A stretch of DNA of 64,000 nucleotides from Neoarius graeffei. Its lineage: Eukaryota; Chordata; Actinopteri; Siluriformes; Ariidae. Of the stretch, positions 1 through 64,000 are shown piece by piece. Position 1 is the stretch's first letter. Each line of letters opens with the position of its first letter. The translations under genes and the position numbers were made by a program. The notes under the pieces are model-generated. The model saw nothing but the letters and a program-made list of their open reading frames with translations. It was not told where the DNA came from and did not search any database. The stretch spans positions 44,383,732-44,447,731 of the forward strand of contig NC_083587.1 of assembly GCF_027579695.1 (NCBI RefSeq), given 5' to 3'.

Positions 1-341
1 ACATGCCGTACTTGATACCTTAATATTTATAGTTTGGTTTAGGGTACCAACTTCATATTTTGTCCATTTGCTAATCAAAACAAGCTCTTTCCAGTGGTAT
101 AATTGTTTTTATGGTAGACCTTGTCATACATTTGTAATATGCATTTGAATTATAGGCGCAAAATGTTTTTTTTTTTATTTTTAAAGCCTAATAAATCAGA
201 AAGTTTGATTTCTTTTGAACACATACCTAGTTGCCTAAAGAGTACTATAACATGAGTAATAAATAAGAAAATTTGAAAGCTCTGGTGTGCTTTAATGTGG
301 AGATATGGGGCATCAAAGTTGCTCCAAAGCACATTTTTTAA
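1..341. other. AT-rich flank, no gene seen
   Basis: I see no coding signal, RNA gene or recognisable repeat. The stretch ends in the TTAA (338-341) that precedes the first TTAA-type element. Confidence 0.5.
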
Positions 342-806
342 AGGAACAGTCCACCGTACTTCCATAATGAAATATGCTCTTATCTGAATTGAGACGAGCT
401 GCTCCGTACCTGTCCGAGCTTTGCGCGACCTCCCAGTCAGTCAGACGCAGTCAGACGCGCTGTCACTCCTGTTAGCAATGTAGCTAGGCTCAGTATGGCC
501 AATGGTATTTTTTGGGGCTGTAGTTAGATGCAACCAAACTCTTCCGCGTTTTTCCTGTTTACATAGGTTTATATGACCAGTGACATGAAACAAGTTCAGT
601 TACACAAATTGAAACGTAGCGATTTTCTATGCTATGGAAAGTCCACACTATAATGGCAGGCGTACTAACACCTTCAGCGCGCTTCGGCAGCGCATTGATA
701 TCTGAGCTCCGTATCAATGCGCTGTCGAAGCGCGCAGAAGGTGTTAGTACGCCTGTCATTATAGTGTGGACTTTCCATAGCATAGAAAATCGCTACGTTT
801 CAATTT
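342..806. mobile_element. TTAA-flanked foldback DNA transposon, right arm truncated
   Basis: The left end reads TTAA (338-341) followed by AGGAACAGTCC, the same TTAA-AGG start seen in five other elements of this window. The centre is a large hairpin (606-806). The right arm stops near 806, where poly-T and an LTR fragment begin, so the matching CCT-TTAA end is missing. No coding region is visible. A non-autonomous Kolobok-like element is inferred from the TTAA target only. Confidence 0.55.
606..806. repeat. 201-bp near-perfect palindrome
   Basis: Positions pair symmetrically about 706: 606-700 is the reverse complement of 712-806 with about three mismatches over 95 bp, leaving an 11-nt centre. 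ORFs read across it are mirror images on the two strands and are not genes. Confidence 0.92.
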
Positions 807-834
807 TTTAAATTTTTTTTTCCCATATATCTCC

Positions 835-1001
835 TGAGTGTTTGGATTATACTTTTTTTTTTGCATTGTAAATAAACTGTTTTTTCTACTCTACTTTCGC
901 CTCACTCCTCTGCACTTGAGTTATTCCCCTGGTGGCCTAGTGGGGGTTTGCTGGATTACTACACCATTGACCCGGGTTCAATTCCCAGCAAAACCCTAAC
1001 A
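835..1001 (+). mobile_element. 3' fragment of a gypsy LTR related to the 38.8-kb element
   Basis: This matches the last part of the LTRs at 39150-39301 and 43976-44127: an AATAAA region, a CTACTTTCGCCTCAC-like block, then CTGGTGGCCTAGTGGGGG and an end in AACCCTAACA. It is clearly diverged. The Pol III-like A box (933-943) and B box (GGTTCAATTCC, 975-985) are kept at exactly the spacing of the young copy. It abuts a Tc1-like fragment directly. Confidence 0.8.
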
Positions 1002-1749
1002 GGGGTCTCCTTTGTCATATTTTGTGCTTCATAATGCGGCAAATGTTTTAAATGGGAGACAGGTCTGGACTGCAGGCAGGCCAGTTTAGCACCGGGACTC
1101 TTTTACTATGGAGCCATGCAGTTTTAATATGTGCAGAAAGTAGTTTGGTGTTGTCTTGCTGAAAGAAGGAAGGTCTTCCCTGAAAAGATTTTGTCTGGAT
1201 GGCAGCATATTGCTCTGAAATGTGTATTGTTCAGCATTAATGATGCCTTCCCAGATGTACAAGCTACACATGTCATGTGCACTAATGCTACCTTATACCA
1301 TTGCAGATGCTGGCTTTTGAACTGTGCACTGATAACAAGCCGGATGGTCCCTCTCCTCTTTAGCCTGGAGGACGTCGTGTCCATGATTTCAAAAAAAGAA
1401 TTTCTGCTTTTGATTCATCAGACCTTGGGACAATTTTTCCACTTTGCCTCAGTCCATCATAAAAGAGCTCAGGCCTTCTCGATGGTGGTGTTTCTGGATA
1501 TTATTTATATCTGGTTTTAACTTGCATTTGTGGATGCAGTAATGAACTGTTTTCACAGACGATGGTTTTCTGAAGTGTTCCTGAGCCCACACAGTGATTT
1601 CCACTCCAGACACGTGTCTGCTTTTAATGCAGTGTCTCCTGAGGGCCTGAAGATCACAGGCATCCAGTGTTAGTTTTCAGCCTTGTCTCTTGCATACAGA
1701 GATTTCTCCAGATTCTCTGAATCTTTTAATGACATTATGTACCATAGAT

Positions 1750-1878
1750 CTCATCTCATCTCATTATCTCTAGCCGCTTTATCCTGTTCTGCAGGGTCGC
1801 AGGCAAGCTGGAGCCTATCCCAGCTGACTACGGGCGAAAGGCGGGGTACACCCTGGACAAGTCGCCAGGTCATCACAG
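1750..1878 (-). mobile_element. 5'-truncated tRNA-headed SINE, nested in the Tc1-like remnant
   Basis: Only the 3' half of the common SINE of this window is present, in reverse, starting with (CTCAT)n. It is bounded by a perfect 12-bp target duplication TGTACCATAGAT (1738-1749 and 1879-1890), so the truncation happened at insertion. Confidence 0.93.
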
Positions 1879-2028
1879 TGTACCATAGATGTGATCCCCA
1901 AATTATTTGCTATTTTACATTAAGGAACCTTATTCTTAAATTGTTATACTGTTTGCCCATGCAGTCTTTCACAGAGCGGTGAATCCCTCCCCATCTTTAA
2001 CTCTGAGAGACTCCGTGTCTCTGGGATG

Positions 2029-2032
<4 letters not shown>

Positions 2033-2072
<40 letters not shown>
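2033..2072. repeat. (TA)n microsatellite
   Basis: About 20 uninterrupted TA units inside the decayed Tc1-like element. Confidence 0.97.
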
Positions 2073-2076
<4 letters not shown>

Positions 2077-2343
2077 CCCAATCATGTTACTGACCTGTTG
2101 CCAATTAACCAATTAGTTTTTTTAAGCATTACACAACTTTTTCAGTCATTTGTTGCCCTGTCCCAGCTTTTCTGAAACGTGTTGACATCAAATTCAAAAT
2201 GAGCATATATTTTTCAAAAAACAATTAAATTTCTCAGTTTCAACATTTGATATGTTGTCTTTGTACTATTTTCAGTGAAATATAGGGTTTCCTTCACATT
2301 CTGTTTTTATGTTTTACACAGTGCCCTTTTTTGGAATTAGGGT

Positions 2344-4290
2344 TAGTGTTTGTAATGTATGCAATGTGTGGAGTTTGATTTTATTTTTGAAGAACTGTGT
2401 ATGTGTTTAACAACCACAGAACAAGCTTTTCAAGGCAGAAACTTTAATGACTTGGAGTACAGTAATTATGTTGATCACGTCCATCTCTTCACCAGTTTCT
2501 TTCTGGATTTTTAGTCCCATCTTAAAAGGTCCAGTAGTTATGTTCTTGTGCCTGTAGATGGCGCAGTTAAACACTAATACACTTGAGTCACTTAGGCTAC
2601 ACAAGAAAATATGGGATGAATATTTCTTTTGCCATTTTCTCCTCATTCACAAAGCATCTCACAAAATTGTGAGACGGAATGTAGCATGCTGCCAAAATAC
2701 TCAGTAATATATTCTAAAACCTTTTTTCTTTTATCACTTTTTATAAATTCATTCTAGAAAATATTGCCATAGTTACCACAGAACCCCTGGTATGTAGCAG
2801 TATATGGTCAACCACTAATAAAGGTTAGTGAGTTTGAGCATTATTTGTTGAAGTCCAACCCTTTCAGTATTGAGGAATTTAAAAAATGACAGTCATGAAA
2901 GGCAACATTGTAACTTAAAAAGAAAAAAGATCAGTGTGAAAAATATATAATGTTCAAAATATTTTATCATGTTAGATGTTATTGGTGAACAATGAAATTG
3001 ACATTTTACATGCCATAGCCCAGACCCACTCAAGAAGCTGAATTCATGAATACTCATTAAATATATAAATTTAGAAATAGTTTTTATACCTGTAACATGT
3101 TAAACATATACTAGCAGTATGAATAAAATGGTAATACAGTGCACTTTATTCACTCAAAATGTTTCTTTTGCTATAAAAATAATTTAAATATATTACTTAA
3201 AATAAAATAAATTTCCTTAGCAGATAGAACTTTCCCTTTGAACGTTTGTTTCGAACATTAATCAGTTTCAAACAGTGAGTGTACCGTATATGTAGCTTAC
3301 TCTTAATGGCTGTTTCTTGTAGGAGAAACTTTCTACGGATTTTAAAAACCGCAATTTGCACACCAGATCACAAGCATTGTTCATGAGGTCAAAATCCTCT
3401 AAATCCTGAACATAATCCAACTTTTCAAATATTAGGCTCATTAATTAAATCTTCAGTAATACTCTGCCTATTTATTGGGGAAATAGATTTTATTTATTTC
3501 TGAAATGTCCACTAACTGAACACATTAGGTACAAATGGCATCAGATTCAGATTTGCCCATACAGTAACTCTTTTTAAAACAGTCCTTGTGTACATCAACA
3601 TCATTTGTGTATAACAGTAGCCCTAGCCTAGACTCTGTTAAATCATATTGCAGCAGTAGTATCATAAATTATTATACATACAGGCCACTTTTTCCATGGA
3701 ATAAAAACATATTCTATTCCCTTCTAGTGGGTTTATTGATAGCATGCAATATTATCATATCGCTTATCCTCTATGTATTACACCACTCTTCCCAATGGAG
3801 AATGAGCGTGCAATATTGTTATAATATTGCACGTTGTCAAGACAACACTGTCACACGTCAGAGCTCATGCGACGATCCGATGACAAAACTTTTCTGCTGC
3901 GCATGTGCACAATCATTTTTTTGTTGGCCAGGAAAGAGAGAAGACGAGGCTAATCTAGTGCTAGGTTTAAGCACAAAATAAATAAACTGAAAACTGAAAC
4001 TAAAGACGCACTGAACACCCGAAAGGCTACCAAAATTTCATTAAATATTCTTCACGCATATTTACAAGAGAAAAACATACCAACGGACATCAAAAAACTG
4101 GAAAAGAGACACGTTGGAGATGTAAAACTTCTGCACTGGGAAGTGACTGACAGTTTGTAAACAAACATGGCCACCAGGTTTGCTTCATTAAAAGCGGAAG
4201 ATTTTGAGAGAATTTTGGCTGCCAGGTAGCTTTGTTGTGTGTAGTTGTCAATGTTGATTTTAAAATCAACAAAGTAAATTACACAGGGAA

Positions 4291-4326
<36 letters not shown>

Positions 4327-5439
4327 TTGGCTTGACTGCACTAACATTGGCCTACACTAGCATTGGCCTGCGCTAACACTACACCAGCTAGAAGGTAATT
4401 GGACTGCCATGCTAACAGCACCGAGTCACGGGTAAGCTAGCATCGGCCTTCGCTAACACTACTGCTACACCGGATAGTTCAATATATTATTGTATAGTTC
4501 AATTATCAGCATCTTTCCTTAGTTTTTAGATAATCTAAAACTACTGCGGATCAATATCGATTAGTTCTTATGTTCGATAATATTGGATGGTAAGTATATA
4601 GTAATGATGTAAACTGAAAGCGCTGGTTCACAGCTGTCCACCAGGCACCCAGCAGAGTCACACTATAATAAACGTCGTGGTGTTTTTTCTGGCGGATGGA
4701 ATGCCGTGTCAAAGAAAGGAATAAATATGTATTCGTAACTGCGATGCACATCTATTTATTACAAATTATTTTTTTAATTATCATATACCTATTGTACCAC
4801 TGTACAGTTATTTATCCACATACTGTCACTTTGCACACTGTCATAAATATGTTTCATGTTTGTTTTGTTTTTTATTTATGTGTTTAACTGTACTTCTCTG
4901 TGTGCCTTTTAAATTGCCCCTAGGGGACAAATAAAGTGTTTTGAACTGAACTGAATTGAAATCTCATTATTGGTATCACTGTTACGAGACAATGCAGCAA
5001 TTTATTTGACGTGAAATATACTACACTACACAATTCGATGCTTCGTATGCTATAATATTATTATTCTATTCAGGTTGATTTTGTGCCCTTGCAAATAATT
5101 TTCTCAAACTCATCAGGAGCTCTGATTTTAGGCAGTGCCTAAATACATATTACTGTATGGAGTCCTGATGTTTACACCCGTACCCAGTAGTACACAACCT
5201 AGGCCCATAAACCCCAAATGGCAGCCCACGGGCCAGGTCCAGCCCGTAAGAGCCAAATGTCTGGCCCACACTGACCCATTGTCATTAACTCACCTGTCAA
5301 AACACGTTAAATAAAATATACATTGTTCTACCTTATTTTGACCTCATCTCACACCATACACTTGACCTCCGATCTATGCTGTCAAGTGCACATAGACATC
5401 AGAAGACATGCATGCTCTCTGCAGTCTTTGATTAGCAGC
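2344..5439. other. Intergenic stretch, no gene seen
   Basis: AT-rich with no credible coding exon. It contains a perfect hairpin at 3809-3835 (arms CGTGCAATATT), an (AAT)n run at 4289-4326, short imperfect repeats built on a 'gcctacactagcattg' motif at 4340-4460, and a LINE-like 3' tail near 4890-4950 (an AATAAAG region ending in a GAACT/GAATT pentamer run). I could not assign the remainder. Confidence 0.5.
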
Positions 5440-5443
5440 TTAA

Positions 5444-7094
5444 AGGAGATACGCAGAACCTTCATTTTTAAATACATTTCTGAGTGGATAGTATCTCCAA
5501 TCTTGACTCTTGTATGCTGCATAAATGGGGATAAATATATATATATTTTTGAGAGTTAAAGGAAAAGGCAACTTTTGTACAAAATCACCACAAATAGATA
5601 GATAAATATATAAAGTAATCAATCATGGAATTTATAGAGAAAGAACAGACCGCATAACAGTATCTTTTAACTTTTAATAATATGGACTTGCGCTGAGCTC
5701 AGCGAAGATGCGTTCCGCCATATTGATCTACTGCGTGATGTCATGCGGCCCACCACTGAAAAGAACTCTTCAGTGCTTCATGGTAATAAGGTAAAAAACC
5801 AGTACAATCGCTTCTTCAAAGTTTCACCAAATGGTTTTATTTATGCAACTTAAAGCTCATAATACTGTATAACTTTGGTTGAGTAAAAACACGGAGCAAA
5901 AACACGGCTGAATCCTGAATGACTCCTATTTGGATTTGTCCTACCAAGCCTACTGCGCATGCGTGAAGCGGCTCGGCTCGGTTTTCCCTTTCGGGCGCTC
6001 TCGTTTTCTGTTAGAATTTGGTAAAGAAAAAAATAAATAAATATTATTTACCAGCTTACCGGGTCCATGAACATAAATCTGACAGCTGACAAGGTCGGGA
6101 TATAAACGAATCGAATACAAGCCACCTGCCGGGACTCCTAATCACAGTGATCTGCTTGTAAACACTGTTTTCATGGGCCCAGTGACGTCACAGATCAGAG
6201 GGAGGCGCATTAACGAAAGATTCTGATTGGTTTATAGTTGCCCACAATCTCAAAATGGCTGACTCCTCCAACTTCGACTCCTCTGTGTCAATTCATGATT
6301 TCAAAGTTAAAAATATTTTTTCATGTTCGATATATAATGGAAATAATTAACGGAATTGATCACGTATATATTTTTCTCCTATTACACACCTGGTTTTGTA
6401 CAAAAGTTGCCTTTTCCTTTAAAATTGACCGCAAAGTTGGCATTTGAGCTGCCCCGCTGAGCCAGCCAGCCGAGTGCAGGACGTCATAGCAGGAACCGGT
6501 TTTAAGGCAGAGGCCTTTGACAGCTATAGATCAAAGTCATATAAATAAAAATTTATGGTGAAGGTAAGAAATACCGTTACCGACTTGCTCAACTAAGACT
6601 GACTTGACTTCGCTGATTGTGGGCTGACTCTCATTAAAACAGGATAGGTGTTATAACTTATGCAACACACATGTACATGCATGCATTTTCACTGATAAAA
6701 CATAAAAAGCTAATTAAATAATCAGATGAACTGAGACAATCACATTCTGAAGCAAATTAAATAATCTTATACCGGTAACTTAAACACACAATACAGTTAT
6801 TAATGTATTATATGTGTACATATAATATAATATATAATATATGTATTAATCTAAATACAGGTAAACAACGAGTGGTGTTCTTTTTGTTGTTTTGTATCCA
6901 AATGAGAGTCGCATCTTACCCGTTTGTGTTCTCGCTTCTTGAAGGCCGACCTTGTGGCCGATTGTTTTGAAACAATCTGACTTTCAGTTTTTTGTTCAGT
7001 TCTCCGTTCAACGCTTAAAACTATTCCTGTGCCATTCTTGAGGTCTCAAGGCATTTACAAACAAAAAGTGAGGCCATGGTTCTGCATATCTCCT
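5444..7094. mobile_element. TTAA-flanked inverted-repeat transposon (outer of a nested pair)
   Basis: Ends are TTAA (5440-5443) plus AGGAGATACGCAGAACC, and GGTTCTGCATATCTCCT plus TTAA (7095-7098), imperfect inverted repeats. A second copy starts at 63724. Without the inner insertion it is about 790 bp and has no coding capacity. The empty-site arrangement of its inner target is visible in that second copy. Kolobok-like assignment rests on the TTAA target and AGG ends. Confidence 0.82.
5560..6418. mobile_element. TTAA-flanked inverted-repeat transposon (inner, nested)
   Basis: TTAA duplications at 5556-5559 and 6419-6422 flank a 25-bp perfect terminal inverted repeat starting AGGAAAAGGCAACTTTTG. 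The related repeat at 63724 is uninterrupted here (GAGAGTTAAAATGGACC), giving a clean empty site. It carries a block (about 5969-6055) that reappears around the Harbinger-like insertion at 28357. Non-coding. Confidence 0.9.
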
Positions 7095-7098
7095 TTAA

Positions 7099-7578
7099 AG
7101 TCTCCTGTCATAAGTAACAGATAATCATTAGCTGTCCTAAACCAAGGACATCATGGCCTGCACAAAAAAGTGTAAAGCTGACCAGGAAATCTTTCAGTTT
7201 AAATTTGATTGGAGAAAAAAAAATCACAAGCATTAAATAAACAGCCTCAAAGCATGTCCAACTAAAAATATCTGAATAAAATGGATATATAGGAAAAATA
7301 AAAATAAAAAAAATAATAATCTGACTGGACTGATCCTTTTTTTTTTTTGACCAGACCACAATAGTGCAGAACTGACATGCTTGATACGCACGTAGACCAC
7401 AGCTGTCTGTGTAAAATCCAATTATATTGTTTACAACAAGAAAAGCATAATACAATTTGGTATTTGTAGCCTGATGTTATTTGGTAAGTACATATTTTAA
7501 AAGCGTCAAAATAATAATATTGTGTTGGTGTGTTGTTGGGGTGTTTAACCTCATATTTTAAAAGTGACAAAGTGAAAA

Positions 7579-7617
<39 letters not shown>

Positions 7618-7937
7618 GTGTGTGTGTGCACGTTCTCCAGTCCACCCCTTTGTTCATAGTCTCATTTGACTCTTCTTGAGGTCAGTGTGTTTGCTGACAC
7701 ATAGATATGCTGCTGAAAGTTATTTAGACATTTTACAGATGTTTGCACTGTTTAACAATCAACATTAAATGTTACTGTCGGTATTCAGACATATGTCAGG
7801 CCTTTGTAGAAAAGTTAACACCGTTATCTTTGCCTCAGGATACTCAATCTTTTCCCGCAGTGTGCTGCTTGCTGTAATGTTGTTAGTCTTTTTTGTTTCT
7901 TGCTATTAGAGGTGCAATAGTGACAAATGTTTTTGGT
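7099..7937. other. Intergenic stretch with (TC)n microsatellite
   Basis: A (TC)n run occupies about 7580-7614. No coding signal or recognised repeat otherwise. Confidence 0.5.
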
Positions 7938-7941
7938 TTAA

Positions 7942-9609
7942 AGGTATATTGACTTTCAGATTTTTCAAGTTTAGGCCATAAAAAGAATTTTCCCTGACAT
8001 CATCCAATTATTTTTGTCTAGTGGACCGAAAGCTACTGAATTCAAATCACAGACTTCCAAATTTATTAGGTTATTTAAATAGAACAATTACGTGGCCCTA
8101 AATTCTCCGCTATTTTTTCCTGCTTCACCATGACCCAATTCAAGATACTACGTCATACATAGGGTGGGCTTTCCCTGTTCGTGCAAGGCATTGTGGGATA
8201 CAAATTTGAAACAGGAGAGAAAAATGGAGGACGTGAGCATGCGAATGAAACGTGAAAGACGGACTACGGTAACGGAAAGCAAAAAGAAAAGATGTTCCCT
8301 ATGTCCAAAATCACACACTCATTCACTACTCCCTACTCACTATACAGGGAATTACTATATAGAGGACTATATAGTGAGCTCATTGATAAAATGAAAAAAA
8401 AAAACCCACTTTCGGACACCACTCCGCCGCGCCGTTATTTACGTCATTACTGTCATGCAATTAAAACGTCCCAGATCAGTTGGCTGGTGGGTTTTCAAAA
8501 TAATAAATACATGCATGTATTTTTGTGATAAATAAATATTATACTGAGCGTATTTCCCACATTAATCAATACAAAGTACTTTGTGTCTGCTGCATCTTTC
8601 AGTTCTTTTAAATCAAGGCTGAATACTTTCTTCTTTGCCGCTGCCTTTTCTCATCTCATCTCATTATCTCTAGCTGCTTTATCCTGTTCTACAGGGTCGC
8701 AGGCAAGCTGGAGCCTATCCCAGCTGACTACGGGCGAAAGGCGGGGTACACCCTGGACAAGTCGCCAGGTCATCACAGGGCTGACACATAAACACAGACA
8801 ACCATTCACACTCACACCTACGGTCAATTTAGAGTCACCAGTTAACCTAACCTGCATGTCTTTGGACTGTGGGGGAAACCGGAGCACCCAGAGGAAACCC
8901 ACGCGGACACAGGGAGAACATGCAAACTCCACACAGAAAGACCCTCGCCGGCCATGGGACTCGAACCTGGACCTCCTTCCTGTGAGGCGACAGCGCTAAC
9001 CACTACACCACCACGCCGCCCGCCGCTGCCTTTTGTTAAATCAAATTTGAGGCTTTTGATTTGATTTCTTTCAGCGCGACCGCAATGCATGATGGGATAT
9101 ATTGCTTGGTTAGTGACCATCAGTTGTACACTACTTTTCGTGATGCATTGTGGGATACTTTGAGTGCACTATATAGGGTGTAATAATTCTCACTATACAT
9201 TTGGACAGCACTACAAAATGGCCACCTCACTATATAGTCCACTATATAGTGAGTAAGGAGTGATTTCGGACACAGGGCATATGTTGTGAAGGAAAGGAAA
9301 CGCAAGACCAAACTAATAAATATCGGCGGTCAGCGAGCACCTCAGTGTGGTCAGCTGTTCATTTAGCGACAGAATGATGGAACTGTCAGTGCATGGTCAA
9401 GATAAACTTGTAGATGGCAGTAATGCAACATTGGATGCCAGCTGCTGTAAAACCCAAAAGAAGAGGAAGATGATGACAAAGGTGAGTGTGCGCATGAGCA
9501 CACAGACTTCAAATTCAGTAGCTTTCGGTCCACTAAACAAAAATAATTGGGTGTCAGGGAAAATTATTTTTATGACCTAAACTTGAAAAATCTGAAAGGC
9601 AGTTTACCT
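7942..9609. mobile_element. TTAA-flanked transposon with long imperfect terminal repeats
   Basis: TTAA at 7938-7941 precedes AGGTATATTGACTTTCAG, and an end reading CTGAAAGGCAGTTTACCT is followed by TTAA at 9610-9613. The arms (about 7942-8075 and 9490-9609) are imperfect inverted repeats of roughly 120-135 bp. A second inverted pair with TATATAG motifs lies at 8320-8395 and 9160-9260. A SINE sits in the middle. No transposase is visible. Confidence 0.85.
8650..9021 (-). mobile_element. Full-length tRNA-headed SINE (reverse)
   Basis: Flanked by a 13-bp duplication GCCGCTGCCTTTT (8637-8649 and 9022-9034). Reading on the minus strand: tRNA-like head with A box TGTAGTGGTTAGCG and a B-box region in TCGAGTCCC, a conserved body, then an (ATGAG)n tail. 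Confidence 0.95.
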
Positions 9610-9981
9610 TTAAGAGTTCTCCCAATCATTATGGAGAAATTGTGCATCCGGGCGAGATGAGTAAAGAATTCCTGTCCAATAAACACAGATTTTTTTTTTA
9701 TTTTTTAATGTAAAGCTCAGGAGGAGGCCATAGATGCTGTGCTTCGCTGGAGTTGTATAATGACATGTCGGAGGCTTCAAAAGAGATTTACATTGAGGCT
9801 GTACTGTCCACCAAAGAGAGTTCGGTTTAAATGAACATATAACGCAATGTTGTAGTGACATATTTGATCGTTTGAGTTGCTAAATATTTAATTTCACAAA
9901 GAGTCATGAATAATACAGACACATTTAATATAGAACTACTGTATTTCATTGCTGCAATTTAATAAAAAATGTTATTGAGGC

Positions 9982-10531
9982 GGGGCGGCACGGTGGTGTA
10001 GTGGTTAGCGCTGTCGCCTCACAGCAAGAAGGTCCGGGTTCGAGCCCCATGGCCACGTGGGTTTCCTCCGAGTGCTCCAGTTTCCCCCACAGTCCAAAGA
10101 CATGCAGGTTAGGTTAACTGGTGACTCTAAATTGACCGTAGGTGCACTGTAAAAAATTATTTGTTGTTTTAACTTAAAAAAAGTTAGTGCAAGGGTTGCC
10201 TTAAGGGCTGCCTTAAAATTTTGAGTTCACTGAAATTAATATAGTAAGTTCACAACAATTTAACTTACTATGTGAATTCCAGTGAACTCAAAATTTTAAG
10301 GCAGCCCTTGCACTAACTTTTTTAAGTTAAAACAACACATTTTTTTTTACAGTGTGTGAATGTGAGTGTGAATGGTTGTCTGTGTCTATGTGTCAGCCCT
10401 GTGATGACCTGGCGACTTGTCCAGGGTGTACCCCGCCTTTCACCCGTAGTCAGCTGGGATAGGCTCCAGCTTGCCTGCGACCCTGTAGGACAGGATAAAG
10501 CGGCTAGAGACAATGAGATGAGATGAGAATT
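9982..10531 (+). mobile_element. tRNA-headed SINE split by a MITE
   Basis: Head at 9985-10050 (GGTTCGAGCCCC B box), body, tail at 10505-10528. TTATTGAGGC flanks it (9972-9981, 10532-10541). The body is interrupted after GACCGTAGGTG by the palindromic insert 10145-10354, beyond which the SINE resumes exactly. Confidence 0.92.
10145..10354. mobile_element. 210-bp palindromic MITE inside a SINE
   Basis: Terminal inverted repeats CACTGTAAAAAA and TTTTTTTACAGTG; the arms remain complementary almost to the centre near 10250. Comparison with intact SINEs in this window gives the empty site: removing the insert and one copy of TG restores the SINE sequence exactly. Superfamily not assigned. Confidence 0.9.
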
Positions 10532-10541
10532 TTATTGAGGC

Positions 10542-11718
10542 CGGGCTTCCCATGTAGTCATTAAGCAGTCATCTGTGATTAGTCAGGCCTCAGATGTTAA
10601 AATTAAAATTTTAAAAAATAGCACTGTTCTTCAGTAGATTGACCAAACAGGGCATAGTTGTGTTTATACTGAGTTTTATTTCTCACAGTGCAAAATACAG
10701 CTTTAAAATAAGCCAGGTATTCACTCAGCTCCAAATGTGAGACTGTTTAGCTTGGACCTATTCAAGCTTAAATTTGGAATCGGCACTGTGGGATTTAAAT
10801 CATAAACAGGAAATTAATGCCTGAAGCTTTCGTTGTATTTCAAACAAAAACTTCCTTTGAAATGTTCTCATTTTAATGGCATGTCCCTGCAATAGAACAA
10901 CTAGTTCGACCATTTTCAGCCCATAAAGTTACATAACAGAAAACACATCATAGAAAATGAAATTGTCCATCATGCACCAGAACAACATTTCATTAGTAAA
11001 TTAGATATTTGTAACCCTAGGACTTATTCTTGTCCCATAAAGCTTATTGTAAGATAGTAACGTGAGTATAGCACCCCACTGAAACCCCACTTTTGGAAAA
11101 CCAGGACCCAAATAAATAAAAAAGTTTAGCTTTAATATTAATCATGAAACCTTGTGATTTTGTTTCAAAAGCTTGATGATCGTGTACAAATGCTGTGTTA
11201 TTCACTACAATAAAAATAGTTCAGTTCATGAGGTTTTATTTATACTGTACATTGTGTAACCCTGGGGGTTGGAAATATGTTTATGTGGATGTGCCAGATC
11301 AGTTACAGCAATATGAAGAAGAAAGGAAGGAAGGAAGGTCACTGGGGGTTGACATCCTGTTTGGATTGTTTGCTTGTGAGTGTGGGAAAGGGTAAAAATT
11401 GGTAGTAGTGGGAAAGAGATGGAGCAGAGAAGGATAATTCTGTGTGCATATACAGTATCACTATATTTATGTTGTACCCTCAGTTTACATATACTCTATC
11501 ATATATTTCTCTTTTAATATAAGTATATAATAACAGTGTATACCAAAACATGTCACAATATCTATGACTACATTGTGGCACCAGGTACAATAATGTATAT
11601 GAGACAAGAAATTGTACACAAAACAAATGGTGGCAGTTTTTGTACCTCATGCCGACCTATTTCAGTGGTTTCATTGTTGATTGTAGGAAGGATTTTTATG
11701 TGCTTCTGAGAATTTAGC
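10542..11718. other. Intergenic stretch, nothing recognised
   Basis: Moderately AT-rich. ORFs here are short and show no protein-family features. Confidence 0.45.
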
Positions 11719-11722
11719 TTAA

Positions 11723-12520
11723 AGGATGAGTGCCTCGTATTAAACGCATTCGGTGGGACTCGGTGTCAAACGGAGAGGTAAAAACCCGATGGTATGCTCA
11801 CTTCATTTCCACTAAGGTAAGAATAAAAAAATATATATATCATTTCACAATTGCAGCAAGGTGCTCATTCTTAGACAATGAAGTGAACATGAGCCTCAAC
11901 ACAGCGGCTCATCATAGCCTAACTTTCACCGAGACTTAGTGTATTTACATTCGGGGATCCTTCGGCACACGTTGTGCGTGTACTTGGGACCCAGTCATTA
12001 TGGGAAACACCTGATACTGATTTGAGAGCAATCATCACACGTGTTCAAGGACACAGAAGCTTTGTGAAGTATTATCATTATGACTGTCATGTTTGTTTCT
12101 AGCCATGTTTATGACTCTGCTTTCAGTTTCATTTTTGTTTTTGTAAATATCACACCTGCTAATAAACACTTTTCCTGCACTTAGACCCGTCTACCGCCAT
12201 ATACCTGACAGAATACTTCACAAAATGTCTGTGAAAACAGCGTGCTGATTGTGTTGAAATCAGCATCAGGTATTTCCCATAATGACTGGGTCCCAAGTGC
12301 ATGCACAACACGCTCTGAAGGATCCCTGAATATAAATGCACTTTTTAAGTCTCAGTTAAGGTGAGGCTGTGTTGATGCTCATGTTCTCTTCACTGTATAA
12401 GAATGAGCACCGCGTTGCAGTTGTGAACTTATAATTTTTGTATTCTTACCTTCGTGGAAATGAAGTGAGCATACCATTGGGTTTTTGACCTCTCTTTTCG
12501 ACACACAGTCCCACTGAATT
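11723..12520. repeat. Foldback element with roughly 280-bp imperfect inverted arms
   Basis: The left arm (about 11749-12050) and right arm (about 12215-12518) are diverged reverse complements, for example CGGTGGGACTCGGTGT against the mirror at 12500. The left edge is TTAA (11719-11722) plus AGGATGAG, as in the TTAA family, but no CCT-TTAA is visible on the right. The unpaired centre (12080-12190), with a TAATAAACAC run, looks like LTR-derived sequence but is too short to classify. Confidence 0.7.
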
Positions 12521-12603
12521 TTTTTTTTCATTTTTCCCATCTATGTTTAGAAATTTCTCTATTTTTCCCCCGATGATGAATTACTTTTGTTAAATTTTTT
12601 TAA

Positions 12604-13837
12604 AGGTCCTATGGCATGAAACTTTCACTTTCTGAGGTTTTTTAACGTTAAAATGAGTTCCTCTGACCTTCTTAAGTCACCCCAGTGGCTAGAAATTTCA
12701 TAATGTGTAAACCAAACTATGCCCAACATTTGAGAATGGGGCGTCAAAACGGCGCGTTGATAAACTCCTCCCTTTACTACGTCAGCAAGGGAGATGATCC
12801 CCACGCCCCCCCTCTGGATTCCCACCCACTGTATGAATTGCCCGCCCAGTTGTAGTGAGAAGACCATAGAGGACACAACATGGCACCACCTAAGCGAGCG
12901 AAACATGGAAATTGCGCTGTACATGGATGTGACAACACAGAAAAGAGTCTGTTTTTACTGCCGACGGGAGAGCCCCTGAAGACGCAGCGGCTTAATTTTA
13001 TTTACTTCAATAATACGCCGTCGAGTCTACCTAAGACGGTGTATGTTTGTCGGAAGCATTTTCCTGATGAATGTTTCCACAACTTGGGACAGTACAGGGC
13101 AGGTTTTGCACATCAACTGTCACTGAAGCCTGGGTCCGTACCAAGCATCCCTGCCGCATCAGCCACAAACAGCGAACAAGTAAGTGTATAACTGTTAAGT
13201 CGTTTTGCCGTGTTTTAAAATCGGCGCCACGTTAGCCTTGCAATGGCTACATTAGCTGTGCAGCTAACCGCTTCCTGCAGTTAGCCAGGTACTCTGCGCT
13301 ACAAAAGCAAAAAGCATGCAGCATGCTCTGTTATAATAGCCAATCAAAACAGTTTTTACAAAGACACCCACATTCTTTTTTTTAAGTCACTCATTCATTT
13401 TATTTGTTTGTTTGTTCAGTAAAAACCCAAACATTTGTTGAATTTATTTTATTTCCTCGCGTCGCACCTTAATGATGTCAGCGCGCGGTATTTTTCCCTT
13501 CGCGGTTTGTTCCTTCTCTCTCGCCATAGTAAGACACCCACATCCGCTTGTTCTGACCCACTGGAGGTAGCGTCACAGTGCTGTTAGCCAATCAGAGGTA
13601 ACACGTTTACATGTCATGAATATTAATGATAAGACCCGCCCCCACCCTCTACCCTTCCCCGCCTCCTGCTTCTCATTAGCAAAACAACGCACTGGGAAAA
13701 GGGCTGAAATGGGGCTTTCTCCCAGGAGGCTATATCTACGTGCCGAGGGTTCATTTCGAGAAAGGCTGCGGATATAACATCCGGAAACCTCCACGAGCCC
13801 GTTTAAAGCATCAACAAACCACCATGCCATGGGTCCT
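12604..13837 (+). mobile_element. TTAA-flanked Kolobok-like transposon carrying a THAP exon
   Basis: TTAA at 12600-12603 and 13838-13841 flank 15-bp terminal repeats AGGTCCTATGGCATG and CATGCCATGGGTCCT (13 of 15 paired). The plus strand encodes one THAP-like exon with a splice donor. TTAA target plus a THAP-type protein points to Kolobok. No transposase catalytic region remains, so the copy is internally deleted. Confidence 0.8.
12880..13179 (+). CDS. First exon of a transposon-encoded THAP-like zinc-finger protein
   Basis: A 100-codon open exon begins at an ATG in an ordinary initiation context and ends exactly at a GT donor (GTAAGT at 13180). The product shows the C2CH spacing of THAP DNA-binding domains: Cys-X4-Cys at about residues 12-17 (CAVHGC), a basic/aromatic middle segment (residues 34-45), then Cys-X2-His-Phe (CRKHF) and an AGFAHQLSLKPGSVPS stretch that resembles the end of such domains. 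THAP domains bind the ends of P and Kolobok-type transposons. Only this exon survives between the TTAA ends, so it cannot make a full transposase. A host THAP gene is less likely, because no second exon lies downstream before the terminal repeat. Confidence 0.7.
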
Positions 13838-14190
13838 TTAAAAATCTGATGTCTTTGTTTCGTTCAAAACGATTTGTACATCCAAAACCTTCCCGTACTG
13901 ATCAGTAACAATTAAGTTGGCTGCATGAAGCACTGAAGTGTGCCCCTTGTCCTGGCGCCCTAGTTACTGTTGCTATGGAGTCATGTGACTGTGCAAAGCC
14001 TCTATTAGCCTTGTAAGAAGCTGTGAGTTCAATTCCCCGTATTCTTTGTGTGCATGTGACGTCACACTTATTTTCCAAACCGGAAGTCCACCATGTTGGA
14101 TGATAACTACCAAGATAGCAGCAGTTCACGTGTAAGCTGCTGCAAGATTTCATGATTTTTCTTTTGATTTCATTGCCTTTGAAGAAGACA

Positions 14191-14541
14191 ATGCCTACTT
14201 TGTTAGCGGGATATAATTGAGGTAATAATGCTACTCATGACAACGAGAAACGGTGCTTCAGAATTCCCAAAATAATTAAAAACAGCAACAAAACAGATGA
14301 AGAACTGTCCAGAGAATGCGTTCAAAAACATACGTGAGGACTTAACTGAGGAAAAAGCTCATTACACCCGCGTGTGTGGTGACCACTTTATATCTGGTAA
14401 GAGTTCATTGCTAATTAAAGCTGTTTTCTGTTGATTAAATTGAACTTTTGAGCTTTAACGCAAACACTCTGTATCTCACCCTGCAGGAACACCAGCAAAC
14501 CTACACGATAAAACAAATCCAGATTGGGCACCAACACACTA
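14191..14541 (+). pseudogene. THAP-domain pseudogene, two exons
   Basis: The ATG at 14191 opens MPTLLAGYN, followed by TGA exactly where the first THAP cysteine codon (TGY) is expected, then GNNATHDNEKRCFRIPK, a frameshifted stretch, and RVCGDHFISG with the Cys-X2-His-Phe pair. A GT donor at 14397 and an AG acceptor before 14487 join this to a second exon reading GTPANLHDKTNPDWAPT, the usual end of P-element/THAP9-type domains. The stop in place of a zinc ligand and the internal shift show that it is dead. Confidence 0.72.
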
Positions 14542-14558
14542 ATTAGGACATGATAAGA

Positions 14559-14915
14559 TCAAGACGAAAACTCATCTCGCAGTATCAAGAAGCAACAGGA
14601 CAAATGAAAGATCTGCCAAGAAAGCCAGATTAGAAGTAACTTCGTTTTACTTAGACACTTTTTTTTTTGTAGAATAAGACAGTTCACAATATCAGGATAT
14701 TCAATCGGTGGTAACGAGGCCAAATCCTCTGTATAATTGGATGGCTTTAACGTATACGGGTCAAAGCCACAAATTTCAACTTTTTCTCTGAATCCTGACT
14801 TGGCAGAGGACTCCAGAGAATCAGATTTCAAGAAAGTCAGAGATGCATCGCAGTTATTCTTTGCACAAGATGGCATTTTGGATTTGTATATCATCCAACA
14901 TGGTGGTGGATGCAT
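14559..14915 (-). pseudogene. Fragment of YqaJ-type transposon protein (N-terminal region)
   Basis: The minus strand carries a block with GFDPYTLKP, then LASLPPIEYPDIVNCLIL. This 'DPY ... LP ... YPDIVNYL' signature recurs in fish mobile-element proteins whose C-terminal part is a YqaJ-like exonuclease. The nuclease part is absent and the frame degenerates after about 85 residues. It faces the THAP pseudogene. Compare the plus-strand fragment at 22712-23089. Confidence 0.55.
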
Positions 14916-15173
14916 ACGTCACACTATTTGGTCATGTGGTTGCACATGAAGAATTAGTAAGCTGCTGTAAGTTGAGTCCCTGAGCAAGGCCTTTAGGCCT
15001 CAACTGCGCAGTTATGTCTTGTCTCATTTGTAAGTCATTTTGGTTAAAGGTGTCAGCCAAAGAAGTTAAATACAAATGTAAATCTCATGGAGCCAGGTTT
15101 AATGTGTGATTAGTACTCTCTGGGTAAAACAGATCTTGTACACCGTATCCATTAAATTTTCCACCTATAGGTA

Positions 15174-15429
15174 CTATCTTTGCTTGCTGCACCATACGAC
15201 TGATGTGATCATGGCCAGTGTAAGTAAGACTGCAACTATGATAAGAATACCTATGGTTAAGGTGATAGTGTCTTCTGGTATGTGAGTCCAGTCCGTGGAT
15301 GTAGAAGTGCAGTTGGAAAAGAATTGTTTGTGGACAAGGATAATATAGTGCTCTACCACCGGGTTGGGCCAAAAGCAGCCATGCTTCAAAGTCTTATTCT
15401 CTGTGCAGGATGTAAAGTTGTGGTACTCA
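15174..15429 (-). CDS. ramp3: ramp3 coding exon 3 (last)
   Basis: Begins after a pyrimidine-rich acceptor (TTTCTCTCCACAG) at 15430 and ends at TAG (15176-15174). It encodes residues 72-156: the last three ectodomain cysteines, the CFWPNP motif, three N-glycosylation sites and the transmembrane helix. An ORF that extends further upstream reads into the intron and should not be used. Confidence 0.92.
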
Positions 15430-18400
15430 CTGTGGAGAGAAACAACGGATGTCAGAGAGGCATTGCATTCAGTCACAGATTCAGACGCACGACTGATATG
15501 TTCATATTTACAACTGACCAAATGAGCAGTAAATACATTTACATTTGTAATGTATCATACCTTCAGAGATTTCTGCGTAATACTTATTTATTGGAAGCAG
15601 GCTTGTAGTATTCGAGTCCAGGACTCGTGCCCTAATTTTAAGGATTCATGACTTGACTTGGACTCGAGCACTGACGACTTGGACTCGGATTTGTGCATTA
15701 ACTCGTGCATTCGGACTCGCAAATTGGAGACGAGGACTCTGATTTTTTTTTCTTTATTTTTTATAACATGCCATAATAATTTGGCATAAGATATTTATAT
15801 CTACATTAATTTTTGTACTAATTTCGTGCAAGAGTGTCACACCTGCGTGCCTTGGTGCGTGCATCAGAGAGACTCTCAGGCGTGCTCCGGACAGCACGCA
15901 CACCAAGCGGACTCTCATGCACACGCACCGTAAACGACTCGCACCTGTACAGGATTAAGGCGCAATCAGTGCACCTATATAAAGACTGTGAAATCACGCT
16001 TACTTTGTGAAGTATTGAATTGCATTGCTAACACATTATTTCCTTGTTTGTTTTCCTGGATTCCTGACTTCCTGTTTCTTGTATTTGACTCTGCCGAGTC
16101 TACGATAGCCTGTTTGTGCCTTGCTCAACCTATTGCCTGTTTCACTGTTTTACAATTTTGCCTGCCGTTCTGGATTGTTTACCTGTCTTCACTTGTATTA
16201 TTAAACACACCTTCTGCACTTCCATCCATCTCCCAACCATGACAAAGAGAACACACATTCACCTGTTCATACGTCATGTTCAGGAACAAACTAATGTTAA
16301 TGGCGCTGAAACAGCCACCGTCAAATGGTGCGGTTGGAGTCTTGTTCTCGGACTCGAAATTTTCTTTAATGATTTGGATTTGAACACTGGGGACTTGAGA
16401 CTGGACTCAGACTCAAGGTTTAGTGACTTAACTACAGCAATGACTGGAAGCACTCATAATGCTTACATACGGTAAGGCTTATTTCATATAAAGGAAAACT
16501 TATTCAGATACAATTTATTCAAACTATACAGAGAGACTTTGTGGTTGAACTCTGGATTTCTACACTATATCAACCACATTTATTAATCTATTGACCTCCC
16601 TGTGGCTTTTTGAGATCAACAGTTGAGTCACAGTCCAGAGTGTATCACAGGTTGCAGCAGCTTTTTCCAAGAAGCAGCCTCTGAGTGAGCGTGAATAGCC
16701 TGACCCCTTCTTTCAATGCCATCACTTGGACTTGGACCAATGATGCTCCTCTGGAGACAGACTGAACTTCTCATGCATGCTTTTTCTAACTACCATATAA
16801 ATCATACTGGTTCTTGGATGTCAGACTATAGGCCATCAGCTGGATATCTCCAGTCAGAAAAGCCTGGATATGGAGCATGCACCCACTTTGATCAGGCAAG
16901 GTGGTGCTCTTGAACATATCCATGTTTGCCTCAGGATCACCCTGCGGTGTCATCCTGGTGAGGGAAAAGGAGCTCATTGTTGGAGTTGTGGGAGGGGAGG
17001 AAGGAGACATGAAACTCATAAAGACAACTTCATCCATGGCTTGCTTGTCCATGATTTAGCTCGTCCAGAGTAAGTGTTTCTTAACACAGTACACCAACAA
17101 CAGACCAACAACAGCTGTGCACCAACAACAGCTGTGTTCAATACCCAACCCTGATACTATTATGTACAGTATTATTCTATCCACATTCACTGGATATGAG
17201 CAATCGCATGCTCTGATTGGCTACTCTACTACTAAACTATCAGCTCATATACCATAAGTAGAGAAAAACAAAATGGCTGCACGTGTTCCTCAACCACCCA
17301 AGGACGAAATAAAAACCCTACTCAAAAACGCCCCCCCCCCCAAAAAAAAAATTAAAAATAAAATGGGGAATAAAAGTATTTCATGGTAAGAACGAATCCT
17401 TTTTAATTTTTCAAGAATTATTATTATTATTTTTCACAAATTGCTCCTGTCATTTGGCTGATTTATTTACATTCTAGAAGAATAACAACAACAGCAACTT
17501 TATTCATCACACACTTGTAAAATTCCTTTCTGCATTTAACCCATCTGAAGCAGTGAACACACACATGTGAGCAATGAGCACACACACATACCCAGAGCAG
17601 TGGGCAGCCATGCTAACAGTGCCCAGGGAGCAGTTGGGAGTTAGGTGCCTCGCTCAAGGGCACCTCAGCCCAAGGCCGTCCCATATTAACCTAACCGTAT
17701 GTCTTTTGATTTCTAAGCAGAAATGATTTTGTCAGACATTTTTATTTATCGAATTTGCAAAAAATACTCATTGTTTCTTAAAATCCGGTGAATGTGGATA
17801 GAATAAAACAGTTATTTCACTCAGTCTTGTTGTACATTGCTTATAGCCAACTCGATGCTATGTGCCTCGTTGGCTATCAGTTCATGTATGACTTGATTTC
17901 GTGGAATAACGATTGAATAGTCAGAAACACCTCACTTTTAAGACTTTTTCAAAATCATCTTTTTTTTTTTCATTAAACAGTAGTCACAAACAACTAATGT
18001 CCTGTTAAAATTTGACCCTGGGTTCAACCCCAGACTTTGTCAACAAGGTCTAATGAAAAAAACCTATTTTCTTTACCCTGTTAGGTTTACACCAATTTGT
18101 TACTCTTCCATTAAGGCATTTCGGTGTACCAGCTATCGTTCAAATGGTTAATGTATTGGGGATTATGACAGCACAGTGCATATGTTGAAGCTTATTTATA
18201 TTAGATAATAAAATATAGCCCCAATTGGCAGTGGCATATGCAACATATGAGGGCAATCCTAAAGTCCTTGTTGATGAGCTGACCTCACAGTGCACCCAGC
18301 AAAAAAAAAAAAGGCTCAAGACAAATCAATCATGTGATCATTGATCTTTGTGTGGAACTGATCACTGTGACCATGTTGTGCATGTTCTGTATGATGTTTA

Positions 18401-21400
18401 TACAACCCCGATTCCAAAAAAGTTGGGACAAAGTACAAATTGTAAATAAAAACGTAATGCAATGATGTGGAAGTTTCAGAATTCCATATTTTATTCAGAA
18501 TAGAACATAGATGACATTTCAAATGTTTAAACTGAGAAAATGTATCATTTAAAGAAAAAAATTAGGTGATTTTAAATTTCATGACAACAACACATCTCAA
18601 AAAAGTTGGGACAAGGCCATGTTTACCACTGTGAGACATCCCCTTTTCTCTTTACAACAGTCTGTAAACGTCTGGGGACTGAGGAGACAAGTTGCTCAAG
18701 TTTAGGGATAGGAATGTTAACCCATTCTTGTCTAATGTAGGATTCTAGTTGCTCAACTGTCTTAGGTCTTTTTTGTCATATCTTCCGTTTTATGATGCGC
18801 CAAATGTTTTCTATGGGTGAAAGATCTGGACTGCAGGCTGGCCAGTTCAGTACCCGGACCCTTCTTCTACGCAGCCATGATGCTGTAATTGATGCAGTAT
18901 GTAGTTTGGCATTGTCATGTTGGAAATTGCAAGGTCTTCCCTGAAAGAGACGTCGTCTGGATGGGAGCATATGTTGATCTAGAACCTGGATATACCTTTC
19001 AGCATTGATGGTGTCTTTCCAGATGTGTAAGCTGCCCATGCCACACGCACTAATGCAACCCCATACCATCAGAGATGCAGGCTTCTGAACTGAGCGCTGA
19101 TAACAACTTGGGTCGTCCTTCTCCTCTTTAGTCCGAATGACACGGCGTCCCTGATTTCCATAAAGAACTTCAAATTTTGATTCGTCTGACCACAGAACAG
19201 TTTTCCACTTTGCCACAGTCCATTTTAAATGAGCCTTGGCCCAGAGAAGACGTCTGCACTTCTGGATCACGTTTAGATACGGCTTCTTCTTTGAACTATA
19301 GAGTTTTAGCTGGCGACGGCGGATGGCACGGTGAATTATGTTCACAGATAATGTTCTCTGGAAATATTCCTGAGCCCATTTTGTGATTTCCAATACAGAA
19401 GCATGCCTGTATGTGATGCAGTGCCGTCTAAGGGCCCGAAGATCACGGGCACCCAGTATGGTTTTCCGGCCTTGACCCTTACGCACAGAGATTCTTCCAG
19501 ATTCTCTGAATTTTTTGATGATATTATGCACTGTAGATGATGATATGTTCAAACTCTTTTCAATTTTACACTGTCAAACTCCTTTCTGATATTGCTCCAC
19601 TATTTGTCGGCGCAGAATTAGGGGGATTGGTGATCCTCTTCCCATCTTTACTTCTGAGAGCCGCTGCCACTCCAAGATACTCTTTTTATACCCAGTCATG
19701 TTAATGACCTATTGCCAATTGACCTAATGAGTTGCAATTTGGTCCTCCAGCTGTTCCTTTTTTGTACCTTTAACTTTTCCAGCCTCTTATTGCCCCTGTC
19801 CCAACTTTTTCGAGATGTGTTGCTGTCATGAAATTTCAAATGAGCCAATATTTGGCATGAAATTTCAAAATGTCTCACTTTCGACATTTGATATGTTGTC
19901 TATGTTCTATTGTGAATACAATATCAGTTTTTGAGATTTGTAAATTATTGCATTCCCTTTTTATTTACAATTTGTACTTTGTCCCAACTGTTTTTGGAAT
20001 TGGGGTTGTATGTGATACTGTATTGTTGTAAATTTTGTTAATTGTTGTGGTTAATTGTTGTTTTGGATTGTCTGTATTGTACATGCTTTTACATCGCCTG
20101 CCCAGAGACCACAGATGAAAATGAGCTTATAGCTAACTCTGGCACAACAGCTGGGTTGTGCATGGTCCCTGTTAACAAAAACCAATAAACTAAACTAAGT
20201 GTGAGATGATGCATGGAAGTATAAGTGTCTGGGCTTTATGGTATCAGGAGCATCACAAAATTGACTATTGTCATTGTAGCCCATGGCTCAAGACAAAAAA
20301 AAAAAAGGTGAGACACTTTCTTCCCTCTGACTTGACTGCACTAAAAGACACTGCCAGATCTGATCCAGATGGTCAGGAGCCATGTCCAAGGGCCTTTATG
20401 AGTGTAGGCTCTTTGTGGAGGCCCCTACTTCACTTGTCTACTCACTAAAAATATTAGAAGTGAATAAGATTATTACCTCGCCTGCGATGAGTAAGCAGGG
20501 TGAGGTATTGTAATCAGTGCAGTTTGTTTGTCTGTTTGTGTGCGTGTCTGTCTGTTAACAATCTAGCGTCTAGTCGGTTGCACCCAGGGCTTAATTTGAG
20601 CCGGAACATGACGGAACAAGATCCGGAACCTCCATCGTCGGATCCGGCAGCTATTTTCATTTCATTCGGTGTTCCGGCAGCTATTTAAATGGATCAGATC
20701 ACCTCCGTGACCATCACAAAGGGAAAAAAAATCAAACAATAAATTAAATAAATAAGTAAATAAAAATTTGTTTAGTGTTCGGTTTTGATTTTGATGTCTG
20801 TTGTTGATTTCTCTCCTATGACATCCACAAAATCTATGCGAAAGGGGAAGGGGGGGGGACATGGGGTGTATACTTCCGCTCAATAGAACACCGGGTTTTT
20901 TGTAGCCGTTAGCTTGCGCTGTGGAAAAAATGGCAAAAAAACAAGAAAGCTTACTAAAATTTTTCAAAGTCCCAGGACAGCCGGATCCTAAACAACCTAA
21001 AATGGACGACGTTGGACACAGTGACACTGCACCAGCACCTGCTGCAAGTGTACCAGTCCGCGGGAACGATCAAAAAGAAGACGAGAAGAATGATGATGGC
21101 GGTGAAGCTAGAAGTGTTAGTGCACCAATTGCAACCGTCAGAGGGAATGAGGATGAGGATCGGGAAGATGAGACTGGTGATGGCGGTGAGGCAAGTGGGG
21201 CTATCTGGACTGATGCCCAGTTTAAAGAAAAAAACGCCCCCCGCCTTTTTTTTTTTTTTTTTGAGTCGCCGGATCCACCCACCTCCTGCGTTCCGGCCCG
21301 GGACCTCCCACTTCACAAATTAAGCACTGGTTGCACTGATTGACTTCAAATTTTCAAGGTAGGTGGGCAATGGTCCATAGATTACCTGATTAAATTTTGT

Positions 21401-24400
21401 GGGTAATCAGGTCAAAGTGAAGGTCAAGGTCACTGGAAAGGACAACCTTTCGGTCAAAATAACATTTTCCATTATAACTCAAAAACGGTTGCCGATAGAC
21501 AAATGTTTACTATTATGAGCATATAGGAACTCCCATATGGCCTTTCATTTGGCACCATGATCTTTGACCTTGAGTAATCTTGAAAGGTCAAACTCAAGGT
21601 CACAGATTTTCAGAGGGCTGTAACTTGAAAACGATTGATGGTAGACAGATGTTTACCATTATCAACTTATAGGAAGTACCATATGGGCTTTCATTTGGCA
21701 TCATGACCTTTGACTGTGAATGACTTTGAAATGTCAAACTCAAGGTCATGGATTTTCATAGGACTATAACCTGACAGCTGATGACTGAGAAATATTACCT
21801 TTATCAAAATAAGTGCTGCCAGGTGAGGTTTGTTTTGCCTAGCAACACTTGTTTATTATAGTCATTATATTATCTCATCTCATCATCTCTAGCCGCTTTA
21901 TCCTTCTACAGGGTCACAGGCAAGCTGGAGCCTATCCCAGCTGACTACGGGCGAAAGGCGGGGTACACCCTGGACAAGTCGCCAGGTCATCACAGGGCTG
22001 ACACATAGACACAGACAACCATTCACACTCACATTCACACCTACGGTCAATTTAGAGTCACCAGTTAACCTAACCTGCATGTCTTTGGACTGTGGGGGAA
22101 ACCGGAGCACCCGGAGGAAACCCACGTGGACACGGGGAGAACATGCAAACTCCGCACAGAAAGGCCCTCGCCGGCCACGGGGCTCGAGCCCGGACCTTCT
22201 TGCTGTGAGGCGACAGTGCTAACCACTACACCACCGTGCCGCCCGTCATTATATTAATAAACACAAAAAGTAATATCCATACCTGGACAGCAAATGAGAC
22301 AAAAAGATTTTCCTAACGACAAATAAAATTCACAGATGGTGAACTACTGTGTTACTCTTGTAAAGGTTAATGGCTACCAAATTCATTTGGCTATACAAAG
22401 ACTGTCTATATGAAGGTTATGTACGGGAGCCTTTTACTGCTAAACAGTGTTCTCCCCAGAGCGCTTTTATGTGTCAGACCGTAAAATACCCCTTTTATGC
22501 ACTCAGGCAGACCAGAAATACCCCTGGAAAATCCCCAATCACAACAAATGCCCTCAATCACTTTGCTGCTGTACTGGTACCATGATGCTTCAGTGCGTGG
22601 GCGAGCACCCTTGCACTGATGTCACATTTACCTTAGCAACCATCACTACCCTAAACCTGGGAGACAAGCAAACTTTGTTTACACACTGTTCACATACTAA
22701 GGCAAGCGAAGATGTCCGGTATCTGTTACTGTTGCCCAAAGAAAGCTACAACTAAAAAAGCTTTACTACCGGATTACTTGGATAATCTTAGTCAGAAAAA
22801 AGCGAATGATAGGTATACACGGAAATTAGAGTTTATTAGTGGTTATGATCCATACAAAATTCCTCAAAACAAATGGAGTGAGGGTGCAGATTTGTGGCCT
22901 AGTGTTAGCATTAGCTACATGTTGGAATATACCTTCTTTATCCTGAAGGGTCCCGACACGGGAGAACAGTTTAAAAAAATTACAAAAGCAAGAAAAGCTT
23001 CTTTGTGTAAAGACTTTTTCCCGATATCAGTTTTTGGGAACAGAATGTTGCAAAACCAAAGCATTTACTCTCAAAGGACTCTGGCTTGAACTGTGGGCTA
23101 GATGGTATTCCCTCCCCTCCATGACTCAGCAACTCCACTGACATCTAGTTACACAGCTATTTGCACTCCATCATTTATAGATTGATACTTATTATTGTTA
23201 AAACAATATCTGAAGTGATTTTTTTTTGTAAAATAATATCTTGCTCTAGACTTTCAAACAATATTGTAATATTTTATTTTAATATTATCTAATAGTGGAT
23301 GGTACAATAATTACATTATTAAGTAATACAATAATTACATGTACTAGTTAGTAGCAGTATTATTGCTCAAATGTTGTTTATTTTAAGGTGCTTTTGGTGT
23401 TTGAAGTATTAAGTAGGCCTTAGTATAAAGGGCATTTGTGCAGTAAATGCAGTCTGCAGGGTTTTGGGGTTTTTTTTCCTTCATTTTTTTCTAACTGCAA
23501 CAGAACTCATTTAAACTTTTGGTTGGTGGTGTGCTGGCAGTGGTTCAGGTAATAAAACAGCATTATTATATACTACATTGTTGTCAGATGATGACTTTAT
23601 TTATTGCTCATGTGAACCCCATGCTGCAAACCACAGCATCACAGACCTCCACTTGTAGCAACCTTTTCAACCATCCATCCATCTATTATTTGTACCCGCT
23701 TATCCTGTTCTACAGGGTCGGAGGCAAGCTGGAGCCTATCCCAGCTGACTATGGGTGAGAGGTGGGGTACACCCTGGACAAGTCGCCAGGTCATCACAGG
23801 GCTGACACATAGACAGACAGCCATTCACACTCACATTCACACCTACGGTCAATTTAGAGTCACCAGTTAACCTAACCTGCATGTCTTTGGACTGTGGGGG
23901 AAACCGGAGCACCCGGAGGAAACCCACGCGGACACGGGGAGAACATGCAAACTCCACACAGAAAGGCCCTCACTGGCCGCTGAGCTCAAACCCAGCACCT
24001 TCTTGCTGTGAGGCGACAGTGTGAACCACTACACCACCGTGCTGCCCCTTTTCAACCATGTTAACAGTAAAAGGTGACAGTGTCAGTACCACCATAAAAT
24101 GCTCCTAAAAGTCACCAGATGCCACCAAATGGGCTCCCTTTTTTCAAAATTTCGCTCTCGTACTCTCCTCCCACATGCCTATGTACTCTCCACCCAACGG
24201 CCACCGAAAAGTTAGGGCTTTATTTTAATCCTGGGGAAAACACTGGTTAAATGTAATCCAGCATGATGTAAAAAATATAAATCTGATTAAAGTGGTTACC
24301 TAATAAAATGTGTTAAGTTGCACCAATTCTGGGGGTCTAACTCAGCCATATCAGTCTTGAAGTGTCCTTCACACTCCTCCATCTCCAGGTGAAGAGCTGC

Positions 24401-25712
24401 CTTATTACACTCATGAACTTGAGAGCTGTCTGTGGTTTTCATCTTAACGTTCTGTTGAGCTATAAAGAAGAGATTTATCAGAAACATAGCACCTGCATGT
24501 CACAAAAGTTAAGCAATAACATGGTACAGTGTTCCCAAAAAGCCTTTATTATTAATATTTTTTGTCTAGAATATATACCTACACTTAACATACAGTATAT
24601 AATTATTACTGTCTCCATGCATACAATATTTTTATGACTGTAAGAAAATTGAGATTTTTTTTAAATGTTAAGTACACATATAGGTTTATATCTTTTTTCC
24701 CCCACTTCTCCTCAATGCATTATTCACATCCACTTTATCATCTGTGTTAATAAATGCGAATGAACCCGACAGTGTTCAGAAGATAACCTGCTGTAGGTTT
24801 TACTTAGGAAACACATAATGAATATAAATGATCTAATTGTTTTGTTTTACTTATTATGCAATTCAGTAATGACATTTGGAACCAATTTAATATGTACGTA
24901 TGGATGATGAACTAAAAAACAAAAACAGCCGTGGAGGACATTTTGTTGGCATGGTTAGACCCTTAGAGAGATGGTCACTATAAATCAAGTTTTTTGAGTA
25001 CCTTTATCTTATTCCCATCCATTATCCATCCATCCATTATCTGTAGCCACTTATCCTGTTCTACAGGGTCGCAGGCAAGCTGGAGCCTATCCCAGCTGAC
25101 TACGGGCGAAAGGCGGGGTACACCCTGGACAAGTCGCCAGGTCATCACAGGGCTGACACATAGACACAGACAACCATTCACACTCACATTCACACCTACG
25201 GTCAATTTAGAGTCACCAGTTAACCTAACCTGCATGTCTTTGGACTGTGGGGGAAACCGGAGCACCCGGAGGAAACGCACACGGACACACGGAGAACATG
25301 CAAACTCCACACAGAAAGGCCCTCGTCGGCTGCTGGGCTCAAACCCAGGACTTTCTTGCTGTGAGGCAACAGTGCTAACCACTACATCACTGTGCCGCCC
25401 CCCCCCATCCATTATTATTGTTGTTGTTGTTGTTTGTTAAAACAACAACAATAATAATAATAGTCTCAATGAGGCAGTAGGTCATACCAGCCAAGACACC
25501 CCAAAAATCGTAAATATGACAGGTGGCACCACAACTTTTATGCACACCCACCTGGGGAACATTTTATGTGAGTTTGATTGAAATCTGATCAATCCTGTAG
25601 GAGGAGTAGCGATTTTTGTAAATTGTGGACGGACAGACGACGGACAGACGATGCATGATCACATAAGCTAATGAGGTAATAATCATCCGGCCTGGCCTGC
25701 GGCCGGATGAGC

Positions 25713-25744
<32 letters not shown>

Positions 25745-26372
25745 CGACACAGTGCTGCAGTGGTTAACACTGTGGCTTCACAGCAAGAAAATTTTATATA
25801 TTCTTCCTGTGCCTGCATGGGTTTCCTCCGGGTGCTCCGGTTTCCTCCCACAGTCCAAAGACATGCAGATTAGGTCAGCTGGCTACTCTAAATTTCCCAT
25901 AGGTGTGAATGGGTTTTGGTTGTTCATCTCTGTGTTTGCCCTGTGATAAACTGGTGACCTGCCCAGGGTGAACCCTGTCTCGAACCCAAAGTCAGATGGG
26001 ATTGGCTCCAGCTTCCCCCACGACCCTGATGGATCATCGTCGTCATCATCACGACCGAACCCGGTCTGGACTTGAGGCAAACCGTGTTTGCGTAGCTTGG
26101 CCAGAATTGAAGCAGTTAGATGGCCAGTCTCTTTCTGTGTAATCACACTCTCACACACATTCACACCTATGGGCAATTTAGAGTAGCCAGCTAACCTAAC
26201 TGCATGTCTTTGGATTGTGGGAAAAACCGGAGCACCCGGAGGAAACCCACACAGACACGGGGAGAACATGCAAACTCCACACAGAAAGGCCCCTGTCAGC
26301 CACTTGGCTCGAATCCGGAACCTTCTTGCTGTGAGGCGCCCTGATGGATAAGCAGTATAGATAATGGAGGAA

Positions 26373-26408
<36 letters not shown>

Positions 26409-27422
26409 GCTCTACGGGGCGGCACATTGGTGTAGTGGTTAGCACTGTTGTCTCACAGCAAGAAGGTCCTGGGTTTGAGCCCCGGGGCCGGCGAGGGCCT
26501 TTCTGTGTAGAGTTTGCATGTTCTCCCCGTGTCCGCGTGGGTTTCCTCCGGGTGCTCCGGTTTCCCCCACAGTCCAAAGACATGCAGGTTAGGTTAACTG
26601 GTGACTCTAAATTGACCGTAGGTGTGAATGTGAGTGAATGGTTGTCTGTGTGTCAGCCCTGTGATGACCTGGCGACTTGTCCAGGGTGTACCCCGCCTTT
26701 CGCCCGTAGTCAGCTGGGATAGGCTCCAGCTTGCCTGCGACCCTGTAGGACAGGATAAAGCGGCTACAGATAATGAGATGAGATAAGAGAAAACAACCTA
26801 TCCATGCCCCCACTTTAATATGCAATCGGTTCAAGTATACATAACTTCTTTCTAGTTTTCTGAGCACTTACAAGATAATAGTAGCCTATATTTAAGTCTA
26901 ACCCATAAATTAGGTGATCTATAGCCTACAGTTTGTGTTTTATCCACATTTACATGAATTAATTTAGTATAGGCTACAGAAAAAGCATTCAGCCTAAGTA
27001 ATTCTAATAATTTGTGTGTGTGTGTGTGTGTCACACACACACACTATACTTAAATAATCTATGACAAAGGCTGTAAACAGCTGTACAATTCGGCTGCCTT
27101 CACTGAAATTCCACAGCTGGACTTTAAGATGCTCATGCGGATTATGTATAAATGCAGAGGAAATATAATTATAACTTTTTATACATAGATATTTTCAATG
27201 AACTGTTTAATTAATCTACCCTGCATGATGCTGTATGCGGATATAAATAGGGCTGGGACAAATTCAAACAGCAAGCAATCAGCTGAGTCCCAAATCTCAG
27301 TCTCAGAGTAAATAGCAAAAAGAGAGGGAGAGAGTTAAAAAAAATCACTGGATTTAATTTTACTCACCGAAAATTCCAAGTATAAAAATGAATAGCAACT
27401 TTGTGGTATTATTAATATCCAT
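15174..27422 (-). CDS. ramp3: Receptor activity-modifying protein 3 (three coding exons)
   Basis: Three exons with consensus splice sites join in frame (phase 1, then phase 2) to 156 residues; human RAMP3 has 148. Residues 1-19 are a short signal peptide. Six cysteines at 36, 48, 65, 80, 90 and 112 reproduce the spacing of the three disulfides of the RAMP ectodomain. The family motif GCFWPNP lies at 89-95 and FFSNCT at 108-113. N-glycosylation sites are at N66, N76, N83 and N111. One membrane helix (about 127-151) is followed by a five-residue tail, SKQR-like. RAMPs escort calcitonin-receptor-like receptor to the plasma membrane and set its specificity for adrenomedullin/CGRP. WCNL and HKQFFSNCT resemble RAMP3 more than RAMP1 or RAMP2, and hus1 next door matches human 7p linkage. 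Paralogue assignment is inference; family membership is secure. The introns are about 8.9 and 2.9 kb, filled with mobile DNA. Confidence 0.88.
15835..16244 (+). mobile_element. Solo LTR
   Basis: A 410-bp TG...CA unit with a perfect 5-bp duplication AAGAG (15830-15834 and 16245-16249), a TATATAAA box at 15976-15983 and an ATTAAACACACC segment near the 3' end. It lies in ramp3 intron 2. No internal gypsy sequence remains, as expected after LTR-LTR recombination. Confidence 0.85.
16250..17170. other. ramp3 intron 2 sequence, nothing recognised
   Basis: No repeat family or exon recognised. A minus-strand reading near 16786-17052 shows no RAMP features and no usable splice sites. Confidence 0.4.
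17171..17807. repeat. Inverted-repeat-bounded element with a SINE inside
   Basis: ATTCTATCCACATTCACTGG at about 17173-17192 is mirrored by CCGGTGAATGTGGATAGAAT at about 17785-17804. A poly-C/poly-A block (17331-17350) lies inside. A diverged relative of the sequence just beyond (17820-17905) occurs at 51800-51900. It is probably a non-autonomous DNA transposon. Confidence 0.55.
17482..17712 (-). mobile_element. SINE with the second type of 3' tail, 5'-truncated
   Basis: Contains TGCATTTAACCCATCTGAAG, a GAGCAGTGGGCAGCC block and GCTCAAGGGCACCTCAGCCC, shared with 38398-38783, then fades where the tRNA-related head would begin. It is the same head family as the common SINE but has a different body and tail. 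Confidence 0.75.
18403..20008 (-). mobile_element. Tc1-like transposon, full-length with broken transposase
   Basis: TA dinucleotides (18401-18402, 20009-20010) flank terminal repeats starting CAACCCCGATTCCAAAAAAG. It is 1606 bp, in ramp3 intron 2 and in the same orientation as the gene, and very similar to the copy at 50100-51701. Confidence 0.93.
18623..19645 (-). pseudogene. Tc1-like DD34E transposase pseudogene, copy 1
   Basis: The likely original start is the ATG at 19645-19643 ([14 protein letters not shown]). Codon 24 is TGA, after which about 259 codons stay open from 19552 to 18776. Visible parts are a helix-turn-helix with an ISSSTV motif, a basic RKGQGRKT linker, and the catalytic triad: Asp in LWSDESKF, Asp in QHDNAK, Glu in SPIENIW, with 34 residues between the second and third. 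A second stop, TGA in place of the CGA present in copy 2 after KRKI, removes the last 50 or so residues. Both stops look like CpG decay of CGA. It is not functional as it stands. Confidence 0.92.
20585..21329 (+). mobile_element. Non-autonomous hAT transposon
   Basis: Ends CAGGGCTTAATTTG and CAAATTAAGCACTG form a 14-bp terminal repeat of the hAT CAGTG type. The 8-bp target duplication is GTTGCACC (20577-20584) and GTTGCACT (21330-21337), one mismatch. 745 bp, holding only an N-terminal coding fragment and a long T-run at 21247-21262. Confidence 0.85.
20930..21240 (+). pseudogene. N-terminal fragment of a hAT-type protein
   Basis: The ATG at 20930 opens [14 protein letters not shown], then an acidic low-complexity stretch and [16 protein letters not shown] short basic start with SLLKFF and a later 'WTDAQFKEK' segment are found ahead of the BED/TTF-type finger of fish hAT proteins. 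The sequence then enters a poly-T run and the right terminal repeat, so finger, catalytic core and dimerisation region are all missing. It is an internal-deletion relic; the family assignment is tentative, supported by the hAT ends around it. Confidence 0.5.
21873..22244 (-). mobile_element. Full-length tRNA-headed SINE (reverse)
   Basis: Perfect 12-bp duplication GTCATTATATTA (21861-21872, 22245-22256). Ends in GGGCGGCAC when read on the minus strand. Lies in ramp3 intron 2. Confidence 0.95.
22712..23089 (+). pseudogene. Fragment of YqaJ-type transposon protein (N-terminal region)
   Basis: An open 125-codon reading begins [11 protein letters not shown] and contains [29 protein letters not shown] and, near the end, YSQR. 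The order 'DPY ... W ... LP ... HSQR' is that of the region preceding the YqaJ-like nuclease in fish mobile-element proteins; compare 14559-14915. The nuclease core is absent. It may be a relic of a separate element inside the hAT-like ends or a cargo exon. Function unknown. Confidence 0.5.
23675..24046 (-). mobile_element. Full-length tRNA-headed SINE (reverse), nested in hAT-like element
   Basis: 13-bp duplication CCTTTTCAACCAT (23662-23674, 24047-24059). The tail is CCATCCAT-like instead of the usual (CTCAT)n. Confidence 0.93.
24300..24459 (-). CDS. ramp3: ramp3 coding exon 2
   Basis: Acceptor TTCTTTATAG at 24460, donor GTAACC at 24299. Encodes residues 19-72, including cysteines 36, 48 and 65 and the WCNLT segment equivalent to WCNLS of human RAMP3. 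Entry phase 1 and exit phase 2 fit the neighbouring exons exactly. A second AG 8 nt downstream (after CAACAG) would shift the frame. Confidence 0.9.
24460..25013. other. ramp3 intron 1 sequence, nothing recognised
   Basis: AT-rich with no repeat family or exon recognised. Confidence 0.45.
25026..25403 (-). mobile_element. Full-length tRNA-headed SINE (reverse)
   Basis: 12-bp duplication CCCATCCATTAT (25014-25025, 25404-25415). Tail of CCATCCAT type. Followed by (TTG)n and (AAC/AAT)n runs to about 25462. Confidence 0.92.
25470..25700. repeat. Old dispersed repeat fragment
   Basis: Contains TGATCAATCCTGTAGGAGGA and GTGGACGGACAGACGACGGA, a combination I associate with a widespread aquatic-animal repeat. 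Class not determined. Confidence 0.4.
25713..25743. repeat. (AAT)n microsatellite
   Basis: About 10 units at the 5' edge of an old SINE. Confidence 0.95.
25744..26030 (+). mobile_element. Old diverged tRNA-headed SINE
   Basis: Head CAGTGCTGCAGTGGTTAACA and body match the common SINE at perhaps 75-80 percent by eye, with an internal gap at the B box (AAAATTTTATATATTC replaces it) and a different tail (CCCACGACCCTGATGGAT). Confidence 0.8.
26110..26345 (-). mobile_element. Old SINE fragment (reverse)
   Basis: Body and head of the same SINE superfamily in reverse, ending at GCTGTGAGGCG. Together with the preceding copy it forms an inverted SINE pair separated by about 80 bp. Confidence 0.78.
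26375..26408. repeat. (AAT)n microsatellite
   Basis: About 11 units directly 5' of a SINE head. Confidence 0.95.
26412..26790 (+). mobile_element. Full-length tRNA-headed SINE
   Basis: Head from GGGGCGGCACATTGG, B box GGTTTGAGCCCC, tail ATAATGAGATGAGATAAG. No clear target duplication because both flanks are simple sequence. Confidence 0.93.
27012..27045. repeat. (GT)n(AC)n mirror microsatellite
   Basis: A (GT)10 run switches through TC into (AC)n, so the two halves can pair as a hairpin. Confidence 0.9.
27368..27422 (-). CDS. ramp3: ramp3 coding exon 1
   Basis: The ATG (27422-27420) opens [18 protein letters not shown] and the exon ends at donor GTGAGTA (27367). Eighteen codons plus one base: a signal-peptide exon, as in other RAMP genes. 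The leftover G joins CT of exon 2 to give Ala19. Confidence 0.85.
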
Positions 27423-27508
27423 CTGGAACAAATTTCGAGTCCCTTATCCTGAGTTTGTGGACAAAAATTCATTCAAAACCATCCGGTCATAATAATCGTC
27501 CAGTCTTC

Positions 27509-27550
<42 letters not shown>
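27509..27550. repeat. (AAT)n microsatellite upstream of ramp3
   Basis: About 14 units, 87 bp upstream of the ramp3 start codon, so inside the probable 5' UTR or promoter. Confidence 0.95.
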
Positions 27551-28356
27551 GAGCTCTAAAGCCACACGTCTGGAGATCGTGTATAAAAAAAATAAACTAG
27601 AATAAAAAGTGAACAACTCGATGGTCTTGAGCAGAAGCTTCCGCCGGACCGACACTGGTCTCCTCCTCTGTGGGAATTTCTGCAGGGGACAAAAAAAAAC
27701 CCTGCGCGCACTTGAAATCCTGCTTGCATGTATATACATGACATTACGGTAATGATCGCGCAGAAACCCTCCCAAAGCAGGACAAGGCGCATCAGTAACG
27801 CGTCTGAGTTCGGAGGAAAACAAACAAATAAACCTATTTTTTTTCGTGGTCCAAATCCTGCGCTCTGATTGGCTGGTGAGGTTACGGACCTCTGCCCACT
27901 CGCCCATTCACAACAACAACAAACATAGTAGCATTTTTTGTCAACATTTATCTTTTTTTTAATAAGATTTATTTATAAGATTATCAAAAATCTTATACAT
28001 TTTTGCCAGCATTTCTCAGGAGAATAGCATTAATTTTACATCATGAATAGCGATAACGACAGTGTTCACAGCAAAACTGAGTTTTACTACCCTGAGGAAG
28101 AAGAAATAAAAGAAAACATTTCAGGAGAAAGCTAAAAACCTCTAACTGTTGCTAACGCCGAGCAAAAACATGGCTGAATCCTGAATGACTCAATTTTGTA
28201 TAAATAGGGGACTACATAGGCGGCAAAATGTAGTTTTTTCCTGCCATGGAAGTGCACTTGTATACCGAGGAGGAAGCCATTTGCATTACAGCCGTGAATG
28301 AGGATTCAAAATGGCGGCTCGGTTCAGTTTTCCCTTTCGGGCGCTCTCGTTTTCTG
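27551..28356. other. ramp3 upstream region and repeat hosting the Harbinger-like element
   Basis: The first part is the probable ramp3 promoter side; no TATA-type element was found with confidence. From about 28140 the sequence (GAGCAAAAACATGGCTG ... TTTTCCCTTTCGGGCGCTC) matches 5890-6010 inside the inner TTAA element, so this is another copy of that repeat. Confidence 0.6.
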
Positions 28357-30257
28357 GGCCCTGTACTACGAACGGAGGTTAACCTACCCAGAAGTAACCC
28401 AGGGTTCCCCCGCTAAACCGGGGTTGACAAAACCTGGTTATCTTGTTTGGGGTTAAACGGTACTACGACGCCAGTTATGAAGTTGATTTGTTGAACCTGG
28501 TTTAACCTAATCAGGGTTAATGCGCGTTCACGTTAAAGGGGAGGTTATCAGCGCAAATCACCACTGTTCACAATGGCACGGTCGCCGTACTTCACGGAGG
28601 AAGAATGCGCTGTCATAATGCAAAGCTACGAGGAGTTCAAAACAACATTAAGAGCAAAATCTAACACAGCGGCTGCCAATAAGGAGCGGCAAGCATGTTG
28701 GCAACGAATTGCAGATCGGGTAAATGCGCAAGTACATTCTCCCTTCTACATGTTCCAGAACAGAAGTATAGGATGAGAGAAAGCTTCATGATCAATCACA
28801 AGTCACAGAAAATGGTCCTTCGACGTGGCCCCAGTCATATATAGCTTGTTTAATGTCCGAAAAATCCTGAATAAAATTTGGTATGGTAAATTCATGGAGT
28901 AGCCTACTTAAACTGATATGTGCACAGAGTCACATGAATTAGGATGACTGACTGTTCAGTCCCTTTGACTAAGTTGGTGTATGTCCTGTGAACATTTCAG
29001 AGGCAACAGCAGTGCCAAACGCACCTGGCAACAGGTGAAAATGAAATATAAAAACATCATTCATAATGGTGTGTGTGTGTGTGTGTCGTTCTTTTTCTGT
29101 ACTGTGTTTCAGATGAAAAAGCTTTTGCCCAAGGACAAGAAGTAGGCTAAACAGCATTTGCCTTTTATTTATTCAAGTTTTATCTGTTTGCCTAATAGTT
29201 CAAATTGTTTTGTATATAGTTTATAATGTAGTTGTGTGATATTAATGATAATATTGTGGAAAAACTACTTTGCACGGACGTTCATTTAACTTATTCTATC
29301 GTCATTTTGTTTGTTCTATTTTTGTGTATTTTATTTATTTATCTGTTTGTCTAGTTGTATCTATTTTTCTAATATATTTTTTGCATTAATTGTTTTTTCC
29401 TATTAAAATAATCTTGTTCTTGTTATAGCTTTATCTATTTATCTGACTGTTTAGTTGTATCTATTTTTGTTACAATTTCAATATTTTTAATATAAGTTTT
29501 TTTTCTATTAAAATGTTCTTGTTATATTTATTGTAGTTGTATCTATTTTATATCTCAGACTTAAATATTTTTGTAAAACAAGTGTTTTTCTATAAAATAT
29601 TCTTGCGTTCTTGATAACTATGTTCTTGAGTGGCTTCTTCTTCTTCTTCTTTTTTTTTTTTTACAGAAAAGCCGTTCTGCATGGACATTCATTGAAGCCC
29701 TCATTGTTTTTTAATGGTTATTTATGAGCGTTTAGGGGTTACAATAATGTAAGTCTAGGTTGCTTTATATAAAAGGTATGTCCAGAAATATTGATGTCAC
29801 TGTCTAAGCAGAGGGATCTGGCTTCTTTAGACGCTGTCTTCTTAAAACTGAATAAATATTTAAAAAGAGCCAAATGAGCCAGTCTTTTGAACGGCTCTTT
29901 TCAAAGAACGGATCACAAAGATGCGGATCCCGTCAAAGAGCCATAAATCCCATCTCTAATCTGCGCTCCGATATCGCACGGGTCATCCAGGTACGCTGGC
30001 ATTGTCTCTAGAGGAAATATCGGTGGAGAGGTGGTGTTTAAAAAGGGTGTGGTTAATCGGAAACCTCGGGTTAACCAAGAACATAACCTGAGACGAGCAG
30101 GTTTGAGATGCAGCGTAAGTTGCCATGGCAGCATACCTCGGTTTGAACATAGCCAACTTTCGTAGTATGGGTTAATCGGGAAGTTACGCTGCACGTGATC
30201 AAGTTACTCTCGAAGTTACCCTGGTAAGCCAGAAAACCCGCTTCGTAGTACAGGGCC
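28357..30257 (+). mobile_element. Harbinger-like DNA transposon, non-autonomous
   Basis: 16-bp terminal inverted repeats GGCCCTGTACTACGAA (28357-28372 and mirrored at 30242-30257) flanked by CTG (28354-28356, 30258-30260). The related repeat at 6000-6015 has the uninterrupted site TTTTCTGTTAGAATTTGG, confirming both ends. Many GGTTAACC-type motifs lie near both ends. It encodes only a Myb/SANT-like remnant and no DDE transposase. Confidence 0.9.
28573..29068 (+). pseudogene. Myb/SANT-like DNA-binding protein remnant of a Harbinger-type element
   Basis: The ATG at 28573 opens a segment with PYFTEEECAVIMQSYEEF and ACWQRIADRVNAQ, the first two helices of the Myb/SANT-like domain carried as second protein by PIF/Harbinger transposons. 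A GT follows codon CAA near 28731, and after a TTTCAG acceptor near 29001 the reading resumes as SSAKRTWQQVKMKYKNII, the third helix. Beyond that stops appear. Such proteins bind subterminal repeats and bring the transposase to the nucleus. With no transposase in cis the element must rely on a relative. Confidence 0.75.
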
Positions 30258-30290
30258 CTGTTAGAATTTGGTAAAGAAAAAAATAAATAT

Positions 30291-30420
30291 ATTATTTACC
30301 AGCTTAAGGTTGGTCTGTATGGTGAAATACCATGACCTCGGCCCAGAGGGCCTCACTCAGTACTTTCAAGACCTCGGTCACGGTATTTCACGATACGGAC
30401 CTCCCAGCTGGTAAATAACA
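30291..30420. repeat. Inverted repeat just outside the Harbinger-like element
   Basis: TTATTTACCAGCTTAAGGT and GTATGGTGAAATACC are mirrored by GGTATTTCACGATAC and CCCAGCTGGTAAATAA, arms of roughly 50 bp with mismatches and a short centre. Confidence 0.75.
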
Positions 30421-30880
30421 TTTATGTATGGAGCCCCTAAAGTAGAATTTTTTTAACCCTATGCTCACAAGATAATAAAATGAAAGAACCCCACCACCAC
30501 CACCACCACCTTTCGGGATTTCAGGGGCTCTGTACTAAAGGTAAAAATAAAACAAAACAAACAAAAACTAGCCTAAAAAGATAAGGATTAATAGCACAGG
30601 GGTGTGCAGTTACAGTAAAATAATCCCTGACGGGGTTGATTATTGGTTATAACAGCACATGTAGCCTCCATGCTGCTACGTCCCCGAGTGTTTTATTCCT
30701 CTTATACGACAGCAATTTAACAATTATTATTATTTATTAAGGAATGACACATCAGACTTCCTCTCTCTTTATACTTATACATTTAATATTGTGGTACATC
30801 GGTGAAAGAAGTTACTTATAGTCCAGGACCTGGTTTAGACATGTATGCACATAATTTAGAGGATTATAATACATAGGGCC
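30421..30880. other. Intergenic stretch, nothing recognised
   Basis: A short (CAC)n run at about 30490-30510. No gene. Confidence 0.45.
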
Positions 30881-30892
30881 AATTCTGATTGG

Positions 30893-31224
30893 GCAAGAAG
30901 GTCCTGGGTTCGAGCCCCGGGGTCGGCGAGGGCCTTTCTGTGCGGAGTTTGCATGTTCTCCCCGTGTCCGCGTGGGTTTCCTCCGGGTGCTCCGGTTTCC
31001 CCCACAGTCCAAAGACATGCAGGTTAGGTTAACTGGTGACTCTAAATTGACCGTAGGTGTGAATGTGAGTGTGAATGGTTGTCTGTGTCTATGTGTCGGC
31101 CCTGTGATGACCTGGCGACTTGTCCAGGGTGTACCCCGCCTTTCGCCCGTAGTCAGCTGGGATAGGCTCCAGCTTGCCTGTGACCCTGTAGAAGGATAAA
31201 GCGGCTAGAGATAATGGGGATGAG
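30893..31224 (+). mobile_element. tRNA-headed SINE lacking the A-box part
   Basis: 12-bp duplication AATTCTGATTGG (30881-30892, 31225-31236). It begins at GCAAGAAGGTC, so about 40 bp of the head are missing although the duplication is intact. Confidence 0.93.
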
Positions 31225-31344
31225 AATTCTGATTGGTCAATCAAGGAGGGCTTTTTTTTCCTTAACAGGGGCTGTATTTCTGAAATGCTATTGGCTAGTT
31301 CGTTGCTTGGTTACGGTTACAAAAAATAGCAAATTTTGTCAATA

Positions 31345-31750
31345 AAATGGCTGACTCGGCTGACTCAGCAATGCCGCGTTTCACTATATTTGATGAAGAA
31401 ATGATAAACCAATTGAAAGCTGCAAGCGAAAATTAAAATACCAAAAAAAGTACGAATTTTTGGCTTTCCGTGTTTACGAAATGGGCCGCAGAAAGACAAA
31501 TAAACGACTCTCTAGTGGCATATGAATGCTGTGAGTTAGACAAGGCGCTATCGCAGTTTTATGCAGAAGTGAGGAAAGAAAATGGGGGAAACTACGACCC
31601 AGACTCTATTAAAATAATGTAGGCAGCATTGATTGGCATCTGAGACGAGAAATATCCAGGATCAATCCTGAAAAATGTTACTTTTCAAGAATCACGAAAA
31701 GTCCTCGAGGGAAAAGTGAGAGATTTGCGAAAACAAGGAATGCTTTAGAA
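31345..31750 (+). pseudogene. Crypton-type (DUF3504 family) protein pseudogene, N-terminal part
   Basis: The ATG at about 31348 starts MADSADSAMPRF; after a TAA comes NTKKSTNFWLSVFTKWAAER, then VAYECCELDKALSQFYAEVRK with YDPDSIKIM, and near 31690 SRKVLEGKVRDLRKQGM. These blocks, in this order, begin the DUF3504/KIAA1958-type proteins derived from Crypton tyrosine recombinases in fish. At least four stops or shifts break the frame and the recombinase domain is absent. The assignment rests on remembered block patterns, not on a search. Confidence 0.68.
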
Positions 31751-31867
31751 ACTGATTCAAACGTGCAAGATAGTCTTGTGCCCTGATTGGTTCAGAAAAC
31801 GTGAATGACAAATGTTGTGAACTTGAATGGCTTCCAAAGTATGAATTTGGCCCTATATATTATAAAC

Positions 31868-32030
31868 AAGTAATCGTATGGTTCCTCGTAAAATTAAGGA
31901 TCAATTTCACTCGTGATTTTTAAGTTTTGAATTTGTCCTCGTCGCTTCGAAACTCAGGCAATTTTCAAAACTTTGAAATCACTCATGAAATTAATCCTTA
32001 ATTTTACTCAGCCCCATGCGATTACCTGTA
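31868..32030. repeat. Imperfect inverted repeat
   Basis: AGTAATCGTATGG and AAAATTAAGGATCAATTTCA are mirrored at 31985-32030 (TTAATCCTTAATTTTACT, CCATGCGATTACCTG). Possibly a small MITE. Confidence 0.7.
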
Positions 32031-32200
32031 CTAACTCAACTGTTATAGGCTAATTTGACCCCAAAGAATAACTTGAGATGTGTGCCAAAATCGCCATCCG
32101 GGGCGAACAGCTTGAAAATTACCAATCCAAGATGGCCACCGGTATTACAGTATTATTATTGTGTTACTCTTCATATTCCTGGCCCTGGTTTATGTCAGTG

Positions 32201-32202
32201 CC

Positions 32203-32233
<31 letters not shown>

Positions 32234-32235
32234 AA
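32201..32235. repeat. Poly-C then poly-A tract
   Basis: 23 C followed by 12 A; length may be unreliable in sequencing. ORFs through it are meaningless. Confidence 0.95.
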
Positions 32236-33145
32236 TTATGTTGAGGGGAGCTGCGTCCCTCAAGTTACGATGGGAGTCCTTTGACTATTTACAAGGAAGA
32301 AAAGGAGAAAGTAGTGTGAATAAACATCCCATTGCATACCTTTGTTTTCCCTTATTAAATCCTGCTGCATCCCTTCATCCCGGTGCCCCGGCGGCATCCC
32401 TTTGTACTGTAGGTTGGTAACACCCATTCGTACCAAAACCGATGCAAATTAGCCTGGCCCTGACGTCACTGATTGCTTCTGCTTTCTGGGATTTTCCTTA
32501 TTTGGCTTACGCAGAACTGCAAAACCCATCACTTTTAGTAGATAAGCTGATGTATGAATATTCTGTGGACTAATTAACCCATTGCTGTGGCAACTGTCTA
32601 GACATGTCTGGTCTCCTTGGGTACTCGTGCCAAAGCGGGGACCCTGTGACAGCAAGGCTATGACAGTGTCACTACGTTTGTATCTGACTGATAACGCGTG
32701 TCCTGTCCGGATGGCTAGATAGCGTTCACAAGGCATACAAGCAGTTTTGGGCACCCAAAAACTTGATGTTGCTTTAGAGCTACATGAATTCGCTTGCTGC
32801 CCAGACCACTCACTGAAAATCAGTATGAAGAGGAGTTTCAGACAAATATCCATTGCAAACTTTTTGGGCTCGACAAAGGCACCCAAGTTGCTTGATGATA
32901 ACGAGGTAAGTTTTCAGTATAAATTTTTTTAACATCCCAAGTCAAATTTCGCAAACCAAGAAATAAATGATTGTTCACTCACACTGAAGACTAAAGGAAA
33001 GATTGTTATTCGTGCTCTTGCTTTATGCCATGTAGCTGAGCAGGTATATAAATCTTTTAGCTCTTTAATTCAACAAGGACATTGAGGACAAATTTTCTCA
33101 CATTTTGTTTCTGTATGTGGCAGGGGGAGCGGATCCATGAGAAAA
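32236..33145. other. Intergenic stretch, no convincing gene
   Basis: A 145-codon minus-strand reading (32886-32449) has a hydrophobic start but no recognisable domain, conserved motif or splice context. I do not call it a gene. Confidence 0.45.
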
Positions 33146-33157
33146 CTAAGGGAATGT

Positions 33158-33536
33158 CTCATCTCATCTCATTATCTGTAGCCGCTTTATCCTGTTCTAC
33201 AGGGTCGCAGGCGAGCTGGAGCCTATCCCAGCTGACTACGGGCGAAAGGCGGGGTACACCCTGGACAAGTCGCCAGGTCATCACAGGGCTGACACATAGA
33301 CACAGACAACCATTCACACTCACATTCACACCTACGGTCAATTTAGAGTCACCAGTTAACCTAACCTGCATGTCTTTGGACTGTGGGGGAAACCAGAGCA
33401 CCCGGAGGAAACCCACGTGGACACAGGGAGAACATGCAAACTCCGCACAGAAAGGCCCTCGCCGGCCACGGGGCTCGAACCCGGACCTTCTTGCTGTGAG
33501 GCGACAGCGCTAACCACTACACCGCCGTGCCGCCCC
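33158..33536 (-). mobile_element. Full-length tRNA-headed SINE (reverse)
   Basis: 12-bp duplication CTAAGGGAATGT (33146-33157, 33537-33548). Confidence 0.95.
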
Positions 33537-33548
33537 CTAAGGGAATGT

Positions 33549-35082
33549 AGTTTTTCCAATTTACCCATACAGCCTCATATGATTCATACATGCTTCAATA
33601 CACCAATATCACACAGTTTTGATTTGAAAAATATGCAACAAAGAGAAAAAGAATTAATTTGCACCCGATCTAGGGTCACGACTGGTCATTATCAGTCAGT
33701 TGGATTTCTCGGGAGCTGACAGCGGTCCTTGAAGGATCGTGACTATTACTTTCCCGGGCTTATTCCTTGGTCAAAACAGGATTGCTGAGAGATGTGATCA
33801 GTTTTTAGGTATTATTATCATTGGTTCTGTTTCATATAGAAAAAAATACATGGACGAAATGTACTCTAATAGAGACATTAAACTTAGCTGTACCCCACCA
33901 AAATTTGTCTCTCAAAATGTGGGAAATAGTGTTTTAGAGGGTTAAAAATTCCAGTATTTCCTGGGGGGGCATGTCTCCGGACCCCCCTAGATTTGGCGTG
34001 CCTTTGGCGTGCGACACGTTCCCCCCCCAATCCAAAACTTCCTGCCACCGCCTCTGTATGTGACACATAAACAGTAATAATGTGATGTTAAAAATTGTGT
34101 TGTTGGCTGTTAAACATTTAGGCTCTCAAGATATTGCAGCCTACTAAAGTAATGTTTTGTTTCGTATTTTTCACTTTGTTAACATTCCATTGATCGTAAT
34201 CAATGGAATGTTAACATTGAAAATGCAATTTCTTTATATTAATCAAATGCTTGCTTTCTTATACTCTCCTAAATTATGCGCACAGGTCTCCCAATTCCGT
34301 AATTTCATGTTTGAGATAGGGTTATTCTGTTTTTCTCATGTTTTCTGTGAAACTGCAATTCTGGCCAATTTTTGGTGGGTTTTTTTGTTTTGTTTTGACC
34401 TTGCCCTTGACCATAGCTTGTTCCCTTTTCCTTCAATCATGAAAACGATGTCACTAATGGATTCCTCATACCCAAAACCCCATAAAATGAGGTATTGCAC
34501 ATACTTCTGTGGTGAGTGGTTCAAAAATTGATATTTTAAATATGACTACCAACAGCCATCTTGGATTGGTAATTTTCAGCCTGTTCGCCCTGGATAGTGG
34601 TTTTGGCAGAATCCCAAGTTATTCCTTGGGTTCAAATTAGCCTATAACAGTTGAGTTATCCTCTCCTAAATTATGTGCATACATATGTAACCCAGGTCCT
34701 CTACTATTAGGCCTACATTATAGCATCAAGAGTCGTTAACTTTTATTTCCACCCTCTCTTTAGCTCTTCTGAAGTTAATAAAACAGAAAAAAAGCTCAAG
34801 AGAATAAACTCCTCTGTGAAAACTGTGTCTGAAAACTTCACATCTGACTGTTAAAAAGCACCAACACTGACGACTCCTTCCATAAATGTCAAATAAACAT
34901 CTCCTTACAGATAACTTTACCATATCAATGTTGACAAGTTTTTCTGTTTATTTTTAAGCTTAGATTATATGGAGCATCCACTATACAGGTACCTCTGAAT
35001 GAGCTGTTACTACAGAAATGATAACATAGGCCTTTTAGAAAATGCATTAAACCTGCAGCCTATTAGTTTTAATTTCTAAAAT
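33549..35082. other. Intergenic stretch with a short perfect hairpin
   Basis: No gene found. Contains a G-run/C-run pair at 33963-34029 and the hairpin listed separately. Confidence 0.45.
34178..34215. repeat. 38-nt perfect hairpin
   Basis: Arms GTTAACATTCCATTGAT (34178-34194) and its exact complement (34199-34215) around loop CGTA. Not followed by a U-run; there is no sign of a gene nearby. Confidence 0.95.
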
Positions 35083-35097
35083 GTGACTTGTCCAGGG

Positions 35098-35474
35098 GGC
35101 GGCACGGTGGTGTAGTGGTTAGCGCTGTCGCCTCACAGCAAGAAGGTCCGGGTTCGAGCCTCGTGGCCGGCGAGGGCCTTTCTGTGTGGAGTTTGCATGT
35201 TCTCCCCGTGTCCGCGTGGGTTTCCTCCGGGTGCTCCGGTTTCCCCCACAGTCCAAAGACATGCAGGTTAGGCTAATTGGTGGCTCTAAATTGACCGTAG
35301 GTGTGAATGTGAGTGTGAATGGTTGTCTGTGTCTATGTGTCAGCCCTGTGATGACCTGACGACTTGTCCAGGGTGTACCCTGCCTTTCGCCCGTAGTCAG
35401 CTGGGATAGGCTCCAGCTTGCCTGCGACCCTGTAGAACAGGATAAAGCGGCTACAGATAATGAGATGAGATGAG
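35098..35474 (+). mobile_element. Full-length tRNA-headed SINE inserted into an older SINE piece
   Basis: 15-bp duplication GTGACTTGTCCAGGG (35083-35097, 35475-35489). That target is itself SINE body sequence, so the right-hand copy continues directly into the older SINE. Confidence 0.93.
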
Positions 35475-35620
35475 GTGACTTGTCCAGGGTGTACCCCGCC
35501 TTTCGCCCGTAGTCAGCTGGGATAGGCTCCAGCTTGCCTGCGACCCTGTAGAACAGGATAAAGCGACTAGAGATAATGAGATGAGATGAGATGAGATGAG
35601 ATGAGATGAGATGAGATGAG
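35475..35620 (+). mobile_element. Older 5'-truncated SINE with expanded (ATGAG)n tail
   Basis: The 3' 100 bp of the common SINE, starting at GTGACTTGTCCAGGG. Its tail is expanded to nine ATGAG units (35575-35620) and is followed by (GA)n at 35632-35655. Confidence 0.88.
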
Positions 35621-35655
35621 TTACCAAATCACGAGAGAGAGAGAGAGAGAGAGAG

Positions 35656-36869
35656 GTGATCCAGCAAGTGGATAGAGAGGGAAAAGGTCCCAGATCATGC
35701 AGCCACACCTGTGTTTCAAGCACTTCACATAATACAGTAATGCTGAATGTTTGCAAAATCTAGAGAATGATGATGGTGGTATGAGAACGATGATGGTGGT
35801 ACAATAAGAGATTCCAAGCATAACAGTTCAGTGACACCGTGGGAGGACTGGAGGAGTCAACTAAACATTTCCTGTGTTGAACTCCACAACAAATATTTTG
35901 CTCAGGACAATAGGTTTTAGAAAAGTATATTATGCCTTTGAACAATAATAGAAATATAATGACCCTATATACATACCAATAGGTATATCAGTGAGAAAAA
36001 AAAAACATTTTCTTAGCTTGCTTTGATTATTTCCAGTGATCATAATAGTCAAGACAAGTCAAGCTTATTTTTATAGCACTTTTAACAATAGACATTGTTG
36101 CAAAGCAACTTTATACTTGTAGAAATTTAAAGACTTTAAACATGAGCTAATTTTATCCCTAATCTATACCCAATGAGCAAGCTTATGGCGACGGTGGCAA
36201 GGAAAAACTCCCTCACATGACATGAGGAAGAAACCTCGAGAGGAACCAGACTCAAAAAAGAACCCACCTTCATTTGGGTGATAACAGACAATGTCATTAT
36301 AAATAACTTGCTTCTATAACTGTGTCCTATATAGTCACAAAGTATAACTGTAACCAGGAAATTCATTCTAGTTTTAACACAAAGTCTGTTTTGTTGAAGT
36401 TATAAACTGTTCATTGATGGAAACTTGAGTGCAAAACTGTTCATGACAACTGCAGTCCTAAAGTTAGCAAGTTAACTGTAGTCCTCAGCCATAAAAGCAT
36501 TACTGTAAGTGTCCAGAGCATCTTCCAAGTGCAACTTTTGACTGTCCATATGGGGCTGTCCTCCACAGGAGCAATGTGATGAGACTCCGGCCAGACGTAG
36601 GGCATCAGGATGGATCAGGCAGGTCTGAGGAGCAGAAGAGGTCAGCATCTTGGTCTCAGGATTGACTGAGAATAGTGTGAAGGCACGGACCCATGGTGCT
36701 TTTGAATGGGTCCTGAAGTTTTCTAGTGTGTAGGATATGTGTCACCTTCAACTGACCCCCCACCCTGCCATTTTTGGTTTGTTTAAATTCAGTATATTGA
36801 TCGCATTCAGTATATTAATCAAGTATATAATAATAATGATATTATATTATATTAGTAGTAGTATATTAT
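35656..36869. other. Intergenic stretch with an old dispersed fish repeat
   Basis: 36045-36260 carries CAAGTCAAGCTTATTTTTAT, GGCAAGGAAAAACTCCCT and GAAGAAACCTCGAGAGGAAC, a combination I recognise from many fish genomes but cannot classify; a relative lies near 49540-49600. The rest is unassigned. Confidence 0.5.
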
Positions 36870-37085
36870 GGCGGCACGGTGGTGCAGTTGGTTAGCACTG
36901 TTGCCTCACAGCAAGAAGTTTCTGGGTTTGAGCCCAGTGGCTGACGGGGGCTTTTCTGTGTGGAGTTTGTATGTTCTCCCCGTGTCTGCATGGGATTCCT
37001 CCGGGTGCTCCGGTTTCCCCTACAGTCCAAAGACATGCAGGTTAGGTTAACTGGTGACTCTAAATTGTCCATAGGTGTGTGTGAA
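36870..37085 (+). mobile_element. Old tRNA-headed SINE, 3' end lost
   Basis: Head GGCGGCACGGTGGTGCAGTT with an extra T, body to CTAAATTGTCCATAGG, then unrelated sequence. Confidence 0.85.
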
Positions 37086-37224
37086 TGAATGACAGGAGAA
37101 AACCTCTATAATAATCCAGTAGAAGGTAATGGGAACCCACTACTGCAATTCTTCCCTAGAGATTTTGATGGCTGAAGCCATCAGAGTGGCCACATCACTG
37201 CAGTGATATGCCAGATAAGTAGAT

Positions 37225-37725
37225 AGGCTTTTAGTGTCAGCTCTAATACAGTGTCATTTTGACTATGCCAGTGCTTCTTGGTACTCTGGTCTTACCAAGA
37301 AAAAGTAAGATCGTCTGCAGACAATTCAGAACAAAATAGTTCGATATCAGTGCATCTCCTAGGACCCATATAGGTCATGTTGAGTTTGAGCAGGTCAAGA
37401 TGTTGTCAGTGAGCCTACGAGTCAAACAGCTTAATTACATCACATGTACAACATTATTCATAGTAATGCTTCACAATATCTAACATCTGCCGTTATTCCA
37501 AATTCTTCCCGCCATAATATCCGTTCAGGCCCCCTCTCTCTGTTTATCCCTTCTGTTAGAACTTTTGGACATTCCTCTTTCACATATACTGGTGCTTGCC
37601 TTTGGAATGGTTTATCTAGTCATATACAGTCTCAGTCTTCCAAAAATGCTTTCAAACATCTAGTCCGAACCTTTTTATTTCGACAGCTTTTAGAGGAAGA
37701 ACTCAACCCTTTTATTATTTCATAA
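37225..37725 (+). pseudogene. 3' fragment of a non-LTR retrotransposon ORF2
   Basis: Reading frames give LVSALIQCHFDYASASWYS and, after shifts, MYNIIHSNASQYLTS, FTYTGACLWNGLSSHIQ and NAFKHLVRTFLF. Such 'HFDYA..WY', 'LWN.LP' and 'FK..L...L' blocks close the reverse-transcriptase C-terminal region in L2/Rex1-like LINEs. Several stops and shifts; the catalytic part is missing. Clade not resolved. Confidence 0.65.
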
Positions 37726-37880
37726 TCTAACTAGTCTTCTTTTATTATATTGTCTTTGTCCTTTTAATTTTGATACAGGTATTTGTTTACTTGTATTTTG
37801 CACTAAGTACTTTTGTACAGTATTATCTTTTTATATTTATATTATTATCATATTTATATTTATTTATACTACTCATGTTG

Positions 37881-38256
37881 GCGGCACGGTGGTGTAGTGG
37901 TTAGCGCTGTCGCCTCACAGCAAGAAGGTCCGGGTTCGAGCCCCGTGGCTGGCGAGGGCCTTTCTGTGCGGAGTTTGCATGTTCTCCCCGTGTCCGCGTG
38001 GGTTTCCTCCGGGTGCTCCAGTTTCCCCCACAGTCCAAAGACATGCAGGTTAGGTTAACTGGTGACTCTAAATTGACCGTAGGTGTGAATGTGAGTGTGA
38101 ATGGTTGTCTGTGTCTATGTGTCAGCCCTGTGATGACCTGGCGACTTGTCCAGGGTGTACCCCGCCTTTCGCCCGTAGTCAGCTGGGATAGGCTCCAGCT
38201 TGCCTGCGACCCTGTAGAAGGATAAAGCGGCTAGAGATAATGAGATGAGATGAGAT
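37881..38256 (+). mobile_element. Full-length tRNA-headed SINE
   Basis: Head GGCGGCACGGTGG, B box GGTTCGAGCCCC, (ATGAG)n tail. Flanks share only ATGTT, so the duplication is uncertain. Confidence 0.93.
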
Positions 38257-38397
38257 GTTATTTGTTATCAACATATATATGCCATATTTTGCTTTATTTT
38301 AATTTTACATTCTATATTTTCCCTTCATTTTGTCACTTGATTTTATGGACCACAATGGAAATAAGTGTTTTCACTTTCTTGTGTCATCCATGTATTT

Positions 38398-38783
38398 AAG
38401 AAGAAGAAGAAGAAACCTTTATTTGTCACATGCACACTTCAAGCACAGTGAAATTCATCCTCTGCATTTAACCCATCTGAAGCAGTGAACACACACACAC
38501 ACACACACACAGAGCAGTGGGCAGCCACACTAGAGCGCCTGGGAAGCAGTCAGGGGTTAAGGTACCTTGCTCAAGGGCACTTCAGCCCAAGGCCGCCCCA
38601 CGTTAACCTAACTGCATGTCTTTGGACTGTGGGGGAAACCGGAGCACCTGGAGGAAACCCACGCAGACACGGGAAGAACATGCAAACTCCAAACAGAAAG
38701 ACCCTCGCCAGCCACTGGGTTCGAACCCAGAACCTTCTTGCTGTGAGGCGACCGTGCTAACCACTACACCACTGTGCTGCCCA
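38398..38783 (-). mobile_element. SINE with the second type of 3' tail
   Basis: Reading on the minus strand: the common head (GGCAGCACAGTGGTGTAG, B box GGTTCGAACCC) and body up to AGGTTAACG, then a switch to a different 3' half containing GCTGCCCACTGCTC, a (GT)n run, GGGTTAAATGCAG and a (CTT)n end. Confidence 0.88.
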
Positions 38784-38819
38784 TTTTTAATGTATTTACA
38801 GTTGTTTGTATGTATTTAC

Positions 38820-39301
38820 TGTTAGGACTAGGACTGTTTTGGCCTCTAGAGGCCGCTGTTATTTCCTTTTCATGTCGTGTTTATTTTGGCCTCTAGAGGC
38901 CGCCACTGTTCCTGTGTTTTGTGTTTGTGTTAATTGCCTAATTATCTTCACCTGTGTCCTTAATTAGTTTGTCTATTTATACCCCTGAGTTCAGTCCTCT
39001 TGTCACGGAGTCTTTGTGCTGTTATGTTTATCTCCAGTTTCCTTTGTACTGTGTTTTTTTTGATCTTCTTAGCTTTTGAATTTTTTGCACTTTGCTTTTC
39101 TTTTGGATTTTACTCTTTGGTTTTTTTTTTGTCTTTTGTTTTGCCCTGTATATAGTGTATATAGTTTAAATAAACCTTTTGATTCTTTTTCTACTTCCGC
39201 CTCACGCCTCTGCATTTGAGTCATCCCCCTGGTGGCCTAGTGGGGGTTTGCTGGATTATCACACCAACGAACCAGGTTCGAATCCCAGCAAAACCCTAAC
39301 A
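38820..39301 (+). repeat. 5' LTR
   Basis: TGTTAGG...CTAACA, 482 bp. Two copies of the perfect palindrome GGCCTCTAGAGGCC (38841-38854, 38888-38901) lie in U3, TATTTATA at 38974, AATAAA at 39169-39174. U5 ends with Pol III-like A and B boxes (39233-39243, 39275-39285). Confidence 0.96.
38974..39015 (+). promoter_or_regulatory. LTR promoter and predicted transcript start
   Basis: TATTTATA at 38974-38981 places initiation near A39005, 31 nt downstream. That base opens ACGGAGTCTTT, the 11 nt complementary to the priming site just after the LTR. The start position is predicted, not measured. Confidence 0.7.
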
Positions 39302-39314
39302 GAAAGACTCCGTC
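39302..39314 (+). promoter_or_regulatory. Primer-binding site of self-priming type
   Basis: AAAGACTCCGT (39303-39313) begins one base after the LTR and is an exact 11-nt complement of 39005-39015, the predicted transcript 5' end. No TGG, the normal start of a tRNA primer site, is present. In Tf1 the first 11 nt of the mRNA prime reverse transcription in the same way. Confidence 0.8.
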
Positions 39315-40334
39315 ATGACCGACTCAGCAGAGGCTGCTTCAACTGTCTACCCGGCCAACCTTCAGGGAATTATGGCAGCTTTGACACGCTTCGGAGCGAC
39401 CATGGACGCTCATGGACGTACGCTCACCAGCCAACGTGAGGCCCTCGCTCGCCACGAGGAACTGCTTCAGCAAATTGGGAAAACCCTGGCACAGCTGACA
39501 TCTCTGCCTGCATCTCCTGCTCCTGATCCAGTTCCTGCTCCTGATCCAGCTCCCACTCCTGCTCCAGTGCCTCCTGCAATGCTGCCTTCTTCACCTCACG
39601 AACCCAGCCTTCCTGCACCACAGAGGTATGACGGCAAGCACAGTGAGTGCCGAGAGTTCCTTACCCAGTGTCAACTCACCTTTGAGCTTCAGCCTACCAC
39701 CTACACTACGGATCGCCGCAAGATTGCCTTTGTGATCACCTTATTAGCTGGTAAGGCGCGAGCCTGGGCTACTGCTATCTGGCAAAGACAGGGACCTGAG
39801 TGCTTTGATTTCCAGCTGTTTTCTGAAGAGATGCTTCGGGTCTTCGATCAGGCAGACATCAGTACCGACGCAGCCCGAAAGCTCATGTCCATCCGGCAAG
39901 GAGGAAGCGTCGCAGATTACGCCATCTCGTTCCGAACACTCGCAGCAGTAAGTGGATGGAACGAGACTGCCCTGGTGTCAGCCTTCCACCATGGTCTGTC
40001 TGACCCCATCAAGGACGGTCTGGCCTCTATTGGATGCCCAAGTGACCTCGAAACCCTCATCTCACATGCTATTCGTCTGGACAACAGGATGAGAGAACGC
40101 CACCAAGCCTTGAGCCCCCCCAGCCTCCCTACCTCTACCTGGAGACCGTCTACCTCCTTCAGTGACTGTCCAGAACCCATGCAAGTGGGTCGTACTCGCC
40201 TCTCCGCATCTGAGAGGGAGCGCAGAAGGAGGGACAAGTGCTGCATCTACTGTGGCAAGCCTGGTCACTTCCGAGCATCATGTCCCGAACTCTTGGGAAA
40301 AGGACCGCCCCGTCCAGCCGAGGGAGGGTTGTGA
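39315..40334 (+). CDS. gag: Gag protein of the gypsy element
   Basis: 339 codons, starting at the ATG two bases after the priming site and ending at TGA inside the frameshift hairpin. Residues 1-60 are helical; about 60-95 form a Pro/Ala-rich linker with repeated PDPAPxP; about 100-240 hold the retrotransposon Gag domain ([14 protein letters not shown], then 'AWA', FDQADIS, 'FRTLA'), the type domesticated as PEG10/RTL genes in mammals. A CCHC zinc knuckle (Cys-X2-Cys-X4-His-X4-Cys) at about 309-322 binds RNA. It forms the virus-like particle and packages RNA. The frame is intact throughout. Pol is expected only as a Gag-Pol fusion through the -1 shift near codon 328. Confidence 0.94.
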
Positions 40335-43300
40335 CGGGGCCTACCCTCTCTCCCGGACTCCCTGGCCAAGGAATCTACATCCCGATCTCCATCTCCTGGG
40401 GTGAGTCTGTCCACTCTTGTCAAGCTTTGATAGACTCAGGGGCGGCTGGGAACTTTATGGATATTCACTTCGCCCAAAGCATCAATATTCCGACTGCACC
40501 TCTTGAAGTCCCACTGTCTGTGTCTGCCCTCGATGGCCAAGCGTTAGGTGATGGAAGAGTCACTCAAGTTACTTCTCCAGTCTTCCTCCAGTCTCAAGGT
40601 CACAAGGAAGAAATATCCCTGCACCTGATTCCTTCACCTGAGTTCCCAGTTATTCTAGGCCTTCCTTGGCTTACTCGCCACAACCCTCGCATAGACTGGG
40701 TAACAAGCCAGGTTGTGGAATGGGGCCCTGCATGCCATGCCTCTTGTCTGCTCTCTAGCTATCCTGTGTCTCCTGCCGAGCCCCCTGATCTCACCGAGTT
40801 ATCTCAAGTTCCCACAGAGTACTGGGATCTCAAGGAGGTATTCAGCAAGAGCAGGGCCGCCGTTCTTCCTCCGCACCGGGCCTACGACTGTGCCATCGAC
40901 TTGCTCCCTGGGACTACCCCTCCTCGTGGCAGACTGTTTTCACTCTCTCAGCCAGAACGCAAGGCCATGGAGGAATACCTCAAAGATGCCCTGGTCTCTG
41001 GGTTTATTCGACCCTCCACTTCACCTGCTGGAGCCGGCTTCTTCTTTGTCGGCAAGAAGGATGGGGGGCTCCGACCATGTATTGATTACAGGGGCCTGAA
41101 TAAGATCACTGTGCGCAACCGATATCCCCTTCCGCTGATGTCCACAGCTTTCGACCTGCTCCAAGGCGCCACCGTCTTCACCAAGTTGGACCTACGGAAC
41201 GCATACCACCTCATCCGTATCCGACAGGGAGACGAGTGGAAGACTGCCTTTAACACCCCGTCTGGGCACTACGAATACCAGGTGATGCCCTTCGGACTCA
41301 CCAACGCACCAGCTGTTTTTCAGGCCCTAATCAACGACGTCTTAAGGGACATGATTAACCTATACGTTTTTGTCTACCTCGACGACATCCTTATCTTTTC
41401 CAAGACCGTGCAGGAGCACCGCCACCATGTCCGCCAGGTTCTCCAGAGGCTGCTACAGAACAATCTGTTCGCCAAGGCCCAGAAATGCGAATTTCATGTT
41501 CCCGAGGTCTCCTTTCTGGGATTTATTGTACGGACAGGCCAACTCCAAATGGACCCTGCCAAGACCCTGGCCGTCCGGGATTGGCCTACTCCCAAGTCCG
41601 TTAAGGAGGTTCAGCGGTTCTTAGGATTCGCTAACTTCTACCGCAAGTTCATCAGGAACTTCAGTTCTGTGGCAGCACCCATGTCAGACCTCACCAAAGG
41701 GACAGGTGGATCTTATGGCTGGTCTCCTCAGGCAGAAAAGGCGTTCAAAGACCTCAAGGACCGCTTCTGCACGGCACCCATTCTGGTTCTCCCGGACACC
41801 TCCCAACCATTCATCGTGGAGGTGGACGCCTCGGACAGTGGTGTCGGCGCGGTGCTCTCTCAACGTTCGGAAGGAAAGCTGCACCCCTGCGCTTACTTCT
41901 CCCACCGCCTGAGTCCTGCTGAGTCCCGGTACGATGTGGGGGATCGAGAACTGCTAGCGGTCAAACTGGCCCTTGAGGAGTGGAGGCACTGGCTGGAGGG
42001 AGCACAACATCCATTCCTGGTTTGGACTGACCACAAGAACCTGGAGTACCTCCAGCAAGCCAAGAGACTGAACCCTCGACAGGCTAGGTGGGCCCTGTTT
42101 TTCAGTCGGTTTGACTTCACCCTCTCATACCGCCCCGGCTCCAAGAACACCAAACCTGACGCACTGTCCAGACTGTTCTCTGCCACTAACAGGGAGAATG
42201 AAGTCGGGCCTATTATCCCTGTGTCCCGGATTGTGGCCCCTGTCCGCTGGGGTATTGAGGAGGCTGTCCGACGAGCCCAATGCCAGGACCCCGGTCCTGG
42301 GACGGGGCCACCAGGCCTCTTGTACGTCCCACATCAAGCCCGGGCCAAGGTTCTCCAGTGGGGTCACTCTTCCCCTCTCACCGCCCACCCGGGAGCTCGG
42401 AGGACCCTGGACTTCCTGAAAAGACGCTTCTGGTGGCCTAACATGGAGAAGGAAGTAAGGTCATTTGTCCTGTCCTGTGAGGTTTGCACCAGAACCAAGA
42501 ACCCACGACAGCGTCCCCAGGGTCTCCTGCATCCTCTGACCATTCCCCGGCGTCCCTGGTCCCACGTGGCAGTCGACTTTATCACGGGTCTCCCTGAGTC
42601 ACAAGGTAACACGGTCATTTTGGTCTTAGTTGACAGATTCTCCAAGGCCTGCCGCTTCATACCACTGTGCAAACTCCCCTCTGCTCTTGAAACTGCGAAA
42701 CTTTTGTTTAATCATGTCTTCCGAGTCTTTGGTCTTCCACAGGACATCGTCTCAGACCGAGGGCCCCAGTTCTCCTCCCGAGTGTGGCACGGGTTCTGCA
42801 AGGTCATCGGAGCCACTGCCAGCCTCTCCTCTGGGTTTCACCCACAGTCCAATGGTCAGACGGAGAGGCTCAACCAGGACCTGGAAACCACCCTGCGAGG
42901 CCTGGCTATGGATAACCCGACATCGTGGAGCACCTGGCTGCCATGGGCGGAGTACGCCCACAACACCCTGCAGTCATCGGCCACCAAGCTGTCGCCATTC
43001 CAGTGCCAATTCGGGTTCCAGCCACCTCTGTTCCCGGACCAGGAGGAGGACGCGGGGGTGCCCTCGGTCAACCAATATGTGAGACGGTGTCGCAAGACCT
43101 GGAGCAAGGTCAGGAAGACCCTCATACAGACCTCCAGAACCAACCAGACTCAGGCCAACCGCCATAGAAGACCTGCACACGCTTTCCGCCCTGGGCAGCG
43201 TGTTTGGCTGTCCACTAAGGACCTTCCACTGCGGGTGGAGAACCGCAAGCTTGCTCCTCGCTACATTGGCCCCTTCAAGGTGGTGCGCAGGGTGAACCCT

Positions 43301-43633
43301 GTCTCCTACCGGCTCCAGTTGCCCCGGACTCTGAGGATCAACCCCACTTTCCATGTTTCCCTGTTACGGCCCGTACTGACGTCTACGTATGCCCCTGCCC
43401 CTAGGAACCCCCCACCCCCCCGCATCTTCCAGGGGCAGACTGTGTTCACTGTGAATCGCCTGCTTGACTCCCGCCGGGTCCGCGGCGGGTTGCAATATCT
43501 GGTGGACTGGGAGGGCTATGGTCCTGAGGAGCGCTGCTGGGTTCCTGCTCGGGATGTCCTTGATAAAGAACTATGTCGGGACTTCCATTCGGCCCATCCG
43601 GATCGCCCTGGGAACGTCAGGAGACGCTCCTAG
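40238..43633 (+). CDS. pol: Pol polyprotein: protease, RT, RNase H, integrase, chromodomain
   Basis: Open for 1131 codons counted from 40238. It is expected to be entered by frameshift at 40295-40301 rather than from its own start. In this numbering: protease active site DSG at 66-68; reverse transcriptase about 230-430 with YLDD at 380-383; RNase H with its first Asp at 530; integrase HHCC zinc finger at about 708-750; integrase core Asp780, Asp840, Glu876 (D,D-35-E); then a chromodomain near 1070-1125 ([17 protein letters not shown]). The order PR-RT-RH-IN is normal for gypsy. The chromodomain marks the chromovirus branch and probably guides integration to particular chromatin. No stop, shift or lost catalytic residue is seen. 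Ends at TAG immediately before the polypurine tract. Confidence 0.95.
40295..40348 (+). promoter_or_regulatory. -1 ribosomal frameshift signal (slippery heptamer plus pseudoknot)
   Basis: The gag codons TTG GGA AAA contain the heptamer GGGAAAA (40295-40301) in the correct X-XXY-YYZ phase. A 5-nt spacer leads to an 8-bp stem (40307-40314 with 40333-40340, GCCCCGTC/GACGGGGC). Loop bases GAGGG (40320-40324) can pair with CCCTC (40344-40348), giving an H-type pseudoknot. The gag stop lies at the stem base. Confidence 0.85.
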
Positions 43634-43645
43634 AGGGGGGGGTCC

Positions 43646-44127
43646 TGTTAGGACTAGGACTGTTTTGGCCTCTAGAGGCCGCTGTTATTTCCTTTTCATG
43701 TCGTGTTTATTTTGGCCTCTAGAGGCCGCCACTGTTCCTGTGTTTTGTGTTTGTGTTAATTGCCTAATTATCTTCACCTGTGTCCTTAATTAGTTTGTCT
43801 ATTTATACCCCTGAGTTCAGTCCTCTTGTCACGGAGTCTTTGTGCTGTTATGTTTATCTCCAGTTTCCTTTGTACTGTGTTTTTTTTGATCTTCTTAGCT
43901 TTTGAATTTTTTGCACTTTGCTTTTCTTTTGGATTTTACTCTTTGGTTTTTTTTTTGTCTTTTGTTTTGCCCTGTATATAGTGTATATAGTTTAAATAAA
44001 CCTTTTGATTCTTTTTCTACTTCCGCCTCACGCCTCTGCATTTGAGTCATCCCCCTGGTGGCCTAGTGGGGGTTTGCTGGATTATCACACCAACGAACCA
44101 GGTTCGAATCCCAGCAAAACCCTAACA
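43646..44127 (+). repeat. 3' LTR
   Basis: Same length and, on reading, same sequence as the 5' LTR, including the homopolymer runs. Followed by the second TTTAC. Confidence 0.96.
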
Positions 44128-44195
44128 TTTACATTGAATTTACTAAATAAAATCAATCAATCAATTGAGTATATTATAATCCAGTACATTGATCC

Positions 44196-44578
44196 AGGGT
44201 GGCACAGTGGTGTAGTGGTTAGCACTGTTGCCTCACAGCAAGAAGGTCCTGGGTTTGAGCCTCGTGGCCGGTGATGGTCTTTCTGTGTGGAGTTTGCATG
44301 TTCTCCCCGTGTCCGCGTGGGTTTCCTCCGGGTGCTCCGGTTTCCCCCACAGTCCAAAGACATGCAGGTTAGGTTAACTGGTGACTCTAAATTGACCGTA
44401 GGTGTGAATGTGAGTGTGAATGGTTGTCTGTGTCTATGTGTCAGCCCTGTGATGACCTGGCGACTTGTCCAGGGTGTACCCCGCCTTTCGCCCGTAGTCA
44501 GCTGGGATAGGCTCCAGCTTGCCTGCGACCCTGTAGAACAGGATAAAGCGGCTAGAGATAATGAGATGAGATGAGATG
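44196..44578 (+). mobile_element. Full-length tRNA-headed SINE
   Basis: Head GGTGGCACAGTGG, B box GGTTTGAGCCTC, (ATGAG)n tail, 348 bp upstream of the hus1 ATG. No clear duplication. Confidence 0.93.
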
Positions 44579-44925
44579 AGTTTATTAATTCAGTATATTA
44601 ATCCCTAGGCAAAGTGATTGTATTTATGGTCAAAACAAGAAAGATTATGTGGTAAAATGAATTTTTATCAATCAGTTTTATCAGGTAACTTTTGTTACCG
44701 TCACCTTTCAGAAGAAAGCTAGACCATGGTAGGACTCATATAGTCGCGGAACCTTTAAAAAGCACTTCTGTTTCTACACGGATCGTTAATTCGGGTGCAT
44801 CAGTGGCGTGATATGCTCGACGAGTTATTATTGCACTATTACATAGTGATAATTGACATTAATGAGTTAATTTCGTTTAGAAGTAATAAAAAGTAGTCGC
44901 CCATTGTTAAAGTGCTGAATTGACA
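44579..44925 (+). promoter_or_regulatory. Probable hus1 promoter and 5' UTR region
   Basis: This is the only unique sequence between the SINE tail and the hus1 ATG, so core promoter and 5' UTR must lie here or within the SINE. I find no TATA box or CpG-rich block I would rely on. Confidence 0.4.
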
Positions 44926-44977
44926 ATGAAGTTCCGAGCGAAGATAAATGATGTTGGATGCCTAAATCATTTCACAC
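44926..44977 (+). CDS. hus1: hus1 exon 1
   Basis: [17 protein letters not shown] plus the first base of Arg18. The donor is GTAGGT at 44978; a second GT (GTAAAT) 4 nt downstream would shift the frame if joined to the main exon 2 acceptor. Confidence 0.93.
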
Positions 44978-47900
44978 GTAGGTAAATAGTCAAAAGTAGT
45001 TAAATTATCCTGCAAGCTAACATGCGGTTCTCAGACTGTAGTAATATAATTAACTGTTTTAATAAGCTAATGTATTTGTGATGTGGTAAAAGTGTAACAG
45101 CTGTGCATTACTCCAGCTGTGCTGACTGTGTACATCCTTCCCCGTATTAACATAACGCTATGTTTGAATAAGATAGTGTTAGTGATGTGCCGATATCCTG
45201 CCTGTGGTAATCCTTAGTGCTTTAACAGGTAACATGTTAGTTTTATTATATTCTTATGTATTAATGAGGGTTTTTGCACCTGGTTTCAGACTCTTATTTT
45301 TACAGCCATCTGTTACGGTTTAATTAAGAATAGTTTGGGCTGGAACAGTAAATGGGATGGGAGCTAATTTGCATAGTGATTTGCCTGACTCGTCATAATT
45401 ATTTGCATATTAAAACATGCTAGAGAGGCGGCTACAATTATCGACACCTTAATGAGCTTTTGGCCGTTGCAAAAGTAGAAAAGACTTTCAGTACGTGACT
45501 TGTGCATGAATAATTACTCAAACTTCCACTGGAAAAAAAATGAGTTAATTCCCAATTACTTAGCGTATCAGATCACATGACACCTTTCAACACAGTTATC
45601 GACACCTTTGTCCACAGTTATCGACACCTTTGTCCACAGTTATCGACACCTTTGTCCACAGTTATCGACACCGTTCCACAATTATGGACACCTTTGTCCA
45701 CAGTTATCAACACTGTTCCACAGTTATCGACACCTTTCTCCACAGTTATCGACACCTTTCTCCACAGTTATCGACACCTTTGTCCACAGTTATCAACACC
45801 GTTCCACAATTATGGACACCTTTGTCCACAGTTATCGACACTGTTCCACAATTATCGACACCTTTGTCCACAGTTATCAACACCGTTCCACAATTATGGA
45901 CACCTTTGTTCACAGTTATCGACACTGTTCCACAATTATCGACACCTTTGTCCACAGTTATCAACACCGTTCCACAGTTATCGACACCTTTGTCCACAGT
46001 TATCGACACCTTTGTCCACAGTTATCAACACCATTCCACAATTATCGACACCTTTGTCCACAGTTATCAACACCGTTCCACAATTATGGACACCTTTGTC
46101 CACAGTTATTGACACCTTTGTCCACAGTTATCGACACTGTTCCACAATTATTGACACCTTTGTCCACAGTTATCAACACCGTTCCACAATTATGGACACC
46201 TTTGTCCACAGTTATCGACACTCTTCCACAGTTATTGACACCTTTGTCCACAGTTATCAACACTGTTCCACAATTATGGACACCTTTGTCCACAGTTATT
46301 GACACCTTTGTCCACAGTTATCAACACCATTCCACAATTATGGACACCTTTGTTCACAGTTATCGACACCTTTGTCCACAATTATCGACACCATTGTCCA
46401 TAGTTATCGACACCTTTGTCCACAGTTATCAACACCGTTCCACAGTTATCGACACTGTTCCACAATTATTGACACCTTTATCCACAGTTATCAACACCAT
46501 TCCACAATTATGGACACCTTTGTCCACAGTTATCAACACCGTTCCACAATTATGGACACCTTTGTCCACAGTTATCAACACCGTTCCACAATTATGGACA
46601 CCTTTGTCCACAGTTATTGACACTGTTCCACAATTATTGACACCTTTGTCCACAGTTATCGACACCGTTCCACAATTATGGACACCTTTGTCCACAGTTA
46701 TTGACACCTTTGTCCACAGTTATCAACACCGTTCCACAATTACGGACACCTTTGTTCACAGTTATCGACACTGTTCCACAATTATGGACACCTTTGTCCA
46801 CAGTTATTGACACCTTTGTCCACAGTTATCAACACCATTCCACAATTATGGACACCTTTGTTCACAGTTATCGACACTGTTCCACAATTATGGACACCTT
46901 TGTCCACAGTTATTGACACTGTTCCACAATTATTGACACCTTTGTCCACAGTTATCGACACTGTTCCACAATTATGGACACCTTTGTCCACAGTTATCAA
47001 CACCGTTCCACAATTATGGACACCTTTGTCCACAGTTATCGACACTGTTCCACAATTATGGACACCTTTGTCCACAGTTATCAACACCGTTCCACAATTA
47101 TGGACACCTTTGTCCACAGTTATCAACACCGTTCCACAATTATGGACACCTTTGTTCACAGTTATCGACACTGTTCCACAATTATCGACACCTTTGTCCA
47201 CAGTTATCAACACCGTTCCACAATTATGGACACCTTTGTCCACAGTTATCGACACCTTTGTCCCAGTTATCGACACTGTTCCACAATTATTGACACCTTT
47301 GTCCACAGTTATCAACACCGTTCCACAATTATGGACACCTTTGTCCACAGTTATCGACACCTTTGGCCACAGTACAAATAGAGTAGTCAAGCACACATAC
47401 TTCTAGGGTTTATGTAGCTTTTTGTTCCTCAACAAGGTCTGTAAATGTTTATCAGTATCATTGTGTCTGCAGGTGTGGTGAATACCATTACAAAACTCAC
47501 AAAGGCTTGTGTTGTACGACTTAATGTCGACAACATTTTTTTCGTCCTTTCTGGAAAAGTTGCCAATGGAGGAGTCAGTATGTGGTGTGAGTTACTGCAG
47601 GTAAATCCCTATTCATTTTTTTCATTGTGCTTTTATGTCAGAAACAGACCAGTGACAAGTTGAAGTAAAATCCAACATCAAGTAGGCCACCATGAGCCAC
47701 CAGAACAGCTTTAATGTGCCCTGGCATTGATTCTGTACATCTCTGGAACTGTAGTGGAGGGATGAACTGTTTCTTGCATATTACCTCCTTTGGCATTTTG
47801 ATGATGGTGTAGGTAAATGCTGTCTAACATATCAGTCCAAAAATCTCTAGATGATTGTGAAGGGCATAGCATTTGATTTCTATCATTTGTGTGGTGCAGT

Positions 47901-50900
47901 GGTTAGTACTGTCGCCTCATAGCAAGAAGGTCCTGCGTTTGAACCTCATGGCTGACGAGGGCCTTTCTATGTGGAGTTTGCATGTTCTCCCCGTGTCTGT
48001 ATGGGCTTCCTTCCACTTCTAAAAAGACATGCAGATAAGGTAAAAATTGTTGAACTTGTTGTACGTCGCTCTGGGTAAGAGCATCTGTTAAATGCCTGTG
48101 ATGGAATATAATTTTCATCATCATTAAACTTTGTATAGATTTTGCCATGAACCTTCCCTCTAGGACAGAGGTACGTAAAGAATTTGCTTGGTGGAGGAAC
48201 ATAAAAAAAATTTTAAATGACTACATAAATCCGGGCGGCACGGTGGTGTAGTGGTTAGCGCTGTCGGCTCACAGCAAGAAGGTCCTGGGTTCGAGCCCCG
48301 TGGCCGGCGAAGGCCTTTCTGTGTGGAGTTTGCATGTTCTCCCCGTGTCCGCGTGGGTTTCCTCCGAGTGCTCCGGTTTCCCCCACAGTCCAAAGACATG
48401 CAGGTTAGGTTAACTGGTGACTCTAAATTGACCGTAGGTGTGAATGTGAGTGTGAATGGTTGTCTGTGTCTATGTGTCAGCCCTGTGATGACCTGGCGAC
48501 TTGTCCAGGGTGTACCCCGACTTTCGCCCGTAGTCAGCTGGGATAGGCTCCAGCTTGCCTGCAACCCTGTAGAACAGGATAAAGCGGCTACAGATAATGA
48601 GAATGAGATGAGACTACATAAATCCTACTAACTGTCACGTGTTTTGCGCAGGCGCTCCGCATTTTATCACCTGACGATGTTGGAATGTAAAAATACACCA
48701 AAAGTGCTGTCATCTTTTTTTTTCCCCTAAAAATAGCAGATGAGCCAACTGACACATGAATCTCAAATGATTAACAGTCGCACAGTTCTGATAGTAACGG
48801 ACACTCTTTGGAAGCCCTGGCCCTTCCCCACTGAAAAAAAATGTAACTTCATTAATATGAAATAAAATCTATCAATGTGTTCCATTTAGCTATGAATAAA
48901 TAACTGATTGTTAACTACGTGCTTAATTATATTTATTAGTGATGCACTGAAATTTCGGCCAAAAACGGTAGAAAATTGTACATAAAGTTTTCTTGGGGGT
49001 GTTAGGTGGGCACTCGTTTTCAAAAAAAAAAAAAGAACTAGGAAGGTGCATGGTACCCAAGCCACGCAATCAAAATGCCTCCAACTGCAGAACAGAGCCA
49101 CCGGTTTTTCCTTTAATTTGTCTCTTGTCTCTATGTATTAGATATCACGTTTTCATTTTTATTTGATTGGTTGGCTTACAAGCACATTCTGCATGCTTCA
49201 GTGATGAGTCCTGACTAATCTTCCATTTTATTCTCTCAAAGGCTAATTTTTTTGACGAGTATCAACTGGAAGGTGTGTCAGAAGACGCTAATGAAATATG
49301 TTTAGAAGTAAATCCAGAGAACCTATCCAGAGCTTTAAAAACTGCACAGAATGCCAAGTCTGTCAAAATAAAACTGACAAAGAAGCACTACCCATGCCTC
49401 ACTCTTGCTGCAGAACTGGTAAGAGTCTTTAAAAATATATATTAACATTGTTTTATGATATTTTGTCTTGGAAGCAGTGTTAGAGTGTTAAAATATTCAA
49501 TTTGTGTGAATGGTTATAGTGAAGTCAAGTATTGTAAGTTCAGTTTTATTTGTATTTAACAGTGGACAATGTCACAAAGCAGCTTTATAGAAATATATAA
49601 GTTCCGGATTTAATTTTTACATGTATGAATTTACATTGAACGTAATTGAAATTAAATTAACCTTGAAATAAAGCAACAGCTCAAGATTCATAAAAGTCAC
49701 GTTTTATTCTTAAACACGATTAAAACGTGCAGTCCTTGTTAAATAGCATCAGTTTATTTTTGTTAAATGAAGACAAAAATGTGGATTGCATCACTTATTT
49801 TCTCTGGTTCTATTATTTACTCGAGCATAGTTGCCAAATCTGTGCATAGTTTATTGGAAATTCATATTAACACTGGTGATCTCAAACAAAATTATATTTA
49901 ACTTGTTATTGACTCCGTTTTATTACTTTTCTCTCTCTTCCAAGCCTTCCCTCTCATCCATTAGCCGCATTGTCACCCATGACATCCCTGTGGACGTCAT
50001 TCCCAGAAGGCTTTGGCATGACTTTAAAGAGCCCAGCATGCCAGACTTTGATGTAAGTGAAACAGCATCTCCTCTGGTCACTGAATAAAAGGGTATTTAC
50101 AACCCTGATTCCAAAAAAGTTGGGACAAAGTACAAATTGTAAATAAAAACGGAATGCAATGATGTGGAAGTTTCAAAATTCCATATTTTATTCAGAATAG
50201 AACATAGATGACATATCAAATGTTTAAACTGAGAAAATGTATCATTTAAAGAGAAAAATTAGGTGATTTTAAATTTCATGACAACAACACATCTCAAAAA
50301 AGTTGGGACAAGGCCATGTTTACCACTGTGAGACATCCCCTTTTCTCTTTACAACAGTCTGTAAACATCTGGGGACTGAGGAGACAAGTTGCTCAAGTTT
50401 AGGGATAGGAATGTTAACCCATTCTTGTCTAATGTAGGATTCTAGTTGCTCAACTGTCTTAGGTCTTTTTTGTCGTATCTTCCGTTTTATGATGCGCCAA
50501 ATGTTTTCTATGGGTGAAAGATCCGGACTGCAGGCTGGCCAGTTCAGTACCCGGACCCTTCTTCTACGCAGCCATGATGCTGTAATTGATGCAGTATGTG
50601 GTTTGGCATTGTCATGTTGGAAAATGCAAGGTCTTCCCTGAAAGAGACGTCGTCTGGATGGGAGCATATGTTGATCTAGAACCTGGATATACCTTTCAGC
50701 ATTGATGGTGTCTTTCCAGATGTGTAAGCTGCCCATGCCACACGCACTAATGCAACCCCATACCATCAGAGATGCAGGCTTCTGAACTGAGCGCTGATAA
50801 CAACTTGGGTCATCCTTCTCCTCTTTAGTCCGAATGACACGGCATTCCTGATTTCCATAAAGAACTTCAAATTTTGATTCGTCTGACCACAGAACAGTTT

Positions 50901-53900
50901 TCCACTTTGCCACAGTCCATTTTAAACGAGCCTTGGCCCAGAGAAGACGTCTGCGCTTCTGGATCATGTTTAGATACGGCTTCTTTGAACTATAGAGTTT
51001 TAGCTGGCAACGGCAGATGGCACGGTGAATTGTGTTCACAGATAATGTTCTCTGGAAATATTCCTGAGCCCATTTTGTGATTTCCAATACAGAAGCATGC
51101 CTGTATGTGATGCAGTGCCGTCTAAGGGCCCGAAGATCACGGGCACCCAGTATGGTTTTCCGGCCTTGACCCTTACGCACAGAGATTCTTCCAGATTCTC
51201 TGAATCTTTTGATGATGATATGCACTGTAGATGATGATATGTTCAAACTCTTTTCAATTTTACACTGTCAAACTCCTTTCTGATATTGTTCCACTATTTG
51301 TCAGCGCAGAATTAGGGGGATTGCTGATCCTCTTCCCATCTTTACTTCTGAGAGCCGCTGCCACTCCAAGATGCTCTTTTTATACCCAGTCATGTTAATG
51401 ACCTATTGCCAATTGACCTAATGAGTTGCAATTTGGTCCTCCAGCTGTTCCTTTTTTGTACCTTTAACTTTTCCAGTCTCTTATTGCCCCTGTCCCAACT
51501 TTTTTGACATGTGTTGCTGTCATGAAATTTGGAATGAGCCAGTATTTGGCATGAAATTTCAAAATGTCTCACTTTCAACATTTGATATGTTGTCTATGTT
51601 CTATTATGAATACAATATCAGTTTTTGAGATTTGTAAATTATTGCATTCCGTTTTTCTTTACAATTTGTACTTTGTCCCAACTTTTTTGGAATCAGGGTT
51701 GTAAAGCTATGGTTCACTACACTACACACTACAGCTCGCGGTGCTTTGCGATGGGTTATTGATGAAAATGAGGTGTTTTGGTGACGACGCATGGCGATCT
51801 GCAGGCCATATACACTCAATCTCGTCGTACATGGCTTACAGCCGACTCAGCACTACGCGGCTCTTCGGCTATCAGCTCATGTACGACTTGATTTCATAGA
51901 AAAACTGTTAAATATTTCCCTGACTGAACTTTTCCATATTTTTTGTTAGAACATGGAAATGAAGTGATCTTAATTGAGACTATATGTAAACATTTGGTAT
52001 GAGAAGTTCAGTGAAGTCCACCTGTATGTAATTAAAGTGTCACGTGATCTCTGTATAATGCCCAATCTATCTCAATATATAATTTTTTTTAGAACACATG
52101 CCTAAACAAACAGTATCATAAAGAACAAGGAGCTATCCAAACACATCCAGGACAAAGATTTGGAAAAATATCAGTCAGGGTTTAGATATTAAAAAAAAAA
52201 ATCTCAAACTTTGAACATCCCACAGAGTACCCTTAAATCCATTTGTAGAACCAGAGCAGGTGAGTGGAGCACAGAAGCATGGCAGGCCAGAACTGAGTTC
52301 TCAGAAACTCTTTTATTTTTAAAGTTATATGTGGCTTTTCAGCTCATTCACACTCTCACACACGCACACACATGCATTCGGGTCAGGAGAGAGCTCCCTT
52401 TCTCTGTTCTCTCTCTCTCTCCTTTTATAGGGCGCGGTCACTGGGGAAGACACACAAACACAGGTTAACTCACATCAGGTGCAGTGATTCTGCCACTTAC
52501 CTTCCCTGACTCTGCCCTCCATTCACAGACTGACGCTTGACCACGCCCCCGCTGCCACATATTCCCCACCGCCCGACTCAGGTCGGGGAGCCGTCCGGCC
52601 TGCAGCTGACTCCCCCCCCCCCTTGACGGGAGAGGAAATCCGCCACGACCATCTGCGCCCCTGGCCTGTGGACCACCTTGAACTTAAACGGCTGGAGTGC
52701 CAGATACCAACGGGTGATCCGCGTGTTGGTATCCTTCATGCGGTGGAGCCACTGGAGGGGGGCGTGGTCCGAACAGAGGGTGAAAGGGCGTCCCAGTAGA
52801 TAGTAGTGGAGGGCGAGGACCGCCCACTTGATGGCGAGGCACTCCTTTTCTATGGTGCTGTACCGGCCCTCACGCACCAACAGCTTCCGGCTGATGTACA
52901 GCACTGGACGATCCTCCCCCTCCACCTCCTGGGACAGAACAGCTCCCAGCCCTCTGTCCGACGTGTCCGTCTGCAAAACAAAGGGGAGAGAAAAGTCAGG
53001 GGAGTGTAACAGTGGCCCCCGACACAGTGCAGCCTTTACCTCAGAGAAAGCCCGCTGGCATTGCTCCGTCCACTGGACCGGATCTGGTGCCCCCTTTTTA
53101 GTGAGATCAGTCAGCGGGCTGGTGACGTCTGAATAATTAGGTATAAACCTACGATAGTAGCCAGCCAGCCCCAGGAACTGTCTCACCCCCTTTTTGGTCT
53201 TGGGCTCGGGCAGGTCACAATCACTGCTGTCTTATTAATTTGGGGACACACCTGCCCATTGCCCAAGTGGGAGCCCAGATACCGTACTTCCACCCGCCCA
53301 ATCGCACACTTCTTCGGGTTGGCTGTGAGACCCGCTTGCTTCAGCGACCTAAGGACGGCCCTTAGATGCTTTAGGTGTCGCGGTCAGTCATTACTGTAAA
53401 TAATAATGTCGTCCAAGTATGCGGCCACATAGGTGGCGTGGGGGCAGAAAACCCTATCCATAAGCCGCTGGAACATAGCGGGCGCTCCAAACAGCCCAAA
53501 AGGAAGTATGACGAACCGGTGTAAGCCAAACGGTGTGGAAAAGGCTATTTTCTCTCACGATAACGGAGTCAAGGGTATCTGCCAATATCCCTTTGTCAAA
53601 TCCAGTGTCGAATAAAAACGAGCCGTGCCTAGTCGATCAAGCAACTCGTCAATACGAGGCATTGGGTACGCATCGAGTTTAGACAACGCGTTGACTTTTC
53701 TATAGTCCACACAGAACTGGACCGACCCGTCAGCCTTGGGAACCAAGACCACCGGGCTGCTCCAGTCACTGTGGGACTCCTCGACGATGCCCATCCCGAA
53801 CCACTTTTTTTTTTTGTGTTCGGGCAGTCTGTAAGGGTGGCTGCGCACTACCACCCCCAGGGGCATCTCAATGTGGTGTTCTATGAGGTAGGTGCGGCCG

Positions 53901-56900
53901 GGCAGGGGCGAGAATACGTCAGAACATTCTGTCTAACTGGGCGACCTCTGTGAGTTGGGTCAGAGAGAGGTGGTCTCCACAGGGGACCAGAGCGGTGGGC
54001 GATGTCAATTTTACTTTTTGAACCTTCGGCCCCAGCTCTGCCTTCTCTGGAACCACCGACACCAACGCCACGGGGACCTCCTCGTTCCAAAGTTTTAACA
54101 GATTGAGGTGGTAAATCTGTAACGCCCCACCCCTGTCCGTTCGCCGCACCTCATAGTTGACGTCCCCGACTCGCCGTGTGACCTCAAAGGGTCCTTGCCA
54201 CCTGGCAATCAATTTGGAGCTCGACGTGGGCAACAACACAAGTACTTTATCTCCCAGTGTTAATTCCCTAAGGCGCGTGCCCCTGTCGTACAGACGGACT
54301 TGACGTTCTTGGGCCTGCCGCAAATTCTCCTGGGTTAGGTGCATGAGGGTGTGGATTTTGGCGCGCAGGTCGATAACGTACTGAATTTCATTTTTGCTTG
54401 TTGAAGGTCCCTCCTCCCAATTTTCACGCAGCACATCTAAAATGCCACGCGACTTATGCCTGTATAATAATTCGAATGGGGAGAACCCCGTGGAGGCTTG
54501 TGGGACCTCTCGCACTGCGAATAACAGGGGCTCGAGCCATTTATCCCAGCTGCGTGCGTCCTCACTTACAAATTTTCGAATTATGTTCTTGAGGATGTGG
54601 TTGAACCATTCGACTAAGCCATCCGTTTGCGGGTGATCAACGCTGGTGTGGATAGGCTTAATTCCCAGTAACCCATACAGTTCGCGCAGTGTGTGTGACA
54701 TAAATGTAGTGCCTTGATCAGTCAGAATCTCTTTGGGGATTCCGACTCGGGAGATGACGCGGAAGAGTGCTTCCGCAATACTGCGTGCTGAGATATTGCG
54801 AAGAGGCACTGCTTCCGGATATCACGTTGCATAATCCACCAGAACTAAAATAAAGCGATATCCTCATGTTGACCGATCTAATGGCCCGACAAGATCCATC
54901 CCAATTCTTTCGAACGGGGTCTTGATTAATGGCAGAGGGCGCAAAGGTGCTTTTGGAATGGCTGCTGGATTTTCTAACTGGCATTCGCGGCACACCGTAC
55001 ACCACCTGCGGACATCGACGCGAATCCCTGGCCAATAGAACCGGGCCATTATTCGGGCTAGTGTCTTATCCTGACCTAAGTGTCTGGCCATGGGATTAAA
55101 GTGAGCCGCCTGGAATATAAATTCCCGGCGGCTCTTTGGGATCAAAAGCTGTGTTACCGGTTCCTTCGTCTGAGTATCCTGCGTCACTCAGTATAACCTA
55201 TCCTTAATAATGGAGAAATAGGGGAAAGGATGGGGTGGCGTTTGGCTGGAGCGTTTGACCATTGATTACTCTCACTTGGTCAAACGCATGCCGCAGAGTC
55301 TCATCTCACAACTGCTCTAACGGGAAATCCGAGAGGGAGGAGGAGCCTGCTGCTCCTCACTCTGACGCGGTGATGACGTAGACGGCTCTGTGACAGCTGC
55401 TCCCGCCAATGCCACACTGGGACCTCCCCCCGCTAAATTATAGCAGGCCCCACTCTTCACTAAATGTGACATTAATTCCTGAAATCCCGGCCAATCAGTC
55501 CGCAAAATTATCAAGTGGGTAAGGCAAGGATTAACCGCCGCCTTTGCTCTAAATTTCTCCCCTCGAAATAGAATGTGGACTGACACTAAAGGGTAGTTGT
55601 GAACATCCCCGTGCACACACAACACCTTCACCAATTGTGCTCTCCCCAATGCCTCGTCTTGCACCAGGCTTTGGTGGATTGAGGTCTGATTACAGCCGGA
55701 GTCCACCAAAGCCTGATACGTATCCCCTTGGATACTCACCGGTATGCGATATGCTCTGGCCCGATCGAGGGCGGTCCCTGGCGCGTTGGGGATCCAGACC
55801 ACCGCGCCCACCTCCATCACTGAGCACTGATGTTGGAGGTGCCCCAGCTCCCCACAGCACCAGCATACTGGCCCAGGCTTTCCCTCTGCATCGGTGTTTC
55901 GGAGCTCACTCACCTGAGGGGGGGAAGACACAGACATGGAAATAGGAAACGGTAGGGCACCGCGGGTGTGGCAGGCTGGCTGGGGTGGAGCTGGCCCCCA
56001 CCTCCGCAGTGAGGGAATGGGGTGAGGATGAGAAACAGAAGGGGGGGAGAGAGAGAGAGAAGAGAGGGGAGAAGAGGAGACATGCTGTCCTGCCGTCGGA
56101 ACAGCCGCCATACGGTCCTCCGCCAGCTCGATGGCCTGATCCAGCGACGCTGGGCGATGGCACTGGACCCACTCCGCTGTTCCTTCCAGAAGTCGGGCGA
56201 TGAATTGTTCCAGTGCCACCAGGTCGACGATTCCCTCAGCATCGCGGTTGTCGGCCCTCAGCCACCGCCAGCAGGCGTCCTGGAGTTGCTGGCCAAACGC
56301 GAACGGCCAGCTGACCTCCTCCAGGCGCAGCGCGGAAGCGCTGCCGTTGCTACTCCGGGGCACGCCCCACGCGTTGGAGGATGGCCCTGCGGAGGTCTGC
56401 ATAGACCAGCCGGCTGTCGGCGGGGAGCTGTAGCGCGGCCAGCTGCGCCTCACCTGTTAGCAGGGGAGGAGGCGTGCCGCGCACTGTTCCACCGGCCAAC
56501 CCCATGCCTCTGCTGCCTACTCAAAAAGAGCGAGGAAGGCTTTGGGGTCATCGTGCAGACCCATCTTCGTTAGGGTGAGGTGGGGAGGGTCCGCAGCGGT
56601 GGTGATGGTGGACCCCACCGACGCGAGCAGGTGCCGGAACGCCTGGCGATCTTCCTGCTGTGCTAGCACCAGGGCTTCGAACCGTTGTTCTTGATCCTTC
56701 CGGAGGGCGACCAGCGCCTGGTGCTGGCTCTGTTGGGCCGAGGCAAAGGCATGGACCAGGTCCTTGATGGGGGAGGACTCCATGGGGCTGTCTCCTTCTG
56801 CGCTCCGTCCCGGGTTTCAGCATCATTGTAGAACCAGAGCAGGTGGGTGGAGCACAGAAGCACGGCAGGCCAGAACTGAGTTCTCAGAAACTCTTTTATT

Positions 56901-59900
56901 TTTAAAGTTATATGTGGCTTTTCAGCTCATTCACTCTTTCACACATGCACTTATGCATTCAGGTCGGAAGAGAGCTCCCTTTCTCTGCTCTCTCTCTCTC
57001 TCTCTCCTTTTATAGGGCACGGTCACTGGGGAAGGCACACAGACACAGGTTAACTCACATCAGGTGCAGTGATTCTGCCACTTACCTTCCATGACTCCGC
57101 CCTCCATTCACAGACCGCCGCTTGACCACGCCCCCGCTGCCACACCATTATTTAAAAATGGACAGAATATGGCACAAACAGTGACTCTGTTTAGTAGTGT
57201 CAAAGTCCCTCTCACACCAGGATCTGGTCTTCTTAGGCAGTCTCCTGTCCCAGTACTAACCAACTCTTTAAGGCGTATGGGTGCGGCACCAATCTCCATT
57301 TTGATAGCTCTCAGCCTCTCGCCTATACAGCTAGGTTTACTGTGGCGGGCTAGTCCTCTGGTAACCATGAGAGTTTGACTCCCCACTCGCATCTGTATTG
57401 CAATGTGCCTTGCCAGATGGTAGTAGGTACCATTTTTATGATGGTCTTTGGTATGACCTGACCGCGAGTAGAACTCGCAATCTCCTGGTCGAGAAGCAGA
57501 CACACTAACCACTAGGCCAACTCGGTCTGTTTATTGGTGGCTCTCCACCAAATACCAGCGACTGAATGACGGTATTATTCTAAGAGTTTGCTTCTCAAAG
57601 TACTCTGAATTAGTATCTACAGACAATAAAGGATATTATTTGCTAAAATTAGCAATACTAGGCTGTAGCAACTGTCACCAAAATTCAGAAATAACAGACT
57701 ATCAAATGCTTTGATCAGTTGAACCTGAGCTGCTTTGTTAAAAAAGGTGACTGGTTGTAACAAAAATATAACCAGATTTGTAGCAGGAGAGAAGGTTATG
57801 ATTTTTTTTTAAACACGGCAAACATTATTAAGCAAGTGTTCAAGTTTTAAAAAGTAAACTGTGCTTTTGAGTAAATGCTATATTTGCTTGCACGTCCATA
57901 CATTTTTAGTGCTACTGTGTAATGGCAGTGTCTTCATTTTTCCTCTATCATGTTTCTTCCAGAAGTCTAACTCGGTGAACAATTTATTTATTTTTAGGTT
58001 AGCATATATTTACCTCCTCTGAAGACTATGAAGAGCGTGGTAGACAGAATGAAGAACCTCTCCAACTATTTGGTGAGTATCAGGAATATTTAATACTTAG
58101 TATAGGAGCTTATCTTTATTGGAAATTTGGCATACTGGACCTTGGCAACCAAATAAAGAATGGACAGTAGAACTGTCAGTAGAGATTGACAGAGATTGAA
58201 ATATAGAACTCTTTACACTCAAACCTGTAATAGTACAGCACATTGGTCAGACTATTTTACAGTTCCTGATAATTTAATATTTACACTCAGCAACCAGTTG
58301 GAACACCGCCATACCTGCTCATTCAAACAATTATTCAGTTGGACGATTGTGATTTTCATGCACAATAGTCACAGCAGAAAATTAAAAAAAAATAAAAATA
58401 AAAAAAAATCCAGTGAATGACAGCTCTGTGGGCAAATACGGCTTTGTTGATAAGAGAGATCAGAGGAGAATGGCCAGCATGGTTCCAGCTGACAGAAAGC
58501 CACAGGTAACTGAAATAACCGCTCTTTACGAATGTGGTAGGTAGAAAAGCATCTAAGAATGCATGACACAACGAGCCTTGAGACTTATGGACTACAACAG
58601 CAGAACCACATTGGGTTCCACTGCATTCAGACAAGAACAGCAACCTGAGGCTACACTGGTCACAGGGTCACTGAAACTGGACAGTTCTATGATCTGTGTC
58701 AAGTCAGATGATGTCACAGGGATCTGATCCCCCCCCAAATACTTGAAATAGTTGCCTTGAATACTGTGAGCCAAAAACTTTAGTGAATTGAGTATGCCAA
58801 TTGCTTTTGGGACATGGAATGTTACCTCTCTAGTGGGGAAGGAGCCTGAGCTTGTGCGGGAGGTTGAGAGGTACCGACTAGATATAGTTGGGCTCACCTC
58901 ATCGCATAGCTTGGGCTCTGGAACCAATTTCCTGGAGGGGGGTTGGATTCTCTTCCGTGCTGGAGTCGCCAAGGGTGAGCGGTGCCGGGCAGGGGTGGGG
59001 CTATTGGTAGCCCGCCGGTACGGCGCATGAACATTGGAGTTCTCCCCAGTAAACAAGAGGGTTATTTCCCTGCATCTTCGGGTCGGGGAACGCTCTCTGA
59101 CTGTCATTTGTGCTTATGCACCAAATGGTAGTTCAGAGTACCCAGCCTTCTTGGAGTCCTTGAGTGGGGTACTAGACAGTGCACCATGAGGGGACTCCAT
59201 TGTTTTACTGGGGGACTTCAACGCTCACGTGGGCAATGACGGTGAGACCTGGAGGGGTGTGATTGGGAGGAACGGCCTGCCCGATCTGAACCTGAGCTGT
59301 GTTCTGTTGCTGGACTTCTGTGCCATGCACGGTTTGGCCATAACAAACACCATGTTCAAGCATAAGGGTGCCCATAAGTGCACATGGCACAAAGACACCA
59401 TAGGCCATAGATCGATGATTGACTTTGCAGTTGTTTCATCTGATCTACGACTGTATGTCTTGGACACTCGGGTGAAGAGAGGAGCAGAGCTGTCAGCTGA
59501 TCACTACCTGGTGGCGAGCTGGATCAGATGGCGGGGGAGGAGGCCGGACAGACCTGGTAGGCCCAAACGTGTAGTGAGGGTATGCTGGGAACGTTTGGTG
59601 GAGGCTTCCTTCCGTCGGATCTTCAACTGCCACCTCCAGCAGAGCTTCAACTGCATGACGGGGGAAGATGGGGACATTGAGTCCAAATAGACCATGTTCC
59701 GTACGTCCATTGCTGAGGCGGCCATGAAGAGCTGTGGCTGCAAGGTTGTTGGTGCCTGTTGTGGCGGTAATCCCCAAACCTGGTGGTGGACACCTGTGGT
59801 GAGGGGAGCCGTCAAGCTGAAGGAGTCCTATCAGGCTTGGTTATCCTGTGGGTCTCCAGATGTGGCTGACAGATACCGATGGGCCAAGCAGAATGCGGCT

Positions 59901-62305
59901 CTGGCAGTCACTGAAGCAAAAACTCTGGTGTGGGAGGAGTTCGGTGAGGCCATGGAAAGCGACTTTCAATCAGCCTCGAAGAGATTCTGGCAAACTGTCC
60001 GGCGGCTCAGGAAGGGGAAGCAGTGCTCTGTCCCTATTGTTTACAGTGGGGATGGAGTGCTGTTGAGCTTAACTGGGGGTATCGTCCGGCAGTGGAAGGA
60101 ATACTTCGAGGAACTCCTCAATCCCACCTTCATGTTGTCCGAGAAGGACACAAAGTCTGGGGGTGCTTGGGAGAACTCGCCCATCACAGGGCTGAGGTTG
60201 CCGAGGTGGTTAAAAAGCTCCTCGGTGGCTGGGCTCCGGGGGTGGATGAGTTTTGTCCTGAGTTCCTGAAGGTGCTGGATGTTGTTGGGCTGTCTTGGCT
60301 AACACGCCTCTTCAACATTGTATGGAGGTTGGGAATAGTGCCTCTGGGTTGGCAGACTGGGGTGGTGGTACCCCTTTTTAAAAAGGGGGACCAGAGAGTG
60401 TGTTCCAACTATAAGGGGATCACACTTCTCAGCCTCCCCGGGAAAGCCTATGCTGGGGTGCTGGAGAGGAGAGTCCAGCCTATAGTCGAACCTTGGATTC
60501 AGGACGAACAATGCGTTTTTTGTCCTGGTCGTGGAACACTGGACCAGCTCCTTACCCTTGCAAGGGGTGCAAGGGTAAGGAGGGTGCATGGGAGTTTGTC
60601 CAATCGGTTTACATGTGCTTTGTGAACCTAGAGAAGTCTTATGACCATGTCCCTCGTGGTGCCCTGTGGGGGGTGCTTCGGGAGTATGGGGTTCAGGCCC
60701 TGTATGACTGGAGTACGAGTTTGGTTCACATTGCTGGCAGTAAGTCGGACTTGTTCCCGGTGCATGTGGGACTCCTCCAGGGCTGCCCTTTGTCACCAGT
60801 TCTGTTCATAACTTTTATGGACAGAATTTCTAGGCGCAGCCAAGGGGCGGAGGGTGTCTGGTTTGGTGGCATCAGGATTGCGTCTCTGCTTTTTGCGGAT
60901 GATGTGGTTCTGTTGGCTTCTTCAATCTGTGACCTACAGCATGTGCTGGGACGGTTTGCAACAGAGTGTGAAGCGGCTGGGATGAGGATCAGCACCTCCA
61001 AATCCATTGCCATGGCGCTCAGCCGGAAACAGGTGGAGTGCCTACTTCGGGTCGGGGGGAGTTGCTACCTCAAGTGGAGGAGTTTAAGTATCTTGTTCAT
61101 GAGTGAAGGTAGGAGGGAGCGGGAATTGGACAGATGGATCGGGGCAGCCAAACCGGTCTGTTGTGGTAAAGAGAGAGCTGAGCCAAAAGGCAAAACTCTC
61201 AATTTACTGGTCCATCTACATTCCCATCCTCACCTATGGTCACGAGCTGTGGGTAGTGACCGAAAGAATGAGATTGCGGATACAAGCGATTGAAATGAGT
61301 TTTCTCCGTAGGGTGCCTGGGCTCTCCCTCAGAGACAGGGTGAGAAACTTGGTCATTCAGGAGAGACTCAGAGTAGAACCGCTGCTCCTCCACATCGAAA
61401 GGAATCAGTTGAGGTGGTTCAGGCACCTTGTTAGGATGCCCCCTGGATGCCTCCCAGGGGAGGTTCTCTGGGCACGCCCCACCGGGAGGAGACCCCGGGG
61501 CAGACCCAGGATACGCTGAAGAGATTACATCTTTCGGCTGGCCTGGGAACACCTCGGTATTCCCCCGAAAGAACTGGTGGAGGTGGCCAGGGAGAGGGAA
61601 GTCTGGGCTGCTCTGCTTAGGCTGCTACCACCGTGACCTGGACCCGGATAAGCGGCAGAAAATGAGTAGATGGATTGGTATGCCAATTGAGTGTATTGAA
61701 TCTAATTAACCTATGCTAAATAGTTTTTATTTTTTGTTGGATAATACCATCTTGTACTATAATGTGTTGGTGTGTTATTGTGGTATTTAACCTTGTATTT
61801 TAAAAGTGACAAACTGAAAGGCACACGCTCTCTCTCTTTGTAATTCTCAGGTAGTGGAGGCTAACCTATGTGGTGAAATGAATCTAAAGATTGAAACAGA
61901 TCTTGTGTCTGTGACAACACACTTCAAAGATCTTGGCAATCCTCCATGGGGTGAGTTTGTTACTTAAAGAAGTTTGCATCTGTTTGTATACTAACTATAC
62001 AGTGTGGTGGGATAGTAAGTTGTTTAGCTCCAACAGTTATTCAGGATCATCATCATTCATCTTGTGAAACCTTGTATCTCGATGCAATTTATCACTGACC
62101 AAACTAGATATTGTTAAATGCGGACTAAACTTTGAGCACCCCTCTTTTGCGTTCATGGGTCCCCCCCCTCCATTTTCCACAGGTGCCTCACAGTCTCAAA
62201 GTCAGAGCAGAGATGTCGAGGCCATGGCACATGCACGGGTGGATATTAGGAAACTTCAGCAATTCCTTACGGGCCAGCAGGTCAACCCAACCAAGTCCAT
62301 GTGCA
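44926..62305 (+). CDS. hus1: HUS1 checkpoint clamp component (exons 1-7; last exon outside the window)
   Basis: Seven exons with canonical GT-AG borders join in frame to 254 codons plus one base; human HUS1 has 280 residues. Diagnostic blocks are MKFRAKI and CLNHFTR at the start, [66 protein letters not shown] and [21 protein letters not shown]1 forms the PCNA-like ring with RAD9 and RAD1, loaded at damaged DNA to activate ATR signalling. The missing end (human CNIVNNKMV onward, about 27 residues) should follow a phase-1 acceptor beyond 64000; nothing matching it occurs after 62305. The introns hold a minisatellite, a Tc1-like element, two retrotransposons and SINEs, none breaking an exon. 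The gene looks intact. Confidence 0.96.
45581..47373. repeat. 1.8-kb minisatellite in hus1 intron 1
   Basis: About 84 units of two types: a 22-bp unit with core TTGTCCACAGTTATCGACAC and a 20-bp unit GTTCCACAATTATGGACACC. They often alternate as a 42-bp dimer. The 22-bp type also runs in tandem, and G/A and C/T variants mark subtypes. Neither unit has a stop in any plus frame, so ORFs up to 400 codons arise by chance. One related unit stands alone upstream at 45434-45450. Confidence 0.97.
47473..47600 (+). CDS. hus1: hus1 exon 2
   Basis: Acceptor TGTGTCTGCAG, donor GTAAAT. Encodes the end of Arg18 through ...[11 protein letters not shown]; ends in phase 0. Confidence 0.93.
47888..48115 (+). 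mobile_element. Old SINE with a third type of 3' tail
   Basis: Common head and half body, then a switch after GACATGCAGATAAGG to TTGTACGTCGCTCTGGGTAA and GAGCATCTGTTAAATGCC, a tail module common in other fish SINEs. Confidence 0.8.
48233..48611 (+). mobile_element. Full-length tRNA-headed SINE in hus1 intron 2
   Basis: 14-bp duplication GACTACATAAATCC (48219-48232, 48612-48625). Head GGGCGGCACGGTGG, tail AATGAGAATGAGATGA. Confidence 0.95.
48626..49241. other. hus1 intron 2, remainder
   Basis: No further exon or repeat recognised. Confidence 0.5.
49242..49418 (+). CDS. hus1: hus1 exon 3
   Basis: 59 codons, phase 0 at both ends, from [13 protein letters not shown] to [10 protein letters not shown]. 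Acceptor TTCTCTCAAAG, donor GTAAGA. Confidence 0.95.
49419..49944. other. hus1 intron 3
   Basis: Only a faint relative (49540-49600) of the dispersed repeat at 36045 was noticed. Confidence 0.5.
49945..50052 (+). CDS. hus1: hus1 exon 4
   Basis: 36 codons, [15 protein letters not shown] to EPSMPDFD, phase 0 at both ends. Donor GTAAGT. A Tc1-like element starts only 47 bp after the exon. Confidence 0.95.
50100..51701 (-). mobile_element. Tc1-like transposon, full-length with broken transposase, hus1 intron 4
   Basis: TA at 50098-50099 and 51702-51703; terminal repeats CAACCCTGATTCCAAAAAAG. 1602 bp and very similar to 18403-20008, antisense to hus1. Confidence 0.93.
50320..51339 (-). pseudogene. 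Tc1-like DD34E transposase pseudogene, copy 2
   Basis: The original ATG is at 51339-51337. TGA codons at positions 13 and 24 precede an open stretch of 308 sense codons from 51246 that includes the whole catalytic core and C-terminus (ends KGDVSQW). Catalytic residues are as in copy 1, spacing DD34E. Codon 13 is CGA in copy 1, so that stop is private CpG decay; the stop at codon 24 is shared by both copies. A 3-nt deletion relative to copy 1 lies in the SSKK(K)PYLN segment. Confidence 0.93.
51704..52238. other. hus1 intron 4 sequence between two insertions
   Basis: 51780-51900 resembles 17820-17905 (GGCTATCAGCTCATGTACGA), an unclassified repeat. No exon. Confidence 0.5.
52244..52559 (-). repeat. 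3' LTR of the Gmr1-like element
   Basis: Contains a (TC)n run, a CTTTTATAGGGC promoter-like segment in the opposite LTR as well, and ends CGCTGCCACA. A purine-rich GGCGGTGGGGAATA lies just inside (minus strand), a fair polypurine tract. Confidence 0.9.
52578..53186 (-). pseudogene. RNase H region of the Gmr1-like pol
   Basis: Starts [19 protein letters not shown] (the RT-RNase H connection) and contains [18 protein letters not shown], with the first catalytic Asp, then [11 protein letters not shown] and [13 protein letters not shown]. It closes with [12 protein letters not shown], where gypsy pol normally continues to integrase. Here it runs straight into the polypurine tract and LTR, which confirms that no integrase follows RNase H. 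Confidence 0.88.
53200..53900 (-). pseudogene. Reverse transcriptase region of the Gmr1-like pol
   Basis: In pieces: [16 protein letters not shown] (53866 on), then [39 protein letters not shown]; after shifts, [12 protein letters not shown] with the YLDD motif at 53419-53408, and [13 protein letters not shown]. All core RT motifs are present in the right order. At least two frame breaks separate 53555, 53400 and 53186. Confidence 0.88.
53919..55187 (-). pseudogene. Integrase region of the Gmr1-like pol, upstream of RT
   Basis: HHCC zinc region with [14 protein letters not shown] and WCTVCRECQ (55187-54990). The core starts [11 protein letters not shown] (first Asp), then, after a break near 54830, [10 protein letters not shown] (second Asp) and [10 protein letters not shown] (Glu). 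The C-terminal part has [19 protein letters not shown]. It ends near 53919, just before the RT. The frame is broken at least once. Confidence 0.88.
55317..56783 (-). pseudogene. Gag and protease region of the Gmr1-like element
   Basis: The ATG at 56783 opens [20 protein letters not shown], a coiled-coil-like start. After a stop at 56517 and a shift, about 56453-55317 reads through a SCAN-like Gag stretch ([15 protein letters not shown], then 'ELAEDRMAA'), a zinc knuckle of Cys-X2-Cys-X4-His-X4-Cys form ([14 protein letters not shown]) and a protease with [15 protein letters not shown]. The order is normal for gypsy up to this point. Degenerate beyond 55317. Confidence 0.85.
56808..56825 (-). 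promoter_or_regulatory. Primer-binding site resembling tRNA-Phe
   Basis: On the minus strand, one base inside the 5' LTR, TGATGCTGAAACCCGGGA matches the complement of the 3' end of vertebrate tRNA-Phe(GAA) plus CCA at 16 of 18 positions; both differences are transitions. Confidence 0.75.
56827..57144 (-). repeat. 5' LTR of the Gmr1-like element
   Basis: 318 bp, matching 52244-52559 with scattered substitutions and small indels in the (TC)n and CA-rich parts. Confidence 0.92.
57150..57530 (-). mobile_element. tRNA-derived SINE of a different family
   Basis: On the minus strand the head CCGAGTTGGCCTAGTGGTTA (A box) and GCGAGTTCTACTCGC (B box) is followed by GGTACCTACTACCATCTGGC, CAGAGGACTAGCCCGCCACA and CCAGATCCTGGTGTGAGAGG. 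It has no similarity to the common SINE body. It abuts the CCATT duplication of the Gmr1-like element. Confidence 0.8.
57531..57997. other. hus1 intron 4, 3' part
   Basis: AT-rich intron sequence with no repeat recognised, ending in the pyrimidine tract of exon 5. Confidence 0.5.
57998..58072 (+). CDS. hus1: hus1 exon 5
   Basis: 25 codons, [13 protein letters not shown] to NLSNYL, phase 0 at both ends. Acceptor ATTTATTTTTAG, donor GTGAGT. Confidence 0.95.
58804..61650 (+). pseudogene. Endonuclease-reverse transcriptase ORF of the RTE-like LINE
   Basis: The endonuclease runs from 58807 to about 59520 in pieces: [27 protein letters not shown] after a stop, then [15 protein letters not shown] and SADHYLV. 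The linker is at 59694-60000. Reverse transcriptase blocks follow: [59 protein letters not shown] and [12 protein letters not shown] (FADD). The C-terminal part includes [30 protein letters not shown] and RRPRGRPR. At least six shifts or stops (for example TAG at 59688) mean no functional protein. There is an odd local duplication at 60550-60580 (CTTGCAAGGGTGCAAGGGTA). Confidence 0.85.
58804..61677 (+). mobile_element. RTE-like (Rex3-like) LINE, 5'-truncated, hus1 intron 5
   Basis: Bounded by a perfect 12-bp duplication GTATGCCAATTG (58792-58803, 61678-61689) and ending in a GATG-type tail (ATGAGTAGATGGATTG). It begins inside the apurinic endonuclease domain ([16 protein letters not shown]). 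Assignment to the RTE clade rests on endonuclease and C-terminal motifs. Confidence 0.85.
61690..61850. other. hus1 intron 5, 3' part
   Basis: Contains GTTGGTGTGTTATTGTGGTATTTAACC, shortened here to its beginning GTTGGTGTGTTATTG; a close match lies at 7525-7550, so a shared repeat runs through both. Confidence 0.5.
61851..61950 (+). CDS. hus1: hus1 exon 6
   Basis: [17 protein letters not shown] to LGNPPW plus one base; the donor GTGAGT follows at 61951. Phase 0 in, phase 1 out. Confidence 0.95.
62183..62305 (+). CDS. hus1: hus1 exon 7
   Basis: The acceptor TTTTCCACAG completes Gly. It encodes [19 protein letters not shown] through NPTKSMC plus one base, then donor GTGAGT at 62306. The SQSQSQ stretch is in the variable loop of the family. 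Confidence 0.94.
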
Positions 62306-62450
62306 GTGAGTACCTTGTACAAGCAAATAAGCAGCATCAGAAATTACAGCTTGGTCAGGTATAACCACAAAACAGATGACATTTTAGCTGTGGAAGGGTT
62401 TTATCTACTTTTAATTATGAATAAGGGGAAGGGATCATGTATCATGTGTA

Positions 62451-63563
62451 TGACCCCATTGACAAAAATGTTGCGATGCTGTGTAAAATATCAAATAAAA
62501 TCAGAATGTGGTGATTTGCAAATCATGGACGCCCTATATATAGTAGAAAATAATACAAAGACAACATCTCAAATGTTGAAACTGAGACATTTTATTGTTG
62601 TTTGAAAAATATATGCTCATTTATAAAAATTTAAAAAATAAAGTTTGGACAGGGGCATGTTTACCACTGTGTTGCATCACCTCTTCTTATAAGAACACAT
62701 TGTTCACGTTTGGGAACTGAGGAGACCAATTGCTGTAGTTTTAAAAGTGAAATGTTGTTACATTCTTGCCTGATATATAATTTCAGCTGCTCAATAGTTT
62801 GGAGTCTTCTTTGTTGTATTTTGTGTTTCACAATGCGCCAAAAGTTTTCAATAGGAGACAGGTCTGGATTGTAGGCAGGCCAGTTTAGCACCCAGACTCT
62901 TTTACTATAGAGCCATGCAGTTGTAATACGTGCAGAATGCAGTTTGGTATTGTCTTGCTGAAAGAAGCATGGCCTTCCCTGAAAAAGATGTCCTGTGGAT
63001 GGCAGCATATTGCTCCAAAACTTGCATTAGCATTAATGATGCCTTCCCAGATGTGCAAGCTACCCATGTCATGTGCACTAATGCACCCTCATACCATCAC
63101 AGATGTTGGCTTTTGAACTGTGCACTGATACCAAGATGGATGGTCCCTCTCCTCTTTAGCTTGGAGAATGTGGTGTCCATGATTTCAAGAAAGAATTTCA
63201 AATTTTGGTTTGTCAGACTACAGGACAGTGCTCCACTTCATCTCAATCCATCATAGATGAGCTTAGACCCCTGTTGCCAATTAACCTAATTAGTTGTGAG
63301 CTGCTCTATTTTATATATATATTATACAAGTTTTGTAGTTATTTTGTTGTTGCCCCTGTCCTGATGTTTTTAAGATGTGTTGCTGGCATTAAATTCAAAA
63401 TGAGCATACATTTTTCCAAAAAAAAAAATAGTTTCTCAGTTTCGATATTTGATGTTGTGTTTGTATTATTTTCCATAAACCAGGGTTTCCATGATTTGCA
63501 AATCATCGCATTCTGTTTTATTTACATTTTACATAGTGTCCCAACCTTTTGGAAACGGAGTTG
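62451..63563 (-). mobile_element. Decayed Tc1-like transposon, shortened, in hus1 intron 7
   Basis: TA at 62449-62450 and 63564-63565; ends are imperfect inverted repeats (CAACTCCGTTTCCAAAAGG on the right, read in reverse). About 1.1 kb, so the N-terminal third of the transposase is deleted. Same subfamily as 1012-2343. Confidence 0.85.
62661..63008 (-). pseudogene. C-terminal part of a Tc1-like transposase
   Basis: 115 open codons including FQQDNTKLHSARI (second catalytic Asp), [18 protein letters not shown] (Glu) and a KRVW basic stretch, with the same 34-residue spacing, ending RGDATQW. Upstream parts (63067 onward) are in other frames. Confidence 0.85.
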
Positions 63564-63723
63564 TAGTTAGTGTTGGTAGTCAGAGGTTGGTGGAGGCACA
63601 GTGCAAAATATTACTTCATTCAGCCACAGTATGAGCTCTAATTTGTCTGAAATTTTACTATCTGAGTTAATCTAGTACTAGTATATTACAAAATGAAATG
63701 ATGGATTGATACTGTTTGCTTAA

Positions 63724-64000
63724 AGCAGATACGCAGAACCTTTATTTTTAAATGAATTTCTGAGTGGATAGTATCTCCATCCTTGACTCTTGTATGCTGC
63801 ATAAATGGGAATAAAAAATATATATTTTTGAGAGTTAAAATGGACCGCAAAGTTGGCATTCGAGCTGCCCCGCTGAGCCAGCCAGCCCTGAGTGCGTGAC
63901 GTCACTGCGTTAACCGGTTTTAAGGCCGAGGCCTTTTACAACTATAGACCAAAGTCATATAAATAAAAATTAATGGTGAAGGTAAGAAATACCGTTACCG
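63724..64000. mobile_element. TTAA-flanked element, second copy of the 5444-7094 family, cut by the window end
   Basis: TTAA at 63720-63723, then AGCAGATACGCAGAACC. Closely matches 5444-5559 and then 6423-6582, skipping the inner insertion. Continues past 64000. Confidence 0.88.

What the first reader, a model, noticed from the sequence alone, without database searches (positions are those of the whole stretch)
38974..39313. Tf1-type self-priming site in a vertebrate gypsy element
The 11 bases after the 5' LTR (AAAGACTCCGT, 39303-39313) are the exact complement of 39005-39015. That stretch starts 31 nt after a TATTTATA box, exactly where transcription should begin. No tRNA-type TGG site exists. 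This is the geometry of Tf1, where the first 11 nt of the mRNA fold back as primer; here in an intact fish element with identical LTRs. Self-priming has been proposed for the Tf1/sushi group, so the mechanism may not be new, but this copy is unusually clean.
Basis: partly seen in the sequence, partly recalled or inferred. Interest (0 to 1): 0.85.

Follow-up and report, generated by a model that had tools for sequence, protein, structure and literature searches.

The report
Self-primed retrotransposon in a fish
A very recently active jumping gene in what looks like a fish genome seems to start copying itself with the first letters of its own RNA instead of a borrowed tRNA, and related families in the same genome have changed both halves of the matching sequence together, as that mechanism requires.

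Summary
AAAGACTCCGT (39303-39313, one base after the LTR end at 39301) is the exact complement of 39005-39015, which starts 31 nt after TATTTATA. LTRs are identical (482 bp) with a TTTAC target duplication; gag and pol are open. Domains are those of a Tf1/sushi-type chromovirus.

Related families have different primer words, each complementary to its own PBS: ACGGAGTCTTT, ACTGAGTCTTT, CTCTGATCGC or CTCTGATCGT, GCTGAGTTCT, and in one copy GCCAGAATGT. In family B a C-G/T-A pair matches in 13 of 13 copies and switched at least twice. PBSs swapped between families never match perfectly (0 of 1976).

Self-priming and a three-duplex 'pretzel' are already published for this group (passages), so this is a new member of a known kind. 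Transcript start and priming itself remain unmeasured.

The parts
38815..38819 (.). Target-site duplication TTTAC, 5' side
38820..39301 (+). 5' LTR, 482 bp, TGTTAG...CTAACA
   Evidence: identical to 43646-44127
38974..38981 (+). TATA-like box TATTTATA
   Evidence: similar spacing to the primer in related copies
39005..39015 (+). Self-primer ACGGAGTCTTT, presumed first 11 nt of the RNA (helix I, 5' strand)
   Evidence: exact complement of the PBS; covariation
39019..39024 (+). Helix II 5' strand CTGTTA
   Evidence: paired with TAACAG at 39297-39302 in the minimum-energy fold; not tested for covariation
39169..39174 (+). Poly(A) signal AATAAA
39206..39222 (+). Helix III U5 strand GCCTCTGC-ATT-TGAGTC, with a 3-nt bulge
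39233..39285 (+). tRNA-like stretch in U5: A-box-like TGGCCTAGTGG (39233) and perfect B box GGTTCGAATCC (39275)
   Evidence: 0 of 20000 shuffled LTRs hold both; no tRNA by ARAGORN or by Rfam over 38500-44300
39297..39302 (+). Helix II 3' strand TAACAG (LTR end plus spacer G)
39303..39313 (+). Primer-binding site AAAGACTCCGT (helix I, 3' strand)
39315..40334 (+). gag ORF, 339 aa; its AUG (39315-39317) lies in the 7-nt gap between helix I and helix III
39321..39334 (+). Helix III gag strand GACTCA-GCAGAGGC
40238..43633 (+). pol ORF: protease, RT, RNase H, integrase, SH3_Tf2-1, chromodomain
40295..40301 (+). GGGAAAA, candidate -1 frameshift heptamer in the gag/pol overlap
43633..43642 (+). Polypurine tract (GAGGGGGGGG)
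43646..44127 (+). 3' LTR
44128..44132 (.). Target-site duplication TTTAC, 3' side

Best explanation
The element is a young, high-copy Tf1/sushi-type chromovirus that primes minus-strand synthesis with its own RNA. Transcription starts at or within a base or two of 39005. The first 11 nt fold back onto the PBS one base beyond the LTR (helix I). A short duplex just behind the primer clamps the LTR end (helix II). A second stretch of U5 pairs across the PBS with the first codons of gag (helix III), so that helices I and III cross as a pseudoknot. RNase H would then cut behind nt 11 to free the primer's 3' end, as in Tf1 (the cut site is recalled). Because a primer is also copied into new plus-strand DNA (general retroviral scheme, recalled), a mutation in the LTR primer could be passed to the PBS, which would keep the two in step. 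Shown here: sequences, pairing, covariation, TATA spacing. Inferred: transcript start, cleavage, priming, copying of the primer into the PBS.
For: Exact 11-bp match, 3 of 20000 shuffles. Of 56 leaders in five groups A-E, 32 have a perfect and 46 an at most one-mismatch complement of their own PBS upstream; PBSs of another group gave 0 perfect and 22 one-mismatch sites in 1976 trials, shuffled leaders 0 and 7 in 280. The family B C-G/T-A pair is matched in 13 of 13 and changed at least twice on the LTR tree. In 36 distinct rows of A-C helix I is 95.6% paired (G-U counted) against a shuffle mean of 70.3%, with both-side changes at 9 of 10 pairs; helix III 96.1% against 84.7%, both-side changes at 7 of 12; 0 of 1000 shuffles reach either. 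Primer starts 28-32 nt after a TATA-like box. Ensemble probability of primer-PBS pairing is 0.74 or more in 15 of the 16 leaders folded, of 56. No TGG within 70 nt. Chromodomain and SH3_Tf2-1 in pol.
Against: The window's leader as a whole does not fold better than shuffles (z -0.85, 21 of 100 shuffles at least as stable). L024 forms primer-PBS pairing with probability only 0.01 in the nested model. Family E (one decayed copy) and two of three D copies show no good primer, and E has no convincing helix III. Ten of 56 leaders have two or more mismatches; mismatches such as those of L011 and L074 are uncompensated. Helix II is missing from the best folds of L013, L017 and L024 and only 2-3 bp in L015 and the other B copies folded. 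Primer and U5 strands were picked as best complements, which inflates pairing; the swap and shuffle controls used the same picking, the shuffles did not. Row shuffles ignore relatedness. One published group member, SM-Tcn1, shows neither tRNA- nor self-priming signs (passage, PMC2864245). All comparative data come from one genome; there are no RNA data.
Confidence: 0.92

Rival explanations
1. A tRNA, perhaps an internal piece of one, is the primer; the match to the RNA 5' end is coincidence.
For: Half or internal tRNA pieces are used as primers by some elements (passages of PMC6317226, and PMC10886601). No host tRNA set was compared with AAAGACTCCGT here.
Against: Several different PBSs each match their own presumed RNA start, and a single base pair covaries within family B. 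No TGG within 70 nt of the LTR.
Confidence: 0.03
2. The pairing is a real conserved leader structure used for packaging, dimerisation or translation control, while priming works otherwise.
For: Helix III reaches into gag and lies next to the AUG, which would fit a translation or packaging role.
Against: Helix I ends one or two bases after the LTR, where first-strand synthesis must begin, and no tRNA-type PBS is seen there; Tf1, with the same geometry, has been shown to self-prime (passages of PMC4600332 and PMC10085805).
Confidence: 0.05
3. Chance complementarity.
For: 3 of 20000 shuffles give an 11-mer somewhere in the LTR.
Against: Repeated in other families at a similar distance from a TATA-like box, with covariation.
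Confidence: 0.001

Closest known systems
Tf1/sushi group of chromoviruses, vertebrate members (sushi-ichi; Butler et al. 2001, known here only as cited)
   Same: Chromodomain integrase, gag and pol in the -1 arrangement, self-primer complementary to a PBS just behind the LTR, duplexes flanking the PBS
   Different: Primer words, tRNA-like U5 stretch and high recent copy number are what I see here; whether vertebrate members already described share them I could not check, since that paper was not held.
Tf1 of Schizosaccharomyces pombe (founder)
   Same: Primer at the RNA 5' end, PBS behind the LTR, two further duplexes between PBS-adjacent and 5' LTR sequence (passages of PMC10085805; the length of 11 nt is recalled)
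   Different: Tf1 has a single ORF and a gag without CCHC; here gag and pol overlap and gag has a CCHC motif near its end (read by eye). Self-priming was demonstrated for Tf1 and is implicated elsewhere.
Tj1 and Tosmo elements of fission yeasts; moss and club-moss Tcn1 elements
   Same: Self-priming predicted from PBS/5'-end complementarity (passages)
   Different: Hosts and sequences. Pretzels of the fission-yeast elements were identified by inspecting structures from a folding program, not, in the passages I saw, by covariation. For one Tcn1 element no self-priming signs were found.
Helenus TRIMs (Kojima 2024, PMC10886601, passages)
   Same: tRNA-like sequence inside the LTR; fish examples exist
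   Different: Helenus is short and non-autonomous; here a full coding element with a TATA-like box carries the tRNA-like stretch in U5.

Membership tests
Tf1/sushi group | Ty3/gypsy pol order (PR-RT-RH-IN) with a C-terminal chromodomain | tested here: met
   RVP_2, RVT_1, RT_RNaseH, Integrase_H2C2, rve, SH3_Tf2-1, Chromo in this order
Tf1/sushi group | RT-IN sequence falls inside the monophyletic Tf1/sushi clade | not tested
   No RT tree was built; support is only indirect (SH3_Tf2-1 and DUF4939 domains)
Tf1/sushi group | PBS just behind the LTR complementary to the RNA 5' end | tested here: met
   the RNA 5' end is predicted from a TATA-like box, not measured
Tf1/sushi group | Three-duplex leader (primer-PBS plus two duplexes between PBS-adjacent and 5' LTR sequence) | tested here: met
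   helices I and III by covariation; helix II only by folding, and missing from some folds; not compared duplex by duplex with the published drawings
Tf1/sushi group | Programmed -1 frameshift between gag and pol (usual outside fission yeasts) | tested here: inconclusive
   Overlap in the -1 frame with GGGAAAA at 40295; frameshifting not measured
Tf1-type self-priming | Transcript begins at the primer; RNase H frees its 3' end; primer RNA attached to minus strand | not testable with these tools
   Needs RNA and cDNA
tRNA-primed LTR element | PBS starting TGG, complementary to a tRNA 3' end | tested here: not met
   first TGG 71 nt after the LTR
Helenus (tRNA-like LTR TRIM) | Short non-autonomous element | tested here: not met
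   gag and pol ORFs

The most novel reading that the evidence does not exclude
The leader is a covarying pseudoknot that holds the gag start codon between the primer-PBS helix and a U5-gag helix, so the same RNA can be either translated or primed, never both: a built-in switch, comparable to the U5-AUG pairing of the HIV-1 leader (recalled), in a self-primed element; and the primer re-templates the PBS each cycle, which lets primer words drift between families without losing the match.
Probability: 0.3. Interest if true: 0.7.

Novelty: new member of a known kind. Interest (0 to 1): 0.45.

Why it matters
In the passages I could read, self-priming is demonstrated for Tf1 in yeast and implicated for vertebrate elements. 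Here one genome offers several families with different primer words kept in step with their PBSs, at least 150 copies with identical RT in the window's family, and a defined leader structure. That makes the mechanism directly testable in an animal, and the helix next to the AUG raises a testable link between translation and priming.

Tried and rejected
Nested folding alone: the leader's energy is not unusual (z -0.85), and the U5-gag helix cannot appear together with helix I because it crosses it; it was found with a duplex search instead. That duplex search showed it cleanly for most family A and several family C rows; for family B it preferred other pairings, and the B helix came from a pattern and an ungapped search.

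Relatives in other collections: none confirmed in viral contigs or genome contigs, so all comparative evidence comes from one genome. Rfam over 38500-44300 gave only a sub-threshold NEAT1_2 match in pol, taken as chance.

Within-family scatter as a refutation: set aside, because mismatched copies look like older ones decaying after insertion (my reading; ages were not measured one by one). They are counted as misses. Family E (L076) and two of three D copies (L072, L075) stay without a convincing primer; L072 has a 7-bp match (GCCAGAA/TTCTGGC) 31 nt behind TATAAATA, seen by eye. For L018 and L033 the primer listed is only a chance-like best match. Dropped: L010, L012 and L041 (the last two are one locus) had no PBS anchor; L079 was too short for helix III. 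L001 is the window itself; L009 was not entered. L040-L059 cover 20 of the loci L010-L039 and, but for L041, were not entered again. Families D and E were left out and looked at. A1 and A2 share the letter A.

A Pol III role for the tRNA-like U5: not pursued; family B lacks the stretch and in family C the two boxes are only about 20 nt apart (by eye).

Novelty searches. Of papers, I saw passages of PMC4600332, PMC10085805, PMC6317226, PMC3601003, PMC2864245 and PMC10886601, and search listings of the others. Butler 2001 and three further papers on Tf1 priming were not held, so I cannot say that the crossing helix is unpublished.

Full report
What is there. The window carries a complete LTR element: LTRs 38820-39301 and 43646-44127, identical over 482 bp, flanked by TTTAC. 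gag (39315-40334) and pol (40238-43633) are open and overlap in the -1 frame with GGGAAAA at 40295. Pfam finds Retrotrans_gag, DUF4939 and Ty3_capsid above their cut-offs in gag, and protease, RT, RNase H, integrase, SH3_Tf2-1 and chromodomain in pol: a chromovirus of Tf1/sushi type. No RT tree was built.

The observation. AAAGACTCCGT (39303-39313) is the exact complement of 39005-39015. One base, G39302, lies between LTR and PBS. TATTTATA begins 31 nt before 39005. Of 20000 dinucleotide shuffles of the LTR, 3 contained an 11-mer complement to a word beginning 0-5 nt behind the LTR. No TGG occurs within 70 nt.

The family. The held host genome has 2.34 Gb in 38 contigs. The LTR-leader query matched at 99-100% in all 40 candidates scored, out of 1001 first-look candidates. 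The RT query was 100% identical in all 150 scored, out of 47106. These are lower bounds from capped lists; the family has been active very recently.

Covariation of primer and PBS. A DUF4939 search (150 of 8805 scored) and a search with a distant gag, P0120 (117 of 14307 scored), brought in other families. A search with P0012 (114 of 14521 scored, hits at 53-58% to that query) I read as mostly the window's own family and fetched nothing from it. Of the loci without letters I chose 20 by eye for variety. From 59 entries, 56 leaders had a recognisable PBS anchor: A 30, B 13, C 9, D 3, E 1. Eight of the 30 A rows are the window and seven near-identical copies found with its own LTR. Primer/PBS pairs are: A1 ACGGAGTCTTT/AAAGACTCCGT; A2 ACTGAGTCTTT/AAAGACTCAGT (2 copies, one compensatory change); B CTCTGATCGC/GCGATCAGAG and CTCTGATCGT/ACGATCAGAG; C GCTGAGTTCT/AGAACTCAGC; D, in one copy (L073), GCCAGAATGT/ACGTTCTGGC with one G-U pair. 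The words are not all unlike: placed on each other's PBS, A and C primers still pair at 6-7 of 10 positions, B and D at 4-6, A with B or D at 2-3. Perfect complements: A 16 of 30, B 9 of 13, C 7 of 9, D 0 of 3, E 0 of 1; with at most one mismatch 46 of 56 in all (that script looked 750 nt upstream, so the D match at 828 nt in L073 counts as a miss there). Controls in the same call: PBSs from other groups gave 0 perfect and 22 one-mismatch sites in 1976 trials; base-shuffled leaders gave 0 and 7 in 280.

In family B the terminal pair is C-G in 8 copies and T-A in 5, never mixed. On a tree of the rest of the LTR the label needs three changes, and well-supported branches force at least two, so one inherited event does not explain it; recombination between copies is not excluded.

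Position. In family A a TATA-like box begins 30-32 nt before the primer in 26 of 30 rows, in C 31-32 nt before in 8 of 9; family B has CTTAAG at -28 in 13 of 13; in D copy L072 TATAAATA begins 31 nt before a partial match. The distance from primer to PBS meanwhile ranges from 229 nt (L063) to 609 nt (L026), and 828 nt in L073. The primer is therefore tied to the promoter, as expected if it is the RNA's 5' end.

The other duplexes. Helix II: CUGUUA behind the primer pairs with UAACAG at the LTR end in the window's best fold. Comparable pairing of 4-5 bp appears in the A2 and C copies folded, 2-3 bp in L015, L019, L025 and L028, none in L013, L017 and L024 (16 of 56 leaders folded, chosen by me). 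Helix III: U5 GCCTCTGC-ATT-TGAGTC (39206-39222) pairs with gag GACTCA-GCAGAGGC (39321-39334). Family B has ATCTGC-ATT-TGGGTC with GACCCA-GCAGAT, and in some copies TAGGTC with GACCTA; family C has CTCTGC-ATC-TCTGTC with GACAGA-GCAGAG or near variants; D copies have TTCTGC-TTT-TGGATC with GATCCA-GCGG (9 Watson-Crick and 1 G-U of the 10 that could be seen, L072), TTCTGC-TAT-TGGATC with GATCCA-GCGAAA (10 and 1 of 12, L073) and a poorer one (9 and 1 of 12, L075); E has none better than chance. At least 10 of 12 Watson-Crick pairs are kept in 50 of 51 A-C copies and all 12 in 29; L023, with a rearranged gag start, is the exception. Gag strands from another family reach 10 in 681, 11 in 1 and 12 in none of 1476 trials, so shared letters make the swap control weak at the level of 10; shuffled U5 reaches 10 in 7 of 1020 and never more. 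In 36 distinct rows helix I is 95.6% and helix III 96.1% paired, G-U included, against shuffle means of 70.3% and 84.7%, with 0 of 1000 shuffles reaching either. Row shuffles ignore relatedness and did not repeat the picking of strands, so these counts are not probabilities. One strand of helix III is non-coding and the other is coding, so protein selection alone does not produce the match. Helix III crosses helix I: a pseudoknot.

The start codon. In 50 of 51 A-C copies the gag ATG lies in the 7-8 nt between the PBS and helix III (L068 reads CATTACT there). This count is partly built in, because the anchors with which leaders were recognised contain that ATG, and in D and E it was the anchor of the search; it describes the arrangement rather than tests it. 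In the window it is plain: PBS to 39313, ATG 39315-39317, helix III from 39321. The structure would therefore hide or strain the start codon, which suggests, but does not show, that priming and translation exclude each other.

What is known. Passages read in PMC10085805, PMC4600332 and PMC6317226 state that Tf1 self-primes with its 5' end, that a three-duplex 'pretzel' is needed, and that the same has been inferred for fungal, vertebrate and moss elements, citing Butler et al. 2001 for vertebrates; a passage of PMC2864245 reports one group member without such signs. Butler et al. was not held. The mechanism and structure are therefore not new in kind. I did not find in print a covariation test in an animal genome or a knot around the AUG, but my searches (listed in Tried and rejected) cover open papers only, and one of the two flanking duplexes of the published pretzel may well be helix III.

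Verdict.

Noticed in passing
39226-39301 (U5 of both LTRs): A tRNA-like stretch with an A-box-like word (39233) and a perfect B box (39275), 42 nt apart, inside the LTR of a coding element with a TATA-like box; 0 of 20000 shuffled LTRs hold both. It sits between helix III and helix II, is mostly kept in family A copies with some changes in both boxes, looks shortened in C and is not seen in B. Published tRNA-like LTRs (Helenus) are in non-autonomous TRIMs (passages).
   Followed up: partly
G000 (host genome): All 150 scored RT matches, out of 47106 candidates, are 100% identical over 250 aa and lie on contigs C1-C3 alone: a very recent burst.
   Followed up: partly
38612-38794 and copies at 36870, 37878, 44197, 48233: A dispersed repeat on both sides of the element, in both orientations; the reverse strand near 38700 reads like a tRNA-derived SINE head (reading by eye).
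   Followed up: no
about 45500-47400: Array of 20- and 22-nt units that stays open over long frames on both strands (HSYRHLCPQLST-like repeats on +, VDKGVHNCGTVLIT-like on -); probably a minisatellite.
   Followed up: no
L010 (G000:C21:21254310-21254564): Best of the 150 scored DUF4939 matches (66 bits), in a 156-aa frame and without a recognised LTR-PBS anchor; might be a domesticated gag.
   Followed up: no
L012/L041 (G000:C7:42224280): Copy with paired LTRs in which the end of the 5' LTR runs straight into gag sequence, without the PBS: apparently a deletion after insertion.
   Followed up: no
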